Of a stretch of DNA of 64,000 bases, positions 1 to 64,000 are shown in pieces. Position 1 is the stretch's first letter. Each line of letters begins with the position of its first letter. The position numbers and the translations under genes were made by a program. The DNA lies in assembly GCF_947488025.1 (NCBI RefSeq), contig NZ_CANKYS010000008.1:124001-188000 (forward strand). The letters run 5' to 3'. The notes beneath the pieces were generated by a model. It ran no database searches. It was given only the letters and a program-made list of their open reading frames with translations, and was not told the DNA's origin. The stretch is from an uncultured Nocardioides sp. (lineage in GTDB: Bacteria; Actinomycetota; Actinomycetes; Propionibacteriales; Nocardioidaceae).

Positions 1-775
1 TCGCTCGTACGGCGGCCTCGGGGTCGCCGTCCTTGACCAGTGCCTCGCCGACCAGCACCACGCCTGCTCCCTCGGAGACGAAGCGCTCGACGTCGGCGAC
101 GCCGGTGATGCCGCTCTCGGCGACGAGGACCGCGTCGCCCTGCATCTGGGGGGCGAGGCGTCCGAACACGTCGGGGTCGACCTCGAGGGTCTTGAGGTTG
201 CGGCTGTTGACGCCGATCAGCCCCGCCCTGAGCGCCAGCGCCCGCTCGGCCTCGGCCTCGTCGTGCACCTCGACCAGGACGGTGAGGCCGAGCCCGGCTG
301 CCTCGTCGTGGAGGCGGCGCAGGGTGTCGTCGTCGAGCGCGGCCACGATGAGCAGCGCGAGGTCGGCACCGGCGGCGCGGGCCTCCACGAGCTGGTACTG
401 CTCGACGATGAAGTCCTTGCGGAGGATCGGGGTCTCGACGGCGGCCCGCACGGTGCGCAGGTCGGCCAGGCTGCCGCCGAAGCGGCGCTCCTCGGTCAGC
501 ACCGAGATGGCCGCGGCACCGCCGCGGGCGTAGGCCTGCGCGAGCGACGCCGGGTCGGGGATCTCGGCGAGCGCACCCTTGCTCGGGCTGCGGCGCTTGA
601 CCTCCGCGATCACGCTGGCCCCGGCAGCACGGAAGTGCGGCATCGGGTCGCGCGGGGTCGGGGCGTCGGCGAGGCGGGCGCGCAGCTCGCCGAGCGGGAG
701 CGCGGCCTCGCGGCGGGCGAGGTCGTCGCGTGCGCCCGCGACGATGTCGTCGAGCACGGAACCGGTCGCTGGCAT
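1..775 (-). CDS. trpC: Indole-3-glycerol phosphate synthase (3' end outside window)
   Basis: TIM-barrel enzyme of tryptophan synthesis that closes CdRP to indole-3-glycerol phosphate with loss of CO2 and water. The ATG at 775 opens [12 protein letters not shown]. The phosphate and substrate motifs are visible in order: [12 protein letters not shown] near residues 56-67, [37 protein letters not shown] and VAESGIT. About 258 codons are present and the stop lies beyond base 1, so the gene is cut only by the window edge. It follows the HGxxPAAW gene and the Trp-associated membrane protein on the same strand, the usual actinobacterial trp order. Confidence 0.95.
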
Positions 776-855
776 GGCCTCAGCCTCTCACCCGGGCCCA
801 GCCCGCCCGGGGCCGGTGCCCAGTGGACGGACCCGGACTGTGACCGGCGTGACGC

Positions 856-1056
856 TCAGTGGTCGGAGGAGTTGAAGCCGAGCCTGGACAGCACCAGGAA
901 CAGCGGGAACGCGATCACCGCGATGATGATGCCGATCCAGAGCAGGGTCATCTGGGTCGGGACCTGCAGCAGCGCGACGCTGCCCACGACGAAGCCGAGC
1001 ATCGCGATCCCCACAGCAGTCCATGCAGCGGGGGTGTTGCCGTGGCCAGCAGCCAT
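856..1056 (-). CDS. HGxxPAAW family small membrane protein
   Basis: A 66-residue protein starting MAAGHGNTPAAWTAV, which contains the HGxxPAAW signature that names this actinobacterial family. Two hydrophobic segments follow (about residues 14-33 and 38-57), so it is probably an inner-membrane protein. The start is fixed by a clear ribosome site (AAGGAG) seven bases before the ATG. The family is typically found next to trpC, as here. Its function is unknown to me. Confidence 0.88.
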   Translation of the reverse strand: MAAGHGNTPAAWTAVGIAMLGFVVGSVALLQVPTQMTLLWIGIIIAVIAFPLFLVLSRLGFNSSDH

Positions 1057-1108
1057 CGTGGGTGCTCCTTCGTCGGTCGGTGCGGGGTCGAGCAGGTGCG
1101 CACGAAGT

Positions 1109-1729
1109 CTAGGCGGTCGGGTCCCGGCCGTCGTCGAGGGCCTTCCAGATGTCGATGTTGTCGGTGGGCCGGTCGCTCGGCGCCTGCGTCGCGTCGGCGT
1201 CACCGGCGGCTCGGCCTCCCGTGGGAGCGTCGTACCTCGTCCCCATCTCCGGCCAGGTCCGGACCAGGCGGAGTGCCAGCACCGTCGAGGCGAGCACGAG
1301 GAGCGCCGCCACGCACGCGAGCCAGTACCAGCCGGTGAGCGAGGTGTCGTCGAGCGTCATCCCCGTCCGGCGGCGAACCTGCTCGACGAGGTGGTCCGGC
1401 AGGCTGAACGGCGCCCACGCGACGGTCGCGACGTAGCCGAGAGCGGCCAGCACGGCCAGGCCGGCGATCGCCCGGCGGAACCGCCCCCGCGTGACGAGGA
1501 GGACGCCCCAGCAGGCCAGCACGACGAACGCGAGAGCCGTGCCGAGCGGCGAGGAGGCGATCTCTCCCCAGGACGTGGACGCCATGCCGGGGGCGGAGTC
1601 GGCGCCCGTGCCGTCGACCCAGGGCTTGCTCGCGGTCCACGCAGCCAGGGCGGCGGACCCGACACCGAGGAGGACGACGGGGCCGAAGGTGCGCCGCGTC
1701 GCCGGGCGGGACTCCCCCGGCTCAGCCAT
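1109..1729 (-). CDS. Trp biosynthesis-associated membrane protein
   Basis: A 206-residue protein with four predicted membrane segments ([69 protein letters not shown]) and a hydrophilic C-terminus. The family (TIGR02234-like) is known only by its constant position in actinobacterial trp operons and its molecular role is not established. I chose ATG 1729, which overlaps the hisI stop by 8 bases. An in-frame ATG further upstream would lie inside hisI. Confidence 0.82.
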
Positions 1730-2084
1730 CGACCCGGTGCACCAGGTCGGCGTCGAAGCAGGTGTGGTCACCGGTGTGGCAGGCGGCGCCCACCTGGTCG
1801 ACGACGAAGAGGAGCGTGTCGCCGTCGCAGTCGAGGCGGACCTCCTTGACCCACTGGACGTGGCCCGAGGTGTCGCCCTTGACCCAGTACTCGCGCCGTG
1901 AGCGCGACCAGTAGGTCGCCCGCCCGGTGTCGATGGTGCGGCGCAGCGCCTCGTCGTCGACCCAGGCGAGCATCAGCACCTCGCCGGAGCCCTGCTGCTG
2001 CACGACGACGGGAACGAGGCCCTCGGCGGTGTGGCGCAGCCGAGCAGCGATCGCCGGGTCGAGGGTGGTGTCAGGTGTGCTCAC
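1722..2084 (-). CDS. hisI: Phosphoribosyl-AMP cyclohydrolase
   Basis: Third step of histidine synthesis: zinc-dependent opening of the purine ring of phosphoribosyl-AMP. At 120 residues it has the normal length for the monofunctional enzyme. It shows the core [17 protein letters not shown] (58-74), the metal motif DCDGD (85-89) and the zinc cysteines C86, C102 and C109 in [10 protein letters not shown]. The ATG overlaps the stop of the upstream aminotransferase by four bases (ATGA), so the two genes are probably translationally coupled. Confidence 0.95.
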
Positions 2085-2908
2085 GGCTCCATGGTCTCAG
2101 CCTCGCGGGCGGCCCACGTCGCCGCGCACTGCTTCGTGACCGGGCCGGGCGCGGGGAGGTCGCGGTCGTCCCAGCGGGTGATGGCCTGGACGTCGCGGGT
2201 CGTGGAGACGAGGAAGGCCTCGCTCGCGTTCGCATGCACGTCGGCCAGCGGTTCGTCGACCTCCCGGGCACCGCACCACTCCAGCACCAGCTCACGCGTG
2301 ATGCCGGCCAGGCATCCAGACGCCAGGCTCGGGGTGCGCAGCTCCCCGTCCACGACGTAGAACACGTTGGACCCCGTGCCCTCGCACAGGTTGCCCGCGG
2401 TGTTGGCGAAGACCGCCTCGGTCCCACCGTGCCGGTGGGCGTGTGCCAGGGCGATGACGTTCTCGGCGTACGACGTCGTCTTGAGCCCCGCGGTCGCGCC
2501 GTTCTCGTTGCGGGTCCACGGGACCGTCACGACGCTGGTCTCGGCGGGCGCGTGGTCGATCGCGCTGTAGGCGACGACCAGCGTCGCCGGTCCCCCACCA
2601 CGTCCGGACCCCATGGGGTGTGGCCCGGCGGTCCAGGTGATGCGGAGCCGGCCGATCGGGTCGTCCTGCGCGCCGTCGAGCACGGCCGCGACCCCGCGGC
2701 GTACGTCGTCGAGGTCGGGGGCGGGCAGCCCCAGACCCGCTGCGCTCCGCTCCAACCGGGCGAGGTGACGGGTCAGCGCGAACGGCACGCCGTCCAGCGT
2801 CTTGACCGCCTCGAAGACGCCGTCCCCGACGGTGAACCCGTGGTCGGTGACCGCGATCGCCCCCTGGGTCGGGTCGGCCAACAGGTCACCGTCGATCCAC
2901 GCGCGCAT
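2081..2908 (-). CDS. Class IV aminotransferase (aminodeoxychorismate lyase / BCAT-like)
   Basis: PLP enzyme of fold type IV, 275 residues. The catalytic region is [16 protein letters not shown], followed by [25 protein letters not shown], the usual pattern of branched-chain aminotransferases and 4-amino-4-deoxychorismate lyases. The N-terminal part [27 protein letters not shown] is also typical. The length and context next to hisI do not decide between PabC and an amino-acid aminotransferase. It is the first gene of the minus-strand set, with a 130-base gap back to the tRNA genes. Confidence 0.85.
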
Positions 2909-2975
2909 GGCGTCACTCTAGGGGTCGGGGCGATCCCGCTGGGACGCGTGTGACACACGGAGGAGGGGGGCGATT

Positions 2976-3004
2976 TTGGTGCCTCGTCGGGCATGTACTA
3001 CTGT
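2976..3004 (+). promoter_or_regulatory. Possible promoter of the tRNA cluster
   Basis: TTGGTG at 2976-2981 and TACTGT at 2999-3004 are spaced by 17 bases, a reasonable sigma-70-type match in this GC-rich background. Transcription would begin about 35 bases before tRNA-Gly. Judged by eye only. Confidence 0.35.
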
Positions 3005-3045
3005 TCCACTCGCACTCAGGGCCGGTGAAACGGCGCAGGATGCAG

Positions 3046-3118
3046 GCGGACATAGCTCAGTTGGTAGAGCGCAACCTTGCCAAGGTTGAGGTCGCGAGTT
3101 CGAGTCTCGTTGTCCGCT
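3046..3118 (+). tRNA. tRNA-Gly (anticodon GCC)
   Basis: A 73-base cloverleaf. The acceptor arm GCGGACA pairs with TGTCCGC at 3111-3117, with T as discriminator. The D-loop contains AGCTCAGTTGGTAGAGC, the anticodon loop is CTTGCCAAG and the T-arm contains GTTCGAGTC. CCA is not encoded. It is the first of three tRNA genes on the plus strand. Confidence 0.96.
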
Positions 3119-3153
3119 CGGAAGGTCTCCCCCGTTCATTTCGGAACCTCCAC

Positions 3154-3224
3154 GGTGGGTTGGCCGAGAGGCGAGGCAACGGACTGCAAATCCGTCTACA
3201 CGGGTTCAAATCCCGTACCCACCT
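3154..3224 (+). tRNA. tRNA-Cys (anticodon GCA)
   Basis: A 71-base cloverleaf. GGTGGGT pairs with ACCCACC, the anticodon loop is ACTGCAAAT and the T-arm contains GGTTCAAATCC. It lies 35 bases after tRNA-Gly and 35 before tRNA-Val. Confidence 0.96.
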
Positions 3225-3259
3225 CCGCCAGAGATCGACACCGACACAACTCAAGACAT

Positions 3260-3334
3260 GGGCGATTGGCGCAGCGGTAGCGCGCTTCCTTGACACGGAA
3301 GAGGTCACTGGTTCAAACCCAGTATCGCCCACCA
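3260..3334 (+). tRNA. tRNA-Val (anticodon GAC)
   Basis: GGGCGAT pairs with ATCGCCC at 3324-3330, the anticodon loop is TTGACAC and the T-arm contains GGTTCAAACC. Unlike the other two genes of the cluster, the terminal CCA (3332-3334) is encoded. Confidence 0.96.
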
Positions 3335-3335
3335 C

Positions 3336-3378
3336 AAACCGGCAGGTCAGAGGCTCAGCTCCTCGACCTGCCGGTTTT
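3336..3378 (+). terminator. Rho-independent-like terminator of the tRNA cluster
   Basis: AAACCGGCAGGTC at 3336-3348 pairs with GACCTGCCGGTTT, followed by a fourth T (3365-3378). The 13-base stem and short T-tract lie directly behind the tRNA-Val CCA. Confidence 0.85.
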
Positions 3379-3475
3379 CTCGTACCCCGACATGCGGGGC
3401 TGGACTCCGGCTTGCAGCCGGACGGGCGTCGCCCTAGCGTGCCGAAGACCAGTGCCCGTCCGGGACAGGAGTCGC

Positions 3476-4693
3476 ATGCCGTCGGTTGCCGTGTCACTGT
3501 TCTGGATCTCGGTCGTCGCCGTCGCGGCTCCCATCATCGCTGGCCTGGTGCCGCGACGGCTGGTCCCGGAGGTCGTCTTCCTGCTCGCACTGGGGATGCT
3601 GATCGGACCGTTCGGGCTCGAGCTGGCCGTCGAGGGTGCGCCCATCGAGCTGCTGAGCGACCTCGGACTGGGCATGCTGTTCCTCCTCGCCGGGTTCGAG
3701 ATCGACCCGGCGGAGCTGGCCGGACGGGCCGGGCGACGGGCCGGCCTGACCTGGCTGGCGTGCCTGGGCGTCGCCTTCGCCCTCACAGCGTGGCTGGCTG
3801 GAGTGGGGGTGGTCCAGGAGGAGGTGGCCCTGGCCATCGCCCTGACGTCGACCGCCTTGGGCACCCTGTTGCCGATCCTCAAGGACTCCGGCATGACCAC
3901 CGGCCGGGTGGGCGCATCGGTGCTGCGCCACGGTGCGTACGGCGAGCTCGGGCCGGTCGTGGCCATGGCCCTGCTGCTCGGCACCCGGGGCGCGGAGGAG
4001 TCGTTCCTGGTCCTGCTGGTCTTCGCGGTGGTGGCGCTCCTGCTGACGATCCCGTCGCGGCGCCTGCGTGGTGGCAGCTCGTGGTTGCTCGTGCACATCC
4101 GCCGCGGGGCGGAGTCGACCAGCCAGACGCCCGTGCGGTTGACCATCCTGCTCCTCGTCACCCTGAGCGTGGTGGCGAACGAGCTCGACCTGGACATCGT
4201 GCTCGCCGCGTTCGCGGCCGGCTTCATCCTCCGGTTGACGCTCCCCGACGGCGACGAGAGCTTCGAGGCTCGGCTCGAGGGCATCGCCTTCGGGCTGCTG
4301 GTCCCGGTGTTCTTCGTGACCTCGGGCATGGCCATCGACCCGCGCGCCATCGGGCGCGAGCCGGCGGCCTTCGCAGCGGTGCTCGTGCTGATCCTTTCCG
4401 CCCGCGCACTGCCGGTCTTCATCGCCAGCCGGTCCCTCGGCCCGCGCGCGGACCGCCTCGGCGCCCGCGACAGCGCCGCTACCGCGCTCTTCGCCGCCAC
4501 CGGGCTGCCCATCATCGTCGCGGTCACGTCGGTCTCGGTGGACGCGGGTCAGATGTCGACCGAGACCGCCTCGGTGCTCGTGGGCGCCGGCGCCACCACC
4601 GTCCTCGTCCTGCCCATGCTCGCCATGGTCCTGCTGGGCAGCACGCAGGGTCGCGACCGGGCCTCGCCCGGAGTAGACACCCCGACGGACTAG
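3476..4693 (+). CDS. Cation:proton antiporter (CPA2 family)
   Basis: A 405-residue integral membrane protein with about 11-12 hydrophobic segments, opening MPSVAVSLFWISVVAVAAPIIAGLV. Family features include PEVVFLLALGMLIGPFGLELA, DLGLGMLFLLAGFEIDP (the second typical of the Na+/H+ exchanger domain) and GLLVPVFFVTSGMAIDP. There is no C-terminal TrkA domain, so it resembles the short KefB/NapA-like transporters. The ion is not readable from the sequence. The start is fixed by ACAGGAG eight bases upstream. An upstream in-frame ATG would lie in the tRNA-Val gene and is rejected. Its stop overlaps the end of the convergent gene by four bases. Confidence 0.88.
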   Translation: MPSVAVSLFWISVVAVAAPIIAGLVPRRLVPEVVFLLALGMLIGPFGLELAVEGAPIELLSDLGLGMLFLLAGFEIDPAELAGRAGRRAGLTWLACLGVAFALTAWLAGVGVVQEEVALAIALTSTALGTLLPILKDSGMTTGRVGASVLRHGAYGELGPVVAMALLLGTRGAEESFLVLLVFAVVALLLTIPSRRLRGGSSWLLVHIRRGAESTSQTPVRLTILLLVTLSVVANELDLDIVLAAFAAGFILRLTLPDGDESFEARLEGIAFGLLVPVFFVTSGMAIDPRAIGREPAAFAAVLVLILSARALPVFIASRSLGPRADRLGARDSAATALFAATGLPIIVAVTSVSVDAGQMSTETASVLVGAGATTVLVLPMLAMVLLGSTQGRDRASPGVDTPTD

Positions 4694-5073
4694 CGAGCGT
4701 CGCCCGGAGCGCCCCCGGTCCGCGCGTCACGAGCCTCCGCCAGGTCGGCAAGGAGGGAGTCGACCACGACGAGGCCACCTCCGAGCACGATCGCAGCGAC
4801 CGGCACCGGCAGCCTCGTCTTCCGCAGCGCCGTCATCGCCGCCAGCATCACGGTCGACCACGTCGCGACCGAGGTGGCGAAGGGCACGGTTGTGCGCTTC
4901 CAGGGCTCTTCCGCGTCAGGGACGACGGTGAAGCCCTGGAGGCCGGGCCTGCCCAGGAACCAGCCGCCCGCAAAACCGGCGAGGAGGATGGGCGAGCGCT
5001 TGGAGGCGTCAGGTGCGAGGCACGCGAGCGCCACCCCGGTCCCGCGGACCACAGCTCCCGCTCGCACCTTCAT
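4690..5073 (-). CDS. Hypothetical membrane protein
   Basis: A 127-residue protein that I do not recognise. Two or three hydrophobic segments are visible (RSPILLAGFAGGWFLG, ATSVATWSTVMLAAMTAL, VPVAAIVLGGGLVVVDSLLADLA). I chose ATG 5073 because GAGAGG lies eight bases upstream. The GTG at 5082 would place that site too close. It is tail-to-tail with the antiporter and may be read together with the small gene upstream. Confidence 0.6.
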   Translation of the reverse strand: MKVRAGAVVRGTGVALACLAPDASKRSPILLAGFAGGWFLGRPGLQGFTVVPDAEEPWKRTTVPFATSVATWSTVMLAAMTALRKTRLPVPVAAIVLGGGLVVVDSLLADLAEARDARTGGAPGDAR

Positions 5074-5121
5074 CCGCTGCACCTCTCGTCCGATCGTCTC
5101 GCGCCACCGTGACGGCAGCGC

Positions 5122-5337
5122 CTACCCGCTGTTCCGCGCCGGTGGCGCGGGCCACGGGTCCTGGTCCGTCGCCGCCTGCACGGCCCAGGCGATGCCTCGC
5201 CACACGGCCACGGCCGCCAGCAAGGCCGCGCCGATGGTCGCCAGGACGACCACCTCGTCCTGCGAACGCCCGGTGCCGTCACTGACGACGCCGACGACCC
5301 GTCTGACGGCGCTGTGCGGAGTGCCGATCCCTGTCAT
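5122..5337 (-). CDS. Small hypothetical membrane protein
   Basis: A 71-residue protein (MTGIGTPHSAVRRVVG) with one clear membrane segment, EVVVLATIGAALLAAVAVWRG, and a short acidic/proline tail. ATG 5337 has a good GGGAGAGG site upstream, which is why I prefer it to the longer reading frame from 5361. No family is recognised. Confidence 0.6.
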   Translation of the reverse strand: MTGIGTPHSAVRRVVGVVSDGTGRSQDEVVVLATIGAALLAAVAVWRGIAWAVQAATDQDPWPAPPARNSG

Positions 5338-5442
5338 GGTCCGCCTCTCCCTGGCGCGCACGCTGCACGGGAACCACGCGCGAGGTCGACCGTGATGTCG
5401 ACGGTGGTCCGCCCACCACGATGCGCGCCTTCCCGCTGCCCC

Positions 5443-5467
5443 GCCCTCACCCTCCGGGGGTGAGGGC
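5443..5467 (-). terminator. Hairpin terminator of the CHAP-domain gene
   Basis: A perfect 10-base stem, GCCCTCACCC / GGGTGAGGGC, with the 5-base loop TCCGG, placed nine bases past the stop of the minus-strand CHAP gene. There is no T-tract, as is common for actinobacterial terminators. Confidence 0.7.
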
Positions 5468-5475
5468 GACCATCG

Positions 5476-7224
5476 TCACGACTTCGTGCGAGGCACCGTG
5501 ACCGTCGTACGCGCGACAGCCGCCTGCACGACGTCGGTGCCGGCGTAGCGCACGACCACGGGCCTGTTCCCGGGCTTGACGTCGCGCACGACGAGGCGCA
5601 CCCTCCCGTCGACGAGCGCACCCTCCATCGTCCGTCGTCCGACGGCGACGGTGATCGCGCCCGCGGGCTTGGGCGCGCCCAGGGCCTTGACGCGGATGTC
5701 GACGGCCACCCTTCCCCGCTTGGCCTCGGTGCGCACCCGCACCTTCGGCGTGGTCGTGACGGGGGACGCCACGGTCAGCGTCTCCGTGGTGGCGCGGAAG
5801 TTCCGCCGGTCGTGCGTGACCTCGACGGTCAGGCCGCGACCGACGTCCCCGCGACGGACGGTGTAGGCCCGGTGGGTGGCCTTGGCGATGCGTCGACCGT
5901 CCCGGAGCCACTGGTAGGTGGTCGACGCATTGCTGGGACGGAGCCGGCCTGGCTTCACGACGATGCGGCTCCCCACCTGCGGCGCACCCTTGACCCGGGA
6001 CGGGCTGCGGAGTGCGACAGCCTTGGCGAGGACGGGCGCGGTCGCCGACGCGGTCGACCTCGACTTCTTGTAGCCCTTGGCGCTCGCGATGACGCGGGCG
6101 CTGATCTGCTTGCCGATCTGGTCACGGGTGAGGGTCAGCGTCGCACCGGTGGCACCGTCGAGGGCGTTCCCGTCGGCGTACCACTGCGTCTTCGCCTTGG
6201 TGGGTTGCGGCGCCCACGACGGCGGGGTGAGCGTGAGGGTCGTGCCGACCTCCGGAGCACCCTGGATGGTCGGCGCCTGGGTGGGCTGGAAGGTGCCCGG
6301 GGCGACGGGCGCGGTTGCGGGGGCCGCGGCGCCCGGGGTGTACCCGTCCAGCTGCGCGGTCACCTGGGCGGTCAGGGTCTTGCCCTTGACGTCGGGCGTG
6401 GGCACGTAGCCGGCCGTGGTGGCGCCCGGGATGGCGGCCCCGTCGGCGAGCCACTGGACGGTGACGCTCGTCGGCGCGGGGGTCCACCCGCCGACCGCCA
6501 CCTCGAGCGGTGCGCCGACCATCGGCGTACCGGCGATGGTCGGGGGTGACGTGGGCTGGACCACGCGGTCGTTGAAGTGGATGAACCCGCTCGGCCAGCC
6601 GCCGCCGGACTTGGTGATGCGGCGCCAGTAGAAGTCGCCGCCCCAGTAGTCCTCGGAGACGATGATCTCGGTGTCGGAGATGACCTGCTCGACGTAGGCG
6701 ACGTGGCCCGCCGAACCGGCCGGCGTCACGTGGGGCTTGTACCAGGCGACCGAGCCCACCGTCGGGACCTGGTCGGTGATGCCTGCCATCGCCACGCCCC
6801 AGTTGGACGCGTTGCCGCTGCCGGTCCACGGACGGACGTTGGGCATGCCGGACTGGATCAGGCGGTACGCCACGTAGTTGGTGCAGTTGTGCCCGGCGTA
6901 CATCCGCCAGTACATCGTCGAGGAGACCTGCCGGTAGCCGGCGTTCCCGTACCCGGCGGCCTCGCAGCCCTGGTAGCCGGAGCACAGGTACGTCGAGGAC
7001 GCGAGGCTGATCCGACCGGCCGTGGTCGGCATGACCAACAGGAGCAGCGCGAGCACTCCGGCGAACAGCTGTGCGGTGCGGACGGCTCGATGCACGACGT
7101 CCCGGAGGGCCGACGTGGGCGCGGGAGGCCGCTGTGACGAGTGAGGCTCTTGTGACTGTTGGTGCACAAGGAGCGATCGTATGAGCCAGAAGTCAAGCGC
7201 GCCACGCCGATGAGTGAAGATCAA
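5476..7224 (-). CDS. Secreted CHAP-domain protein with Ig-like repeats
   Basis: Probable cell-wall hydrolase or surface antigen of 582 residues as drawn. A hydrophobic stretch AQLFAGVLALLLLVMPTTAG (51-70) looks like a late signal peptide. A CHAP cysteine amidase/peptidase domain follows, with C114 in GHNCTNYVAYRL and H174 in SAGHVAYVE. The remaining roughly 370 residues are three or four repeats of an Ig-like type (PTIAGTPMVGAPLEV, PTIQGAPEVGTTLTL, SRVKGAPQVGSRIVV), each ending in a YQW/VQW-LADG segment. The start is uncertain: the TTG at 7224 is drawn, and the GTG at 7167 would give a more normal signal peptide distance. The repeats suggest anchoring or polysaccharide binding. Confidence 0.82.
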   Translation of the reverse strand: MIFTHRRGALDFWLIRSLLVHQQSQEPHSSQRPPAPTSALRDVVHRAVRTAQLFAGVLALLLLVMPTTAGRISLASSTYLCSGYQGCEAAGYGNAGYRQVSSTMYWRMYAGHNCTNYVAYRLIQSGMPNVRPWTGSGNASNWGVAMAGITDQVPTVGSVAWYKPHVTPAGSAGHVAYVEQVISDTEIIVSEDYWGGDFYWRRITKSGGGWPSGFIHFNDRVVQPTSPPTIAGTPMVGAPLEVAVGGWTPAPTSVTVQWLADGAAIPGATTAGYVPTPDVKGKTLTAQVTAQLDGYTPGAAAPATAPVAPGTFQPTQAPTIQGAPEVGTTLTLTPPSWAPQPTKAKTQWYADGNALDGATGATLTLTRDQIGKQISARVIASAKGYKKSRSTASATAPVLAKAVALRSPSRVKGAPQVGSRIVVKPGRLRPSNASTTYQWLRDGRRIAKATHRAYTVRRGDVGRGLTVEVTHDRRNFRATTETLTVASPVTTTPKVRVRTEAKRGRVAVDIRVKALGAPKPAGAITVAVGRRTMEGALVDGRVRLVVRDVKPGNRPVVVRYAGTDVVQAAVARTTVTVPRTKS

Positions 7225-7535
7225 CCATGTAATTCTCTCACCGCGGTGGCAGCGGCCCCTTCGTCCGGTGACGTGCAGGCATCATCCCGCCCCAGGGGTG
7301 AGCCGATGTATCAAGCAGGCCCTGACGAGCACCTCCCGGGCAGATCGAGTTGCGTGGGGCTCTCGGTCGAGGCCCTGCCGGCCCGCGCTGTGACGTACGG
7401 CCGGCAGGGCCGCTCGGGGTCGAGCCGACGGCAGCGAGCGGACTTGTTGGCCTCTTCTGACTCTTCGAGGCCGTTGCAACGGCCTCCAGGAGTCGGACTC
7501 CCCGCTCGAGCGGGGAGTCTGCGCCAGGGGCCCGG
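7225..7535. other. 311-base intergenic region with three palindromes
   Basis: No credible gene is seen. It holds three inverted repeats: 13-base arms at 7371-7383 and 7399-7411 around a 15-base loop; a perfect 20-base palindrome at 7467-7486; and a perfect 24-base palindrome at 7496-7519 centred on CTCGAG. All lie within 150 bases past the stop of the minus-strand sulfotransferase gene. Confidence 0.75.
7496..7519 (-). terminator. Perfect 24-base palindrome, likely terminator
   Basis: Two 12-base arms (GACTCCCCGCTC and its complement) with no spacer, 17 bases past the stop of the sulfotransferase gene. Position and GC-rich arms fit a transcription terminator. Perfect symmetry would also allow binding by a dimeric protein. 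Confidence 0.5.
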
Positions 7536-8159
7536 CTAGAACTCGTAGCCGAACTCCCGGATGGTCCGCGCGAAGCGCTGCGCCACGATGTCGGCGTCGC
7601 CGGGACCGTAGAGCTCGCGGTAGTGCGGCCCGCTCCCCTGCTTGGCGTGCGGCAGGTCGAGGGCGATGCCGAGACGGGCGGAGACGTCCACGACCGCGGC
7701 CGGCAGCTCCTCGTAGCGGTAGACCCGGTCCACGACCACCTGGCCGTCGAGGCGGTAGAGCCGCTCGTTGAGGGCCAGGCGCTCCATGCGCCTGGGAGTG
7801 CGGACGAACTCGGCGAAGGACTTGGTGAAGGTCGGCTTGCGCGCGCTGTAGCGGTAGGACGAGGCCACCACGTCGAACGGGTTCCGCTCCACCGCGAAGG
7901 TGAAGTAGGCGTCCCAGGTCTCGCGGCCGATGACCTCGATGACGCGGCGCGCCCCCATGTGGGCGTACGAGCTGGGGTCGGTGTCGTCGTTCTGGGGCCC
8001 GACTCCCCCGGCGGCGGCGCGCAGCTCCTCGTCCTCGGGGCTGATCCGGGTGACGATGTCGGTCGGCCCGCAGTGGCGCGAGAGCGCGATCTCGAGGCTG
8101 GTGCCGGCGGTCTTGCGGGTCTTGACGAAGACGAAGCGGTGACGGTGCGAGGCGATCAC
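7536..8159 (-). CDS. Sulfotransferase family protein
   Basis: A 207-residue PAPS-type sulfotransferase. The 5'-phosphosulfate loop is FVFVKTRKTAGTSLEIALSRH near residues 9-29, and the 3'-phosphate region is FAVERNPFDVVASSYRYS. Downstream, RVYRYEELPAAVVDVSARLGI is the usual last helix region. It is short and lacks a signal peptide, as in cytoplasmic actinobacterial members. The acceptor (sugar, lipid or glycopeptide) cannot be inferred. It stands 12 bases from the potassium-channel gene, probably in one transcript. Confidence 0.82.
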   Translation of the reverse strand: MIASHRHRFVFVKTRKTAGTSLEIALSRHCGPTDIVTRISPEDEELRAAAGGVGPQNDDTDPSSYAHMGARRVIEVIGRETWDAYFTFAVERNPFDVVASSYRYSARKPTFTKSFAEFVRTPRRMERLALNERLYRLDGQVVVDRVYRYEELPAAVVDVSARLGIALDLPHAKQGSGPHYRELYGPGDADIVAQRFARTIREFGYEF

Positions 8160-8171
8160 GACGGCTGGCTC

Positions 8172-9263
8172 TCAGTCGTCCTCGTCGGCCAGCTCCTCGC
8201 CGTGGGTGCCGGGACGCGGCGCCCACGGGAGCTCCTTGGCCGGGCGGATGACGATGAGCCGGTCGCCGCGGGCGAGCAGCGAGACCACGGGGTCGAAGTA
8301 GCGGTAGACCTTCTCGTCACGCACGACGGCGATGACCTGGTCGGGCAGCCGCTGGGGCTGCTTGCCGACCTCGGCGACCAGCAGGTCGCGCTCGGCGACC
8401 TCGAGGCCCTCGCCATAGGTCATCAGGTCCTCCATGACCGAGCCCAGCATCGGCGACATCGACGACAGCCCGAGGAGCCGGCCGACGGCGTCGGAGGAGG
8501 TGATCACCGAGTTGGCGCCCGACTGCCTCATCAGCGGGACGTTCTCGTGCTCGCGGACCGAGGCCACGATCCAGGCGTCGGGGTTCACCTGCCGCACGGT
8601 CAGCGTGACGAGCACGTTGGAGTCGTCGCGGTCCGTCGTGATGATGACGTGGGTGGCCTTCTCCACCCCCGCCTGGCGCAGCACGCCGCGACGGGTGGCG
8701 TCACCCGCGATGCCGACGAGCTGGTCGCGGTTGGCCTCCTCCATCGCCACGGCGTCCGGATCGACCACGACGATCGACCCGCGCTCGTAGCCGTTGTTGA
8801 GCAGGGTCTCGATGGCGCTGCGGCCCTTGGTGCCGTAGCCGATCACGACGACGTGCTGGTCCATGTTCCTCTTCCTCCACCGGGCGACCCGGAACATCTC
8901 TCGTCCCTGCGAGGCAAGGACCTCGAGGGTGGTGCCGATCAGCAGGACGAGGAAGGCGATGCGGGCCGGCGTGATGATGAACGCGTTGACCAGGCGGGCC
9001 TGGTCGGTCACCGGGGCGATGTCGCCGTAGCCGGTCGTGCTGAGCGTGACGGTCGTGTAGTAGATCGCGTCGATCCAGCTGATGGTGTCGGTGGGGTCGT
9101 TGCCGTCCGTGTAGCCGTCCCGGTCGAAGTAGACGATCAGGACGGTGCCGACGAGGATCGCGAGGGCGGCCAGCAGTCGCCGGCCGAGCTCCCACCACGG
9201 CGACCGGGTCTGCTCGGGGAGGGAGACCCGTCCCACGCTGGGGTGGACGCTGTCGGCACGCAC
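8172..9263 (-). CDS. Potassium channel with RCK (TrkA-N) domain
   Basis: A 363-residue two-helix ion channel. The membrane part has one helix (LLAALAILVGTVLIVYF), a pore with the selectivity filter TTGYGD in YYTTVTLSTTGYGDIAP, and a second helix (IAFLVLLIGTTLEVLA). A Rossmann RCK domain follows, starting HVVVIGYGTKGRSAIETLL, then a C-terminal regulatory part. It resembles MthK-type K+ channels gated by nucleotide or calcium. The GTG start at 9263 lies two bases after the upstream stop, so coupling to the YihY gene is likely. Confidence 0.9.
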   Translation of the reverse strand: MRADSVHPSVGRVSLPEQTRSPWWELGRRLLAALAILVGTVLIVYFDRDGYTDGNDPTDTISWIDAIYYTTVTLSTTGYGDIAPVTDQARLVNAFIITPARIAFLVLLIGTTLEVLASQGREMFRVARWRKRNMDQHVVVIGYGTKGRSAIETLLNNGYERGSIVVVDPDAVAMEEANRDQLVGIAGDATRRGVLRQAGVEKATHVIITTDRDDSNVLVTLTVRQVNPDAWIVASVREHENVPLMRQSGANSVITSSDAVGRLLGLSSMSPMLGSVMEDLMTYGEGLEVAERDLLVAEVGKQPQRLPDQVIAVVRDEKVYRYFDPVVSLLARGDRLIVIRPAKELPWAPRPGTHGEELADEDD

Positions 9264-9265
9264 GG

Positions 9266-10231
9266 TCAGGAGTCTCGCACGCTGATCCGCTCGCGCAGGC
9301 GCTGCACCAGTTCCAGCCGCGCGCGGGTCGTGCTCTTCTGCGGGAACACGGTGTCGAAGGCGGCGTTGACCGCTGCTCCGATGAGTACGGCGAGCGCGAG
9401 CAGGTAGAGCCACAGCAGCACCGCGATGGGCGCGGCCAGCGGGCCGTAGATCGAGCGCGACTCGGCAGCCGTCACCGTCAGCACCCACCGCAGGGTGTAG
9501 GACCCGGCGATCCAGCAGAAGAGGGCGAAGACGGCGCCGGGCAGGTTGAAGCTCCAGTTGGTCCGCACCGGGACGGACACGTGGTAGAGCGTGGCGAGGA
9601 AGCAGATGCACAGGACGAGCACGACCGGCCAGTAGAGGCTGTTGACGAAGTCGAGCCGCTCCGGCAGGACCCGGTCGACCAGGGTCGGTCCGGCGACGAC
9701 GAGCGGGATGCTCACCGCACCGGTCACCATCGCCAGGACGTAGAGCACGAAGGACAGCGCCCGGGTGGCGACGATCCCCCGGTGACCGCCGAGCCCGTGC
9801 ATGATCGTGATGGTGTCGACGAAGACGTTGAGCGCGCGCGAGCCCGACCAGAGGGCGAGGACGAAGCCGATCGAGATGACGTCGTAGCGACCGCCGTCGA
9901 GCACCTCCTGGAGGGTCGGGGCGATGATCCGGTCCACGGCCCGGTCGGTCAGCGCCTGGCGCGAGATCTCGAGGACGGCGTTGCTCACGTCCTCGACCTG
10001 GGTCGCGGTGAACCGCTCGCTGACGAAGCCCACGGCGCCGGCGAGGGCGAAGATCAGCGGCGGGACCGACAGCACCGCGAAGAACGCCGCCTCGGCGGCG
10101 AGCCCGGTGACGCGGTGGCGCAGGCAGGAGCCGACGGTCGTGACGATGATGCGCCACAGGTGCTCACGCCACCGACGCAGCACCACCTCCGCGCGGCGCG
10201 GGGCAGGGGTGTCCTCGCGCGCCTCGACCAT
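9266..10231 (-). CDS. YihY/BrkB family inner-membrane protein
   Basis: A 321-residue protein with six membrane segments and the family region RHRVTGLAAEAAFFAVLSVPPLIFALAGAVGFVSERF. Further typical blocks are DRAVDRIIAPTLQEVLDGGR and LGGHRGIVATRALSFVLYVLAMVTG. The family was once misnamed ribonuclease BN and no biochemical role is settled. I chose ATG 10231 (MVEAREDTPAP). It overlaps nothing upstream and is followed within two bases by the channel gene. Confidence 0.88.
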   Translation of the reverse strand: MVEAREDTPAPRRAEVVLRRWREHLWRIIVTTVGSCLRHRVTGLAAEAAFFAVLSVPPLIFALAGAVGFVSERFTATQVEDVSNAVLEISRQALTDRAVDRIIAPTLQEVLDGGRYDVISIGFVLALWSGSRALNVFVDTITIMHGLGGHRGIVATRALSFVLYVLAMVTGAVSIPLVVAGPTLVDRVLPERLDFVNSLYWPVVLVLCICFLATLYHVSVPVRTNWSFNLPGAVFALFCWIAGSYTLRWVLTVTAAESRSIYGPLAAPIAVLLWLYLLALAVLIGAAVNAAFDTVFPQKSTTRARLELVQRLRERISVRDS

Positions 10232-10340
10232 GCCGACCACGCTATCGAGGCGGCGTACCGATGGACCGGACCCGCGCGGCGGTTCGACCGACGACGTGGC
10301 CCTCGTCACGCGGCCCCGGCGCGAGCCCTACGGTGGGCCC

Positions 10341-11993
10341 ATGGACGACAGCACCACCTTCGACGCCCGCACCGCCACCAACCAGGCGCCCGCCCTCGTG
10401 GGGCACAACGTCGTCACCTCGGACCTCGCCCTCACCGAGGCGCTGACCCGCCACGGGTCGGCGGCGTTGGTCGACGAGCTCATCCCGCTCGGTGCCGAGG
10501 CGGGCACGGCGGAGGCGCGCGAGCACGGGATGCTGGCCAACCGCCACCACCCCGAGCTGACGTCGTACGACCGCTGGGGCAACCGCGTCGACGAGGTCGA
10601 GTTCCACCCCTCGTGGCACTGGCTGATGGAGCGGGCGGTCGGCCACGGGCTGCAGGCAGCGCCGTGGGAGCAGCAGGAGGCGGGCGACCCGCACGCCCAC
10701 CTGCGCCGCGCCGCCGGCTTCCTCGCGTGGTCGCAGACCGAGCCGGGGCACGGCTGCCCGATCTCGATGACGTACGCCGCCGTGCCCGCGCTGCGCGCCG
10801 ACGAGGCCATCGCGCGGCAGTGGACGCCGCTGCTGGCGGCACGCTCGTACGAGCCCGGCGTCCGCGGCCGCTCCGCCAAGACCGGCGCGCTGGCCGGCAT
10901 GGGGATGACCGAGAAGCAGGGCGGCTCCGACGTGCGCGCGAACCAGACCCGCGCGACGCCGACGTCGGAGGACGGGTGGTACCGCCTCGACGGGCACAAG
11001 TGGTTCACCTCCGCGCCGATGAACGACGTGTTCCTCGTGCTCGCGCAGGCCGACGGCGGCATGACCTGCTTCGTCGTCCCGCGGGTGCTCGAGGACGGCT
11101 CGCGCAACCGGATCGACGTCGTGCGGCTCAAGGACAAGCTCGGCAACCGGTCCAACGCCTCGAGCGAGCTCGAGCTCAACGGCACGCTTGCCCAGCGCCT
11201 CGGCGACGAGGGCCGCGGTGTGCGGACGATCATCGAGATGGTCGCCGCCACCCGCCTCGACTGCGTCCTCGGGTCGGCCGCCCTGATGCGACACGCGCTC
11301 GCCGAGGCGTCGTGGCACGTCGCGCACCGCTCGGCCTTCGGCGGCCTGCTCGTCGACAAGCCGCTCATGCAGAACGTGGTCGCCGACCTGGCCGTCGAGT
11401 CCGAGGCCGCCACCGCGCTGGCGATGCGGCTCGCAGCGGCCGTCGACCGCCCGGGCGACCCGCACGAGGTGGCGCTGCGCCGGATCGCCCTGCCGCTCGC
11501 GAAGTTCTGGGTGTGCAAGCGCACGCCCGCGATGGTCGCCGAGGCGCTGGAGTGCCTCGGCGGCAACGGCTACGTCGAGGACTCCGGGCTGCCGCTGATG
11601 TTCCGCGAGTCACCGCTCAACTCGATCTGGGAGGGCTCGGGCAACGTCAACGCGCTCGACGTGCTCCGCGCGCTGGGCCGCGAGCCCGAGGTGCTCCAGG
11701 CCTGGATCACCGAGGTCGGTGCCGCCCGCGGGGCGGACAGCCGCCTCGACCGGGCGGTCGACGACACCCTCGCGCTCCTCGGTGAGGGGGCCGGTCTCGA
11801 AGCCGGAGCGCGGCGGCTCGCCGGCCGGATGGCCGCGTGCCTGCAGGGCTCTCTGCTCGTGCGGTACGCACCGCCCGAGGTGGCCGACGCCTTCTGCGGC
11901 AGCCGGTTCGGGACGTCGTACGGCGGCACGTTCGGCATGCTCGACAGCGGGTCACTGCGCGAGGTCGTGGACCGGGCCACGCCGCAGCCCTGA
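10341..11993 (+). CDS. AidB-like acyl-CoA dehydrogenase
   Basis: A 550-residue FAD flavoprotein of the AidB branch of acyl-CoA dehydrogenases, associated in E. coli with the adaptive response to alkylation. Visible motifs are GMGMTEKQGGSDVRANQTRA, YRLDGHKWFTSAPMNDVFLVLAQ, GVRTIIEMVAATRLDCVLGSA and ECLGGNGYVEDSGLPLMFRESPLNSIWEGSGNVNALDVLRAL, all diagnostic of the branch. The length matches AidB (about 540). It faces away from the YihY gene across a 110-base gap. A separate alkylation repair gene occurs at 25.5 kb but no shared control is visible. Confidence 0.92.
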   Translation: MDDSTTFDARTATNQAPALVGHNVVTSDLALTEALTRHGSAALVDELIPLGAEAGTAEAREHGMLANRHHPELTSYDRWGNRVDEVEFHPSWHWLMERAVGHGLQAAPWEQQEAGDPHAHLRRAAGFLAWSQTEPGHGCPISMTYAAVPALRADEAIARQWTPLLAARSYEPGVRGRSAKTGALAGMGMTEKQGGSDVRANQTRATPTSEDGWYRLDGHKWFTSAPMNDVFLVLAQADGGMTCFVVPRVLEDGSRNRIDVVRLKDKLGNRSNASSELELNGTLAQRLGDEGRGVRTIIEMVAATRLDCVLGSAALMRHALAEASWHVAHRSAFGGLLVDKPLMQNVVADLAVESEAATALAMRLAAAVDRPGDPHEVALRRIALPLAKFWVCKRTPAMVAEALECLGGNGYVEDSGLPLMFRESPLNSIWEGSGNVNALDVLRALGREPEVLQAWITEVGAARGADSRLDRAVDDTLALLGEGAGLEAGARRLAGRMAACLQGSLLVRYAPPEVADAFCGSRFGTSYGGTFGMLDSGSLREVVDRATPQP

Positions 11994-12088
11994 CCGCGTC
12001 GCGCACGAGGTCGTCAGGACACACCTGACCGATCGGCCACCCGCACGGCCCCGCACGACATAGCGTGGCCGGATCGAGAGGAGTCGTG

Positions 12089-12388
12089 ATGTCAGGCAAG
12101 GGCAGCACGTTGTTCACCGTCGGCACCCTGCTGCGGCACGCACAGGACGCCGGCGCGCCCGTACGCCTGCTGGTGCAGGGCACCTGGCTGGACGGCCGGA
12201 TCGTCGGCGCCGACGGCCTCGGGGTGGTGCTCGACGACGGCAACGCCCAGCAGGTGCTGGTCCGCCTCGACGCGATCGTCGCGGTCAGCTTCTCGCGGGC
12301 CGACATCGACGAGCCCGACGACCGGGCGGCTCGGTCCCACGGACGTCGGCGGCGCGACCCGATCGAGGCAGGCCCGGTCGGCGGCTGA
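12089..12388 (+). CDS. Small Sm-like-fold protein, first tandem copy
   Basis: A 99-residue protein preceded by GAGAGGAG. Its middle, LLVQGTWLDGRIVGADGLGVVLDDG followed by QQVLVRLDAIVAVSF, alternates short beta strands in a pattern like Sm/LSm or Hfq barrels, where a strand-G-strand is followed by a loop and a final VRLDAI strand. The tail HGRRRRDPIEAGPV is basic. The next gene is a paralogue with the same order of segments. I do not recognise a named family. RNA binding is an inference from the fold guess only. Confidence 0.6.
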   Translation: MSGKGSTLFTVGTLLRHAQDAGAPVRLLVQGTWLDGRIVGADGLGVVLDDGNAQQVLVRLDAIVAVSFSRADIDEPDDRAARSHGRRRRDPIEAGPVGG

Positions 12389-12556
12389 CCGGTCGGGCTG
12401 ACTGGTCCACACCACCCGGCGCCCTGTCCCGCACGCTCGTCGCAGGTTCGTCGAAGTCCTCGGCCACGCTCGTCCCACCACCGGTCCGGCGAGCGACCCG
12501 CGACCTAGGTTCGCCGCACCCACATCGCGTGGGGATTCCTGGTGGGGAGGTGGGGG

Positions 12557-12896
12557 ATGACCAAGCTCTCGAGCACGATGCTCAGCGTGGGGACGCTGCT
12601 CCGGCGGGCCGAGGACACGGGCGCCGAGGTCAGTGTCCTGGTCGCGGGCAGCTGGCTGCAGGGACGCGTGATCGGCTGCGACGGCCTCGGTGCGGTGCTC
12701 GACGACGGCGACGGGCAGGCCCTGGTCCGGCTCGACGCCGTCACGGCGGTGCGGTTCGACCGCACCCGGATCGAGCACGCCGACGGCGCCGACGCCCGTT
12801 CGCACGGTGGCAGCGAGCGCGGGCCGATCGAGGCGGGCCCGGTGACGGTGCCACGCCCCGCGCGGGGTGAGCACCCCATCCGCATGCTGCAGGGCC

Positions 12897-12916
<20 letters not shown>
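12557..12916 (+). CDS. Small Sm-like-fold protein, second tandem copy
   Basis: A 119-residue paralogue of the preceding gene: SVGTLLRRAEDTGAEVSVLV against TVGTLLRHAQDAGAPVRLLV, and GRVIGCDGLGAVLDDGDGQ against GRIVGADGLGVVLDDGNAQ. It repeats the tail PIEAGPV and adds about 20 residues. Shared blocks run the whole length, showing an old duplication. The ribosome site GGGGAGGTGGGGG is strong. The last 20 bases overlap the 3' end of convergent pgm. Function unknown. Confidence 0.6.
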
Positions 12917-14540
<1,624 letters not shown>

Positions 14541-14591
14541 GGGCCCATCTTGGCGGGTCGGACAACTCCCGTCGAGAAACCTGCCCGGCGC

Positions 14592-14618
14592 TGTCGATCC
14601 GTGTCGGGCTGATCCGTC
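14592..14618 (+). promoter_or_regulatory. ECF42-type promoter of the first DGPF module
   Basis: TGTCGA at 14592-14597 and CGTC at 14615-14618 are separated by exactly 17 bases, 53 bases before the first DGPF start. This matches the -35 TGTCGA and -10 CGA/TC signature that I recall for ECF42 sigma factors. The same spacing recurs before the second module at 45599-45625. Confidence 0.75.
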
Positions 14619-14670
14619 AGAGTGGTGAGGCCGCAGTCCCGCGGCCCGCGACCTGAAGGAGCCACCGGCG

Positions 14671-15021
14671 ATGAGCCGCTACCTGATCCTGCTGCCCGCA
14701 CCCGAGGCCGACTGGGCCGACCTGCCGCCCGAGGAGCACGAGAAGGGACACCGCTCCCACCAGCAGTTCCAGCGCGACCTGGCGGACAAGGGGCACACCC
14801 TCGTCACCGTCAGCCCGCTCGAGCCCTCCGCGCAGGCCACGTCCATGCGGCCCGACGGCTCCGGTGGCGCACTGGTCACCGACGGACCGTTCAGCGAGAC
14901 GGCCGAGCAGGTGGTCGGCTTCTACCTCGTCGACTCGGAGGACGGTGCGGCGCTGCGGGCCGCGTGCGAGCGGTTCGCCTCGCGCGGTGAGCACCTCGAG
15001 CTCCGCCGACTGGCGGAGTGA
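14671..15021 (+). CDS. DGPF/YCII family protein, copy A
   Basis: A 116-residue protein of the YCII-related fold, with the name-giving motif as VTDGPFSETAEQVVGFYLVD. It opens MSRYLILLPAPEADWADLPPEEHEKGH. The enzymatic activity of the family is unproven. Genes of this type are the hallmark neighbours and targets of ECF42 sigma factors. It is the first gene of a four-gene operon and carries the promoter described at 14592. ATG 14671 follows AAGGAG. Confidence 0.9.
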   Translation: MSRYLILLPAPEADWADLPPEEHEKGHRSHQQFQRDLADKGHTLVTVSPLEPSAQATSMRPDGSGGALVTDGPFSETAEQVVGFYLVDSEDGAALRAACERFASRGEHLELRRLAE

Positions 15022-15031
15022 GGAGCACGAG

Positions 15032-15391
15032 ATGACCGAGTACGTCGTCCTGCTGATGGGGGACGCCGAGCGCTGGTGGGACCTGCCCGAGGAGGAGCGA
15101 AGGGCCGGCTACGCGGCGCACGAGGAGTTCTCGGCCCGGCTGGTGGAGCACGGGCACCGCATCACCGGCGGCGCCGAGCTGCACCGCGCGTCCGAGGCGA
15201 GGACCATCGCGCCCCGCGCCACCGAGGTCACCGACGGCCCGTGGGCAGAGACCCACGAGCAGGTGGGTGGGTTCTACCTCGTCGAGACCGACGACCTCGA
15301 CGACCTGATGGAGTGCTGCCTGTTGCTGGCAGCGACCGGCGACGCCGTCGAGGTGCGGCGCTGCGTGAGCGAGAAGGAGCGTGCGTCATGA
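15032..15391 (+). CDS. DGPF/YCII family protein, copy B
   Basis: A 119-residue paralogue with VTDGPWAETHEQVGGFYLVE, where DGPF has become DGPW. It starts MTEYVVLLMGDAERWWDLPEEER, ten bases after the stop of copy A with GAGGAGCACGAG upstream. Its stop overlaps the next start (ATGA). Three different DGPF variants in a row suggest that the products form a mixed assembly, but that is inference. Confidence 0.9.
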   Translation: MTEYVVLLMGDAERWWDLPEEERRAGYAAHEEFSARLVEHGHRITGGAELHRASEARTIAPRATEVTDGPWAETHEQVGGFYLVETDDLDDLMECCLLLAATGDAVEVRRCVSEKERAS

Positions 15392-15744
15392 AGTACCTCG
15401 TGCTGCTGATCGGCGACGGCGCGGAGAAGCCGTGGCCCGAGCAGACGGAGACGGAGCAGATGGCGGCGATGGCAAAGTTCGGGGCGTTCGACGCGGCCTG
15501 CCGCGAGCGCGAGGGCGTCGAGCTGCTGGCCGGCGAGGCGTTGAGCGGACCGGGCGACGCCACGGTGATGCGCACGTCGGGCGAGGGCCGGGTGGCTCTG
15601 ACCGACGGTCCCTACGCCGAGGTCATCGAGGGGATGGGCGGCTTCTACCTGCTCGAGGCGCCCGACCTCGACGTCGTCGTGGAGCTGCTGAGGCTGCTGC
15701 CGCCGTACGACATCCAGATCCACCCGACTGTGGACATGTCCTGA
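15388..15744 (+). CDS. DGPF/YCII family protein, copy C
   Basis: A 118-residue third copy with LTDGPYAEVIEGMGGFYLLEAPDLD. It opens MKYLVLLIGDGAEKPWPEQTETEQM. The ATG overlaps the previous stop by four bases, and the sigma factor gene starts two bases after its own stop, so all four genes form one tightly coupled unit. Confidence 0.9.
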   Translation: MKYLVLLIGDGAEKPWPEQTETEQMAAMAKFGAFDAACREREGVELLAGEALSGPGDATVMRTSGEGRVALTDGPYAEVIEGMGGFYLLEAPDLDVVVELLRLLPPYDIQIHPTVDMS

Positions 15745-15746
15745 CC

Positions 15747-16985
15747 GTGGTGACGGCCGAGGCCGCGCTCGAGCAGGTGGTGCGACAGGAGTGGGGCCGC
15801 CTGGTGGCCCTGCTCCTGTCGCAGTTCCGTCGCCTCGACCTCGTCGAGGACGCGCTGGGCGACGCGGTCGAGGCCGCCAGCCGGACGTGGCCCGTGGACG
15901 GCACCCCTGACAACCCGGCCGGTTGGCTGATGACCGCCGCCAAGCGGCGGGTGCTCGACCGGCTCCGCACCGAGGAGGTGGCCCGGCGCAAGGAGCCGCT
16001 CCTGCTCATCGACGCCGCGCAGCACCAGGAGGTAGCCCGCACCATGGCCGACGCCGGCAGCCTGGTCGAGGACGACGTGCTGCGGCTGGTGCTGATGTGC
16101 GCCCACCCAGCCCTCGCGCCGGAGTCGGCCAGCGCCCTGTCGCTGCGGCTGGTGCTCGGCGTGCCGACGGCCGACATCGCCCGGCTCTTCCTCGTCCCCG
16201 AGCCGACGATGGCCGCCCGGATCACCCGCGCGAAGAAGCGCATCGTCGGAGCCGGCATCCCCTTCACCGTGCCCGACGCCGGCGTGCTTCCCGAACGGCT
16301 CGAGACGGTGGCGCAGACCGCCTACCTCGCCTTCACCGCGGGCTACGCCCCCGGCACGGGCCCCGACCTGCTGCGCGCCGACCAGGCCGGGGAGGCCATC
16401 CGGTTGGTGCGCGTCGTGCTCGGCCTGCGTCCGGACGAGCCGGCGCTGGTCGCCCTGCTCGCGCTGATGCTGCTGCAGCACTCGCGGCGCGACGCCCGGG
16501 CGGGCGGCGGGCATCTCGTGCTCCTCGCCGACCAGGACCGCACCCGGTGGCACCACGACGAGGTCGCCGAGGCGACGCGCCTGCTCGCCCGGCCCGAGCT
16601 CACCGGTCCGCTGACCCCGCTCGCGGCGTCGTACGTCCTCCAGGCGCGGATCGCCGCCGAGCACGCCACGGCACCGTCGGCGGAGGACACGCGCTGGGAC
16701 CGCATCGTGGGGTTGTACGACGTCCTGCTGCAGGTGGTGCCCACGCCGTCGGCCCGACTCGCGCGCGCGGTGGCCGTGGCCGAGCAGCACGGACCGGCCG
16801 CCGGCCTCGACGCGCTCGAGGGGCTGGACGTGCCCGAGAGCCACCGGCCCGCGGCAGTGCGCGCCGAGCTGCTGTCGCGCGCGGGAGACCTCGACGCCGC
16901 GCGGGCGGCGTACGACCAGGCCATCGCGGCGTGCCGCAACGAGGTCGAGAAGGCGTTCCTCGTCGCCCGGCGCGACGCGCTCTAG
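15747..16985 (+). CDS. ECF sigma factor with C-terminal TPR-like extension (ECF42 type)
   Basis: A 412-residue sigma factor. The region-2 segment [30 protein letters not shown] is followed by [25 protein letters not shown]. The sigma-4 helix-turn-helix lies around [36 protein letters not shown]. The remaining roughly 220 residues ([11 protein letters not shown] onward) are the helical, TPR-like tail that marks ECF42. No anti-sigma factor is nearby, as is usual for this group, where the tail is thought to control activity. GTG 15747 is two bases past the previous stop. The gene ends tail-to-tail with glgC, overlapping by four bases. Confidence 0.9.
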
Positions 16986-18235
16986 CCCTCCGGGACCGGC
17001 TGCTGCTTGGCGAGGACGGTCAGGCCGTCGTCGACGACGAACCCCCGCGCGCGATCGGCCTCGTGGTCCACGCCGATCTGCACGCCGGGAGGGACGACGA
17101 CGCCCTTGTCGATGATCGCGTTGCGCACGACCGCGCCCTCGCCGATGCGGACCCCGTCCATGAGCACCGAGTCGGACACCTCGGCGCCGTCCTTGACCCA
17201 CACCGCCGGCGAGAGCACCGACTGGTTGACGGTGCCGCCGCTCACCACGACGCCGGGCGAGAGGATGGAGTTGAAGGTCGAGACCTTCGCCCCGCTCGCA
17301 CCCTCCACCAGCTTGGCCGGCGGGTGCGGGCCGTAGCTGGTGTAGATCGGCCACGCGTTGTTGTAGAGGTTGAAGACCGGCAGCGGCGAGACCAGGTCGA
17401 GGTGGGCGTCGTAGTAGGAGCGCATCGTCCCGACGTCGCGCCAGTAGCCGCGGTCGCGGTCGGTCGCGCCGGGCACCTCGTTGTCCTTGTAGTCGTAGAC
17501 CGCCGACTCCGACTTGTCGACGAACCACGGCACGATGTCGCCACCCATGTCGTGCTTGGACTGCTCGCGCTCGGCGTCGCGGGTGACGGCGTCGCGCAGG
17601 GCGTCGGCGTCGAAGACGTAGTTGCCCATGCTGGCCAGCACCTCACCGGGCGAATCGGGCAGGCCCACCGGGTCGGTCGGCTTCTCGAGGAACGCGCGGA
17701 TCTTCTGCGGGTTGCCGGGGTCCACGTCGATGACGCCGAACTGGTCGGCCAGGCCGATCGGCTGCCGGATCGCGGCGACGGTGCACCCGGCGCCGGACTC
17801 GACGTGGTCGGCCACCATCTGCGAGAAGTCCATCCGGTAGACGTGGTCGGCGCCCACCACCACGACGATGTCGGGCTGCTCGTCGGTGAGCAGGTTGAGC
17901 GACTGGAAGATCGCGTCGGCGCTGCCGAGGTACCACCGCTTCCCGACGCGCTGCTGCGCCGGCACCGGGGTGACGTAGTTGCCCAGCAGCTGCGACATGC
18001 GCCAGGTCGTGGTGACGTGGCGGTCCAGGCTGTGCGACTTGTACTGCGTCAGCACGACGACCTTGAGGTAGCCGGAGTTGACGACGTTGGACAGCGCGAA
18101 GTCGATCAGGCGGTAGATCCCGCCGAACGGCACCGCTGGCTTGGCGCGGTCGGCCGTCAACGGCATCAGGCGCTTGCCCTCACCACCGGCCAGGACGACG
18201 GCGAGCACCTTCTTGCGCGGGGGCGTGTTGGGCAT
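16982..18235 (-). CDS. glgC: Glucose-1-phosphate adenylyltransferase
   Basis: Makes ADP-glucose, the committed step of glycogen and of some trehalose or glucan synthesis in actinobacteria. It is 417 residues. The N-terminal nucleotidyl motif is [30 protein letters not shown], then [19 protein letters not shown] (metal Asp), [27 protein letters not shown] (sugar-binding) and a C-terminal left-handed beta helix with hexapeptides ([32 protein letters not shown]). It is divergent from glgA across a 73-base region that must hold both promoters. Confidence 0.96.
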
Positions 18236-18308
18236 GCGACGAAACTAGCCGTCCGCGGGGGCGCGGTCGACCTCCCTGGGGACCGCGTCTTGCGACTAGG
18301 TTCGCTCC

Positions 18309-19496
18309 ATGCGCATCGACGTCCTCAGCAAGGAGTACCCACCGGAGGTCTACGGGGGGGCCGGCGTGCACGTCGCCGAGCTCGTCCGGGCGCTCCGCGT
18401 GCAGCCCGACGTCGACGCGCGCGTGCGCTGCTTCGGGGCCCCGCGCTCCGAGCCCGGCACGACGGCGTACGCCGAGCCGGAGTCGCTCGTCGGCGCCAAC
18501 GCGGCGATCCGCACGCTGGGCGTCGACCTCGCGATGGTCGACGACTGCGACGGCGCCGACCTGGTCCACTCCCACACCTGGTACGCCAACATGGCCGGCC
18601 ACCTCGCCGGGCTGATGCACGGCATCCCGCACGTCGTCAGTGCCCACTCGCTCGAGCCGATGCGGCCCTGGAAGGCCGAGCAGCTCGGCGGCGGCTACGC
18701 CCTGTCGAGCTGGGCGGAGCGCACGGCGTACGAGGGCGCGTCGGGCATCGTCGCGGTCAGCGCCGCGATGCGCGACGACGTGCTGCGCAGCTATCCGTCC
18801 GTCGACCCCGCGCGGGTGCACGTGGTGCACAACGGCATCGACACCACGGAGTGGTCGCCGGTGGCGGACCCCGACCGGGTCCGCGAGCTCGGTGTCGACC
18901 CTGACCGGCCGAGCGTCATCTTCGTCGGCCGGATCACCCGCCAGAAGGGGCTGCCGCTGTTCCTGCGCGCCGCCGCCGCCCTGCCGCCCGACGTCCAGCT
19001 CGTGCTGTGCGCGGGGGCGCCCGACACCCCGGAGATCGAGGCCGAGGTGCGCGGCCTCGTCGAGGACCTCGCGGCCACCCGGTCCGGTGTCGTGTGGATC
19101 GCCGAGATGCTGCCGCGCCCCGACGTCGTCGCCCTGCTGACCGCCGCCACCGTCTTCGCCTGCCCGTCGATCTACGAGCCGCTCGGCATCGTCAACCTCG
19201 AGGCGATGGCCTGCGAGACCGCGGTCGTCGCGACCGCCACCGGCGGCATCCCCGAGGTCGTCGTCCACGGCGAGACCGGCTGGCTGGTCCCGATCGAGCA
19301 GGCCACCGACGGCACCGGCACGCCCCTCGACCCGGAGCGCTACGTGGCCGACCTCGCGGCCGCGCTGACCGACGCGGTCAGCGACCCCGACCGTGCCCGC
19401 GCCTACGGTGTCGCCGGCCGCCGCCGCGCCGAGGAGTCCTTCAGCTGGGGCTCGATCGCCACCCGCACGCTCGACCTCTACCGCTCGCTGACGTAG
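18309..19496 (+). CDS. glgA: Glycogen synthase, Corynebacterium type (GT4)
   Basis: A 395-residue GT-B fold glycosyltransferase that pairs with glgC. It opens MRIDVLSKEYPPEVYGGAGVHVAEL, the donor/acceptor start typical of this group. Later blocks are HSHTWYANMAGHLAGLMHGIPHVVSAHSLEPMRPW, SVIFVGRITRQKGLPLFLRAA and YEPLGIVNLEAMACETAVVATATGGIPEVVVHGETGWLV, the E-x7-E nucleotide-sugar motif. It belongs to the GT4 family, shorter than the GT5 GlgA of E. coli. The mycobacterial homologue (GlgM) makes maltose-1-phosphate, so that activity is a real alternative. Confidence 0.93.
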   Translation: MRIDVLSKEYPPEVYGGAGVHVAELVRALRVQPDVDARVRCFGAPRSEPGTTAYAEPESLVGANAAIRTLGVDLAMVDDCDGADLVHSHTWYANMAGHLAGLMHGIPHVVSAHSLEPMRPWKAEQLGGGYALSSWAERTAYEGASGIVAVSAAMRDDVLRSYPSVDPARVHVVHNGIDTTEWSPVADPDRVRELGVDPDRPSVIFVGRITRQKGLPLFLRAAAALPPDVQLVLCAGAPDTPEIEAEVRGLVEDLAATRSGVVWIAEMLPRPDVVALLTAATVFACPSIYEPLGIVNLEAMACETAVVATATGGIPEVVVHGETGWLVPIEQATDGTGTPLDPERYVADLAAALTDAVSDPDRARAYGVAGRRRAEESFSWGSIATRTLDLYRSLT

Positions 19497-19540
19497 ACGG
19501 TCGGACCCGGGCTCGGCGTCCGAACGGGTGCTCCGACGAC

Positions 19541-19585
19541 AGTGCGGTGACTGTGGTCCACGTGGTGGACCAAGGGCACCGCACT
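19541..19585. terminator. Bidirectional double-stem terminator
   Basis: Between the convergent ends of glgA and glyA. The outer 9-base arms AGTGCGGTG (19541-19549) and CACCGCACT (19577-19585) enclose inner 8-base arms TGGTCCAC (19554-19561) and GTGGACCA (19565-19572) with a 3-base loop. Confidence 0.8.
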
Positions 19586-19592
19586 GACCCGG

Positions 19593-21029
19593 TCAGCTGA
19601 GGACGAGCCCGGGGTAGAGCGGGTGCTTGTCCAGCATCTCCGCCGAACGCTTCGTGACACGGTCCGCGACTCCGTCGCCCAGCACGTACGACGCCTTGCT
19701 GGGGCCGCCGGCCTTGGTGGTGCCGGCAGCGGTGTTGCTGAGCACGTCCACGATGAGCTCGGCCACGGTGTCGAACTCGTCGTGGCCGAACCCGCGGGTG
19801 GTGAGGGCGGGCGTGCCGAGCCGGATGCCGGAGGTGTACCAGGCGCCGTTGCGGTCGGCCGGGACGGAGTTGCGGTTGGTGACGACGCCGGCGTCGAGCA
19901 GCGCAGACTCGGCCTGGCGACCGGTCAGGCCGTAGGAGGAGACGTCGAGCAGGACGATGTGGTTGTCGGTGCCGCCCGTGACCAGGTTCGCGCCGCGCGT
20001 CAGGAAACCCTCGGCCAGCGACTTCGCGTTGTCGGCGATCCGCTGCGCGTAGCCCTGGAACTCGCTCGTGCGAGCCTCGGCGAAGGCGACGGCCTTGGCG
20101 GCCATCACGTGCGACAGCGGGCCGCCGAGGACCATCGGGCAGCCGCGGTCGACGTCGGAGGCGAACTCCTCCTGCGCCAGCACCATGCCGCCGCGCGGGC
20201 CACGCAGGGACTTGTGGGTCGTGGTGGTGGTGATGTGGGCGAACGGGACCGGGTCCTCCTCGCCGGTGAACACCTTGCCCGCGACGAGGCCGGCGAAGTG
20301 GGCCATGTCGACCATCAGCACGGCGCCGACCTCGTCGGCGATCTCGCGCATCTTGGCGAAGTTCACCCGACGCGGATAGGCGGAGTAGCCGGCGACCAGC
20401 ACGAGCGGCTTGAACTCACGCGCCTTGGCCGCGACGGCGTCGTAGTCGAGCAGCCCGGTCTCCGGGTCGGTGCCGTACTGCTGCTGGTGGAACATCTTGC
20501 CGCTGATGTTCGGACGGAAGCCGTGGGTGAGGTGGCCGCCCGCGTCGAGCGACATCCCGAGCAGGCGCTGGTTGCCGAACTCGTGGCGCAGCTCCTCCCA
20601 GTCGGCCTCGGTGAGCTCGTTGACGTTCTTCGCCTGCATCTTCGCCAGGTACGGCGACTCGATCCGGTTGGCGAGGATCGACCAGAAGGCGACGAGGTTG
20701 GCGTCGATGCCGGAGTGCGGCTGGACGTAGGCGTAGGGCGCGCCGAAGAGCTCGCGGGCGTGCTCGGCGGCGAGCGACTCGACGGTGTCGACGTTCTGGC
20801 AACCGGCGTAGAACCGGTGGCCGACGGTGCCCTCGGCGTACTTGTCGCTGAACCACGTGCCCATCGTCAGCAGCACGGCCGGCGAGGCGTAGTTCTCCGA
20901 GGCGATCAGCTTGAGCGAGCCCCGCTGGTCGGTGAGCTCCTGGCGGGTGGCCTCGGCGATGCGGGGCTCGACCGAGGCGATGACCTCGAGTGCCTGCGAG
21001 TACGCGCTGCTGATCAGGGAGTCCGTCAT
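19593..21029 (-). CDS. glyA: Serine hydroxymethyltransferase
   Basis: PLP enzyme that interconverts serine and glycine and loads tetrahydrofolate with a one-carbon unit. From ATG 21029 it is 478 residues, some 50 longer than the E. coli enzyme. The extra length includes insertions such as the stretch around [29 protein letters not shown]-like sequence in the first half. Motifs: [55 protein letters not shown] and the PLP lysine in [16 protein letters not shown]. The longer frame upstream of ATG 21029 is low-complexity and not part of the gene. No glycine riboswitch is visible in the 5' region. Confidence 0.95.
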
Positions 21030-21156
21030 GGCCCACAGCCTAGAGGCCCCCGGACGACGTCGCGCCGGGCCCCGCGCGGTCTGGACACGGGCTCGGGACG
21101 CGAGCTCCAGGACACGTTCGCGGGAACGCCGGCGCCGCCCGGTGCGTTGAAGACGC

Positions 21157-21762
21157 GTGGCGCTCCCTTCCCTCTCCGACCAGGCCGAGCGGCTCGTCCG
21201 CCTCGGTGTCCACGACCTCGCCGGGATCCCGGCCGCCGGGCTGCACGAGCTGGCTGCGCCCGCTCCCCCGGACTCCCTCCTGGTGACCCCGGCACCCGCG
21301 TCCGGGCTCGCTCCCCTGCTCCGCCTCGGCGACAAGGCGGGCTTCGTCGTCGAGGACATGACCGACGTCGACGCCTTCGCACCGACCGTGGAGGTCCCGC
21401 CGACGCCGTACGTCGTGGCGGGCCTCGACCGCGGGGACGCCTTCGCGAACCGGACGCCCGAGGAGTCGGTGCCGGAGATCGTCGCTGCCGGCCGCTCGCC
21501 GCTGACCCTGGCGGAAGGACTGCACTGGGTGCTCCAGGACCCCGACGTGCTCGAGCGCAACGCCTGCTTCATGACGCCCGGGTCGCGGCTGCGTCGCAGC
21601 AACGGGACGTACGACGCCCGCACGCCGGCGCTGTGGATCAGCAACGGCACCGGACGCGACGGTCGCGAGCGACAGCACGCGCCGAAGCTGGGCTGGTGCT
21701 GGTGGGGCAACCGGCACACGTGGCTCGGCATCGCGTCGTGCGAGCGGCGTACTCACGCGTAA
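21157..21762 (+). CDS. DUF5701-like protein
   Basis: A 201-residue soluble protein with no membrane segments. Typical stretches are [42 protein letters not shown] and [29 protein letters not shown], then the W-rich [20 protein letters not shown] recall this set from an actinobacterial family of unknown function (DUF5701). GTG 21157 is the start used but the ribosome site is weak. Confidence 0.7.
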
Positions 21763-21899
21763 CGACGGTGTGACCTGGGCCTCACCCACCTCGGCCGACG
21801 GGCGGACCCCCGAACAGCCGTCTCACATCGTGGCGCTCCATCCCACATGACGAGATTTCGGCTTGTGGAACGCGTGTCCAACCCCTGAGACTTCTTGAC

Positions 21900-21989
21900 A
21901 TGGTCTCCGCTTCCACCCACGCACACCTTGTGGTCCGACGTCACGTCGACCTCATGCGCGTGGGCAGCGCGACCTGTTGGCATCGCTGA
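21900..21989 (+). CDS. Leader peptide of the sulfate assimilation operon
   Basis: A 29-codon reading frame 70 bases before the sulfite reductase gene. It contains RRHVDLMRVGSATC, the signature of short actinobacterial leader peptides found before sulfur-metabolism genes. A Cys codon (TGT) lies four codons from the stop, next to Trp and His. Such peptides probably act in attenuation or translational coupling according to cysteine supply. ATG 21900 is the longest start, and a GTG ten codons downstream is an alternative. Confidence 0.82.
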   Translation: MVSASTHAHLVVRRHVDLMRVGSATCWHR

Positions 21990-22059
21990 CGCCGCCCCTG
22001 CACCCCTCCGCGCTCACCGTCGCGCGCGGCACACCTCAGCGAACAGGAATCTCCTGACC

Positions 22060-23772
22060 ATGCCTGACCTCCGGTTCACGCCCCAGGCCGCCCAGCACAC
22101 CGAGATCCCGCGCCCCAAGCGCGCCGAGGGTCAGTGGGCGCTCGGCTACACCGAGCCGCTCAACAAGAACGAGCAGTCCAAGAAGGACGACGACCCGCTC
22201 AACGTGCGGGACCGCATCCTCTACACCTACTCGCGTCGCGGCTTCGACTCGATCGACCCCGCCGACCTGCGTGGCCGGTTCCGCTGGATGGGCCTCTACA
22301 CCCAGCGCGCGCCCGGGTTCGACGGCGGAAAGACCGCGCAGCTCGAGGAGGAGGAGCTCGACGACCGCTTCTTCATGATGCGGGTGCGCACCGACGGCGC
22401 GATCCTCGACGCCGCCGCCCTCCGGGCGCTGGGCGAGGTGTCGACGACCTACGGTCGCAACACCGCCGACATCACCGACCGCAACAACATCCAGTACCAC
22501 TGGATCGAGATCGAGAGCGTGCCGGCGATCTGGGAGCGGCTCGAGGCGGTCGGGCTCAGCACGCTCGAGGCCTGCGGCGACGGCCCGCGCCCCTTCCTCG
22601 GCTCCCCCGTCGCCGGGATCGCCAAGGACGAGATCATCGACGGCTCCGAGGCGCTCGCCGAGATCAAGCGTCGAGCCCTGGACAACCCGGCGTTCTCCAA
22701 CCTGCCGCGCAAGTTCAAGACCGCGCTGACCGGCCACCCGAGCCACGACGTCGCGCCCGAGGTCAACGACGTGGCCTTCGTCGGCACGGTGCACCCCGAG
22801 CACGGCCCCGGCTTCGACCTCTGGGTCGGTGGCGGCCTGTCCACCAACCCGATGCTCGCCCACAAGCTCGGCGTCTGGATCCCCCTCGACGAGGTGGCCG
22901 ACGCCTGGGAGGGCGTCGCCGGCATCTTCCGCGACTACGGCTACCGCCGCCTGCGCTCCAAGGCCCGGCTGAAGTTCCTGCTGGCCGACTGGGGCAAGGA
23001 GAAGTTCCGCGAGGTGCTGGAGAACGAGTACCTCCACCGTGCGCTCGTCGACAACCCCTCCCCCGAGGCGCCGATCGCCCAGGGTGACCACATCGGCATC
23101 CACGAGCAGAAGGACGGCCGCTTCTACGTCGGCGCCGCTCCGGTCGTCGGTCGCATCGACGGCACCACGCTCAGCGCGCTCGGCGACCTCGTCGAGCGCT
23201 ACGACGCCCGCGGCGCCCGGCTGACGGCGTACCAGAAGCTCGTCGTCATCGGGGTCGCCGCCGAGGACACCGAGGCGTTCGCCGACGACCTCGAGAAGAT
23301 CGGGTTGACCGCCCGGCCGAGCAACTGGCGCCGCTCCACGATGGCCTGCACCGGCATCGAGTTCTGCAAGCTGGCGATCGTCGACACCAAGGAGCGCTCC
23401 CGCCGCCTGGTGACCGAGCTGGAGAAGCGGTTCCCCGACCTCGACACCGACATCTCGGTCAACGTCAACGGCTGCCCCAACGCCTGCGCGCGCACCCAGG
23501 TGGCCGACATCGGCCTCAAGGGCCAGCTCGTCATGGACGCCGACGGCCGCCAGGTCGAGGGCTTCCAGGTGCACCTCGGCGGCGCCCTCGGGCTCAACCC
23601 CGCCATGGGCCGCAAGCTCCGCGCCCACAAGGTCACCAGCGCCGGCCTCGACGAATACGTCACCGCGGTCGTGTCCGCGTACCTCGCCGACCGCACCGAC
23701 GGCGAGCGGTTCGCCGCGTGGGTCGCGCGCGCCGATGACACCCTGCTGCGCGGGGAGCCGGTGTCGGTCTGA
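22060..23772 (+). CDS. sir: Ferredoxin-dependent sulfite/nitrite reductase
   Basis: A 570-residue siroheme plus [4Fe-4S] enzyme that reduces sulfite to sulfide with six electrons. Two ferredoxin-like half domains are seen. The first holds TYGRNTADITDRNNIQYHWI and the second the cofactor cluster: C in MACTGIEFCKLAIVDTK (C-x5-C) and NVNGCPNACARTQVADIG (C-x3-C). Between them, LSTNPMLAHKLGVWIPLDEV is common to SirA and NirA. Placement with cysH and a siroheme chelatase favours sulfite over nitrite. The start ATG 22060 follows AACAGGAATCTCC and its stop overlaps the next start. Confidence 0.93.
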   Translation: MPDLRFTPQAAQHTEIPRPKRAEGQWALGYTEPLNKNEQSKKDDDPLNVRDRILYTYSRRGFDSIDPADLRGRFRWMGLYTQRAPGFDGGKTAQLEEEELDDRFFMMRVRTDGAILDAAALRALGEVSTTYGRNTADITDRNNIQYHWIEIESVPAIWERLEAVGLSTLEACGDGPRPFLGSPVAGIAKDEIIDGSEALAEIKRRALDNPAFSNLPRKFKTALTGHPSHDVAPEVNDVAFVGTVHPEHGPGFDLWVGGGLSTNPMLAHKLGVWIPLDEVADAWEGVAGIFRDYGYRRLRSKARLKFLLADWGKEKFREVLENEYLHRALVDNPSPEAPIAQGDHIGIHEQKDGRFYVGAAPVVGRIDGTTLSALGDLVERYDARGARLTAYQKLVVIGVAAEDTEAFADDLEKIGLTARPSNWRRSTMACTGIEFCKLAIVDTKERSRRLVTELEKRFPDLDTDISVNVNGCPNACARTQVADIGLKGQLVMDADGRQVEGFQVHLGGALGLNPAMGRKLRAHKVTSAGLDEYVTAVVSAYLADRTDGERFAAWVARADDTLLRGEPVSV

Positions 23773-23927
23773 TGTCCGAGCGCGCGCAGCCCTTCCACTG
23801 CCCCTACTGCGGGGACGAGAACCTGTTCCCCCAGGAGGGTGCAGGTGCCTGGGAGTGCCGCTCGTGCCTGCGCAGCTTCACCGTCAAGATGACCGGGATG
23901 ATCCGGCCCGGCGGGGGCGCCGCATGA
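23772..23927 (+). CDS. Small zinc-ribbon protein between sir and cysH
   Basis: A 51-residue protein with two CxxC knuckles, FHCPYCGDENLF and WECRSCLRSFTVKM, so probably a zinc ribbon. Its start overlaps the stop of sir (TGATG) and its stop overlaps the cysH start (ATGA). The fully coupled position implies a role with these enzymes, for example electron transfer or assembly. This is inference, since family function is unknown to me. Confidence 0.82.
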   Translation: MSERAQPFHCPYCGDENLFPQEGAGAWECRSCLRSFTVKMTGMIRPGGGAA

Positions 23928-24667
23928 GCGCCTCCACGCAGGCTGCCCGCGACTTCAAGGGCACGCACACCGACGGGCGTACGCCGGAGGAGCTGCGCGA
24001 GCTCGTCTCCCACGTCGGCGCCGAGCTCGAGCTGGCCCCGGCCGAGGTCATCATCGAGTGGGCCGTCGCGACCTTCGGCGACCGGTTCGCGATCACCTCC
24101 TCGATGGGCGACGCCGTGCTCGCGCACCTCGCGTCGAGGGTCGCGCCCGGCATCGACGTCGTCTTCCTCGACACCGGCTACCACTTCGTCGAGACCATCG
24201 GCACCCGCGACGCCGTCGAGGCGACCCTGCCGGTCAACCTGCGCACGGTCAGCACCTCGCTCACCGTCGCCGAGCAGGACGAGCAGTACGGCAAGGACCT
24301 CTACAAGACCGACCCCGACCTCTGCTGCGCCCTGCGCAAGGTCAAGCCCCTCGCCGACACCCTGGCGGAGTACGACGCCTGGGCCACCGGCCTGCGCCGC
24401 GCCGAGACGCACAACCGGGTCATCGCCCCGGTCGTCGGCTGGGACGCCCGCAAGGGCAAGGTCAAGGTCTCGCCGCTGGCGCGGTGGAGCGACGAGCAGG
24501 TCGAGCAGTACATCGTCGACAACGGCGTGCTCGTCAACCCGCTCGTCCACGACGGCTATCCCAGCATCGGCTGCTGGCCGTGCACCCGCCGCGTCGCTCC
24601 GGGCGACGACCCGCGCAGCGGCCGCTGGGCCGGCACCAACAAGACCGAGTGCGGCATCCATGCCTAG
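23924..24667 (+). CDS. cysH: Adenylylsulfate (APS) reductase
   Basis: Reduces activated sulfate to sulfite. At 247 residues it has the PP-loop part SSMGDAVLAHLASRVAPGIDVVFLDTGYHF and the [4Fe-4S] cysteines CC in DPDLCCALRKVKPL and CxxC in GCWPCTRRV, which mark the APS-using (plant/assimilatory) type rather than PAPS reductase. The C-terminal ECGIH holds the catalytic cysteine. It starts inside the zinc-ribbon gene's stop. No sulfate adenylyltransferase (cysD/cysN) is present in this cluster. Confidence 0.93.
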   Translation: MSASTQAARDFKGTHTDGRTPEELRELVSHVGAELELAPAEVIIEWAVATFGDRFAITSSMGDAVLAHLASRVAPGIDVVFLDTGYHFVETIGTRDAVEATLPVNLRTVSTSLTVAEQDEQYGKDLYKTDPDLCCALRKVKPLADTLAEYDAWATGLRRAETHNRVIAPVVGWDARKGKVKVSPLARWSDEQVEQYIVDNGVLVNPLVHDGYPSIGCWPCTRRVAPGDDPRSGRWAGTNKTECGIHA

Positions 24668-24787
24668 GCCACTCCCCCAGACCAGCACTTCGAGACGGTC
24701 GCTGGACGACCTCCTCAGCACAAGCGACAACGTCGTCGCACCCACCCAGCACGACAGCACCACCACACACGAACGGAGGCACCCCTG

Positions 24788-25531
24788 ATGGCTGCTCCTG
24801 CTCTGGTTGCCCTGGCCCACGGAAGCCGGGACCCGCGTTCGGCCGCGACGATCAAGGCGCTCGTCGCCGAGGTCAAGGCGATGCGCCCCGACCTCAAGGT
24901 CGAGACGGCCTTCCTCGACCTCTCCAAGCCGAGCTTCGACACGGTCGTCGACCGCCTCGTCAAGGCCGGTCACGAGGAGATCGTGGTCGTCCCGCTCCTG
25001 CTCACCGAGGCCTACCACGCCAAGGTCGACGTGCCGGAGGCCATCGCCGCCGCCATGGCCCGCCACGACGGCGTACGCATCCAGGCCAGCCGGATCCTCG
25101 GCATGGAGGCCGCCTTCCTCGAGGTGCTCGACGTCCGCCTGCGCGACGCGCTCAAGGCGGCGCGGGTGCGCGAGCTGGACGCGCTCGTCCTGGCCGCTGC
25201 CGGTTCGTCCGACCCGCTCGCCAACCAGGCGGTCGCCCGCATCGCACGCACGTGGGGCGCGCGGCACCGCCTGCCCGTCACCGCGGCCTTCGCGTCGGCC
25301 GCTCCGCCCGCTGCCGGCGAGGCCGTGCGTGCCTTCCGCGCGGAGGGCAAGCGCCACATCGCGGTCGCCTCGTTCTTCCTCGCTCCCGGCCGGCTGCCCG
25401 ACCGGGCGACCGAGCTGGCCGTCGAGGCAGGCGCGGTGGCGGTGTCCGACCCGCTGGGTGCGCACCCCGCGGTCGCGCGCGCGATCCTCGCCCGCTACGC
25501 CGTGGGTGCGGTCGAGCTCGTCCCAGTGTGA
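24788..25531 (+). CDS. Sirohydrochlorin ferrochelatase / cobaltochelatase-like
   Basis: A 247-residue CbiX/SirB family chelatase. It opens APALVALAHGSRDPRSAATIKALV, with the metal-binding His of the first half domain. The second half starts ELDALVLAAAGSSDPLANQAVARIA. It would insert iron into sirohydrochlorin to make the siroheme that sir needs, so context favours the ferrochelatase role. It stands 120 bases past cysH with GGAGGC before the ATG. Confidence 0.88.
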   Translation: MAAPALVALAHGSRDPRSAATIKALVAEVKAMRPDLKVETAFLDLSKPSFDTVVDRLVKAGHEEIVVVPLLLTEAYHAKVDVPEAIAAAMARHDGVRIQASRILGMEAAFLEVLDVRLRDALKAARVRELDALVLAAAGSSDPLANQAVARIARTWGARHRLPVTAAFASAAPPAAGEAVRAFRAEGKRHIAVASFFLAPGRLPDRATELAVEAGAVAVSDPLGAHPAVARAILARYAVGAVELVPV

Positions 25532-25535
25532 CCTC

Positions 25536-26234
25536 TCACGACGCGAGGTGCTTGAGCGCCTCGCGTCGGGTCAGCCCGCTGAGCCGGTCGTCGTAGGTCG
25601 CGACGAAGCTGCGGACCCACGCCGGGTCGGTGCGCGCGTGCTGCCGCAGCGCCCAGCCGAGCGCCTTGCGGACGAAGAACTCGCGGCCGTACGCCGTGTC
25701 GTCGAGGTTGGCGACCAGCACGCGCGCGAGCAGGTCGGTGTCGGTCTGCTCGCGGTGGCGCAGCTGCGCCAGCATCGCCGTACGACGCACCCACAGGCTG
25801 TCGGCGTCCACCGACCAGGCCTCGACGACCGGCGTGGCGGCGGCTCGGTGGTCCAGGAGCACCGAGCCCACCGGGTGGGCGGCGATCTCGTCGACGACGT
25901 CCCACCACGCGCCAGTGCGGACGAGCTCCTCCAGCAGCGGCAGCAGGTCGGGGTCCAGCCACGCGCGGTAGGCCCGGTGCCGGACGAGCGCGATCGCGGC
26001 GTACCACTCCTCCCGGTGCTGGGCGTCCTCCCAGAGCTCGAGCACCGCCGCCTCCCACTGCGCCCGGTCGGCGAACCGGTGCTCGACCAGCAGCGGCCGC
26101 AGCAGCGCCTTGAGCGCCGGCGAGCCGAGGCCGACGAAGGGCAGCGCGGACTTCATGTAGGCCTGCTGCTGCGCGGCCCGCTCCGGGTCGCCGCCCCCGG
26201 CGAGGACCGCCCGCACCGCACCGACGTACGTCAC
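25536..26234 (-). CDS. DNA alkylation repair protein (AlkD-like HEAT repeats)
   Basis: A 232-residue all-helical protein. The blocks AQQQAYMKSALPFVGLGSPALKALLRPL, LELWEDAQHREEWYAAIALV, WWDVVDEIAAHPVGSVLLDH and GREFFVRKALGWALRQHARTDPAWVRSFV are typical of the AlkD family, which removes N3- and N7-alkyl purines. GTG 26234 is six bases past the stop of the DUF3037 gene. The family includes members of untested activity. Confidence 0.87.
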   Translation of the reverse strand: MTYVGAVRAVLAGGGDPERAAQQQAYMKSALPFVGLGSPALKALLRPLLVEHRFADRAQWEAAVLELWEDAQHREEWYAAIALVRHRAYRAWLDPDLLPLLEELVRTGAWWDVVDEIAAHPVGSVLLDHRAAATPVVEAWSVDADSLWVRRTAMLAQLRHREQTDTDLLARVLVANLDDTAYGREFFVRKALGWALRQHARTDPAWVRSFVATYDDRLSGLTRREALKHLAS

Positions 26235-26239
26235 GGCTG

Positions 26240-26626
26240 TCAGCCGATGAGCTGCTCGCGGAGGTGCTCGAGCTGACGGGCGGGGTCGGCGGTCAGCCCG
26301 CCGTGCACCGGGCCGGGCTGGAGCACGGTGCTGCGGGGCGCCTTGAGGAAGCCGAACCGCTGCCCCAACGACTGCCGCGCGGCCTCTCCCGCTCGCTCGT
26401 CCCCGCGGCACACCCGGTCGGCGAAGGCGAGGGCGTCACACACCTGGTCGACGTCGATGCCCGGGTGGAGGGCGCGCAGGCGGTCGGCGTCGACCGACCA
26501 CGCCAGGTCGAGGAAGTCGGCGGACTGGCAGTGCAGCACCACGCCGACGTTGAGGAACTCCTCGCGCTCCGGCCGCGGGACGCAGCGGAGCACGACGTAC
26601 TGGTAGGCCATCCGGGCGGCGGTCAT
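26240..26626 (-). CDS. DUF3037 protein
   Basis: A 128-residue soluble protein opening MTAARMAYQYVVLRCVPRPEREEFLNVGVVLHCQ, the family's typical N-terminus. Then WSVDADRLRALHPGIDVDQV follows. It overlaps the stop of the HipA-like kinase by four bases (ATGA). DUF3037 genes are regularly the partner of a HipA-like kinase. The pair resembles a two-gene system but this protein is not a recognised antitoxin. Confidence 0.85.
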   Translation of the reverse strand: MTAARMAYQYVVLRCVPRPEREEFLNVGVVLHCQSADFLDLAWSVDADRLRALHPGIDVDQVCDALAFADRVCRGDERAGEAARQSLGQRFGFLKAPRSTVLQPGPVHGGLTADPARQLEHLREQLIG

Positions 26627-27414
26627 CGAGCCACCTCCGGGAGCCACTGGCGGGTGCCGAGGCGCGCGAGGAGGAAGTCGACGTACGCCGCTCGCAGGGC
26701 GTCCGGCCCCAGCTCGTCGGCACCGTCCGCCCCGGGCACCGGCTCGAGCCACACGTCGGGGACCTCGGCCAGCACCTCCACGAAGACCTCACGGTCGAGC
26801 TTGGCGGCGATCTCCTCGTCGAGCTCCCGGGCCCGACCGGCGCACGACTCGAAGACGTGGCCGCCGACGTCCCACGGCTGGGCGGCGAACTTCGCCGGGG
26901 CGGTGACCCCGGAGCGCCAGCCGTGGTGGAAGTAGAGCGACGCCCCGTGGTCGATCACCCACAGGTCGCCGTGCCAGATCAGCAGGTTGGGGTTGCGCCA
27001 GGACCGGTCGACGTTGGCGGTGAACGCGTCGAGCCACAGCACGCGCGCGCCCTCGTCGTCCGCCGCGCTCACCTGTCCGTCGACGCCGAACGAGCCGGGG
27101 AGGAAGTCGATGCCGAGGTTGGGACCGACGCTCGCGTTGAGGAGGTCCTGCACCTCCTCGTCGGCCTCGTAGCGGGCGAGCTCGGGGTCGAGGTCGAGCA
27201 GCACGAGCCGCGGGGTGCGCAGGCCCAGCCGGGTCGCGAGGGCACTCACGACCACCTCGGCGACCAGCACCTTGGCGCCCTGCCCGGCCCCGCGGAACTT
27301 GCAGACGTAGGTGCCGAGGTCGTCACCCTCCACCACCCCGGGCAGGCTGCCGCCCTCGCGGAGAGGGGTGACGTAGCGGGTGACCGTGACGCCGGGCAGT
27401 CCGGTGGAGCTCAC
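26623..27414 (-). CDS. HipA-like kinase family protein
   Basis: A 263-residue protein of the short HipA-like kinase family. Visible features are YVCKFRGAGQGAKVLVAEVVVSALA (ATP-binding lysine region), VLWLDAFTANVDRSWRNPNLLIWHGDLWVIDHGASLYFHH (catalytic and metal loop with DRSWRNPN and the downstream D) and a C-terminal helical region. It lacks the N-terminal HipA subdomain and no HipB-type DNA-binding gene is next to it. GTG 27414 overlaps the PPK2 stop, placing ppk2, this gene and DUF3037 in one transcript. Confidence 0.82.
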   Translation of the reverse strand: MSSTGLPGVTVTRYVTPLREGGSLPGVVEGDDLGTYVCKFRGAGQGAKVLVAEVVVSALATRLGLRTPRLVLLDLDPELARYEADEEVQDLLNASVGPNLGIDFLPGSFGVDGQVSAADDEGARVLWLDAFTANVDRSWRNPNLLIWHGDLWVIDHGASLYFHHGWRSGVTAPAKFAAQPWDVGGHVFESCAGRARELDEEIAAKLDREVFVEVLAEVPDVWLEPVPGADGADELGPDALRAAYVDFLLARLGTRQWLPEVAR

Positions 27415-28262
27415 TGGACCGGGTCCTCCTGGGCCAGGCGCTCGGTCTCGGCCGCCACGTCGAAGTCCGCGATGGGCCACTGCAGGTCGAGGCCGCGCAA
27501 CGTGTCGAGGAGGAGCTGGCCGACGGCGAGGTTGCGGAACCACTTCTTGTCCGACGGCACCACGTGCCACGGCGCGAGCTGCGTGCTGGTGCGCTCGAGC
27601 GCGACCTCGTACGCCTCGCGGTAGGCGGGCCAGAACGCCCGCTCGTCGAGGTCGCCGGGGTTGTACTTCCAGTGCTTCTCGGGATTGGCGAGCCGCTCGG
27701 CCAGCCGGACCTTCTGCTCGTCGGCACTGATGTGGAGCATGCACTTGATGATCGAGAACCCCTCGTCGACGAGCCGGGCCTCGAAGGCGTTGATCGCGCC
27801 GTAGCGGCGCTCGATCTCGTCGTCGTCGGCGAAGCCCCGGACCCGGGCGATCAGGACGTCCTCGTAGTGCGAGCGGTCGAAGACCCCGATGTAGCCCGCC
27901 TCCGGCAGCGCCCTCTCGATGCGCCAGAGGAAGTCGTGGCGCTTCTCCTCCTCGGTGGGCGCCTTGAAGCTGGTGATGCGGACGCCCTGCGGGTCGACGA
28001 GCCCGATCGTGTGGCGCAGGACCCCGCCCTTGCCGCTCGTGTCCATGCCCTGGAGCACGAGCAGGACGCGGCGCTCGGACCCGACCGTCCGCTCGGCCCA
28101 GAGCCGTTCCTGCAGGTCGGCCAGCTCCGCACCCATGGCGGCGAGCGCGTCGTTCCCCTCGGCCTTGCCGCCGTCGAAGCCGGGTGCCGCGTCGGCCTCG
28201 ATCGCGGTCAGGTCCACCGGTCCCGCCGGCAGGCGCAGGTGGGCGGCGATGTCGTCCGTCAT
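27411..28262 (-). CDS. ppk2: Polyphosphate kinase 2 (PPK2) family protein
   Basis: A 283-residue P-loop kinase that transfers phosphate between polyphosphate and nucleotides. The Walker A loop is LQGMDTSGKGGVLRHTIGLVDPQG, then FKAPTEEEKRHDFLWRIERALPEAGYIGVFDRSHYEDVLIARV (Walker B/lid), FEARLVDEGFSIIKCMLHISADEQKVRL and APWHVVPSDKKWFRNLAV. The length and motif set fit the single-domain PPK2 class. The substrate (AMP, ADP or GDP) cannot be told by eye. The stop overlaps the HipA-like gene. Confidence 0.93.
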   Translation of the reverse strand: MTDDIAAHLRLPAGPVDLTAIEADAAPGFDGGKAEGNDALAAMGAELADLQERLWAERTVGSERRVLLVLQGMDTSGKGGVLRHTIGLVDPQGVRITSFKAPTEEEKRHDFLWRIERALPEAGYIGVFDRSHYEDVLIARVRGFADDDEIERRYGAINAFEARLVDEGFSIIKCMLHISADEQKVRLAERLANPEKHWKYNPGDLDERAFWPAYREAYEVALERTSTQLAPWHVVPSDKKWFRNLAVGQLLLDTLRGLDLQWPIADFDVAAETERLAQEDPVQ

Positions 28263-28269
28263 GGGCACA

Positions 28270-29001
28270 TCATGGCGCACGGCGCAGTGCCGCCGGGCCC
28301 AGGACTCGACGCACGTCGAGGGTGCAGCCGACGACCGTGGCGGTGGTGCCGTCGCGCTGCGGCTCGTCGAACCAGGTGCCCTGGGTGAACCCGGCCTTGT
28401 CGAGGATCCGCAGCGACACCGCGTTGGCGTGGTCGGGCGCCGCGAAGTACGACGTCGCGGCGGGGAAACGCCGGTGCGCACCTCGCATCCACGCCCACAG
28501 CACGCGGGCGCCCAGACCGCGTCCCACCCACCCGGGCTCGCCGATCGCGTAGTCGACACCGATCGCGTCGGGGTCGGGAGTGAGGAGGGCGAACCCTGGA
28601 TAGTCGCGGATCCGGTAGTCCTGGACGAACCCGACCGACCGGCCGTTGACCTCCACCACCCACATGCGGGTCGGCGTCATGCCGTCCACCCGAGGCCCGT
28701 ACGCCGCCGCCACCCGGTCCGCGGTCGGCTCGCCGTCGTTGTGCCACCACCGTTGCACGTGCGGCTCCTGCAGCCAGCGGGTCAGCGCCGGGAGGTCGCC
28801 GCGCGTCATCGCCCGCAGGTCGACCCGCTGGTCGGGCTCGATCCCGAACCGCAGCGTGTCACCCGACAGGTCGTCGACCACCGGCTCGCCGTCCGTCTCC
28901 GCGGCGATCCGGACCGCGGCCGCTGCCCACGACTCTCCGGGCAGCACCGTGCCGGCCAGCTCCCGGTCGCCGTGTCGTACGACGACGGGGCGGGCCGCCA
29001 T
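28270..29001 (-). CDS. GNAT acetyltransferase (RimJ/AAC(6')-like)
   Basis: A 243-residue protein with an N-terminal roughly 60-residue segment before a complete GNAT domain: LRAMTRGDLPALTRWLQEPHVQRWW, VGFVQDYRIRDYPGF, IGEPGWVGRGLGARVLWAWM (acetyl-CoA loop) and AAPDHANAVSLRILDKAGF. The HVQRWW and GRGLG features recall aminoglycoside 6'-acetyltransferases of the AacC/Eis-like branch, but the substrate is unknown. I chose ATG 29001; the GTG at 29019 is an alternative and adds six residues. Confidence 0.85.
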   Translation of the reverse strand: MAARPVVVRHGDRELAGTVLPGESWAAAAVRIAAETDGEPVVDDLSGDTLRFGIEPDQRVDLRAMTRGDLPALTRWLQEPHVQRWWHNDGEPTADRVAAAYGPRVDGMTPTRMWVVEVNGRSVGFVQDYRIRDYPGFALLTPDPDAIGVDYAIGEPGWVGRGLGARVLWAWMRGAHRRFPAATSYFAAPDHANAVSLRILDKAGFTQGTWFDEPQRDGTTATVVGCTLDVRRVLGPAALRRAP

Positions 29002-29020
29002 CGCCCCAGGGTCTGGCACG

Positions 29021-29521
29021 TCAGTGGGCGAGCGCGTCCGGGTCGACCACCGGCGGCAGCACCGACCACGGGAAGTCGATCCAGCGCTCGGTGGTGCGCC
29101 AGGAGTAGTCGGGCCTGATGACCGACTGGGGCTTCTCGTAGATCACCACCGTGCGAGCCTCGGCCACGTGCCCCTCGCAGAACGCGTGCACGAGCTCGAG
29201 GGTCCGACCGGTGTCGGCCACGTCGTCGGCGACGAGCACCTTCAGGCCCGACAGGTCGACCGCCGCCGGCGTGGGCGGCAGCATGATCGGCACGTCGAGG
29301 CGCTGGTCGACGCCGGTGTAGAACTCGACGTTGACCACCGAGATGTTCTTCACCGCCAGGGCGTAGCCCAGCCCCATCCCCAGGGCCAGCCCGCCGCGCG
29401 CGATCGCCAGGATCATGTCGGGACGGAACCCCGAGTCGGCCACCTCCTGCGCCAGCTCGCGGGTGGCCGTGCCGAAGAGGTCGTAGGTGAGGACCTCGCG
29501 CTCGCTGCTCACGGGCTCCAT
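29021..29521 (-). CDS. Phosphoribosyltransferase family protein
   Basis: A 166-residue type I PRTase. The PRPP loop is LKVLVADDVADTGRTLELV, with FRPDMILAIARGGLALGMGLGYAL at the N-terminal side. It is close in length to xanthine-guanine or hypoxanthine PRTases (Gpt-like). Base specificity is not readable. ATG 29521 (MEPVSSEREVLTYD) gives a normal N-terminus; an in-frame start six codons upstream is less likely. Confidence 0.85.
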   Translation of the reverse strand: MEPVSSEREVLTYDLFGTATRELAQEVADSGFRPDMILAIARGGLALGMGLGYALAVKNISVVNVEFYTGVDQRLDVPIMLPPTPAAVDLSGLKVLVADDVADTGRTLELVHAFCEGHVAEARTVVIYEKPQSVIRPDYSWRTTERWIDFPWSVLPPVVDPDALAH

Positions 29522-29578
29522 CCCACCAGAGCACGCCACCGGCAGGGAAGGGTGGTCCGCCGTCGATGTCGTTCCCGA

Positions 29579-29622
29579 GCGTCATCCGTTCCGCAACCCA
29601 TGGGTGCGGCTCCGCATGACGC
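29579..29622 (-). terminator. Probable terminator behind recX
   Basis: Outer 7-base arms GCGTCAT (29579-29585) and ATGACGC (29616-29622) enclose a second hairpin at 29591-29609 (CCGC/GCGG and ACCC/GGGT). It lies 23 bases past the recX stop. Confidence 0.6.
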
Positions 29623-29644
29623 AAGGACGGTGACTGGCCGACGC

Positions 29645-30397
29645 TCAGAAGTCGGGGTGCGACTCGTCCTCGAGCTCGCCGAGCGCCTCGCGGACGACGG
29701 AGAACGCCAGGCCGGCGGCGTAGCCCTTGCGGGCGAGCATCCCGGCCAGCCGCCGGGTGGCCACCTGGTGGTCGAGCCCGCGCATCGAGCGCAGCTTCTT
29801 GTCGACGAGCGCGCGGGCAGCCGCGTGCTGGTCGCCCTCGTCGATCTGCTCCAGGGCCGACCTCGCGTCGTCGTCGTCGATGCCCTTGCGACGCAGCTCC
29901 TGCGCCAGCGCCCGGGGAGCCAGCCCCCGGCTGCGGTGCCGGCTCTCCACCCACTGCCGGGCGTAGGCGGCGTCGTCGATCAGGCCGACCTCGGTGAAGC
30001 GGTCGAGGAGCTGCGCGGCCAGCTCGTCGGGGACCCCGCGCTTGGCCAGCTTGTCGGCGAGCTCCCGGCGTGAGCGGGCCTGCCCGGTCAGCGTGTCGAG
30101 GAGGATCTTGCGTGCCACGGCCTCCGGGTCGGCCTCGACCTCCGCGGCCGCCGCCTCCTCGCGGGCCAGCCTGGCCGCCTCCCGCTCCTCCCACGTCCGG
30201 GTGCGACCACGCCCGCCCGTGCGGGCCTTGCGACCCTCGCGCCGGGCACCGTCCTGCCGGTCGCCGCCACGTCGGTCGCGACCCCGTGCCGGCGGCGACG
30301 CCTCTGACGTGGGTGGGGAGTCCCCCACCCACGCCTGGACCCCGAGGCCGACGTCGCCGACCCAGTCGGGTGCGGGACGCGACTCGTCAGAAGTCAT
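29645..30397 (-). CDS. recX: Regulatory protein RecX
   Basis: A 250-residue inhibitor or modulator of RecA filaments. The C-terminal roughly 160 residues are the three-helix repeats of RecX ([44 protein letters not shown], then [24 protein letters not shown]). About 90 residues at the N-terminus are basic, low-complexity and rich in Arg/Gly, as in other actinobacterial RecX. Its start overlaps the recA stop by 11 bases, so the two are coupled. Confidence 0.93.
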
Positions 30398-31439
30398 TGA
30401 CCCCGATGGGCTCGTCGCTCAGGTCGTCGCTGGGCTTGTCGACGGCCGGAGTCACACCCAGCTTCTCGAGGATGAGCTTCTCGATCTCGTTGGCCAGGTC
30501 GGGGTTGTCGCGCAGGAAGTTGCGCGAGTTCTCCTTGCCCTGACCGAGCTGGTCGCCCTCGTAGGTGTACCAGGCGCCGGCCTTGCGGATCAGTCCCGCC
30601 TCGACGCCCACGTCGATCAGGCCACCCTCGCGGCTGATGCCCTTGCCGTACATGATGTCGAACTCGGCCTGCTTGAACGGCGGGGCGACCTTGTTCTTCA
30701 CGACCTTGACGCGGGTGCGGTTGCCGACCATGTCGGTGCCGTCCTTGAGGGTCTCGATGCGACGCACGTCGAGGCGCACCGAGGAGTAGAACTTCAGCGC
30801 ACGACCACCGGTCGTGGTCTCCGGCGAACCGAACATCACGCCGATCTTCTCGCGCAGCTGGTTGATGAAGATCGCGGTGGTGCCGGAGTTGTTGAGGGCA
30901 CCGGTCATCTTGCGGAGCGCCTGGCTCATCAGGCGCGCCTGGAGGCCGACGTGGCTGTCACCCATCTCGCCCTCGATCTCGGCACGGGGCACGAGCGCGG
31001 CCACCGAGTCGATGACGATCAGCGACAGCGCGCCGGAGCGGATCAGCATGTCGGCGATCTCGAGCGCCTGCTCACCCGAGTCGGGCTGGGACACCAGGAG
31101 CGCGTCGGTGTCGACACCGAGGGCCTTGGCGTAGTCGGGGTCGAGCGCGTGCTCGGCGTCGATGAAGGCGACGATGCCGCCGGCCGCCTGGGCGCTGGCC
31201 ACCGCGTGGAGGGCGACCGTCGTCTTTCCGGAGGACTCCGGGCCGTAGATCTCCACGACACGACCGCGCGGCAGGCCGCCCAGCCCGAGGGCCACGTCGA
31301 GGGCGATCGACCCCGTGGGGATCACCTCGAGCGGCGCACGCGTCTCGTCGCCCAGTCGCATGACCGAGCCCTTGCCGAACTGCTTCTCCACCTGTGCGAG
31401 CGCGGCGTCGAGGGCCTTCTCGCGGTCTGCACCAGCCAT
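30387..31439 (-). CDS. recA: Recombinase RecA
   Basis: A 350-residue protein, normal length and no intein. Features: N-terminal [21 protein letters not shown], Walker [10 protein letters not shown], Walker [11 protein letters not shown], the L2 region [40 protein letters not shown] and the acidic C-terminus ending [10 protein letters not shown]. It promotes strand exchange and LexA cleavage. A LexA-type operator lies about 140 bases upstream of the ATG. recX follows. Confidence 0.98.
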
Positions 31440-31577
31440 TGCTGTGTCCTGTCTTGTCGTCGTGTCGTGAGAGGTACGTCTGCGACGCTAGGGCGAGCCA
31501 CCGACAGTCCCTGATCAGGACGGTCGAACGCTGTGGACAACCTCGCCCCTCGTCGTACCTGTGGATGCACAGTAGCC

Positions 31578-31591
31578 CGAACAGGTGTTCG
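31578..31591. promoter_or_regulatory. LexA (SOS) box upstream of recA
   Basis: CGAAC AGGT GTTCG is a perfect palindromic core matching the Gram-positive/actinobacterial LexA consensus CGAAC-N4-GTTCG. It lies 139 bases before the recA ATG, in the only sizeable upstream gap (31440-31668), between recA and the end of the MFS gene. Confidence 0.88.
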
Positions 31592-31668
31592 ACGCGCGCT
31601 CCGCGCCCGGCGTGTCGGCGGCCGGTCTCGGATCGGTCGCGGGTCGGTCGCGAGTCGGTCCGGGCGGG

Positions 31669-32922
31669 TCAGGCGTGCTTGCGGATGACTGCGCCCGCGA
31701 CGACGACGGCCCCGGCCAGCAGCGCGGCGAACAGCGCCAGCGCGGGGTAGCCCAGCGCGCCGACGATCACCCCCGCGAGCGCTCCTCCCCCGGCGGCGGT
31801 GAGAGCCATCGCCATGTCGGAGGTGCCCTGCACGTCGGTGCGGGCCTCGATGGGCGTGCGGTCGGCGATGACCGTCGACGCGGCGACGGTGGCACAGGAC
31901 CAGCCGAGGCCGAGGAGGAAGAGCCCCGTGAAGATCTGCCACGAGGTGCCCTGCGGCGAGAGGCCGCACAGCGCCAGCGAGACGAGCAGGACGACACCAC
32001 CGGTGACCAGGACGGCGCTGCGGCCGAACCGGTCGGCCGCCCAGCCGACGATCGGCGAGAAGGCGAACATGCCGAGCACGTGGACCGAGATGACGAAGCC
32101 GATGATCTCCAGCTGTGCGCCGCCGTGCTCCATGTGGAGCGGCGTCATGATCATGACGGTCACCATCGCCGCGTGGGCGCAGGCCATGGCGACCACCGCG
32201 GCACCGACGGCGGGCACGTCGCGCACGACGGCCACGAAGCGGCCCCAGGACCGGCCGCGCGGCTCGGGGCCGACGGCGGGCGTGACGCCTGCCGTCTCCT
32301 GGGCGAGGAGCAGCGGATCGGGACGCAGCCGCCACCAGACCCAGCCCGCGGCGAGGACCAGCACGACCGCGCCGATGGCGAAGCCGCCCGTCAGCTCGGG
32401 GACTCCCATCGTGCGCGCCACGGACGCCCCCACCCCGGTGAGGTTGGGGCCGGCGACGGCACCGACGGTCGTGGCCCACACCACGACGGACAGCGCGCGG
32501 GCGCGGTGCTCCTCGGTCGCGAGGTCGGTCGCGGCGTAGCGCGAGCCGTTGTTGACCGCCGTGGTGGCGCCCAGCATCACCGCGCCGAGGAGCAGCACCG
32601 CCATCGAGTCGACGACGCCGGAGACGACGGCGAGCACGGCCCCGGTCGCGCCGATCAGGTAGCCGGCGACCAGGCCGACCCGCCGCCCGCGGCGGCGCAT
32701 CACGCGCGCGAGCCCGTAGGCCGCCGCCGCCGTGCCGAGGACCTGGAAGGTCTGCGCGAGGCCGGCCATGGTCTCGCTGCCGGAGATGTCGCGAGCCAGC
32801 AGCGATGCCGTCGCGACACCGATGGTGACACCGACGGCGCCGACGGCCTGGGAGACGACGAGGGTGCGGACCGTACGCCGCTGGACCTCCGCGACGGTGA
32901 GCCCCGCGACCCCCGTCGTCAT
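31669..32922 (-). CDS. Major facilitator superfamily transporter
   Basis: A 417-residue protein with 12 predicted membrane helices. The first half has ARVMRRRGRRVGLVAGYLIGATG and NNGSRYAATDLATEEHRARALSVVVWATTVGAVAGPNL. The second half has the matching GWAADRFGRSAVLVTGG motif. It looks like a drug-type exporter (DHA1-like) but the substrate is unknown. Its ATG 32922 overlaps the DUF3046 stop (ATGA), so it is cotranscribed with DUF3046 and the methyltransferase. Confidence 0.9.
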   Translation of the reverse strand: MTTGVAGLTVAEVQRRTVRTLVVSQAVGAVGVTIGVATASLLARDISGSETMAGLAQTFQVLGTAAAAYGLARVMRRRGRRVGLVAGYLIGATGAVLAVVSGVVDSMAVLLLGAVMLGATTAVNNGSRYAATDLATEEHRARALSVVVWATTVGAVAGPNLTGVGASVARTMGVPELTGGFAIGAVVLVLAAGWVWWRLRPDPLLLAQETAGVTPAVGPEPRGRSWGRFVAVVRDVPAVGAAVVAMACAHAAMVTVMIMTPLHMEHGGAQLEIIGFVISVHVLGMFAFSPIVGWAADRFGRSAVLVTGGVVLLVSLALCGLSPQGTSWQIFTGLFLLGLGWSCATVAASTVIADRTPIEARTDVQGTSDMAMALTAAGGGALAGVIVGALGYPALALFAALLAGAVVVAGAVIRKHA

Positions 32923-33113
32923 CGCTCGCTGTCCGGCAGCTCGAGCTGACGACGCACGGCCGCCCACACCTGCTTGGGCGGCATCCCGGCGTCGAGCGCC
33001 TCCTGGGTCGTCCGGCCGTCGAGGTCGCGCACGACCGTCAGCTCGGCCCAGCTGCGGGAGTACGCCGACCCGAGGGCCTCGTCGAGCCGCGCCCAGAACT
33101 CCGTGTGCCTCAT
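32919..33113 (-). CDS. DUF3046 protein
   Basis: A 64-residue protein opening MRHTEFWARLDEALGSAYSRSWAELTVVRDLDGRT, the family's full pattern, with a C-terminal helix PPKQVWAAVRRQLELP. DUF3046 genes are found near recA in actinobacteria, as here. Function unknown. It overlaps the stop of the methyltransferase gene by four bases. Confidence 0.92.
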   Translation of the reverse strand: MRHTEFWARLDEALGSAYSRSWAELTVVRDLDGRTTQEALDAGMPPKQVWAAVRRQLELPDSER

Positions 33114-33727
33114 GCCGACACCCCATCACGGGCAGCCGACAGCTCGAGCCAGGTCTCCCCCCGGTCGCCCTCCAGCCCCTGGCGCACGACGATGTCGGTC
33201 CAGCCCGAGCCCGCTGCGACGACCTCCAGGCCGGGCGCCCGCCAGTAGGTGAAGTGCCGCGGGCCGCTGATCGTCCCGTGGGTGGACCAGCCCTCCCCGT
33301 CGCCCTCCTTGAACGACGCCCGGAGCAGGCCCCCGGGCCGGGTGACGTGGGCGATCCGGGTGAGCACCGTCGGCAGGTCGTCCCGGTCGACGTGGAGCAG
33401 CGAGGCGTTGGCCCAGACGGCGTCGTACGGTCCGCCGGGCGACGCGAGGTCGTCGACGAGCGGGTCGAGGAGGTCGCAGGGGTGCCCCTGCCCGCCCAGC
33501 AGCGCGACGAAGCCGGGCGTGACGTCGGTGCGTCGTACGACCAGACCCAGCTCCTCCATCAGCAGGGCGTCGCGCCCGCCGCCGGAGCCGATCTCAAGGA
33601 CGCGCGCGCCCGGTCCGAGCTGCGTCGCCAGGCGCTCCATGTCGGCGCGCACCGAGGCCGGCATCGCTGCCGTGCGGGCGGCGTACGCCTGCGCGTCGCG
33701 GTCATAGGCGCGGACGGTCTCATTCAT
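33110..33727 (-). CDS. Class I SAM-dependent methyltransferase
   Basis: A 205-residue protein with the SAM-binding motif I GARVLEIGSGGGRDALLMEELGL, motif post-I RRTDVTPGF, motif II DAVWANASLLHV and motif III LTRIAHVTRPGGLLRASF. No substrate-specific part is recognised. It starts overlapping the DinB-like gene's stop by four bases (33724-33727), so three or four genes here form a coupled series. Confidence 0.87.
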   Translation of the reverse strand: MNETVRAYDRDAQAYAARTAAMPASVRADMERLATQLGPGARVLEIGSGGGRDALLMEELGLVVRRTDVTPGFVALLGGQGHPCDLLDPLVDDLASPGGPYDAVWANASLLHVDRDDLPTVLTRIAHVTRPGGLLRASFKEGDGEGWSTHGTISGPRHFTYWRAPGLEVVAAGSGWTDIVVRQGLEGDRGETWLELSAARDGVSA

Positions 33728-34260
33728 CCGCGGAGGGCTCCCACGTCGTGGAGGTGGTGGACGACGTCGTGCAGGTGGTAGCGACCGAGGCTCTCCACGG
33801 TGAACTCGTCGCCGGTGGACCGCAGCCCGCGCCGGCCGCGCGAGTCATCGGTGACGGACGCGTAGAGCACCGCGACCGCCCGGGACGCCTCGGCCAGGTC
33901 GGCGGCGACCGCGTCGGGGTCCTGGCTGCCGTAGTCGCGCTCGACCGCGGTGGCGTCCTGGTCCCAGCTCGCGAAGGTGGGGACGTCCTCGGCGAGCATC
34001 AGCCGGACCCGCTCGGCGAAGAGCACGTGCACGTCGCGCACGTGGCAGGCGTACTCCAGCGGCGACCACACGCCGGGCCGCGGACGGTCGGCCACGTCGC
34101 GGCGGGCGAGCACCTGCGTCCACGCGGTCGTGGTCGTCCCGAGGAGATCGGGCAGGTCGGACACCGCGCGCGCGGCCGACTCGAACCCGCACTCCGGACA
34201 GGGCCGCTCCAGGACCCACGTCCAGTCCTTGGTGTCGGGCGTGATGCTCATGGCCGTCAT
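33724..34260 (-). CDS. DinB family metal-binding protein
   Basis: A 178-residue four-helix bundle protein. The metal-binding histidines are seen in EYACHVRDVHVLFAERV and YHLHDVVHHLHDVGALRG. An unusual CPECGFES cysteine pair lies near the N-terminus. DinB proteins in actinobacteria include mycothiol-dependent thiol-S-transferases, but no specific activity can be assigned. ATG 34260 is chosen; ATG 34251 is three residues shorter. The divergent GNAT fragment starts 26 bases away. Confidence 0.82.
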   Translation of the reverse strand: MTAMSITPDTKDWTWVLERPCPECGFESAARAVSDLPDLLGTTTTAWTQVLARRDVADRPRPGVWSPLEYACHVRDVHVLFAERVRLMLAEDVPTFASWDQDATAVERDYGSQDPDAVAADLAEASRAVAVLYASVTDDSRGRRGLRSTGDEFTVESLGRYHLHDVVHHLHDVGALRG

Positions 34261-34285
34261 CCAACCAGTCCCCGTGGTGGGCACA

Positions 34286-34347
34286 ATGCGTGGAACGGCC
34301 ATCCGTCGCGCAGTTCCCGCCGACCTGCCGGCTGTCGTCGCGATCTA
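34286..34347 (+). pseudogene. 5' fragment of a GNAT acetyltransferase gene, cut by an IS
   Basis: ATG 34286 opens MRGTAIRRAVPADLPAVVAI, a standard N-terminus of GNAT acetyltransferases (IRRAVPADLPAV). The frame runs straight into the left inverted repeat of the IS, where a TAA appears at 34346-34348. Only 20 codons survive here. Confidence 0.75.
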
Positions 34348-34365
34348 ACTGGGTGTGTCCCTATT
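34348..34365 (+). repeat. Left inverted repeat of the IS
   Basis: 18 bases identical, in inverted orientation, to 36085-36102. Homology ends sharply inside (CGCC against GCGT). Confidence 0.92.
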
Positions 34366-34430
34366 CGCCTTGAACTAGGACACCGTTCCCTTCACCGGCG
34401 CGGGGCGGTGGGGTGGGCATCGGGGTTTGG

Positions 34431-35156
34431 CTACTGGCTGGATCGCCAGCGTCGCGCGGCAGCCGTCGTGCGCCGTGCGTCGGACCACGCGACCATCGCC
34501 GTACGCAGACGCGGCGACCTCACAGCGCTGCCGCCGCGTCGAGCGTGGAGATCGCCGCGCAGCCAACCGGGCGCCTGCGCAGCGTCGATGGCCGAAGTCT
34601 TCGTTATGAGGGTGCCGGTGGCGAGCGCGTGGCGCGCGCGGGCCATAGAGGTGAGTCCGAGGTCGGCGATGGAGGGGTCGAGCCACCACCAAGGGCGACG
34701 CACGGCCTTTGCCCAGTAGCCGGCGAGCTCTGCCTGTGCGGCACGTCGAACGTCATCGTCGGTCATGCTGGCCAGCACGGCATCGGGCGGGCGGCCGAAG
34801 ACGGCGTCCCCGTGCCTGACGAGCTCAGCCCGCGTGATTCCGGAGAGTGGGCGGTCAACCAGATGTCCGTGGGTCCAGGTCGGATGGCGAGAAGCCACGT
34901 CGAGCAAGGCTGAGCCTGCAACGTAGGCACAACCGAGGTTGGCCCCGGCTGCGGTCGTAGCATCCAGCGCGCGGTGGAGCGCTGTGATGGTCGAACGTGC
35001 TTCGGCATCAAGTGGTCCTTCGGTGAACGCGACCAGGTCGATGTCGCTTACGCCTGGCCGGTAGTCACCGGTTGCCAGCGAGCCACCGACGAGAAGGTCC
35101 GTCACCCAGCCGAGAGCGATCAGCTTGGCGGAGAGTTCGTCGACGGCTGCTGGCAT
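34431..35156 (-). CDS. AadA-like nucleotidyltransferase (IS passenger)
   Basis: A 241-residue protein with the nucleotidyltransferase signature GGSLATGDYRPGVSDIDLVAF near residues 25-45 (GS-x-D-x-D). A helical C-terminal part includes ARARHALATGTLITKTSAIDAA, resembling the C-terminal domain of aminoglycoside nucleotidyltransferases of the AadA kind. The catalytic Asp pair is intact. It is too distant to claim drug resistance. It is 67 bases downstream of the transposase gene on the same strand, so it is possibly read from the transposase promoter. A GTG two codons upstream is an alternative start. Confidence 0.75.
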   Translation of the reverse strand: MPAAVDELSAKLIALGWVTDLLVGGSLATGDYRPGVSDIDLVAFTEGPLDAEARSTITALHRALDATTAAGANLGCAYVAGSALLDVASRHPTWTHGHLVDRPLSGITRAELVRHGDAVFGRPPDAVLASMTDDDVRRAAQAELAGYWAKAVRRPWWWLDPSIADLGLTSMARARHALATGTLITKTSAIDAAQAPGWLRGDLHARRGGSAVRSPRLRTAMVAWSDARRTTAAARRWRSSQ

Positions 35157-35223
35157 GTCCACGTGCTCATCTTGTCGCGTCAGCCGGGCGCCCGGTTGGG
35201 CGTGCGGGCTCGAGGCTCGTCAC

Positions 35224-36051
35224 TTACGCCGCGACGGCGGGTCGGCGGTGGCGCGCCTGCTCGCGCGAGAGATGGCGAAGCGTGGTTGCGATACAGGCGA
35301 CCTGAAGCCACCCGGTCGCTGAGGCGGTGGTGTTCTCGAACGACTTCGCCAACCGGCGCGAACGCCCCAGGCGGCCGTGGGCGACCTCGACGCGCCAGGC
35401 GTGTCGGATGGGTCGGAAGACCGGCTGCTTGTCGTCCCACCCAACGCGGCGAACGTCGACGTCGTGGTCCCGGCCAAGGTCCCGCGCGGCGGCCGCGGTG
35501 ACGCCGCGGTCCACCAAGACGAGCTCGAGCCGGTCGGTCACGCCCTGCTGGGTCAGGTGCTCCAACATCAGGTCGCTGGCACGGTTCTCGTGCGTGGAAG
35601 CAGGAACGACCAGCGCAGCCACAGGAAGCCCCGTCACGTCAACGGCCACGACGCGCTTCGCGCCCTTGGTGCGGCCGTAGGGGCCGCCTCGGTCGTGGAA
35701 CGTGAACCCGCCATTCGATGCGCAACGTGCGAGGTGGGTGTCGATGACGACCATCGAAGGCGCCTCTTCCGCCCGTCCGTCCTGTCGTCGCGCCGCGGCG
35801 TGCAGCACCGTCAGGGCCTGAGCCCACGTGCCATTGCGCGACCAGCGACGGAACTGCGACCAGACGCGGGTCCACGGGCCGAACGTCTGCGGGAGGTAGC
35901 GCCATTGGCAGCCGGTCTGGGCGATGTACAACATCGCGTCCACGACGCTCCGGAGGTCATCGGCGTGCCTGCGACCGCGCTTGCCCGGCGCGTTGAACAC
36001 GGGCTCCAGCAGGTTCCACTGCTCGTCGGTCAGATCGCTTGGGTACGGCAT
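35224..36051 (-). CDS. IS5 family transposase
   Basis: A 275-residue DDE transposase, apparently intact. The N-terminal domain is MPYPSDLTDEQWNLLEPVF and YIAQTGCQWRYLPQTFGPW. Catalytic residues are the D in MVVIDTHLARC, the D in ELVLVDRGVTAAAA and the E in WRVEVAHGRLGRSRRLAKSFENT, with the usual spacing. An in-frame ATG three codons upstream (36060) may be the real start. It is a single-frame gene, so this is not a frameshifting IS427-type element. Confidence 0.93.
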   Translation of the reverse strand: MPYPSDLTDEQWNLLEPVFNAPGKRGRRHADDLRSVVDAMLYIAQTGCQWRYLPQTFGPWTRVWSQFRRWSRNGTWAQALTVLHAAARRQDGRAEEAPSMVVIDTHLARCASNGGFTFHDRGGPYGRTKGAKRVVAVDVTGLPVAALVVPASTHENRASDLMLEHLTQQGVTDRLELVLVDRGVTAAAARDLGRDHDVDVRRVGWDDKQPVFRPIRHAWRVEVAHGRLGRSRRLAKSFENTTASATGWLQVACIATTLRHLSREQARHRRPAVAA

Positions 36052-36084
36052 GCGCCGCATCGTGACCGCGCAACTCGGCCACGC

Positions 36085-36102
36085 AATAGGGACACACCCA
36101 GT
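36085..36102 (-). repeat. Right inverted repeat of the IS
   Basis: The complement of 34348-34365 without mismatch, 34 bases upstream of the transposase ATG. Confidence 0.92.
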
Positions 36103-36140
36103 AAGCCCTGGACCGGCTCCACGAGGAGGTCTTCCGATGA
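36103..36140 (+). pseudogene. Apparent 3' end of the interrupted GNAT gene
   Basis: Directly after the right IS end, one frame reads ALDRLHEEVFR and stops at 36138-36140, nine bases before the convergent acyl-CoA synthetase end. This fits the last codons of an acetyltransferase. With only 11 codons the assignment rests on position, strand and the tight gene packing. Confidence 0.45.
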
Positions 36141-36149
36141 CCGGTCGGC

Positions 36150-37766
36150 TCAGTCGAGCCCGAGGCGAGCGGTCGACACCTCGCGCATCTCGACCTTGCG
36201 CACCTTGCCGGTCACGGTCATCGGGAACTCGTCGACCACGATGACGTAGCGCGGGATCTTGTAGTGGGCGAGCCTGCCCGTCGCGAAGGCCCGTACGCCG
36301 TCGGCGTCCAGCGGCTCGCTGCCCGGACGCATCCGCAGCCACGCGCACAGCTCCTCGCCGTACTTCTCGTCCGGGACGCCGACGACCTGCACGTCCTCGA
36401 CGTCGGGGTGGGTGTAGAGGAACTCCTCGATCTCGCGCGGGTAGATGTTCTCCCCGCCGCGGATGACCATGTCCTTGATCCGGCCAGTGATCCGGACGTA
36501 GCCGTCGTCGTCCATCACCCCGAGGTCCCCGGTGTGCATCCACCCGTCGCCGTCGATGGCCTCGCGGGTCTTCTCCGGCTCGTCCCAGTAGCCCAGCATC
36601 ACCGAGTAGCCACGGGTGCAGAACTCCCCCGCCTCCCCGCGGGGGACGGTGTCTCCGCTGACCGGGTCGACGATCTTGACCTCCAGGTGCGGGCAGACCC
36701 GGCCGACCGTGCCGACCTTGCGCTCGAGGGAGTCGTCGGTGCGGGTCTGCGTCGACACCGGCGACGTCTCGGTCATGCCGTAGCAGATCGTCATCTCGTC
36801 GACCCCCGCGGCGATGAGCTTCTTCATCATCTCCTCGGGGCACGGTGAGCCGGCCATGATCCCGGTGCGCACCGACGAGAGGTCGTAGGTGTCGAGATCC
36901 GGCAGGGCCCACTCGGCGATGAACATCGTCGGCACGCCGTAGAGCGAGGTGCAGCGCTCCTCGGCCACCGCCGCGAGGGTCAGCGCCGGGTCGAAGCCGG
37001 GCGCCGGGATGACCATCGTGGCGCCGTGGGTGGTGCACGCGAGGTTGCCCATGACCATGCCGAAGCAGTGGTAGAAGGGCACCGGGATGCAGACCCGGTC
37101 GGCCTCGGTGTAGCCGCAGATCTCACCGACGAGGTAGCCGTTGTTGAGGATGTTGCGGTGGCTCAGGGTCGCACCCTTGGGGAAGCCGGTGGTGCCGGAC
37201 GTGTACTGGATGTTGATCGGGTCGCCCGGCTCCAGGCTGGCGGCCCGCTCGGCCAGCTGGTCCGCGGAGACCTGCTCGCCGTCGGCGAGCAGCCCCGCCC
37301 AGCTCGCCTCGTCGTCGAGGTGCACGACCCGCTCCAGCGCGCGGGTGTCGACGCGCGTCTCCTCGATCATGGCGCGGTAGTCGCTCGCCTTGAACGACGT
37401 CGCGGCGACGAGCAGCCGCATGCCGGACTGGTTGGCGACGTAGGAGAACTCGTGGGTGCGGTACGCGGGGTTGACGTTGACCAGGATCGCGCCGACCTTG
37501 GCGCTCGCGAGCTGCACGAGCGTCCACTCGGCGCTGTTGGGTCCCCAGATGCCGACCCGGTCCCCCTTCCGGATGCCCGCACCGATCAGACCGCGCGCGA
37601 GGGCGTCGACGTCCGCCTGCAGCTCCGCCCACGTCCAGCGTCGCCCGCTCACACGTTCGACCAGTGCCTCGCGGTCGGCGTACGACGCCACGGTGCGCGC
37701 CAGGTTGTCCCCGATGGTCTCGTCGAGCAGTGCTGGCGTCGTCTCACCCTGGGCGTAGGAGTCCAT
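36150..37766 (-). CDS. Acyl-CoA synthetase (AMP-forming, FadD family)
   Basis: A 538-residue adenylate-forming ligase that activates fatty acids with ATP and CoA. Motifs: P-loop [23 protein letters not shown]5 [22 protein letters not shown]7/A8 [41 protein letters not shown] and the C-terminal [14 protein letters not shown] with the catalytic lysine. The closest type by eye is the medium/long-chain fatty-acyl-CoA synthetase of actinobacteria. It is not part of an obvious operon. Confidence 0.93.
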
Positions 37767-37895
37767 CCTCCGAACCTACGCACCGACGTGGTGTAGCCGC
37801 CAGAGCCCCCAGAGCCCTGGGTCCCGTCGCGGGGTGGCGGCAGACTGCGCGCGAACCTACGCCCGACTTGCGAGGTGCCGCCACCACGAGGACGG

Positions 37896-38303
37896 TCAGA
37901 AGACTCGGGTGTGGAGATGGCCACCGTAGGTGCCTGCTGCCCGGACCCGAGCGGCCTGGACCCCCGCGAGCTCGGTGAGCGGCGTCCACCGGAATGCGTC
38001 GTGCTCGGGCGAGAGCTGAAGCTCTGCGCCGGCGGGGAGGCCACAGCGGAAGATGCCGACCTGCGACTCGAACTCGCGGTGGTAGTACCAGCCGGTCAGC
38101 GGCCCTATCTGCACATCTACGCCAAGCTCTTCGCGACACTCTCTTCCGAGCGCGTCCACGATCGTCTCACCGGGTTCGACGCCACCACCCGGAAGACCCC
38201 AGCGCAGGTCACCGTAGGTCTGTCGCAACAGCAGCACCGACTCGGCCGCGACATCCAGCACCGCCGCGTGCACGCTGAAGCGGTAGCGATTCTCGAATCC
38301 CAT
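37896..38303 (-). CDS. Nudix hydrolase
   Basis: A 135-residue Nudix protein. The box is GGGVEPGETIVDALGRECREELG, fitting GX5EX7REUXEEXGU exactly. The N-terminus YRFSVHAAVLDVAAESVLLLRQ leads into the first strand. The substrate is unknown. It is 17 bases past the ABC permease stop, which may be coincidental. Confidence 0.9.
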   Translation of the reverse strand: MGFENRYRFSVHAAVLDVAAESVLLLRQTYGDLRWGLPGGGVEPGETIVDALGRECREELGVDVQIGPLTGWYYHREFESQVGIFRCGLPAGAELQLSPEHDAFRWTPLTELAGVQAARVRAAGTYGGHLHTRVF

Positions 38304-38319
38304 CGGGCCAGTATGAGTC

Positions 38320-39120
38320 TCAGGTCAGCAGCAGCTTGTCGAGGCGACGTCGTACGACGAAGAGGCCGATGGCGCCCATCACGACGAGGTAGACCACCGA
38401 GATCGCCGACTCCCAGGTGATCACCCCGGTGGTCAGCTCGCGGCACAGCACGACGCCGCGGTAGAGCGGTGTGGCCTCCACGACCCATCGCAGGACGCCG
38501 TCCCCGAACGCCTCGATCGGGAAGAACGTGGCCGAGAAGAGGAACAGCGGCATCTGGGCGAGGGTGATCTTGTCGAAGTCCTGCCAGGACGTCATCCACG
38601 TCGTCACTGCCATGCAGACGGCCGAGAAGGCGAAGGCGATGAGGACGGCCGCCGGCAGGGCGAGCACGGCCCACCACGACTGGGTGAGGCCCATCAGCGC
38701 CATCACGACGAGGAAGGCGGCGGAGTAGACCGAGCCGCGCATCAGGCCCCAGGTGATCTCGCCGCGCGCGATGTCTCCCGTGGTCAACGGAGTCGCCAGC
38801 ATCTGGTCGTAGAGCTTCTCGTACTTCATCTTGAAGAAGACGTTGTAGGTCGAGTCGAGGAGCGCACCGTTGAAGGCGGACGTCGCGAGCATGGCCGGGG
38901 CGACGAACTCGGCGTAGGGGATGGCCTCGCCGTGGAACTCGAAGGTGTCGATCAGCTGGCCGACGCCGATGCCGATGGAGAAGAGGTAGAAGACGGGCTC
39001 GAGGAAGCCGGTGATGAAGAGCTTCCACGCGTCCTTGTAGACGACGTAGTTGCGCAGCACCAGCACCTTGGTGGCGGCGGCCGGCGTCAGCGGTGCCGGG
39101 ATCTCCTGGATCAGCGCCAT
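38320..39120 (-). CDS. ABC-2 type exporter permease
   Basis: A 266-residue protein with six membrane helices and the ABC-2 segments YAEFVAPAMLATSAFNGALLDSTYNVFFKMKYEKLYDQMLATPLTTGDI and FPIEAFGDGVLRWVVEATPLYRGVVLCRELTTG. It is a paralogue of the next gene and probably pairs with it. It is one base past the stop of the first permease gene. The ATPase is third from this end, so the operon order is ATPase, permease, permease. Confidence 0.9.
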   Translation of the reverse strand: MALIQEIPAPLTPAAATKVLVLRNYVVYKDAWKLFITGFLEPVFYLFSIGIGVGQLIDTFEFHGEAIPYAEFVAPAMLATSAFNGALLDSTYNVFFKMKYEKLYDQMLATPLTTGDIARGEITWGLMRGSVYSAAFLVVMALMGLTQSWWAVLALPAAVLIAFAFSAVCMAVTTWMTSWQDFDKITLAQMPLFLFSATFFPIEAFGDGVLRWVVEATPLYRGVVLCRELTTGVITWESAISVVYLVVMGAIGLFVVRRRLDKLLLT

Positions 39121-39121
39121 G

Positions 39122-39967
39122 TCAGACCTCCAGCCTGCGGTCGAGGTTGCGCACGGCGAGGAACCAGCCGACGACGGTGAGGGTGACCAGCACGACGACG
39201 TGGAGGGCCACGAGCGACCAGTCGACCTGGCCGACGCAGAACATCCGCGAGAGCGAGACGCCGTGCCACAGCGGGGTCAGCCGGGCGATCCACTCCAGCA
39301 CCGGGCCGAGGTTGCTGATCGGGAAGAAGGCCCCGGAGAAGAGGGTCAACGGGATCACGCCCAGGCGGAACAGCAGGCCGAACCCCTCCTCCGACTTGAG
39401 CCGTGCGCTGTAGGCGAAGACCAGGGTGGCGAAGGCGAAGCCGACCAGCACCTGCGACAGCCAGGCCAGGATCGGTCCCCACCAGGTGGTGAAGACGCCG
39501 AACGGCGCGATGACGAGCATGAAGACCGCGCACGCCGAGGCGACCCGGAACATCACGAAACCGACGAATGCGTTGACCAGGTCGCGCACGGCGAGCGGCG
39601 TGGCCAGCTGGGCGTAGAAGGTCCGGTGCCACTTGATGGCACCCATGACGGGGTACGTCGACTCGCTGACCGCGATCGTCATGGCGTGCGAGGCGACGAG
39701 GCCGGGGACCACGAAGGCGAGGTAGGACGTCGCCCCCTCGAGCCGGTCGGGGTCGCCCTCGATGAACCCGCCGAGCAGGACGCCCATCGCGACGACGTAG
39801 AGCAGCGGGGTGAGGAAGCTGCTCACCACTCCCCCGCGCCAGGTGCGCTTGAGGACGGTGAGCCAGTAGTCGTACTGGCGGGCCATGCCCTCCCACGCCG
39901 ACAGGGAACCGGTGGGTCGCAGCGGGCGGGTGGTGGGGCTCGTGTCGGCCCCTGTCTCGGTGGCCAT
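39122..39967 (-). CDS. ABC-2 type exporter permease
   Basis: A 281-residue protein with about six membrane helices: LTPLLYVVAMGVLLGGFI, SYLAFVVPGLVASHAMTIAVSESTYPVMGAIKWHRTFYAQLATPLAVRDLVNA, and FPISNLGPVLEWIARLTPLWHGVSLSR at the end. It is of the DrrB/NodJ type. Its ATG overlaps the stop of the ATPase gene by three bases. The substrate may be a drug or lipid, but nothing in the sequence tells. Confidence 0.9.
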   Translation of the reverse strand: MATETGADTSPTTRPLRPTGSLSAWEGMARQYDYWLTVLKRTWRGGVVSSFLTPLLYVVAMGVLLGGFIEGDPDRLEGATSYLAFVVPGLVASHAMTIAVSESTYPVMGAIKWHRTFYAQLATPLAVRDLVNAFVGFVMFRVASACAVFMLVIAPFGVFTTWWGPILAWLSQVLVGFAFATLVFAYSARLKSEEGFGLLFRLGVIPLTLFSGAFFPISNLGPVLEWIARLTPLWHGVSLSRMFCVGQVDWSLVALHVVVLVTLTVVGWFLAVRNLDRRLEV

Positions 39968-40893
39968 CAGTCCGCCAGGCTCCGGCCGGTCAGGCGCAGG
40001 AAGACGTCCTCCAGGGTGGAGCGGCGCACCAGGGTCGCGATGGGGTGCAGCCCGCGGTCGAGGACGGCCGTCACCACGTCCTCGCCGTGGTCGCTGTAGA
40101 CGAGGAGCCGGTCGGGCAGCACCTCGACCCGCTCGCCGAGGTCCTCGATCTTCTCCGCGAGCGCCTCGTGCTCGCCGACGCCGAAGCGGAGCTCGGCGAC
40201 CTCGCGGGTCGAGTGGGCGTCGATGAGCTCGCGCGGGGAGCCCTCGGCGGCGATGCGGCCCTTGTCCATCACGACGAGGCGGTCGCACAGCTGCTCGGCC
40301 TCGTCCATGTAGTGGGTGGTGATGACGAGGGTGACGCCGGCCTGCTTGAGCCGGAAGAGCTGGTCCCACAGGACGTGGCGGGCCTGCGGGTCGAGGCCGG
40401 TGGTCGGCTCGTCGAGCAGCAGCAGGTCGGGGTTGTTGATCAGGCTGCGCGCGATGGTGAGCCGTCGCTTCATGCCGCCCGAGAGGTCCTCGACCTTGGC
40501 CTTGGCCTTCTCGGTGATCTGCGCGAACTCGAGCAGCTCCTGCGCACGCTCACGGCACGTGGCGCGGTCGATGCCGAAGTAGCGGCCGTAGATGTAGAGG
40601 TTGTCGAAGACGTTGAGCTCGTTGTCGAGCGTGTCCTCCTGCGGGCACACGCCGAGGCGACCGCGGATGGCGGGGCCGTCGGTGGCCGGGTCCATGCCGA
40701 GGATGCGCAGCTCACCGCCGCTCACCGGGCTGACCGACGCGATCATCCGCATCGTGCTCGACTTGCCGGCGCCGTTGGGGCCGAGGAAGCCGAAGGCCTC
40801 GCCCTTGCGCACCTCCACGTCGATGCCCTTGACGGCCTCGAAGTCGCCGAACGACTTGCGCAGTCCCCGTGCCGAGATCATGGCTTCTGTCAC
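39967..40893 (-). CDS. ABC transporter ATP-binding protein (DrrA/NodI type)
   Basis: A 308-residue ATPase. Walker A is GFLGPNGAGKSSTMRM, the signature is DLSGGMKRRLTIARSLINNP, Walker B is LLLLDEPTTGLDPQARHVLW and the switch is TLVITTHYMDEAEQLCDR. The C-terminal roughly 80 residues match the DrrA-type accessory domain. It drives the two permeases downstream. An alternative ATG four codons into the protein (MISARGLRK) is possible. Confidence 0.94.
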   Translation of the reverse strand: MTEAMISARGLRKSFGDFEAVKGIDVEVRKGEAFGFLGPNGAGKSSTMRMIASVSPVSGGELRILGMDPATDGPAIRGRLGVCPQEDTLDNELNVFDNLYIYGRYFGIDRATCRERAQELLEFAQITEKAKAKVEDLSGGMKRRLTIARSLINNPDLLLLDEPTTGLDPQARHVLWDQLFRLKQAGVTLVITTHYMDEAEQLCDRLVVMDKGRIAAEGSPRELIDAHSTREVAELRFGVGEHEALAEKIEDLGERVEVLPDRLLVYSDHGEDVVTAVLDRGLHPIATLVRRSTLEDVFLRLTGRSLAD

Positions 40894-40963
40894 AGGAGTC
40901 GACCCTAGATGAGGGGGGTGACAACGGCGAACCGGATCGGCCTGCCGTCGCCCGACGCAGGCG

Positions 40964-42421
40964 TCACCGGGTGATCACCCAGGTGCGCACCGGACCCGAG
41001 GCCCCGTCGCCGAGGTAGCCGTCGGCGCGCATCCGGTCGATCGCGTCGCGGATCGAGCCGTCCGCGGACGCGTCGGCCGCGGCGGCTCCGGCTGCGTAGT
41101 GGGTCAGGTCGTGGTTGCCGACGACGTCGTACCCACCGTCGTCGAAGCGGACCGTCGTGCGCTGCGGCTGGTCGGGGTTGTCCTCGCCGTCGAGCAACGG
41201 CACGACGTCACCGCGGTTCTCCAGGTGCAGCCCGTGGGTCCCGGCGGGCAGCTCGGCGACCTGCGCCGTCGGCGCACCGGCGGTGACGACGTGCTGGACC
41301 TGGAAGTGTCGGGTGAAGTCGCGGTCGGCGGCCAGCGAGGTCGCGACCATCCCGCCCTGGGAGTGCCCGACCAGCATCACCTCCTTGCCGTCGAGACCGG
41401 CGTCGAGCATGGCCTGCTGGATGCCACGGCCGTAGGCGCTGTCCGTGCCGGCGAGCAGCTGGTAGTTGGTCTCCATGTCCCGCACCAGGTCGCCCCCGCC
41501 CGGGATCGGACGCATGTCGTCGGTGCCCGGGAGGTAGACGATGTAGCGCTCGTCGGGGTCGCGCCCGACCTGCTGGACCTGGATCGCGCCGTGCAGGCCC
41601 GCGCGGTCGGGACCGGCGTCGAGGTCGCTGGTGGCCGACAGCTGCTCCACGAGGGATCGCAGGCTGTCGGGACGCAGGGGGCGCGCCCCACCTCCGGCGT
41701 CGGCCACCTCGGTGACCCGGACGTCGGTGTCGTCGCCGAGCAGGAGCGCCATCAGCCGGGCCGCGTCGTTGGTGGTCGGTCCGTCGATCACCCCACCGGG
41801 GTCGAGCAGACCCGCACCCGTGACCATCCCGCCGGTCAGTCCGTCGAGGAGCCCGCCGCTCCCGTTGACCGCGTGCTGGACCAGCCCGGGGTGGTCGTGG
41901 AGCAGCCGACCCAGGTCGTCGGACAGCTCCTCGGTCAGCGCCGCCTGCTCCTCGGCCGGGAGTGTCGACCACCAGACGTAGGTGACGCCGCCGACGAGGA
42001 GCAGGGCCGGCAGCGCTCCCGGGAGCGCCTGGCCCGCCACCCGGCCCAGCGTGCCGTCGAGGGTCTCGGACAGCTGTCGCGCCAGGGCGTCGCTCGCCCG
42101 GAAGGCCGACACCACGGCTCGTACGCCGACCGCGTCCGCCTCGATGCCGAGCGCCCGGACGGTCAGGCCGTCGCTGCCCGTCGTGGCGGTCAGCACCTGC
42201 ACCTCGGCGTCGGCGAAGGACAGCGGGGCCAGCAACGCGGAGGCGAGGAGGTCGCCGTCGGCCATCACCCGGGCACCGAGGCCGGCCATCTCGACGAGGT
42301 CGCCGGCCTGCCGGTCGTAGCGGGCGGCCAGCGTGAGCATCTGGTCGTAGCCCGCGACCACGCCGTGGGACCCACCCGCCACCGACTCGATCGGGGGCAG
42401 GGCGGCGCTCCCGGTGCTCAT
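40964..42421 (-). CDS. Lipase-like alpha/beta hydrolase with N-terminal helical region
   Basis: A 485-residue protein. The C-terminal half has the lipase nucleophile motif MLVGHSQGGMVATSLAA preceded by RYIVYLPGTDDM, and a late GNHDLTHYA (candidate histidine). The N-terminal roughly 150 residues are helical and contain a short hydrophobic segment (GALPALLLVGGVTYVWW). No signal peptide is present. It overlaps the next gene by four bases, so it belongs to a three-gene unit with a WXG-like protein. Secretion by a type VII (ESX-like) route is an inference. Confidence 0.8.
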   Translation of the reverse strand: MSTGSAALPPIESVAGGSHGVVAGYDQMLTLAARYDRQAGDLVEMAGLGARVMADGDLLASALLAPLSFADAEVQVLTATTGSDGLTVRALGIEADAVGVRAVVSAFRASDALARQLSETLDGTLGRVAGQALPGALPALLLVGGVTYVWWSTLPAEEQAALTEELSDDLGRLLHDHPGLVQHAVNGSGGLLDGLTGGMVTGAGLLDPGGVIDGPTTNDAARLMALLLGDDTDVRVTEVADAGGGARPLRPDSLRSLVEQLSATSDLDAGPDRAGLHGAIQVQQVGRDPDERYIVYLPGTDDMRPIPGGGDLVRDMETNYQLLAGTDSAYGRGIQQAMLDAGLDGKEVMLVGHSQGGMVATSLAADRDFTRHFQVQHVVTAGAPTAQVAELPAGTHGLHLENRGDVVPLLDGEDNPDQPQRTTVRFDDGGYDVVGNHDLTHYAAGAAAADASADGSIRDAIDRMRADGYLGDGASGPVRTWVITR

Positions 42422-43344
42422 GCCGCCATCCCCGCGGCCAGCCGGGCGAGCGCCCGTGGCAGGTCCTGGGGCCCGACGCGCTGGAGGCGCACCATCTCCC
42501 AGTCGTCCCGGATGACGGGCGTCAGCGAGGACCAGCCGTCGGGCAGCAGCACCCACTCGACGACGCCGGCCACGCCCCCACGGGTGCCCCGGCCCGTCAG
42601 CGCGCCGTGCAGCCGGCCCCGGGACGTGCTCTCCAGCTGCTCGTGCCAGCGGCGTACGTCGTCGACGTCGGCGTCGTCGAGCAGGTCCGGACGACGCCCG
42701 GCGAGCGTCGTGGCCGGGTGGTCGGCCACCATCCGGTCCAGGAGGTCGCGGCGCCCGGCCCGGACGGCCTCCCCGGTCGCGAGCAGCAGGTCCCACGGCG
42801 TCTCGACGACGTCGGGGGTCGGCCCGAACGGCGGTGCGGTCCGCAACGTGTCGAGGTCGACGCGGGCCGCGCGGGCCAGCTCGGCTCCCCACCGCCCGAG
42901 CGGCAACCAGCCGAGCTCGAGGGAGGCTCCGTCTGCGGTGGAGAGGCAGGCCACCCGGTCGCCGAGGCACCGGTGGTGGCTGCGGAGGCGGGCCCTTCCC
43001 CGGGCGAGGTCGACGAGCACCTCGAGGTCGACGGCGAGGCTCGGGGCGTGCCACGTCGTGAGGACCGCACGCGCCGCGGCAGTCGCCGCACCGGCGGCGA
43101 GGAGCCCGGCACGCTCGAGGACGTCGTCCACCATCGCCTCCGCAGGCGGCGTGGCCGGGGCACCCCCGAGGCGGCCAGCTCCCGGCGGCGCCGGGGTGCG
43201 GGTGAGGAGCTCGTCGGCCGGTGAGGCGACACCCGCGACGGCGGCCAGGCTGTCGACGGCCGCGCGGGAGAGACGTACGCGCTGGGTGGCCACCTCACCG
43301 TCGGCGACGGCGGCGCCCCCGGTGTCGATCGTCACCGTGCTCAC
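42418..43344 (-). CDS. Hypothetical protein, possibly EspG-like
   Basis: A 308-residue soluble protein rich in Ala/Arg with LSRAAVDSLAAVAGV near residues 26-40 and a long alternation of helices and strands ending DDWEMVRLQRVGPQDLPRALARLA. The N-terminal pattern faintly resembles EspG/ESX chaperones, but I cannot confirm it. It overlaps both neighbours by four bases (GTGA and ATGA), so all three are one unit. Confidence 0.55.
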   Translation of the reverse strand: MSTVTIDTGGAAVADGEVATQRVRLSRAAVDSLAAVAGVASPADELLTRTPAPPGAGRLGGAPATPPAEAMVDDVLERAGLLAAGAATAAARAVLTTWHAPSLAVDLEVLVDLARGRARLRSHHRCLGDRVACLSTADGASLELGWLPLGRWGAELARAARVDLDTLRTAPPFGPTPDVVETPWDLLLATGEAVRAGRRDLLDRMVADHPATTLAGRRPDLLDDADVDDVRRWHEQLESTSRGRLHGALTGRGTRGGVAGVVEWVLLPDGWSSLTPVIRDDWEMVRLQRVGPQDLPRALARLAAGMAA

Positions 43345-43790
43345 CGGACGCCGCCGAGGAGGTCGGGCACGTCGAGCCAGTCCCGGTGGCCGTCGGGCGG
43401 CGGACGGAAGGATGCGAGCGCCTCGTCGACCGGGTCGGCACCTCGCGTGACCAGGTCGACGGCGCGCTCGGCGAGGGCTGCCAGGCGGGAGCGGGCGTCC
43501 TCGACCAGTCCGCGCACCCGGCGCGCGATCTCCCGGATGCGTTCCTCCAGCCGGTCGACCTCGTCGGCGTGGCGCCGCAGCGCGCGGGCCGCGTCGTCGT
43601 GCTCGTCGGCCGTGCGTCTCATCGCGAGCGCGCGCTCGGCCATCCGCTCGCGCATCGCCGCGGCCGCCCGGCCGTCCCACAGCACCAGCTGCGACGCGCT
43701 GACCAGCCGATCGGCGTCGTGCCTGATGTCCGCGCCCTGCTCGCTCATCCGGTCGGCGAGCCGGCGGATCGCCGCGGTGTCTCCGTACAT
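43341..43790 (-). CDS. WXG100-like coiled-coil protein
   Basis: A 149-residue all-helical protein. A WDG turn lies in ASQLVLWDGRAAAAMRERMAERALAMRR, with helices on both sides, then a long coiled coil (ADEHDDAARALRRHADEVDRLEERIREIARRVRGLVEDARSRLAALAE). This is the architecture of WXG100/ESX substrates, although longer than the usual 100 residues. The tail FRPPPDGHRDWLDVPD is extended. No ESX machine gene is present in the window. Confidence 0.65.
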   Translation of the reverse strand: MYGDTAAIRRLADRMSEQGADIRHDADRLVSASQLVLWDGRAAAAMRERMAERALAMRRTADEHDDAARALRRHADEVDRLEERIREIARRVRGLVEDARSRLAALAERAVDLVTRGADPVDEALASFRPPPDGHRDWLDVPDLLGGVR

Positions 43791-43904
43791 GTGCGTCTCC
43801 TGCCCCCGTCGGCGCCGAGGTGCGCCTGGGCTGGAGGTGCCCGCGGCCGTGGTCGGCCAAACGGGGTCGGCGCCGGCTGTGGACAGACCCGGGTGGGGAC
43901 CGGC

Positions 43905-44300
43905 TCAGCGGGTCCTGGCGTCCTCGGCCCGTCGGGCCGAACGCTGGGCATGGACGACCGCGGAGGCGAAGAGGCCGATCACTACCAGCGTCGCGGCGAC
44001 GGCCGCCGCGGTGAGGGCGGCGGAGGGCGCCGACCCGGCGGCGAGCCGCCAGACGACGAGCGGCAGCGCGAGGACCGGTCCCAGGACCGCGGTCGCGAGC
44101 AGCCAGGGCTGGGCCGCCTCGTGGCCCGCTCGCCACGCCTCGTCGGACGCGCGCGTGGCCCTCGTCCTGATGCCGACGAGCTGGTTGGGGCCCGTCCCGC
44201 CTGTCCCGCCCAGCCGCGTCATGACGTACTGGAGCAGCGATGCCGCAGCGAGGGCCAGCACGACGGCCAGCAGCGGCGCGTGGAGCGCGTCCAAACCCAT
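43905..44300 (-). CDS. SdpI-family-like membrane protein
   Basis: A 131-residue protein with three or four membrane helices and the motif NQLVGIRTRATRASDEAWRAGHEAAQPW, typical of the SdpI/YfhL immunity family. In Bacillus SdpI protects against a cannibalism toxin and also acts in signalling. No SdpC-like toxin gene lies beside this gene, so the role here is unknown. Confidence 0.8.
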   Translation of the reverse strand: MGLDALHAPLLAVVLALAAASLLQYVMTRLGGTGGTGPNQLVGIRTRATRASDEAWRAGHEAAQPWLLATAVLGPVLALPLVVWRLAAGSAPSAALTAAAVAATLVVIGLFASAVVHAQRSARRAEDARTR

Positions 44301-44330
44301 CTCCCCCCGAGGATCGGCGTGGCGCCGACC

Positions 44331-45479
44331 CTACTCGGCCGGGGTGAGGCGGAGGAGCCGCCCCGAGCCCTCGTCCTCGAGCACCCAGATCGCCCCGTCG
44401 GGACCCTCCTCGACCGCGCGGATCCGCGCGCCCATGTCGAAGACCTCGGCCTCGCCGGCGGCCTCGCCGTCGAGGTCGACGCGCACCAGCGCCTCTCCTG
44501 ACAGGGCGCCGAGGAAGGCGTCGCCCCGCCACCCCTCGAACAGCTCGCCGCCGTAGATCATCAGGCTGCCCGGCGAGATGCTGGGGTCCCACGAGCGCGC
44601 GGGGGCGGCGTACCCGTCCCCCTCGGCGTGGTCGGGGATCTCCCCGCCGCCGTAGTCGCTCCCGTCGGACGCCTCGGGCCAGCCGTAGTTCGACCCGGGC
44701 TCGATCACGTTGAGCTCGTCGCCGCCCTCGGGCCCCATCTCCGAGGACCACAGCGTGCCGTCGGGAGCGTGCTCGAGCCCGAGCGGGTTGCGGTGGCCCC
44801 AGCTCCAGATCTCGGCCCCCACCCCGCCGTCATCGGCCAGTGGATTCCCCGGAGCCGGCTCGCCGTCGAGGGTGAGGCGCACGATCGTGCCGAGCGTGTT
44901 GGTGGTGTCCTGGGCGGGCGCGCCGAGCTGCCGGTCGCCGGAGGAGACGAAGAGGTGCTGGCCGTCGGGCGAGAAGGCGATGCGGTGGCTGAAGTGCCCG
45001 TCGCCGTCCACCTTCGGGGTCTGTCGCCACAGCACCTCGAGGTCGTCGAGCCGCGGCCCGCTCGGGTCGAGCTCCGCGCGCCCGACGACGGCACCCGTGC
45101 CGCCCTCGCCCGCCTCGACCCAGCTCAGGTAGACCAGCCCGTCCTCCTCGTACGACGGCGCGGGCACGACGTCGCCCAGCCCGCCCTGGCCGGCGTCGAC
45201 CACCTCGGGCACGCCGGCGACCTCCGTCCGTTCCCCGCTGTCCGCGTCACGGAGGTGGAGCGTGCCGCTGCGCTCGGTGACCAGCAGGTCACCGGTGTCG
45301 GGCAGGAACGCCATCGCCCACGGCTCGGCGAACCGGTCGACCTCCTCGACCGCGAAGGGCCAGCCGCTGTCCTCCTCCCCCGTCACCGGGCCGAGCGAGC
45401 CGGAGGCCGCGGTGTCGCCCGAGCAGGCCGTGGTGAGCACGGCCAGGAGCCCGGCGAGTGCGGGGACGAGGGGCTTCAT
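44331..45479 (-). CDS. PQQ-type sugar (glucose/sorbosone) dehydrogenase lipoprotein
   Basis: A 382-residue secreted lipoprotein. The signal peptide ends in LLAVLTTACSG with C19 as the lipid site. The six-bladed propeller shows FAEPWAMAFLPDTGDLLVTERSGTLHL, DGHFSHRIAFSPDGQHLFVSSGDRQ, SWGHRNPLGLEHAPDGTLWSSEMGPEGGDELNVIEPGSNYGWP and the closing MGARIRAVEEGPDGAIWVLED. This matches the soluble aldose dehydrogenase family (Asd/GdhB-like). PQQ synthesis genes are not in the window. Confidence 0.92.
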   Translation of the reverse strand: MKPLVPALAGLLAVLTTACSGDTAASGSLGPVTGEEDSGWPFAVEEVDRFAEPWAMAFLPDTGDLLVTERSGTLHLRDADSGERTEVAGVPEVVDAGQGGLGDVVPAPSYEEDGLVYLSWVEAGEGGTGAVVGRAELDPSGPRLDDLEVLWRQTPKVDGDGHFSHRIAFSPDGQHLFVSSGDRQLGAPAQDTTNTLGTIVRLTLDGEPAPGNPLADDGGVGAEIWSWGHRNPLGLEHAPDGTLWSSEMGPEGGDELNVIEPGSNYGWPEASDGSDYGGGEIPDHAEGDGYAAPARSWDPSISPGSLMIYGGELFEGWRGDAFLGALSGEALVRVDLDGEAAGEAEVFDMGARIRAVEEGPDGAIWVLEDEGSGRLLRLTPAE

Positions 45480-45500
45480 GCCTCCATGGTGCGCGGGGGC

Positions 45501-45539
45501 GGCAAGAGGGTGGCAAGAGGGTGGCAAGAGGGTGGCAAG
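45501..45539. repeat. Tandem repeat of an 11-base unit
   Basis: The unit GGCAAGAGGGT is repeated three times perfectly and begun a fourth time (GGCAAG), in the divergent region before the sugar dehydrogenase and the DGPF/ECF42 pair. 11 bases is about one helical turn. Confidence 0.85.
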
Positions 45540-45598
45540 CACGGCGCCGGTCGGAGCAGGATGCGCAGGAGAGCCGTCGGGGAAATGTGCGGCACCGA

Positions 45599-45625
45599 TG
45601 TCGAAGCGCGCCGCGCCCGTTCGAC
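45599..45625 (+). promoter_or_regulatory. ECF42-type promoter of the second module
   Basis: TGTCGA (45599-45604), a 17-base spacer and CGAC (45622-45625), 46 bases before the DGPY gene. It has the same form as the promoter at 14592-14618, so either sigma factor might read both. Confidence 0.75.
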
Positions 45626-45671
45626 GTACGTGCGAGAACCCACCCACCGCACCACAGGAGGAACGATCACG

Positions 45672-46046
45672 ATGCCGCGCTTCATGGGATTCGTCAGGAT
45701 GGAAGAGAACATCGACATGCCGCCGCAGTCGCTGTTCGACGCGATGGACGTCTTCATCGGGGAGCGCGCCGCCAACGGCTCGTTCCTCGACGGGGGCGGG
45801 CTGTTCGGCACCGAGGACGCCGTCAACTTCGTCGTCCGCCGGGGCGAGGTGACCCGCGTCGACGGCCCCTACGCCGAGGGCAAGGAGGTCGTGGGCGGCT
45901 GGTCGCTGATGGAGTACGCCAGCCTCGAGGAGGCCGTGGCCGACCAGCGGCTCTTCGCCGAGCTGCACGCCAAGCACTGGCCCGAGGCCACCGTCGTCTC
46001 GACCCTGCGGCAGGTGTCCGAGGGTCCTGAGGCGCCCGGCGACTGA
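45672..46046 (+). CDS. DGPF/YCII family protein of the second module
   Basis: A 124-residue protein with VDGPYAEGKEVVGGWSLMEYASLEEAVA and the start MPRFMGFVRMEENIDMPPQSLFDAMDVF. It is the DGPF-type target gene of its module, and only one copy is present here against three in the other. The sigma factor follows 14 bases past its stop. ATG 45672 follows GGAGGAAC. Confidence 0.9.
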   Translation: MPRFMGFVRMEENIDMPPQSLFDAMDVFIGERAANGSFLDGGGLFGTEDAVNFVVRRGEVTRVDGPYAEGKEVVGGWSLMEYASLEEAVADQRLFAELHAKHWPEATVVSTLRQVSEGPEAPGD

Positions 46047-46060
46047 CCTACGCTGGCCGG

Positions 46061-47371
46061 GTGCCGGCAGGGACGACGTACGACGACCTCTCCGGCCCCC
46101 CGGGGCCCACGGGGGCCGTGATCGCCACGTGGCGGGCCGAGTCGGCCCGCCTCGTCGGCGCGCTCACCCGGATGACGCGCGACGTCGACCTCGCCGAGGA
46201 CCTCGCCCAGGACGCGCTCGTGGCAGCCCTGGAGCAGTGGCCGGTGTCCGGGATCCCCGACAACCCGTCGGCGTGGCTGATGACGACGGCGAAGCGTCGC
46301 GGCGTCGACCACTTCCGGCGCGCGGAGACGCTGCGCCGCAAGGTCGCCGAGCTCGAGCACGACCTCGAGCGGGACGGCGGCGAGGAGGCACCGGTGCCCG
46401 ACCTCGACGACCAGGTCGACCACATCGAGGACGACGTCCTGCGGCTGATGTTCCTGTCGTGCCACCCCTCGCTGAGCCCCGAGTCGCGAGCGGCACTCAC
46501 CCTGCGACTGGTCGGCGGGCTCACCACCGCCGAGATCGCGCGTGCCTTCCTCACCTCCGAGGCCACGATGGGCCAGCGCATCTCGCGGGCCAAGAAGACG
46601 CTGACGGCCGCGCGGGTCGAGCTCGAGCTGCCGACGGGCGAGGAGCGGGTCGCGCGGCTCGACGACGTGATGGCCGTGGTCTACCTGACCTTCAACGAGG
46701 GCTACACCGTGACCATGGGCGACGGCTGGATGCGCCCCGACCTCGTGGCCGAGGCGACCCGGCTCGCCCGCATGCTGGCCGACCTCGCGCCCGAGGAGCC
46801 CGAGGTGCTGGGCCTGCAGGCGCTGCTCGAGCTGCAGGGCTCCCGCACGGCGGCCCGCCTCTCCCCCGACGGCACCCCCGTGCTCCTGGAGGAGCAGGAC
46901 CGGTCGTTGTGGGACCAGCTGGCGATCCGGCGCGGCCTCGCAGCACTGCGTGCCGCCTCCCACGTCGCCGCGGGCGGCCGGCCCGTCGGCCGCTACTTCC
47001 TCCAGGCCTCGATCGCCGCCCAGCACGCGCGGGCCGCCCGGGCCGAGGACACCGACTGGGCCGGCGTCGCCGCGTTGTACGACATCCTCGGGCAGGCGGC
47101 GCCCGGACCGGTCGTCGAGGTGAACCGGGCCGTGGCCCACGGGCGAGCCCACGGTGCCGCCGCCGGGCTCGCTGTGCTGGACGCCGTCGCTCCCGCTGCG
47201 CTCGGCGGCTCGCCGCTGCTGCCCAGCGTGCGCGGCGACCTGCTCGAGCGGGCCGGGCGCCACGCCGAGGCGGCGTCGGCCTTCGACGAGGCGGCCGCCC
47301 TCACCCGCAACGAGGGCGAGCGCCGGGTGCTGCTGCGCCGGGCCGAGGAGTGCCGCGGCGTCGACGGCTGA
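46061..47371 (+). CDS. ECF sigma factor with C-terminal extension (ECF42 type), second copy
   Basis: A 436-residue sigma factor. Region 2 has RLVGALTRMTRDVDLAEDLAQDALVAALEQWP and NPSAWLMTTAKRRGVDHFRRAET. Sigma-4 has LTLRLVGGLTTAEIARAFLTSEATMGQRISRAKKTL. The C-terminal tail runs from VVYLTFNEGYTVTMGDGWMRPDLVAEATRLARML to the end (TPR-like). It shares the layout of the sigma factor at 15747 but is clearly divergent. The start GTG 46061 is 14 bases after the DGPY gene. No anti-sigma gene is present. Confidence 0.9.
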   Translation: MPAGTTYDDLSGPPGPTGAVIATWRAESARLVGALTRMTRDVDLAEDLAQDALVAALEQWPVSGIPDNPSAWLMTTAKRRGVDHFRRAETLRRKVAELEHDLERDGGEEAPVPDLDDQVDHIEDDVLRLMFLSCHPSLSPESRAALTLRLVGGLTTAEIARAFLTSEATMGQRISRAKKTLTAARVELELPTGEERVARLDDVMAVVYLTFNEGYTVTMGDGWMRPDLVAEATRLARMLADLAPEEPEVLGLQALLELQGSRTAARLSPDGTPVLLEEQDRSLWDQLAIRRGLAALRAASHVAAGGRPVGRYFLQASIAAQHARAARAEDTDWAGVAALYDILGQAAPGPVVEVNRAVAHGRAHGAAAGLAVLDAVAPAALGGSPLLPSVRGDLLERAGRHAEAASAFDEAAALTRNEGERRVLLRRAEECRGVDG

Positions 47372-47380
47372 GACGCCCGC

Positions 47381-48226
47381 TCAGAGGGCGCCCGCGGCGC
47401 GGACCAGACCGGCGACCCCGGCGGACGTGCTGTGCGGCGGCCAGGCGATGAGGGTGGTGACCCGGGGCGCGTCGGTGAGCGGCACGACGGCGAGCCCGTC
47501 GCGGAGGTTGGCGCGAGCGGACTCGGGCAGCACGACCGAGGCCCGGCCGAGTCGCACCAGCTGCAGCACCTGCGTGAGGTCGCGCAGCTCGGGTCCGGGG
47601 CCGTCGGGATAGGAGCCGTCGAGACTGGGCCAGCGCGGCAGCGGGAGGTCGGGGATCGCGCCCGCCTCGGCGACCGTCATCGAGCGGCTCGTGCTGGCCG
47701 GGTGTCCGCTGGGCAGGATCAGCACCTGCTCCTCGGTGGCCAGCTCGTCGACGTCGAAGCCGCTCACGTCGTCGAAGGGGCGGTGCAGGATCGCCACGTC
47801 CGCACGGCCGTCGCGCAGCATGAGGGCCTGGTGCCCGGGCGGGCTGAGCACCACGTCGACGGCGACCGCACCGGGCTCAGCCGCGTAGGCGTCGAGCAGC
47901 TTGGCCATCAGCTCGCTGGACGCCCCCGCCTTGGCGGTCAGCACCACAGGCGCCCGTCCGGGCGCCTCCGCGGCTCGGCGGGTACGCCGCTCGGCCGCCT
48001 CGACCGCCGCCAGCGCTGCGCGGCCCTCGTCGAGGAGGGTCCGACCGACACCGGTCAGCGCCATGCCCCGCGGCGTACGCACGAACAGGTCAGCACCCAA
48101 CCGGCGCTCCAGCTGGGCGATCGCCCGTGACAGGGGCGGCTGCGCCATGCCCAGCCGTTCGGCCGCCCGGCCGACGTGCGCCTCCTCGGCGACGGCGACG
48201 AAGTAGCGCAGCTCGCGGGTCTCCAC
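47381..48226 (-). CDS. LysR family transcriptional regulator
   Basis: A 281-residue regulator. The N-terminal helix-turn-helix is LRYFVAVAEEAHVGRAAERLGMAQPPLSRAIAQLERRLGADLFVRTPRGMALT. A periplasmic-binding-type domain follows from VVLTAKAGASSELMAKLLDAYA. I chose GTG 48226 (VETRELRYF). Its gene is divergent from an SDR gene, with a LysR-type operator in the 104-base gap, so it probably controls that gene and itself. Confidence 0.93.
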   Translation of the reverse strand: METRELRYFVAVAEEAHVGRAAERLGMAQPPLSRAIAQLERRLGADLFVRTPRGMALTGVGRTLLDEGRAALAAVEAAERRTRRAAEAPGRAPVVLTAKAGASSELMAKLLDAYAAEPGAVAVDVVLSPPGHQALMLRDGRADVAILHRPFDDVSGFDVDELATEEQVLILPSGHPASTSRSMTVAEAGAIPDLPLPRWPSLDGSYPDGPGPELRDLTQVLQLVRLGRASVVLPESARANLRDGLAVVPLTDAPRVTTLIAWPPHSTSAGVAGLVRAAGAL

Positions 48227-48257
48227 GTCCTCGAGCCTACGGCCGCTGACCAGCGGG

Positions 48258-48274
48258 GATACCCCCGAGGTATC
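48258..48274. promoter_or_regulatory. LysR-type operator
   Basis: GATACC-N5-GGTATC, a perfect dyad that contains the T-N11-A motif (T at 48260, A at 48272). It lies between the divergent LysR and SDR genes. Confidence 0.7.
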
Positions 48275-48330
48275 GGGAGCCACCCGATCGGTCTTGGAAC
48301 GCCGCGGCTGTCCCGACGCACGATCGAGGC

Positions 48331-49056
48331 ATGACAGACACGAAGAAGACAGCACTGGTCACCGGCGCCAACAAGGGCATCGGCTACGAGATCGTCGCGG
48401 GCCTGGCCCGGCTCGGCTTCCGCGTCGGCGTCGGCGCCCGCGACGCGTCACGGCGGGAGGACGCCGTCGCCAAGCTCCTGGCCGACGGCCACGACGTCTT
48501 CGGCGTCGCCCTCGACGTGACGTCCGAGGCCAGCGTCTCCGCCGCGGCCGTGCAGCTGCGCGACGAGGGTGGCCTCGACGTCCTGGTCAACAACGCCGGC
48601 ATCACCGGCGGCATGCCGCAGGAGCCGTCCCGGGTCACCGCGGCACAGGTCCTCGAGGTCGTCGACGTCAACGTCCTCGGCGTCATCCGGGTCACCAACG
48701 CGATGCTGCCGATGCTCCGCGAGGCCCCCTCCCCGCGCATCGTCAACGTCTCCAGCACGGTCGGCTCGCTCGGGCTGCAGACCGCCCAGGCCGAGCCGGT
48801 CGGCCCGATCTCGGGGGCCTACTCCCCCACCAAGACCTACCTCAACGCCCTCACCGTGCAGTACGCCAAGGAGCTGGCGGGAGCCGGGATCCTCGTCAAC
48901 GCCGGCTGCCCCGGCTTCGTCGCCACCGACCTCAACGGTCACCGCGGCACGCGTACGCCGGAGCAGGGCGCCGCGGTGTTCCTCGAGCTCGCGACGCTTC
49001 CCGACGACGGGCCGAGCGGCACGTTCCGCGACGAGACCGGCGTGCAGCCCTGGTGA
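48331..49056 (+). CDS. SDR family NAD(P)-dependent oxidoreductase
   Basis: A 241-residue classical short-chain dehydrogenase. The nucleotide motif is ALVTGANKGIGYEIVAGLA, then VLVNNAGITGG, the catalytic Ser region RIVNVSSTVGSLG and YSPTKTYLNAL with the YxxxK pair. Its closest general type is the plant-like carbonyl reductase group. It is divergent from the LysR regulator and likely under its control. Confidence 0.92.
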   Translation: MTDTKKTALVTGANKGIGYEIVAGLARLGFRVGVGARDASRREDAVAKLLADGHDVFGVALDVTSEASVSAAAVQLRDEGGLDVLVNNAGITGGMPQEPSRVTAAQVLEVVDVNVLGVIRVTNAMLPMLREAPSPRIVNVSSTVGSLGLQTAQAEPVGPISGAYSPTKTYLNALTVQYAKELAGAGILVNAGCPGFVATDLNGHRGTRTPEQGAAVFLELATLPDDGPSGTFRDETGVQPW

Positions 49057-49095
49057 GGCGGGAGCACCTTGCAGCCCTGCGGTAGGAAGGGCCCC

Positions 49096-49983
49096 ATGCG
49101 CATCTTCCTCACCGGTGGCAGCGGCAAGGCCGGCCGGCACGTCGCCCCGTACCTCGCCGAGCAGGGACACCAGGTCACCAACGCCGACCTCGTGCCGCTC
49201 GACCACCCCGACGTCCACGACCTGCAGGTCGACCTCACCGACGCCGGCCAGGTCTACTCGGCGCTCGCCGGGCTGGCGACGTTCGACGAGCTCGACCTGC
49301 CGCAGCAGCCGTCGTACGACGCGGTCGTGCACTTCGCCGCAGTGCCGGCCATCCTGCGCACGGCCGACTCGGCGACGTACGCCACCAACGTGCTGAGCAC
49401 CTACCACGTCCTGGAGGCCGCGACCCGGCTCGGCATCCGCAAGGTGATCTTCGCGTCCTCGGAGACGACGTACGGCGTCTGCTTCGCGCAGGGCGAGCGG
49501 AAGCCCCTCTACGTGCCGGTCGACGAGGAGCACCCGACGGTCCCCGAGGACTCCTACGCGATGTCCAAGGTCGCCAACGAGGTGACGGCGCGCTCGTTCC
49601 AGGCGCGGAGCGGTGCCGACGTCTACGGCCTGCGGATCAACAACGTCATCGAGCCGCACGAGTACGCCGAGCTGTTCCCGGACTTCGTCGACGACCCGGC
49701 GCTGCGGCGACGCAACATCTTCGCCTACATCGACGTGCGCGACCTCGGCCAGATGGTGCAGCGCTGCCTGGTGACCGACGGCCTCGGATACGAGGTCTTC
49801 AACGTCGCCAACGCCGACATGTCCGTCGCGGCGACGACCGACGAGGTCATCGCCCGGTTCTACGACGGCGTCGAGGTGCGGCGGGAGATGGGCCGCGACG
49901 AGACCTTCTACGCCATCGACAAGGCCCGTGAGCTGGTCGGGTTCGACCCCCAGCACTCGTGGCGCGACGTGCTCGGCGCCTAG
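49096..49983 (+). CDS. NAD-dependent epimerase/dehydratase family protein
   Basis: A 295-residue extended SDR. It opens MRIFLTGGSGKAGRHVAPYLAEQGHQV, with VVHFAAVPAILRTADSATYATNVLSTYHVLEAA, the Ser-Tyr-Lys set (FASSETTYG and DSYAMSKVANE) and VYGLRINNVIEPHEY. It is closest to the UDP-glucose 4-epimerase family in motif layout but shorter. The substrate is unknown. It is 39 bases from the SDR gene and may be cotranscribed with it. AGGAAGG lies before the ATG. Confidence 0.9.
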   Translation: MRIFLTGGSGKAGRHVAPYLAEQGHQVTNADLVPLDHPDVHDLQVDLTDAGQVYSALAGLATFDELDLPQQPSYDAVVHFAAVPAILRTADSATYATNVLSTYHVLEAATRLGIRKVIFASSETTYGVCFAQGERKPLYVPVDEEHPTVPEDSYAMSKVANEVTARSFQARSGADVYGLRINNVIEPHEYAELFPDFVDDPALRRRNIFAYIDVRDLGQMVQRCLVTDGLGYEVFNVANADMSVAATTDEVIARFYDGVEVRREMGRDETFYAIDKARELVGFDPQHSWRDVLGA

Positions 49984-49992
49984 CCCTACGTC

Positions 49993-50010
49993 GCCGGGCG
50001 TACGCCCGGC
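49993..50010 (+). terminator. Terminator hairpin after the epimerase gene
   Basis: A perfect 18-base palindrome with arms GCCGGGCGT and ACGCCCGGC, nine bases past the stop at 49983. Confidence 0.65.
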
Positions 50011-50052
50011 CCGGCGCGGTCCTGCCCGGGGCGGCATCGGCCGGCTCGCGGT

Positions 50053-50105
50053 TGGGGAACCATCGGCACCTCGAACCGGCCGGACGAGGTGCCGACGGTT
50101 CCCCA
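50053..50105. terminator. Long hairpin in the convergent gap
   Basis: A 21-base stem (50053-50073 and 50085-50105, one A/C mismatch on DNA) with an 11-base loop. It lies between the ends of the epimerase gene (+) and the HesB-like gene (-), so it can serve as a bidirectional terminator. A further 8-base inverted repeat (CGGAGTCC / GGACTCCG) follows at 50131-50164. Confidence 0.7.
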
Positions 50106-50187
50106 CGTCCGCCGACGGTCCGGACATGAGCGGAGTCCCGAACCCCCATGGGCCCAGGACTCCGCCGGTCCGTTCAGTCGCGCTCGA

Positions 50188-50463
50188 TCAGGCCTGCTGG
50201 CCCAGCGCGAACTGGATGTTGCCGTCGTCGTCGACGCCGCCGTCGAGCACCTTGTCGGAGAGGAACTCCGAGGCCGGCCCGTCGACGTAGATCGTCGCGC
50301 CGTCCTGCTCGATGACCTGGTCATCGCTCTCGGCGTGGTCGGCGGGACTCACCGACAGGGACTCGCCGTCCGACTCGGTGGCGATCCGGAGCGCCGAGAT
50401 CTCCGGCACCTCCTCGGCCAGCTTCTTGACGATGTCGGTCACGTTCTCGGTGAGAGCAAGCAC
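50188..50463 (-). CDS. A-type Fe-S carrier-like (HesB-like) small protein without cysteines
   Basis: A 91-residue protein resembling the HesB/IscA fold: ALRIATESDGESLSVSPADHAESDDQVIEQDGATIYVDGPASEFL then VLDGGVDDDGNIQFALGQQA. IscA-type proteins bind Fe-S with three conserved cysteines, and this one has none. It is therefore a cysteine-free member and cannot act as an A-type carrier in the usual way. The function is unknown. Confidence 0.65.
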   Translation of the reverse strand: MLALTENVTDIVKKLAEEVPEISALRIATESDGESLSVSPADHAESDDQVIEQDGATIYVDGPASEFLSDKVLDGGVDDDGNIQFALGQQA

Positions 50464-50590
50464 GGGCTCTCCTTCCGTAGGGAGAATGTGTCCCCTTCAC
50501 CATTGCGCGGACCCGGCGCTCACGCAAACCGGGCCAGCCGTCCGCGGGGCCACAACCGCCGCACGTGTCCGTCATGTCGCCCCCATCCCG

Positions 50591-53500
50591 TCAGGCGAGC
50601 GACGTCCTGACCAGGTGGTCGAGGCCCAGCCGGGCCAGGTCGGCGAGCACGGCATCGAGCCCGAGCACCAGGTCGGCCGCTCCCCGATCGGGGGCGGTGC
50701 CGCACAGCAGCCCGACCGGAACCATCTCCCACGAGCAGACCACCGCTCCCGGGTGGACATCCGGATCGGGCGGATCGATGGCGGACAGACCGGGCCGACC
50801 CGCAGGGCGGACGCGGCTCGCGAGCAGTCGCACCGAGGCACCGGTGCCGTTGCCGGGGCCCACGCCGAGGACGAGCACCTCCTCCGACGTGGGTACGGCG
50901 TCGGGGCGCGCGAGGTCGACCCAGCCCCGCAGCGTCCCGGTCGAGGACTCGACGGCGTCCCCGCCCACGGGCTGCACGCCCGGACTGCCGTCGACCCGGA
51001 CCAGCGACCAGCCGGCTCCGGCACCGCGACTGCTGTCGGCGGCCACCACGTCGTGGACGTCGTACCAGGTGCCCGGGGTGACCAGCTCGCCGCGCCGGCT
51101 CGTCTTGGCATCGAACCGGCAGTGCCCGGCGGCCTCGGCGAGGCGTGCGCCCACCACGTCCGCGGTGAGGACGAGGTCGGCCGCAACGAGGACGCCGGCG
51201 CCCGCGACGGCGCCGTCGCAGTGGATGGTGCAGGTCTGCGCCTCGACCTGGCCGAGCGCGTGGAGCCACGGTTGGACCGGCCGCCCTGCCGCCTCGACCC
51301 GCTGCACGACGTCGTCGAGCATCCCGGACACCGGGGTGTCGAGGCCCACGGCCTCGGCCGTCCGCAGGAGCTGGAGGTCGCCCGGGGCCACCTCGAGGCA
51401 GTGGGCCACCAGCTCCAGCAGCAACCCCCGCTCCTCGAGGACGTCCACCAGCTGCCGGACGCTCTCCTCGAAGTCCGTCGTGCTGCCCGGCACCAGCGCG
51501 TCGAGGCTCTGGTGCAGGCGGATCCGGAGGAACCACCGCAACGACTCGGGAGAGAAGACGGACACCAACGCCTGCGCGAGCATCCGGTGCACCTCGGGCG
51601 GGAGCGGCACGCGCGAGACGACGTCGTCCGTCACCCCCTCGTCGCGGCGCTCGGTCCTGCGGCTGAGGCTCGGGTCGGTCGTCATCACCCGAGCCAGGGC
51701 GGTCATGAGCCCGGTCAGGTCCACCCCGGGCATGCAGAGCACCTCCCGCAGGGTGGCCCGGACCGAGGCCTCGTCCGCCACGAGGAGGAACTCGCTCCAG
51801 GCGGCGGTGAGCGACCGCGCCTGCGGCAGCCGCAACCTGCGGGTGAGCATGCCCGGCTGCTCCTCCTCGCGCGCCGAGGCTGCCAGGTCGATGGTGGCCA
51901 GCTCCGCGGCGACGACCCGCACCGGTCCCTCGACGTGGCGCGGGATGCCGGCGAGCGTGACCACGCGTGCCATCCGCTCCACGTCCCGGGCGTCGTCGGC
52001 GGCCAGGACGCTGCCCACGGCACGGACCAAGGACGGGTCGTCGTGCAGCACGGCGTCCGGGAGGTCGTCCATGGTGGTCCTGGCCGCGCGAGCGAGGTCG
52101 ACGGCCGGGGCACCCGCTCCCCTGGCGAGGACGGCGCCGAGCGCCGTGCAACCCAGCCGCACCAGCCGGTCGGACGCGAGCTCGTCCACCTGCTCGAGCC
52201 GGCGCAGCACGCCTCCCGCCGCGTCCCACAGCCCCGCAGAGATGACGAGCTCGGCCTGCATCCGCGCGAGCCGGTAGGTCTGGTCGTTGACCCCTGCGAG
52301 CAGCGCGTCGTCAGCCGTCGTCGCGAGGAGGGACACCGCCTGCTCGACGTGTCCCACCGCGAAGAGGGCCTCGGCGGTCAGGGCCGTCAGGGGACTCCGC
52401 GGCGAGCGCTCCTGGCGGGTCCCGAGCGCGGCGAGCGCGTCGCGTGGCCGATCGTCGTCGAGCATCGCACGCACCTTGCGCGCGGTGATCTCCTCGTAGT
52501 CCTCCAGACGCGCGGCGTCCGTCGCCAGAGCGTCCAGGGCGACCCCGAGCCGTGAGGCGAGGAAGGCCCGTCGGCTGCCGTCGAGCTCGTCCATGGCGGA
52601 CTCGAGGTGGGGTTGCACACCGTCCATCCACCGGTTGTCGACCACTCCGAGGTCGTCGCCGGACTTGAGGCGGTGGTAGATCTCCTCGGCCCGCTCACGG
52701 GCCACCGGAGGTCGGCCGGCGTAGTAGGCGACAGCGGCCCGGTGCAGGGTCTGCGAGAGCGCCGGCTGGTCGGCCTCGAGCAGCGGCAGCATCACCCGCC
52801 GCAGCTCCACCCGGTGGACCAGCGCGCCGTCGGACTCGGGCGTGACCAGCGAGGTCTCGCGCTCGAGCTCGTCGAACACGTCCTGCGCCTGCTCGGCGGT
52901 GGCGACGCCGAGCTCGCACGGCCTGGCGAGCACGTTGAGCACGATGTCCGGCGTGATCCGCCGCAGCACCAGACCGGCGCCGGCCAGCCGGCGGACCCGC
53001 TCGTCCTGCACGTGCCCCAGCACCCGGTCGTAGAGCCGGCGCTGGATCACCGCACCGTCGAGCTGCAGGAGCCAGTCGGTGGCCCGCGAGAACCAGCTGG
53101 ACAGCGGCCGGTGGGCGTCCGGGGCCGACGCCGCCAGCTTGAGCGACACGGGGTCGCCGCCGTAGCGGTGCGCGATCCGCTCGGCGACCTTGCGGTCCTC
53201 CACGCCCAGCTTCACGAGGAGCTCGCACGCGGACCCGGGGTCGAGCGCCGTGACCTCCAGCTGCTGGGCGTACGTGCGGGTGATCCCCGCCCGTCCGGCG
53301 ACGACCACCCGGGCCTCGGCGGGCAGCTTCTCCACCAGCAGGTCGATCAGCCGCAGCACCGTGGCAACCTCCTCGCTGCTGCGGTACTGCACGACCTCGA
53401 AGGTGTCGAGCACGAGGACGAAGCCGCGTCGGGCCAGGTCGAGCTGCTGGAGCATCGTGACCAGCTCGTCGACCGCGCGCGGCAGTGAGAAGTGCCGCTT

Positions 53501-54475
53501 GCCGCGCGGCACCTCCAGCACCCGGGCCCAGTCCTCCCGGATCCGGTTGCAGCTCGCCTTCGCGTCGGGGAACTCGACGCCGATCTGCGCGAGCATCTCG
53601 ATGAGGAGGATGAGGCACTGGTTGGTGGCCTCCACGGACGGCCGGTCGAAGTCCAGGTAGGCGAACGGGACCCGCGACGCGGCGGGGGTGTCCCGGCCGC
53701 CGAGGTCGAGCAGGAACCTCGCGACCAGCGTCGACTTGCCGATCCCACCGGGCCCGTAGAGCACCAGCAGGCGGGTGTCCGCCTGCTGGTGCGCTGTCGT
53801 ACGGCTGCGCCCGCGCCTCGTCCCGGCAGGCGCCGTCTGCTCACGACCCAGGAAGTCGGCGATGACCGCGAGCTCGGCCTTCCGACCCACGAACTCGGGT
53901 CCGGCGAGGAGCTCGAGCGGCTCGAGCAGGGTCAGCAGGTCGATGCGGTCACGCAGCCGGACCAGGTCCGGCAGGTCCTCGAAACCGGCGTCGCGCAGCC
54001 AGTCGCACACGAGCGCCAGCGAGTGGAGGTCCGGCAGCGACTGGTCCGTGATCTCGACCACCCCGCCGGTCACCAGGACCCGGATCAGCTGGTGGAGCCG
54101 GTCCCCCGGTGATGCCGTGTTCGCGGCAAGCGCCCGACGCAGGCGGCCCGACTCCCGCAGGTGGCGGAGCACCGCGACGCGGCGGTTGGAGGAGATGCTC
54201 AGCGCGTCCTCGCCCTGGTCGTCGACGACGTGGATCGCCGATCGGAGCAGGGCGTCCAGGCCCGCCCCGTCCGCCGACCTCGTCGTCGGGCGGAGGGTGT
54301 CAGGGTCGAACCAGCCGAGGACGGCCGCTGCCTCCTCGTGGCCACCGACCCGAGCCGGTGGTGCAGCGGCCGGAGGCGCAGTGACCGGCGACGGCTCGAC
54401 CTCGGCCGTGGCGGCCTCCCTCAGCGCCATCGCCTGGGCGACGAGCTCCTCGATGCTGATCTCGGTGTCGCCCAT
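50591..54475 (-). CDS. STAND/NB-ARC ATPase with EAD1-like and inactive trypsin-like domains
   Basis: A 1294-residue protein. Residues 1-190 are a helical N-terminus. FVGRKAELAVIADFLG (195-210) and Walker A GPGGIGKST (241-249) begin an NB-ARC-type NTPase, with Walker B FVLVLDTFEVVQ. A long helical (TPR-like) array follows. Residues about 961-1042 look like an EAD1 domain (FSPESLRWFLRIRLHQ, VRQLVDVLEERGLLLELVAHCLEVAPGD). The last roughly 213 residues resemble a trypsin fold but lack the His (VLTADVV), the Asp and the Ser, so it is a pseudoprotease. I read it as the NTP-driven sensor/hub of a conflict system. It starts two bases after the upstream stop. Confidence 0.85.
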   Translation of the reverse strand: MGDTEISIEELVAQAMALREAATAEVEPSPVTAPPAAAPPARVGGHEEAAAVLGWFDPDTLRPTTRSADGAGLDALLRSAIHVVDDQGEDALSISSNRRVAVLRHLRESGRLRRALAANTASPGDRLHQLIRVLVTGGVVEITDQSLPDLHSLALVCDWLRDAGFEDLPDLVRLRDRIDLLTLLEPLELLAGPEFVGRKAELAVIADFLGREQTAPAGTRRGRSRTTAHQQADTRLLVLYGPGGIGKSTLVARFLLDLGGRDTPAASRVPFAYLDFDRPSVEATNQCLILLIEMLAQIGVEFPDAKASCNRIREDWARVLEVPRGKRHFSLPRAVDELVTMLQQLDLARRGFVLVLDTFEVVQYRSSEEVATVLRLIDLLVEKLPAEARVVVAGRAGITRTYAQQLEVTALDPGSACELLVKLGVEDRKVAERIAHRYGGDPVSLKLAASAPDAHRPLSSWFSRATDWLLQLDGAVIQRRLYDRVLGHVQDERVRRLAGAGLVLRRITPDIVLNVLARPCELGVATAEQAQDVFDELERETSLVTPESDGALVHRVELRRVMLPLLEADQPALSQTLHRAAVAYYAGRPPVARERAEEIYHRLKSGDDLGVVDNRWMDGVQPHLESAMDELDGSRRAFLASRLGVALDALATDAARLEDYEEITARKVRAMLDDDRPRDALAALGTRQERSPRSPLTALTAEALFAVGHVEQAVSLLATTADDALLAGVNDQTYRLARMQAELVISAGLWDAAGGVLRRLEQVDELASDRLVRLGCTALGAVLARGAGAPAVDLARAARTTMDDLPDAVLHDDPSLVRAVGSVLAADDARDVERMARVVTLAGIPRHVEGPVRVVAAELATIDLAASAREEEQPGMLTRRLRLPQARSLTAAWSEFLLVADEASVRATLREVLCMPGVDLTGLMTALARVMTTDPSLSRRTERRDEGVTDDVVSRVPLPPEVHRMLAQALVSVFSPESLRWFLRIRLHQSLDALVPGSTTDFEESVRQLVDVLEERGLLLELVAHCLEVAPGDLQLLRTAEAVGLDTPVSGMLDDVVQRVEAAGRPVQPWLHALGQVEAQTCTIHCDGAVAGAGVLVAADLVLTADVVGARLAEAAGHCRFDAKTSRRGELVTPGTWYDVHDVVAADSSRGAGAGWSLVRVDGSPGVQPVGGDAVESSTGTLRGWVDLARPDAVPTSEEVLVLGVGPGNGTGASVRLLASRVRPAGRPGLSAIDPPDPDVHPGAVVCSWEMVPVGLLCGTAPDRGAADLVLGLDAVLADLARLGLDHLVRTSLA

Positions 54476-54477
54476 CG

Positions 54478-55833
54478 TCAGGTCCCCGGCAGCTCGCGGG
54501 CGACCCGGTCCGCCATCTCGTCCAGCCATCCGGGCGCGGCCGTCTTGCGCCTGCCGAGGACCTCGGTGGTCTTGCGGGCGATCTCCGCCGGATCGATCTC
54601 GACCTGGGACTCCTTGAAGGCCTTGGCGAAGAACTCCATGAGGTGCTGGACCGTGAGCTCCCCCGTCTGGTCGAGCAGCCTGGCCTGGCGCAGCCCCACC
54701 GGGAGGTCCTCGGTGAAGCCCACCAGCACCAGTCGCAGGTTGGGCAGGACCATCCCGACGCTCCGGCTCAACCGGCTGACCAGGTCGAGCGACGCCTGGG
54801 TCAGCCGGACCTTGTGGAAGGCGTCGAGGACCAGGAAGGTCATCGGACGGTCGTCGCGCTGGGCCCGCTCCTCGAAGCAGTCCTTGAAGTCGACGATCCA
54901 CGCCGACCACTGCTTGTCGGGCGGCTTGTCCGGCACGTCGACGTCGTCGTAGTCGAGTGCCCTGACGACCTCGATCGCCAGGTCTCGTGGGGTGAGCGAA
55001 CGACGCGGACCGACCCGTCGCGAGGCCTCCTCGAGGTCGATCTCCGCGATCTCGAACGAGCAGACCTCGCGCATGTGGTAGATCAACCGCAGGCTGTGGC
55101 TCATGCCCGATCGTGCTTCCCCGCGCACGACCAGGACGCGGTTGCCGTCTGCCGGGATCATCCGCTCCATCGACGCGCGCAGCGGCTTCCGGTCGATCAT
55201 GAAGAAGCCGCCCGTCAGTCGGCACAGCTGGAGCGCCGGACGCCACGACTCCGGGTCCACCTCGGGCGCGGCGAGCGGCGCCAACCGGGCCTCGAGCTCC
55301 CGCAACCTCGGGTCGCCCGGGGCGCGCGACGACGCCTCGATGACCAACGGGAGCAGCCACCCGTCCGTCGCGGCGGCCTCGACGCAGCGGCGGAGGTTGT
55401 CGGTCGTGGTGCGGCTCTCCTCCCAGTACGCCGCAGCGCGGGCGTCCACCTCGACGAGCATCGACCTCAGCTCCTCGCTGTCGTCGATCGCCTCGAGCAC
55501 CGCCTCGACGATCCCGGTCTGCACGTCCTCGCCCGGACGACGCGTCGGCCGTACGTGGCGCGCGGGGCCGACCAGGGCGTCGTACTCCACGTCCTGCAGG
55601 AGCCGGTTGGTCGGGACCAGGCCCTGGGCCTCGGCGATGAGGTCGGCGACTTCGTCCTGCACCTCGGCGTGCTCGATGAAGGCGTGCACCGTGGTGCCGA
55701 GCGTGGCTCCGTCACCGACCACGTCGGTGCGCTCCCAGCCGAGGCGACGCGCGAGCCGGTCGAACTCCTCGAGCCGGAGGGCGTCGCCGAGCGCCCGGGA
55801 CAGCTGACCGTAGGCGGGGCCGTCGAGCCTCAT
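54478..55833 (-). CDS. Tandem EAD1-like domains with a degenerate P-loop ATPase
   Basis: A 451-residue protein. Residues 1-82 and about 104-185 are two similar helical domains of the EAD1 type, each ending in a pattern like LVPTNRLL or APGDPRLREL. From about 205 a P-loop domain follows, whose Walker A is RGEARSGMSHSL (237-248), with Met where Lys is expected, then Walker B TFLVLDAFHK (332-341). It is therefore likely to bind but perhaps not hydrolyse nucleotide. It overlaps the EAD1-trypsin gene by four bases and stands just before the STAND gene. I see it as an adaptor between effector and hub. Confidence 0.75.
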   Translation of the reverse strand: MRLDGPAYGQLSRALGDALRLEEFDRLARRLGWERTDVVGDGATLGTTVHAFIEHAEVQDEVADLIAEAQGLVPTNRLLQDVEYDALVGPARHVRPTRRPGEDVQTGIVEAVLEAIDDSEELRSMLVEVDARAAAYWEESRTTTDNLRRCVEAAATDGWLLPLVIEASSRAPGDPRLRELEARLAPLAAPEVDPESWRPALQLCRLTGGFFMIDRKPLRASMERMIPADGNRVLVVRGEARSGMSHSLRLIYHMREVCSFEIAEIDLEEASRRVGPRRSLTPRDLAIEVVRALDYDDVDVPDKPPDKQWSAWIVDFKDCFEERAQRDDRPMTFLVLDAFHKVRLTQASLDLVSRLSRSVGMVLPNLRLVLVGFTEDLPVGLRQARLLDQTGELTVQHLMEFFAKAFKESQVEIDPAEIARKTTEVLGRRKTAAPGWLDEMADRVARELPGT

Positions 55834-56966
55834 GGCTCCTCCCCTCCGAACACCCAGCCCAGGTCGTGGCGTTCGAGGTCGCGCTTGATCGTGGCGATCG
55901 GGATGCACTGGTTGTAGTCGGCCGCGGTGACCTGTCGGTCGCAGGGCAGCCACACGTCGTCGCGCCCGGGCTGTCCGGCGTGGTGCAGCGCCACGAGCTC
56001 CTGCTGGGCATCGAGGACCGGGGAGCCCGACGAGCCCGGCATGGTGTTGACCCGGTGGTGCACCCGCAGCCGGTCGCCGATGACGCGCTGGACACCGTCG
56101 AACGCGAAGTCGAACGAGATCGGGTCGTGGCACGGGTGCTGGACGACCATCAGGTAGGAGCCGAGCGGGAAGTCGTGCTCCTCCGCCCGCGGCTCGACCC
56201 AGCCGCGGCGCGCGCCGACCGGGTCGTCGGAGGTCCCCTCGGCGCCGAGGGGGCGCTCCAGCCGGAGCACGGCGTAGTCCAGCTCGTCGGGGGCGGGCTC
56301 CGTGCCCTCGACGTAGTCCGCCAGGTCGAAGCTGCTGTAGGGCGAGGTGTGGACCAGCCAGTCCGCGGCCAGCCGGGCCTCGGTCCCGGGGTCGCGCACG
56401 ATCCCGTCACGATCGCGCTTGTAGTCGAAGCGGAGCACGATCTTCTCGGGCGGGAACGCGCCGTCGATGGCCTTCTTGACCACGTGGTGGTTGGTGAGGA
56501 CGCTGCTGGGCCCGATGAGGAAGCCCGTCCCGCCGGCGGTGCCGAGCTCGACGGCGCACACGCGGCGGGTGTACTCCAGGAGCCGCACCGAGAACCGGCC
56601 CAGGTCGGCGATGCCGCGTCGGGGGTCGACCATCCGCTCGAGCCGGAGCCGCGTCTGCGTGAGGACCTGCGCCTCCGGGACCGCGGCCGTGACCGGCGCG
56701 GCGCCCGCGCCCGTCGCCGCGGCCAGCTCCATCAGCCGCACGTTGTCGGGGTTGATGGCGCGGGCTGCCGTCACGAGCGCGGTGACGCGGTCCCGGGTCT
56801 CGGCGTAGCTGATCACCTCGCCGATCACGCCGACCAGGGCCCCGGGCGCGATCTCGCCCGGCGGGATGCCTGCGCGCCGGAGCATGCGCATGACCCCGTC
56901 GACGTCGTCGAAGGCGTCGAGCAACGCCTCCTCCAGGAGGACGTACTCGTCACTCGTGAGGCGCAC
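55830..56966 (-). CDS. EAD1-trypsin-like serine protease
   Basis: A 378-residue protein. Residues 1-85 form an EAD1-type helical domain (EEALLDAFDDVDGVMRMLRRAGIP, INPDNVRLMELAA). A complete trypsin-like protease follows: H161 in SVLTNHHVVKK, D230 in ELDYAVLRLE and S313 in MPGSSGSPVLD. The triad is intact and no signal peptide is present, so it should act in the cytoplasm. In the EAD concept, its adaptor domain docks the effector protease onto a sensor carrying the same EAD type. GTG 56966 starts 14 bases past the small gene's stop. Confidence 0.85.
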   Translation of the reverse strand: MRLTSDEYVLLEEALLDAFDDVDGVMRMLRRAGIPPGEIAPGALVGVIGEVISYAETRDRVTALVTAARAINPDNVRLMELAAATGAGAAPVTAAVPEAQVLTQTRLRLERMVDPRRGIADLGRFSVRLLEYTRRVCAVELGTAGGTGFLIGPSSVLTNHHVVKKAIDGAFPPEKIVLRFDYKRDRDGIVRDPGTEARLAADWLVHTSPYSSFDLADYVEGTEPAPDELDYAVLRLERPLGAEGTSDDPVGARRGWVEPRAEEHDFPLGSYLMVVQHPCHDPISFDFAFDGVQRVIGDRLRVHHRVNTMPGSSGSPVLDAQQELVALHHAGQPGRDDVWLPCDRQVTAADYNQCIPIATIKRDLERHDLGWVFGGEEP

Positions 56967-56980
56967 CTGGTCCCACCCCC

Positions 56981-57160
56981 TCAGAAGAGCGACGTCCCGC
57001 CGAGCTGGATGCTGGTCGCACCGGCCGTCGACTCGGCCTCGGCCGCCGCACGCGACCCGCTGCGGTCCGGGACGTGGATCTTCCCGGTCACCTCTAGAGG
57101 AGCGACGAACGTCACCGGTGATACGTGCGCCGCCGCACGGCGTACGCCCCTCGGGGTCAT
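56981..57160 (-). CDS. 59-residue protein of the protease operon
   Basis: A small protein from ATG 57160, which overlaps the stop of the double-protease gene (ATGA). The N-terminus is basic (MTPRGVRRAAAHV), the middle beta-like (SPVTFVAPLEVTGKIHV) and the C-terminus Ser/Thr/Gly-rich (AGATSIQLGGTSLF). No family is recognised. It might be a substrate, inhibitor or peptide signal. Confidence 0.6.
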   Translation of the reverse strand: MTPRGVRRAAAHVSPVTFVAPLEVTGKIHVPDRSGSRAAAEAESTAGATSIQLGGTSLF

Positions 57161-59949
57161 GGCACGAACCTCGCGATCGCCGGCGCGACCTGCTCCATCG
57201 CGTGGGCGTAGTTCGCCCGGAGCCAGTTGCCGGCGAAGTGCAGGCCGGCGACGTCCAGGTCGTCGTCGAAGGCGAGCACGCACGACCCGCTGTTTCCTCC
57301 CAGGGACGTCGCGTCGTGGGTGAACACCCAGCCCCGAGGGCTGTCGGGGAGCGCGTCCCGCGACGTCATGACGAGCCCCGGGCTCAGGTAGCGCACGCCG
57401 TACTGCATGTTGAACAGCTCCTGCAGCCGGCGTACGACGTCCATGCGGCGCCGGCCGTCCTCGTCGCTGGGCAGCACGGTGGGCATCGCCGGGTACCCGA
57501 CGACGAACAGCCTCGAGGCAGCGGGCGCGATCGGCTGCGTGGACAGCGTGAGCGGAGGTGGCAGCCCGACGCCGTCGAGGCTGGTCTGCTCGACGCGCAG
57601 GAGGGCGAGGTCGAGGTGGGCGAGGTCGACCCGCCCCTCGATCGGGTCGGGCCCGGCGAAGACGACCTCCAGGACCCGGAACCTGCGGGTGGTGTCGGCC
57701 GCCGTCGGCGAGAAGTTGATCGACGGCGCCCCGGTCAGCACCCACCCGGACGGGTCGGACCTGCGCGGGGTCGGGAAGGCGAGCAGCTCGACGACGTGCC
57801 GGTTGGTCATCACGAGCCCGTCACCGACGACGAAGCCCGTGCCTGCATGGACGCCGGGAGCGGAGTCGATGCGCCCGACCGAGCGTTGCCTCACCGCGAA
57901 GGTGGGGTGGAGCACGACCGGACCCTGCCACTCACCGAGCTCCGGGTCGTCGGGGTCGACGCCGTCGTCGCCCAGCCGGAGGGCGGGTCGACCCTCGAGC
58001 TGCACCAGCGCCTCCAGCGCGGTCTCCGAGCCGGGGTCGCGCGGGACCTCCTCGCCCTCGCACAGGCACCCGATGACCCGCTCGCTGTCCCGGAGGAGCT
58101 GGTCGTGGAGGGGGGTGAGCCTCTGCGTGTCGACCTCGTCGGACTCGCCCCGGACCCGTCGGACCTTGTCCTCGAGCAGCCCGAGCACGGACGCGGGATC
58201 CGCACGCAGCGACTCCCGCGCTGCCTCGGGAGTGAGGTCGGCCGCGGACTCGAGGCCGCTGCGGCGGCCGGCGACGAGCACGACCGGGTCGACGGAGGCG
58301 ATCCGGTCGGCGCGCAGCTCGGGCCTCGTCGGCCCGGGGGCGGGTCGGCCGCTCGGTGGGGTCGTCACGCCGATGGCCGCCTCGAGCTGTGGACTCATCG
58401 GGTGCCGCGACAGGCGGGACTCGACGTCGGCCTCCTCGGGAAGGTCGGCGGCGATCCGCGCGTCCTCGAACATCACCGAGCTGAGCTCGAGCTGCAGCTG
58501 CGGCTGCGCGGCGGCTTCCGCGAGCAGTGCTGCCCCGTCCGGCCCCATCGCATCGACGAGCAGGTCCATCGCGTCGGCGGTGGTGCTCCGGGAGGCAGCC
58601 TCGGGTGCCGCGGCGACCGGGCCGTCGAGCGGGGCGTGCAGGACCGCCCGGGCATCGACGATCCCCGCGCCGAACTCGTCGGTGTCCCACCCGGCCGGGA
58701 CGCGCACGGTCGAGGTCAGCACGTCACGGAAGAGTGCCTGGACCGTTGTCTGCCGAGCCGCGGCCGCCGCCAGCACCGTCGCCCGGCCGTGGTGCGAGAG
58801 CCACAGCGCTGCCACGCCGGCGGTGAGCGCGACGGCGAAGGAGGTGCCCTGGCCCCCTGCCACCGCACTGTTCCCCGGTCCGGCCACGGCCTTCCACACC
58901 TTCTCCGCGGGGGCGGTGACGTCGACCGCGGACCCGTGGCACGACCCGCGCCACGTGCCGTCGTCGACGTTGCTCCCGGCCACCGCGATGACGTCGTCGT
59001 AGCGGGCGGGGTAGACGACGAGGTCGACGCAGTTGCCCGCGGCGGCCAGGACGATGATCCCCTCGTCGATGGCCCGCTTGATGGCCTGGCGCATCGCACG
59101 ACTCGGGGTGCCGCCGAGGCTCATGGTCACGACGTGGCAGCCACGTTGCCGGGCGTGGTCGATCGCCCTCGCCACCGCGCTGCCGTTGAACGCGAGCACC
59201 ACGGACTCGACGCAGCGGATGGGCACCAGCGTGGCCTCGGGTGCGGGACCGAGCACCTCGCCGCGCGACCCGCTCGCCGCCACGCTGGCGGTCCCGGTCC
59301 CGTGGCCGGGGTTGCCGCCCCCGGACAGGGGATCGACGGCGTCCGCGGCGCCGGTGAGGACGTTGAAGCCGTCCCTGATGGTGACGTCGGAGAGCTCGAC
59401 GTGCGGGGTGATCCCGGTGTCCGGCTGGCCGATCCGGATGCCGGCCCCCCGGGCCGGGCTGTCATCCCAGGCGTCCAGCACCCCGGCGCGCGCGAGGGCC
59501 CACGTGCGGTCGGCCGGAGCGGCACCGGCCACGAAGCAGGTGCCCTGGAAGCGGTCCTTGACCACGGACTCGTCGACCGCGCCGGGGGCGACCGGTTCCT
59601 GGTAGAACTCGCTGCCGATGTCGGGCTCGACGGTGACCGCACCGAGGAGCTCGCGCAGCTCGTGGGCGATCGAGAACAACGTGCCGTTGTCCATCGTGCG
59701 TTCCAGCCCGGGGAGCTGCAGGACGTGGAAGACACCGAGCTCGTCGTCCGGGCGCGCGTCGTCGAACAGGGCGAAGAGCTCGACGTCCTCGATGCCGAGG
59801 AGCCTCCGGACCTCGGCGCGGGCGGCGTCGACGTCGACCGCGTCGGCGTACTCCACCACGAAGCGCAGCGTCCGCGCGTCCAGTCCGGCGGTCTCGTCAT
59901 GTCCGTCCCGGTGAGCGGCGAGCGCTCTCAACAGCTCGATGTCAGGCAC
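57157..59949 (-). CDS. Subtilisin-trypsin double protease
   Basis: A 930-residue protein with two proteases in one chain. Residues about 165-440 are an S8 subtilase: D177 in IGQPDTGITPH, H216 in GHGTGTASVA, oxyanion N306 in LAAAGNCVD and S370 in GQGTSFAVAL. Residues 440-680 are a linker. From about 700 comes a trypsin-like domain: H718 in VMTNRHVVELL, D780 in LDLALLRV and S887 in SLGGNSGSCVLA. Both triads look complete. There is no signal peptide, so it should be cytoplasmic. Residues 1-160 have strand-helix segments like a prodomain. GTG 59949 overlaps the ATP-grasp stop by eight bases. Confidence 0.88.
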   Translation of the reverse strand: MPDIELLRALAAHRDGHDETAGLDARTLRFVVEYADAVDVDAARAEVRRLLGIEDVELFALFDDARPDDELGVFHVLQLPGLERTMDNGTLFSIAHELRELLGAVTVEPDIGSEFYQEPVAPGAVDESVVKDRFQGTCFVAGAAPADRTWALARAGVLDAWDDSPARGAGIRIGQPDTGITPHVELSDVTIRDGFNVLTGAADAVDPLSGGGNPGHGTGTASVAASGSRGEVLGPAPEATLVPIRCVESVVLAFNGSAVARAIDHARQRGCHVVTMSLGGTPSRAMRQAIKRAIDEGIIVLAAAGNCVDLVVYPARYDDVIAVAGSNVDDGTWRGSCHGSAVDVTAPAEKVWKAVAGPGNSAVAGGQGTSFAVALTAGVAALWLSHHGRATVLAAAAARQTTVQALFRDVLTSTVRVPAGWDTDEFGAGIVDARAVLHAPLDGPVAAAPEAASRSTTADAMDLLVDAMGPDGAALLAEAAAQPQLQLELSSVMFEDARIAADLPEEADVESRLSRHPMSPQLEAAIGVTTPPSGRPAPGPTRPELRADRIASVDPVVLVAGRRSGLESAADLTPEAARESLRADPASVLGLLEDKVRRVRGESDEVDTQRLTPLHDQLLRDSERVIGCLCEGEEVPRDPGSETALEALVQLEGRPALRLGDDGVDPDDPELGEWQGPVVLHPTFAVRQRSVGRIDSAPGVHAGTGFVVGDGLVMTNRHVVELLAFPTPRRSDPSGWVLTGAPSINFSPTAADTTRRFRVLEVVFAGPDPIEGRVDLAHLDLALLRVEQTSLDGVGLPPPLTLSTQPIAPAASRLFVVGYPAMPTVLPSDEDGRRRMDVVRRLQELFNMQYGVRYLSPGLVMTSRDALPDSPRGWVFTHDATSLGGNSGSCVLAFDDDLDVAGLHFAGNWLRANYAHAMEQVAPAIARFVP

Positions 59950-60994
59950 GGCGTGGTCCCCCGATCTGTGTGGTGCGCCGCTCCCGGTGGAACGGCTGCT
60001 GATGGGGCGGCGTGCTCGTCCCCGCTCGACGCCCCGTTCGTGCGGTCATCTTCTCGTCCAGGTACCCGAGCAGCCGCGCCAGCGCCGAGGAGATGGGCTG
60101 GCCCGTCGCGAGCTCGATGAACAGCCACTGCCCGGCCGGGTTGACCTCGAGGAAGACGTAGTCGCCGTCGGGGGCCCTGCGGAGGTCGATGGCCCCGTAG
60201 CGCAGCCCGAGGCGCCGCATCATCCGCACCAGTCGCCCTTCGACCGGCTCCGGCAGCGGGTGCACCTCGATCGGCGCGTTCTCGGTGTCGACGCGGAAGT
60301 CGAGGTCGTACGACGACTCGCCCGACCGGATCTCGGCGGAGAACACCTCATCGCCCACGATGGTGACCCGGATGTCGAAGCCTCCGGGGATGCACTCCTG
60401 GAAGATCACGGGCGCGAGTCGGACCCGGTCGAACAGCTCGCGGTGCTCGTCGCGCACCAGCCGGGTCTCGCGCCAGGTCACCTCGCTCGCGCTGAAGGAC
60501 TTGAAGACCACGGAGCCCGGCTCGGACTCGATGAAGCCGAGGGCGCGCGCGGGGTCGTTGGTCATGCAGGTGCGCGGCACCCGCAGGCCGAGCTCGGACG
60601 CGACGCGGAGCTGCCACATCTTGCGCGAGGCCGCCTCGTCGCGGTCGGGGTCGTTGACCCACTCCGCGTCGAGGCAGTGCCACAGCCCGGCGACCATCGC
60701 CGCGCACTCGCCGCGCGCGAACGCGCGGTCGTGGGCGTCGGTGATGGCACCGTCCAGCACGAAGGGCTGCGGTCGGCGCCACCACATGGCATGCACGTCG
60801 CGCAGGTCGACCGGCACCCCGTCGTGCTCCCACCAGCCGTGCCAGCCCGCGCCGGGCACCTCGCTCGTCGTCAGCCCCACCTGCACGGGCAGCGACGAGG
60901 TGTCGAGGACCAGGTGCGCGGACCCTGCCTGCTCCAGGTGACGTCGTACGTGGACGGCGTGCAGGTCGTCGAGGTGGGACACGATGCCGATCAC
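59942..60994 (-). CDS. MvdD-like ATP-grasp ligase (graspetide synthetase type)
   Basis: A 350-residue ATP-grasp enzyme. N-terminal signs are MWWRRPQPF (70-78), as in MvdC/MvdD peptide macrocyclases. Central ones are FKSFSASEVTW, VIFQECIPGGFDIRVTIVGDEVFSAEI and the metal site YGAIDLRRAPDGDYVFLEVNPAGQWLFIE with E283 and N285. Such enzymes form ester or amide links between Thr/Ser/Lys and Asp/Glu side chains of a precursor peptide. It is not RimK or a D-Ala ligase by N-terminal domain. Its GTG start overlaps the stop of the repeat-tailed protease (GTGA), so the two are coupled. Confidence 0.85.
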   Translation of the reverse strand: MIGIVSHLDDLHAVHVRRHLEQAGSAHLVLDTSSLPVQVGLTTSEVPGAGWHGWWEHDGVPVDLRDVHAMWWRRPQPFVLDGAITDAHDRAFARGECAAMVAGLWHCLDAEWVNDPDRDEAASRKMWQLRVASELGLRVPRTCMTNDPARALGFIESEPGSVVFKSFSASEVTWRETRLVRDEHRELFDRVRLAPVIFQECIPGGFDIRVTIVGDEVFSAEIRSGESSYDLDFRVDTENAPIEVHPLPEPVEGRLVRMMRRLGLRYGAIDLRRAPDGDYVFLEVNPAGQWLFIELATGQPISSALARLLGYLDEKMTARTGRRAGTSTPPHQQPFHRERRTTQIGGPRRA

Positions 60995-62433
60995 ATGTCG
61001 CCCCCACTGCTCAGCAGGTCGTGGAGGGCCACCAGCGACTCGACCAGCGCCGAACCCGCCTCGATGGCGGCCTCGAGCTCACCGAGGACCGCGTCGGCGA
61101 CCGGCTCCGACGCGTTCTCCTGGGCGATCCCGAGGTGCGGCGCGGCCTGGACGAAGGGCCGCACACCGCCGAGGGCTCGGCCGACCGCCGGGTCGAGCCA
61201 CGGGTCGTCGAGGTCGACGATCACCTCCCGGCGCGTCAGGTTGGGGTCGTCCGCGCCGCCGGGCGTGCCGAGGACGTCTCCCGCCAACGGCGTGCCGCCG
61301 GCGTCGCGCGCAAGCGGGGTGCCCCTCACGTCCCGCGCCAGGGGTGTCCCGCGCACGTCGCGCGCGAGCAACGTGTCGCGGATGTCGGCCGCCAGCCGGG
61401 TCCCGACCCGGTCCCGGAAGCCGGTGTCGGCGGCGAGCAGGGTGCCGGTGACGTCGTCGGCGAGCTGGGTGGTGATGCTGTCCGCTGCGCGGGCGGTCTG
61501 CGAGCTCGGGGTGGTCGACCGCAGCGTGGGCGACGCCGCGATGATCGCCGCGATTGCCACGCCCGAGTTGCTGCCGGTCCCTGAGCTGGTGCAGCCACCG
61601 TTCGTGTGTACGCCGACGACGCGCCCGGTCGGACCGTGCAGGATGCCCGACCCCGAGTTGCCGCCGAGGGTGTCGATGTCGTTGTAGCGGATCACCGACC
61701 CCGACAGCGTCGTCGCCGGGCCGGCCTCGATCCGCTTCGGCTGGCCGAGGGGGTGCCCGATGATGGCCAGCATGTCGCCCACGGCCACGTCCGTGGTCGC
61801 GAACTCGCTCCAGCCGTAGCGGGAGCCGGGGCTGCCGCCGATCCGGCACAGCGCCATGTCGAGGCCACCGAGGCGGTACTCGATGAGCTGCGTGATCGGG
61901 TAGGACTGCTCGGCGCGGAGCACGTTGTTCTCGTCGACCTGGTACTCGAAGTTCAGGTGCATGCTGGTGGCCGCCTGCTGCGGCGAGATCGCGTTTGACG
62001 TGCCGTTCTGGCGCGGGACCGTCCAGCCGTTGATGTCGGTGTCGAACAGGTGCCCGCAGGTGAGGAACAGGTCGGGACCGATCATCGTCCCGCTCCCCCA
62101 CCGCACCCCGTTGACGTCTCCCGGGTTGGTGAAGACGGTGGCGAGGTCGTCGTTCCACTGCACCTGGGCGACCGGTAGCTGGTGGTGGTCGACGAACGCC
62201 ACCGTCACGCCCAGGGTGCCGTCGTAGAGCTCCACCTGCTGGGAGTCGTCGGCGACCCCGCAGATCGACTCGAGCATCGTGCTGTAGTCGGGACCCGTCC
62301 CCTCGAGCGCCGACTCCGGCAGCGTCAGCTCGTCGAGGTGGGGGACGTAGAGGGGGTCGTCCAGCCCTGCGTTGACCGGCTTGCCTGGGGACCGCTTGGA
62401 GGTCGTCTTCCTCCCGGACTTCGTTGCTGCCAT
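60991..62433 (-). CDS. Trypsin-like protease with 9-residue Asp/Thr repeat tail
   Basis: A 480-residue protein. Residues about 55-300 form a trypsin-like domain with H128 in LTCGHLFDTD, D192 in GLDMALCRI and S260 in LGGNSGSGILHG, so the triad is present. Residues 325-391 are a tail of short repeats ARDVRGTPL, each with one Asp and one Thr. The C-terminus is acidic and helical. Basic residues 1-20 (KSGRKTTSKRSPGK) resemble neither a signal nor a transmembrane segment. It is the first gene of the operon with GAGGAGAG before the ATG. I suggest the tail as the substrate of the ATP-grasp gene that overlaps it. Confidence 0.85.
   Translation of the reverse strand: MAATKSGRKTTSKRSPGKPVNAGLDDPLYVPHLDELTLPESALEGTGPDYSTMLESICGVADDSQQVELYDGTLGVTVAFVDHHQLPVAQVQWNDDLATVFTNPGDVNGVRWGSGTMIGPDLFLTCGHLFDTDINGWTVPRQNGTSNAISPQQAATSMHLNFEYQVDENNVLRAEQSYPITQLIEYRLGGLDMALCRIGGSPGSRYGWSEFATTDVAVGDMLAIIGHPLGQPKRIEAGPATTLSGSVIRYNDIDTLGGNSGSGILHGPTGRVVGVHTNGGCTSSGTGSNSGVAIAAIIAASPTLRSTTPSSQTARAADSITTQLADDVTGTLLAADTGFRDRVGTRLAADIRDTLLARDVRGTPLARDVRGTPLARDAGGTPLAGDVLGTPGGADDPNLTRREVIVDLDDPWLDPAVGRALGGVRPFVQAAPHLGIAQENASEPVADAVLGELEAAIEAGSALVESLVALHDLLSSGGDM
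61261..61461 (-). repeat. 9-residue repeat tract in the protease tail
   Basis: Residues 325-391 encode units ADDVTGTLL, then AADIRDTLL, ARDVRGTPL (twice), ARDAGGTPL and AGDVLGTP, with one longer variant unit. Consensus A[AR]D[VI]xGT[PL]L. The repeats are partly visible at the DNA level as a 27-base period. Confidence 0.85.
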
Positions 62434-62766
62434 GTCTGTCTCTCCTCGTGGGGCGGTGGCTCCACCACCGCGAGTGTCAGGAGTCAGCGGCTCCGCGCCT
62501 GGGCTCCGGGCCGCAGCCCGGACGCGCCGGCCGTGCCGGCGGAACAGCGCGCCTCGACCCAGCGGGCCGGTTCGCCGTCCATGTCTTCCGAGGGTGGGGC
62601 AGTACGCGTCGGAACGAGTTCACGTGACGCCTCCGAGGGTCGCGTCCACGGCCGCGTGGTCCGGCCCACTCCTCAATGTGCTCCCGGTGGGGGCAGGACG
62701 CCAGACCGGACCAGACCACCTCGCAACCCGGCCCTCACCACCGGGGCCGTGCCGGCGGGGGTGCGA
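62434..62766. other. 333-base intergenic region before the protease operon
   Basis: No gene is credible here. It must hold the promoter of the seven-gene operon. No strong -10/-35 pair stands out. Near 62729-62749 a hairpin, CGGCCC / GGGCCG with a 9-base loop, probably terminates the M1 peptidase gene. Confidence 0.6.
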
Positions 62767-64000
62767 TCACCAGCTCGTGGGCTTCTCCGGGGCGAACAGC
62801 CAGGTGTGGAAGAACGCGGAGAGGTCCTGCCCGGACTCCTCCTCGAAGACCGCGATGAAGTCGTCGGTCGTCCCCGTCGCGTCGTCGTAGCGCTGCAGCC
62901 ACTCGCGCGTCGCCGCGAAGAACGCCTCGTCGCCGACCTTCGCGCGCAGTGCGTGGAGCGTGCCGGCACCTCGGTTGTAGACCTGCGTCGCGAAGAGCCC
63001 GAGCGGGCCGGGATCACCGATCGGCAGTGACCAGTACCCCGACGTGCGGGCCGGGGCGTACCAGGTGTCGAACGCCTGTTGCGCGGTGGTGCCGCCGTTC
63101 TCCTCGGCCCACAGCCAGCTCGCGTAGGTCGCCCAGCCCTCGTTGAGCCAGATGTGCTGCCACGTGTCGGGGCTGACGGCGTTGCCGAGCCACTGGTGTG
63201 CGAGCTCGTGCGCGACGGTGCCCTGGGATGCCTGTCTCGAGTAGACCGGACGGGTCTGGGTCTCCAACGCATATCCCACGCTGTCGTCGTCGACGATCGA
63301 GCCGAAGGAGGCGAAGGGATAGGCACCGAACCGCGACTCGAAGAAGTCGATCATCCGCGGCTGCAACGCCAGGCTGGCGTCGGTGGTGGCGAGCTGACCA
63401 GTGGTGAGCTTGCTGTCGACGAAGTCGTGGATGGGCACCCCGCTCGCCGACGTGGTCACCGGTCGCTGGACGAAGTCACCGACGGACGCCGTCGTCAGGT
63501 AGCTGGCCTGCTGGTCAGGGGCCTCCCAGGACCACGTCGTCGTACCGTCCGCCGTCACCGGTTCCCCGGCCGGCAGGCCATTGGCCACCGCGGTCTTGCC
63601 GGCAGGCACCGTGATCTCGAAGCTGTAGGTCGCCTTGTCCCGCTGGTGGTCGCTGACCGGGTACCACGTCATCGACCCCTCCGGCTCGCTGACCACCATC
63701 GCGCCGTCGCGCGTGGTGACCCAGCCGTAGAGCGCGCCCTCGACGTCGGTCGGGCGCGTGGTCGCGCCGCCGTAGGTGACGACCACCCGCGCCGACTGCC
63801 CGGCCTTGAGCTTGGGACGCGGCTGGACCGTCAGCTCCCAGCTGCGGCTCGCGTCGTCCTGCACGTGCCAGTACGCCGCTCCGTCGACCTCCACCCCGTC
63901 GGCCGGGGGCTCGATGCCGGTGGCGCGCTTGCCGTTGACGGTGAGCGCCGAGACCGTCATGCCGCGCAGGTCGAGGTTGAAGCGGTCGAGGTCCTGGCGC
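62767..64000 (-). CDS. M1 family metallopeptidase (5' end outside window)
   Basis: A zinc aminopeptidase cut by the window edge; the frame stays open to base 64000 (RQDLDRFNLDLRGMTVSALTVNG). The zinc site is TVAHELAHQWLGNAVSPDTWQHIWLNEGWATY (HEXXH-x18-E). Upstream is the M1 N-terminal beta domain with VSEPEGSMTWYPVSDHQRDKATYSFEITVPAG. The usual GAMEN exopeptidase motif is replaced by a SVGYALETQTRPVY-like segment, common in secreted actinobacterial members. It is likely secreted, but the signal peptide is not in view. It is separated from the protease operon by 333 bases and probably unrelated. Confidence 0.92.
   Translation of the reverse strand, partial: RQDLDRFNLDLRGMTVSALTVNGKRATGIEPPADGVEVDGAAYWHVQDDASRSWELTVQPRPKLKAGQSARVVVTYGGATTRPTDVEGALYGWVTTRDGAMVVSEPEGSMTWYPVSDHQRDKATYSFEITVPAGKTAVANGLPAGEPVTADGTTTWSWEAPDQQASYLTTASVGDFVQRPVTTSASGVPIHDFVDSKLTTGQLATTDASLALQPRMIDFFESRFGAYPFASFGSIVDDDSVGYALETQTRPVYSRQASQGTVAHELAHQWLGNAVSPDTWQHIWLNEGWATYASWLWAEENGGTTAQQAFDTWYAPARTSGYWSLPIGDPGPLGLFATQVYNRGAGTLHALRAKVGDEAFFAATREWLQRYDDATGTTDDFIAVFEEESGQDLSAFFHTWLFAPEKPTSW

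What the first reader, a model, noticed from the sequence alone, without database searches (positions are those of the whole stretch)
60991..62433. Protease tail with Asp/Thr repeats may be the substrate of the overlapping ATP-grasp ligase
The tail has seven short units (A-R-D-V-R-G-T-P-L type), each with one Asp and one Thr four residues apart. Graspetide synthetases of the MvdD type join Thr/Ser to Asp/Glu side chains, usually in repeated cores. The ligase gene starts inside the stop of this gene. If true, this would be a macrocyclised peptide fused to an active protease rather than to a free leader.
Basis: inference. Interest (0 to 1): 0.86.

Follow-up and report, generated by a model that had tools for sequence, protein, structure and literature searches.

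The report
Enzymes with ligase-stapled peptide tails
A bacterial protease carries a repetitive tail whose threonines and aspartates are spaced so that the enzyme made by the next gene could staple them into small rings, and the same two-gene arrangement recurs in many bacteria with unrelated proteases and even a tyrosinase, which points to a way of chemically decorating whole enzymes rather than small peptides.

Summary
A 480-residue trypsin-like protease (62433-60991, minus strand) ends in seven D-x3-T units; an ATP-grasp ligase of the microviridin/graspetide superfamily starts inside its stop codon. Among 48 loci of the ligase's clade, 47 show a repeat tail on the gene just upstream; in one the contig ends first. 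More distant ligases lack it. The 41 full-length tailed proteins carry five unrelated enzyme domains: M43 (15), trypsin (13), astacin (11), subtilase (1), tyrosinase (1). Tail sequences differ, but 26 of 30 tested share T/K-to-D/E spacing at +5; a Pro-Phe motif and C-terminal stretch follow. Three M43 relatives read without tail have no ligase nearby. Published surveys noted proteases beside such ligases but proposed maturation or resistance roles. Best reading: enzymes decorated in cis with omega-ester or amide rings, guided by a natural C-terminal recognition element. Chemistry and function are untested; the tyrosinase and the M43 cysteine switch argue against an inhibitor-only role.

The parts
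60991..62433 (-). Tailed protease, 480 aa: trypsin-like domain + repeat tail + C-terminal module
   Evidence: ORF; Pfam Trypsin_2 residues 113-275, E 1.3e-13; 13-member alignment
61609..62097 (-). Trypsin_2 catalytic domain (residues 113-275); His/Asp/Ser motifs TCGH, LDMA, GNSGSG present
   Evidence: active-site motifs present in 13 of 13 trypsin-type members
61249..61497 (-). Predicted cross-link region, residues 313-395: ten T-x4-D hexads (nine if the overlapping T321/T322 pair counts once), e.g. TLLAAD, TRLAAD, TLLARD, TPLARD, TPLARD, TPLAGD, TPGGAD
   Evidence: predicted disordered, residues 309-448 pLDDT under 50
61135..61161 (-). Pro-Phe motif RPFVQAAPH (residues 425-433), predicted ligase recognition motif
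   Evidence: R425-P426-F427 invariant in 13 trypsin-type members; Pro-Phe within the last 110 aa in 42 of 42 upstream proteins picked by catalytic motif alone
61003..61107 (-). C-terminal helix (residues 443-477)
   Evidence: AlphaFold2 model, DSSP helix 443-477; ten-residue block pLDDT 45 at its start, then 61, 74, 61
59942..60994 (-). ATP-grasp ligase, 350 aa, GTG start inside the protease stop codon; predicted tail cyclase
   Evidence: PF21068 ATPgraspMvdD above its cut-off; TIGR04187 E 9.9e-70 but below cut-off; PDB hits 5ig8 E 1.9e-37, 5ig9, 7m4s, 7mgv, 7drm

Best explanation
This is a two-gene system in which an enzyme carries its own graspetide-like substrate as a C-terminal tail. The dedicated ATP-grasp ligase docks on the C-terminal module (Pro-Phe motif plus helix, a natural 'follower' in place of a leader), activates each Asp side chain with ATP, and joins it to the Thr hydroxyl five residues upstream, giving a row of up to nine or ten six-residue omega-ester rings (minus 18 Da each). 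In sister systems Lys replaces Thr and amide rings form with Asp or Glu. The modified tail most likely stays on the enzyme as a compact, protease-proof appendage that protects, spaces or anchors a self-digesting enzyme that has no evident signal peptide. Shown by sequence: architecture, spacing, conservation, co-occurrence. Inferred: the chemistry, the docking, and that the tail stays attached. My split: tail is the ligase's substrate 0.9; T-x4-D pairing 0.8; Pro-Phe module is the docking site 0.75; tail stays attached with a structural role 0.45.
For: Ligase family and PDB matches. 47 of 48 clade loci show the tail. The 46 tailed-partner ligases on the tree form one side of a branch with SH-aLRT 95 (quick method). 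Five unrelated host domains. T/K->D/E at +5: 412 against 107 expected over 30 of the 41 tails, p<0.01 in 26 of 30. Paired residues 0.90-1.00 conserved against 0.34-0.81 for other residues. Pro-Phe in 42 of 42 upstream proteins picked by catalytic motif alone, 55 occurrences against 12.2 expected by composition. A profile of the C-terminal module, scored on a capped number of candidates per genome, hits in 396 Actinomycetota genomes only the window's genome and G226, whose ligase falls in the clade. Three tail-less M43 relatives were read; a ligase profile finds no ligase in the 5.9 kb held around each. Two Cellulomonas genomes hold two tailed enzymes, each with its own ligase. Precedents: corallotide KxxxD isopeptide rings in a 22 kDa precursor (PMC13097080, section 10 read) and a leader moved to the C-terminus that still works (PMC13003496, passages).
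Against: No mass data. Four of 30 tails are not significant at +5; five tails score best at +4, three at -3, two at +1, one each at +3 and -1. In KD/KE tails of period four, +5 cannot be told from +1. In two Lys-type groups unpaired residues of the same kinds are as conserved as paired ones (L054/L055 and L034/L039/L041), and in L038/L040/L042 nearly so, 0.92. Cellulomonas and Cryobacterium tails are near copies, so tallies are not all independent. The five host domains need five changes on the tree where four is the least possible, so exchange of domains is rare. The structure model is weak (mean pLDDT 52, 13 sequences). Nothing directly shows that the tail stays on.
Confidence: 0.75

Rival explanations
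1. Ordinary RiPP in an unusual wrapper: the ligase cyclises the tail, then the enzyme (or another protease) cuts it off and a free graspetide, perhaps a protease inhibitor, is released; the protease domain is a built-in leader peptidase.
For: PMC8939145 says all graspetides characterised by then are protease inhibitors (passages); 40 of 41 host domains are proteases; several tails have a Gly/Pro-rich stretch before the Pro-Phe motif.
Against: One host is a tyrosinase. No gene recurs after the ligase by eye; exporters were not searched for. Five unrelated domains share one tail plan.
Confidence: 0.22
2. Built-in inhibitor: the cyclised tail folds back and keeps the attached protease inactive until it is removed.
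For: Microviridins and plesiocin are described as potent serine protease inhibitors (PMC13097080, passages); the enzymes would be harmful inside the cell and show no evident signal peptide.
Against: The same tail plan sits on metallo- and serine proteases and on a tyrosinase. All 15 M43 members keep an N-terminal R-x-C-(G/A)-T motif like the cysteine switch that makes mirolysin, a pappalysin-family enzyme, latent (PMC6949598, passages).
Confidence: 0.18
3. The ligase links tails of different molecules, building a covalent enzyme polymer or coupling the enzyme to another protein.
For: [quoted passage not shown] the window's tail ends in a predicted long helix.
Against: The fixed +5 spacing inside each tail is what short intramolecular rings need, not intermolecular links.
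Confidence: 0.08
4. The tail is a neutral low-complexity linker and the ligase modifies something else; their adjacency is coincidence.
For: Tails are repetitive, many are Pro-rich, and the window's is predicted disordered.
Against: Adjacency in 47 of 48 clade loci, selective conservation of paired residues, absence of both together in the three M43 relatives read, and two genomes with two tailed enzymes each paired with its own ligase.
Confidence: 0.05

Closest known systems
Graspetides / omega-ester-containing peptides (microviridin, plesiocin, fuscimiditide)
   Same: MvdC/MvdD/SAV_5884-type ATP-grasp ligase next to a substrate with repeated nucleophile-carboxylate pairs; Thr N-terminal to Asp as in fuscimiditide (Thr7-Asp18, Thr3-Asp22; PMC12291112, passages); a Pro-Phe-hydrophobic motif like the 'PFFARFL' or 'Phhx(1,2)h' leader motif (PMC8939145, passages and part of section 6).
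   Different: The substrate is the tail of an enzyme of about 420-600 residues (two longer ORFs, L027 and L039, are probably overcalled), the motif lies C-terminal to the core, and no neighbouring gene besides the ligase recurs by eye.
Corallotide (graspetide group 15)
   Same: Long precursor with five Lys-x3-Asp motifs made into isopeptide rings by a TIGR04187 ligase (PMC13097080, section 10 read); resembles the Lys-type tails here.
   Different: N-terminal helical region, not described as an enzyme; hydroxylated afterwards; found only in Corallococcus according to the paper.
Graspetide group 32 (PMC13097080) and ATP-grasp branches 7/8 (PMC8939145)
   Same: Described as having 'diverse families of neighboring proteases' (section 7 read) and peptidases 'of several unrelated families' with no precursor predicted (part of section 6). 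May overlap this clade; not provable without their supplements.
   Different: The authors propose maturation or resistance (group 32) or cutting of other cellular proteins (branches 7/8). In the parts read, neither says that the protease itself carries the core.
Engineered leader-to-follower fuscimiditide (PMC13003496)
   Same: Leader placed C-terminal to the core still guides the ligase (passages).
   Different: Engineered; here the C-terminal element appears to be the natural state.
Borosins and BURP-domain cyclase peptides (recalled)
   Same: Core peptide fused to a folded enzyme.
   Different: There the fused enzyme is the modifying enzyme itself; here it is an unrelated catalyst and the modifying enzyme is separate.

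Membership tests
Graspetide biosynthesis | ATP-grasp ligase of the MvdC/MvdD/SAV_5884 kind with MvdD pre-ATP-grasp domain | tested here: met
   PF21068 35.6 bits against cut-off 27; TIGR04187 235 bits is below its cut-off of 350, so a relative and not a member of the named subfamily; ATP-grasp ligase PDB hits
Graspetide biosynthesis | Adjacent precursor with Thr/Ser/Lys and Asp/Glu in fixed, repeated spacing | tested here: met
   T/K->D/E +5, 412 against 107, significant in 26 of 30 tails
Graspetide biosynthesis | Conserved leader motif of Pro-Phe-hydrophobic type | tested here: met
   Pro-Phe in 42 of 42 proteins picked without regard to it, but C-terminal to the core; that it binds the ligase is not tested
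Graspetide biosynthesis | Side-chain omega-ester or omega-amide bonds (minus 18 Da each) | not testable with these tools
   needs mass spectrometry
Graspetide biosynthesis | Small precursor peptide with N-terminal leader and C-terminal core that is released | tested here: not met
   substrate is a full enzyme; order is enzyme, core, follower; release not testable here
MvdD equivalog (TIGR04184) | score at or above the family cut-off | tested here: not met
   164.7 bits against 475
Active trypsin-like protease | His, Asp, Ser motifs intact | tested here: met
   TCGH, DMA, GNSGSG in 13 of 13
EAD/STAND protease conflict system | tail-ligase pair conserved beside EAD genes | tested here: not met
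   in the window such genes follow, but at E 1e-6 EAD1 occurs in 4 of 31 tailed genomes and near the tail pair only in the window; STAND/NACHT genes were not searched for in the others

The most novel reading that the evidence does not exclude
A general bacterial device for giving whole enzymes a permanently cross-linked tail: one ligase clade with an interchangeable enzyme domain (metallo-, trypsin- and subtilisin-type protease, tyrosinase) and a natural C-terminal recognition element, so that graspetide chemistry serves as protein modification rather than as natural-product synthesis.
Probability: 0.45. Interest if true: 0.88.

Novelty: new variant of a known kind. Interest (0 to 1): 0.8.

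Why it matters
It may supply the missing substrate for ligases that earlier surveys found beside unexplained proteases: in this clade the protease itself appears to be the precursor. It would extend graspetide chemistry from small peptides to tails of folded, probably active enzymes, show that a C-terminal recognition element occurs in nature, and supply modular ligases plus tails of either ester or amide type for stapling proteins. The predicted T-x4-D and K-x4-D/E rule is directly testable by mass spectrometry.

Tried and rejected
Tail as a protease-specific element: rejected as a general rule because of the tyrosinase. Part of the EAD system beside it: not conserved. Conserved third gene: none seen by eye from the ends of downstream ORFs; no family search was run on them. 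Tail-bearing proteins elsewhere in the same genomes: besides the known tails, two strong extra hits, both second tail-ligase pairs in Cellulomonas genomes, and five weak hits (E 0.003-0.008) left unread. Viral contigs: 30 stretches matched a pattern, none confirmed as a relative. Ligases from three further phyla (7 of 121, 5 of 119 and 4 of 112 genomes at E 1e-60): by eye only the centre genomes show the tail (the Chloroflexota centre, G552, is L029). No sigma-70-like promoter in 55500-63000 and no Rfam match in 55500-63500. PADLOC: no match for the ligase, a weak RT-Protease match (E 0.00013) for the tailed protease. Ramesh 2021 and the Choi and Link review are not held.

Selection effects. 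In one search the upstream ORF was picked by a Pro-Phe pattern, and alignment A7 was cut at that motif, so its 29 of 29 is by construction. I therefore repeated the choice by catalytic motif alone: 42 of 42 (window, L011 and 40 others, L044 included) hold Pro-Phe in the last 110 aa; L037, L045, L046, L049 and L060 gave no such frame. 25 of the 31 genomes gave rows to the profile; six did not (L019, L023, L026, L041, L056, G226).
Full report
Observation. The minus-strand gene 62433-60991 encodes 480 residues with a Trypsin_2 domain at 113-275. Seven D-x3-T nonads lie at residues 325-392, with an eighth weaker one; their codons have diverged, so this is not a fresh DNA duplication. D->T at +4 is 9 against 2.07 expected in the 120-residue tail (p 0.0001). 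The ligase starts with a GTG inside the TGA stop. It has the MvdD pre-ATP-grasp domain above its cut-off; its best NCBIfam model is TIGR04187, E 9.9e-70, below that model's cut-off, and MvdC and MvdD score lower and below theirs. Solved relatives include 5ig8, 5ig9, 7m4s, 7mgv and 7drm.

Homologues. A plasmid search found a Burkholderia stagnalis ligase 47.6% identical that directly follows an M43-type metalloprotease with a different tail of D-x3-T-like units. One scan of one genome each for 84,980 species with three aligned ligases gave 476 relatives, of which the best 80 were kept. With the B. stagnalis locus, the window, one further genome (L099) and two second copies in Cellulomonas genomes (L156, L157), I count 48 loci in the ligase clade: 46 on the tree, plus L021 and L044, close relatives of L020 and L043. 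In 47 a repeat tail is visible on the gene just upstream: 41 full-length proteins, plus L044, L099, L156, L157, a fragment (L037) and a frame-broken copy (L046). In L045 the contig ends just before the ligase. None was seen to lack the tail. The more distant ligases among L062-L097 (all but L064) are preceded by no such tailed enzyme in the stretches examined, and L049 and L060, the nearest outsiders kept in the scan's first 44 rows, are not tailed enzymes either.

Host domains. Pfam on the 44 proteins of A3 (41 tailed plus L049, L060, L075) gives M43 15, Trypsin_2 12, astacin 11, subtilase 1 and tyrosinase 1, the last at E 3.1e-41; one further member aligns with the trypsin group, making 13. 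Active-site motifs were found in 13 of 13 trypsin types and 11 of 11 astacins; in M43 by pattern in 14 of 15, the fifteenth showing HEIGHWLNLFH. In the subtilase two of three triad motifs were found by pattern. On the ligase tree of 73 rows the tailed set of 46 is one side of a branch (SH-aLRT 95, quick method); the five domain types need five changes where four is the least possible, and starred branches force at least two label changes for M43 and three for astacin. So the tail plan and ligase keep together across five unrelated enzymes, with few exchanges.

Spacing rule. In 30 tails chosen from the 41, nucleophile (T/K) to carboxylate (D/E) at +5 occurs 412 times against 107 in shuffles, significant in 26 of 30 and the best offset in 18; +4 is best in 5, -3 in 3, +1 in 2, +3 and -1 in 1 each. 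In 12 Thr-type tails T->D +5 is 152 against 28, while D->T is split between spacings 4 (74) and 3 (56). The constant spacing is T-x4-D, with linkers of varying length between hexads. The window has ten such hexads, two overlapping. No other frame of the window has more than 4 per 100 residues (347 frames), and 0 of 5524 control frames reach 6.

Conservation. In nine groups or pairs of relatives, +5-paired residues are conserved at 0.90-1.00, other residues at 0.34-0.81; unpaired residues of the same types range from 0.43 to 1.00, so in two Lys-type groups this control does not separate, and in a third barely. Window against L022: 43 of 43 paired cells, 11 of 18 unpaired same-type, 60 of 165 others. 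D327 and D336, both hexad acceptors, are invariant in 13 trypsin-type members, D350 and D395 nearly so.

C-terminal module. Pro-Phe is followed by a hydrophobic-rich run and a C-terminal stretch in 29 aligned tails on all five domain types; those were cut at the motif, so the unbiased count is 42 of 42 proteins picked by catalytic motif alone (55 Pro-Phe against 12.2 expected by composition). AlphaFold2 from 13 sequences (mean pLDDT 52) gives a fair protease core, a disordered tail (309-448) and a helix at 443-477. A profile of the module hits all 31 tailed genomes tested, 25 of which supplied its rows. Across 396 Actinomycetota it hits only the window's genome and G226; 23 of the 396 have some related ligase at E 1e-40 or better, and the other 21 score 3.4e-80 or weaker and were not placed on the tree. 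In 398 Pseudomonadota it hits only the genome the search was centred on. These surveys scored at most 5 or 13 candidates per genome, so misses are possible. Published leader motifs are of the type PFFARFL or Phhx(1,2)h (PMC8939145; passages and part of section 6). A fuscimiditide leader moved to the C-terminus still works (PMC13003496; passages).

Tail-less relatives. Of ten plasmid records matching an M43 member, three tail-less ones were read: proteins 56-59% identical over the catalytic part from Rhizobium, Priestia and Nonomuraea stop shortly after the domain (362, 326 and 310 aa). Of six records matching the trypsin part, a Sinorhizobium relative also ends there (310 aa) but begins with a hydrophobic, signal-like stretch, and a Geminocystis relative carries a different C-terminal domain, annotated as a murein endopeptidase. 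A ligase profile finds no ligase in the 5.7-7.7 kb held around these and one further relative (six loci; the control locus rings). The protease itself was found in 1 of 149 family genomes at E 1e-5, the window's own.

Function. By a simple hydropathy test 40 of 41 tailed proteins have no hydrophobic N-terminal stretch; L031 is borderline. L027 has an overcalled start and the front of L039 looks out of frame, so the latter's true N-terminus is not judged. All 15 M43 members keep R-x-C-(G/A)-T near the N-terminus, which matches the Arg21-x-Cys23-Gly latency element of mirolysin (PMC6949598; passages), so the tail is not needed to explain latency there. The tyrosinase speaks against a protease-only role. 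No third gene recurs by eye. I therefore favour a tail that stays attached as a compact cross-linked appendage, at about 0.45, over release as a free peptide or built-in inhibition.

Literature. Makarova 2022 found peptidases of several unrelated families beside ATP-grasp branches 7 and 8, predicted no precursor, and proposed that the peptidases supply peptides from other proteins. The 2026 ACS Chem Biol paper notes group 32 with diverse neighbouring proteases and suggests maturation or resistance (section 7). Eight full-text searches, some with capped listings and judged by titles and abstract starts, showed no paper that describes enzyme-borne graspetide tails. Subscription papers, among them Ramesh 2021, and supplements were not readable, so prior mention there cannot be excluded. 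Statements about borosins and BURP cyclases are recalled.

Verdict. The pairing should be read as T-x4-D. Chemistry is unproven.

Noticed in passing
window 50591-59949, minus strand: Downstream of the ligase lies a run of conflict-type genes: S8+Trypsin_2 (PADLOC nacht model E 5.3e-30), EAD1+Trypsin_2 (55830-56966), a protein with two EAD1 stretches (54478-56133) and a NACHT/STAND-like NTPase (about 50591-54472). This resembles an EAD/STAND protease defence cluster.
   Followed up: partly
L029 (Chloroflexia MAG), 3431-4903: A tyrosinase (E 3.1e-41) with TLKFRDD repeats and the Pro-Phe module just upstream (97 bases) of a clade ligase.
   Followed up: partly
L156 and L157 (Cellulomonas): Second tail-ligase pairs: astacin-like proteins with KKxxDD and PPKQLxDP repeats in genomes that also hold a trypsin-type pair.
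   Followed up: partly
L074, L075, L077: Ligases outside the clade follow ORFs of about 179-266 aa with a Pro-Phe motif near the C-terminus and no repeat core by eye; possibly an older form of the C-terminal recognition element.
   Followed up: no
L162 (Geminocystis plasmid) and L159 (Priestia plasmid): Tail-less relatives of these proteases sit in plasmid runs of lytic enzymes (amidase, murein endopeptidase, GH19; or M28, M43, S8).
   Followed up: no
window 62767-63999, minus strand: M1-family aminopeptidase gene upstream of the tailed protease; relation unknown.
   Followed up: no
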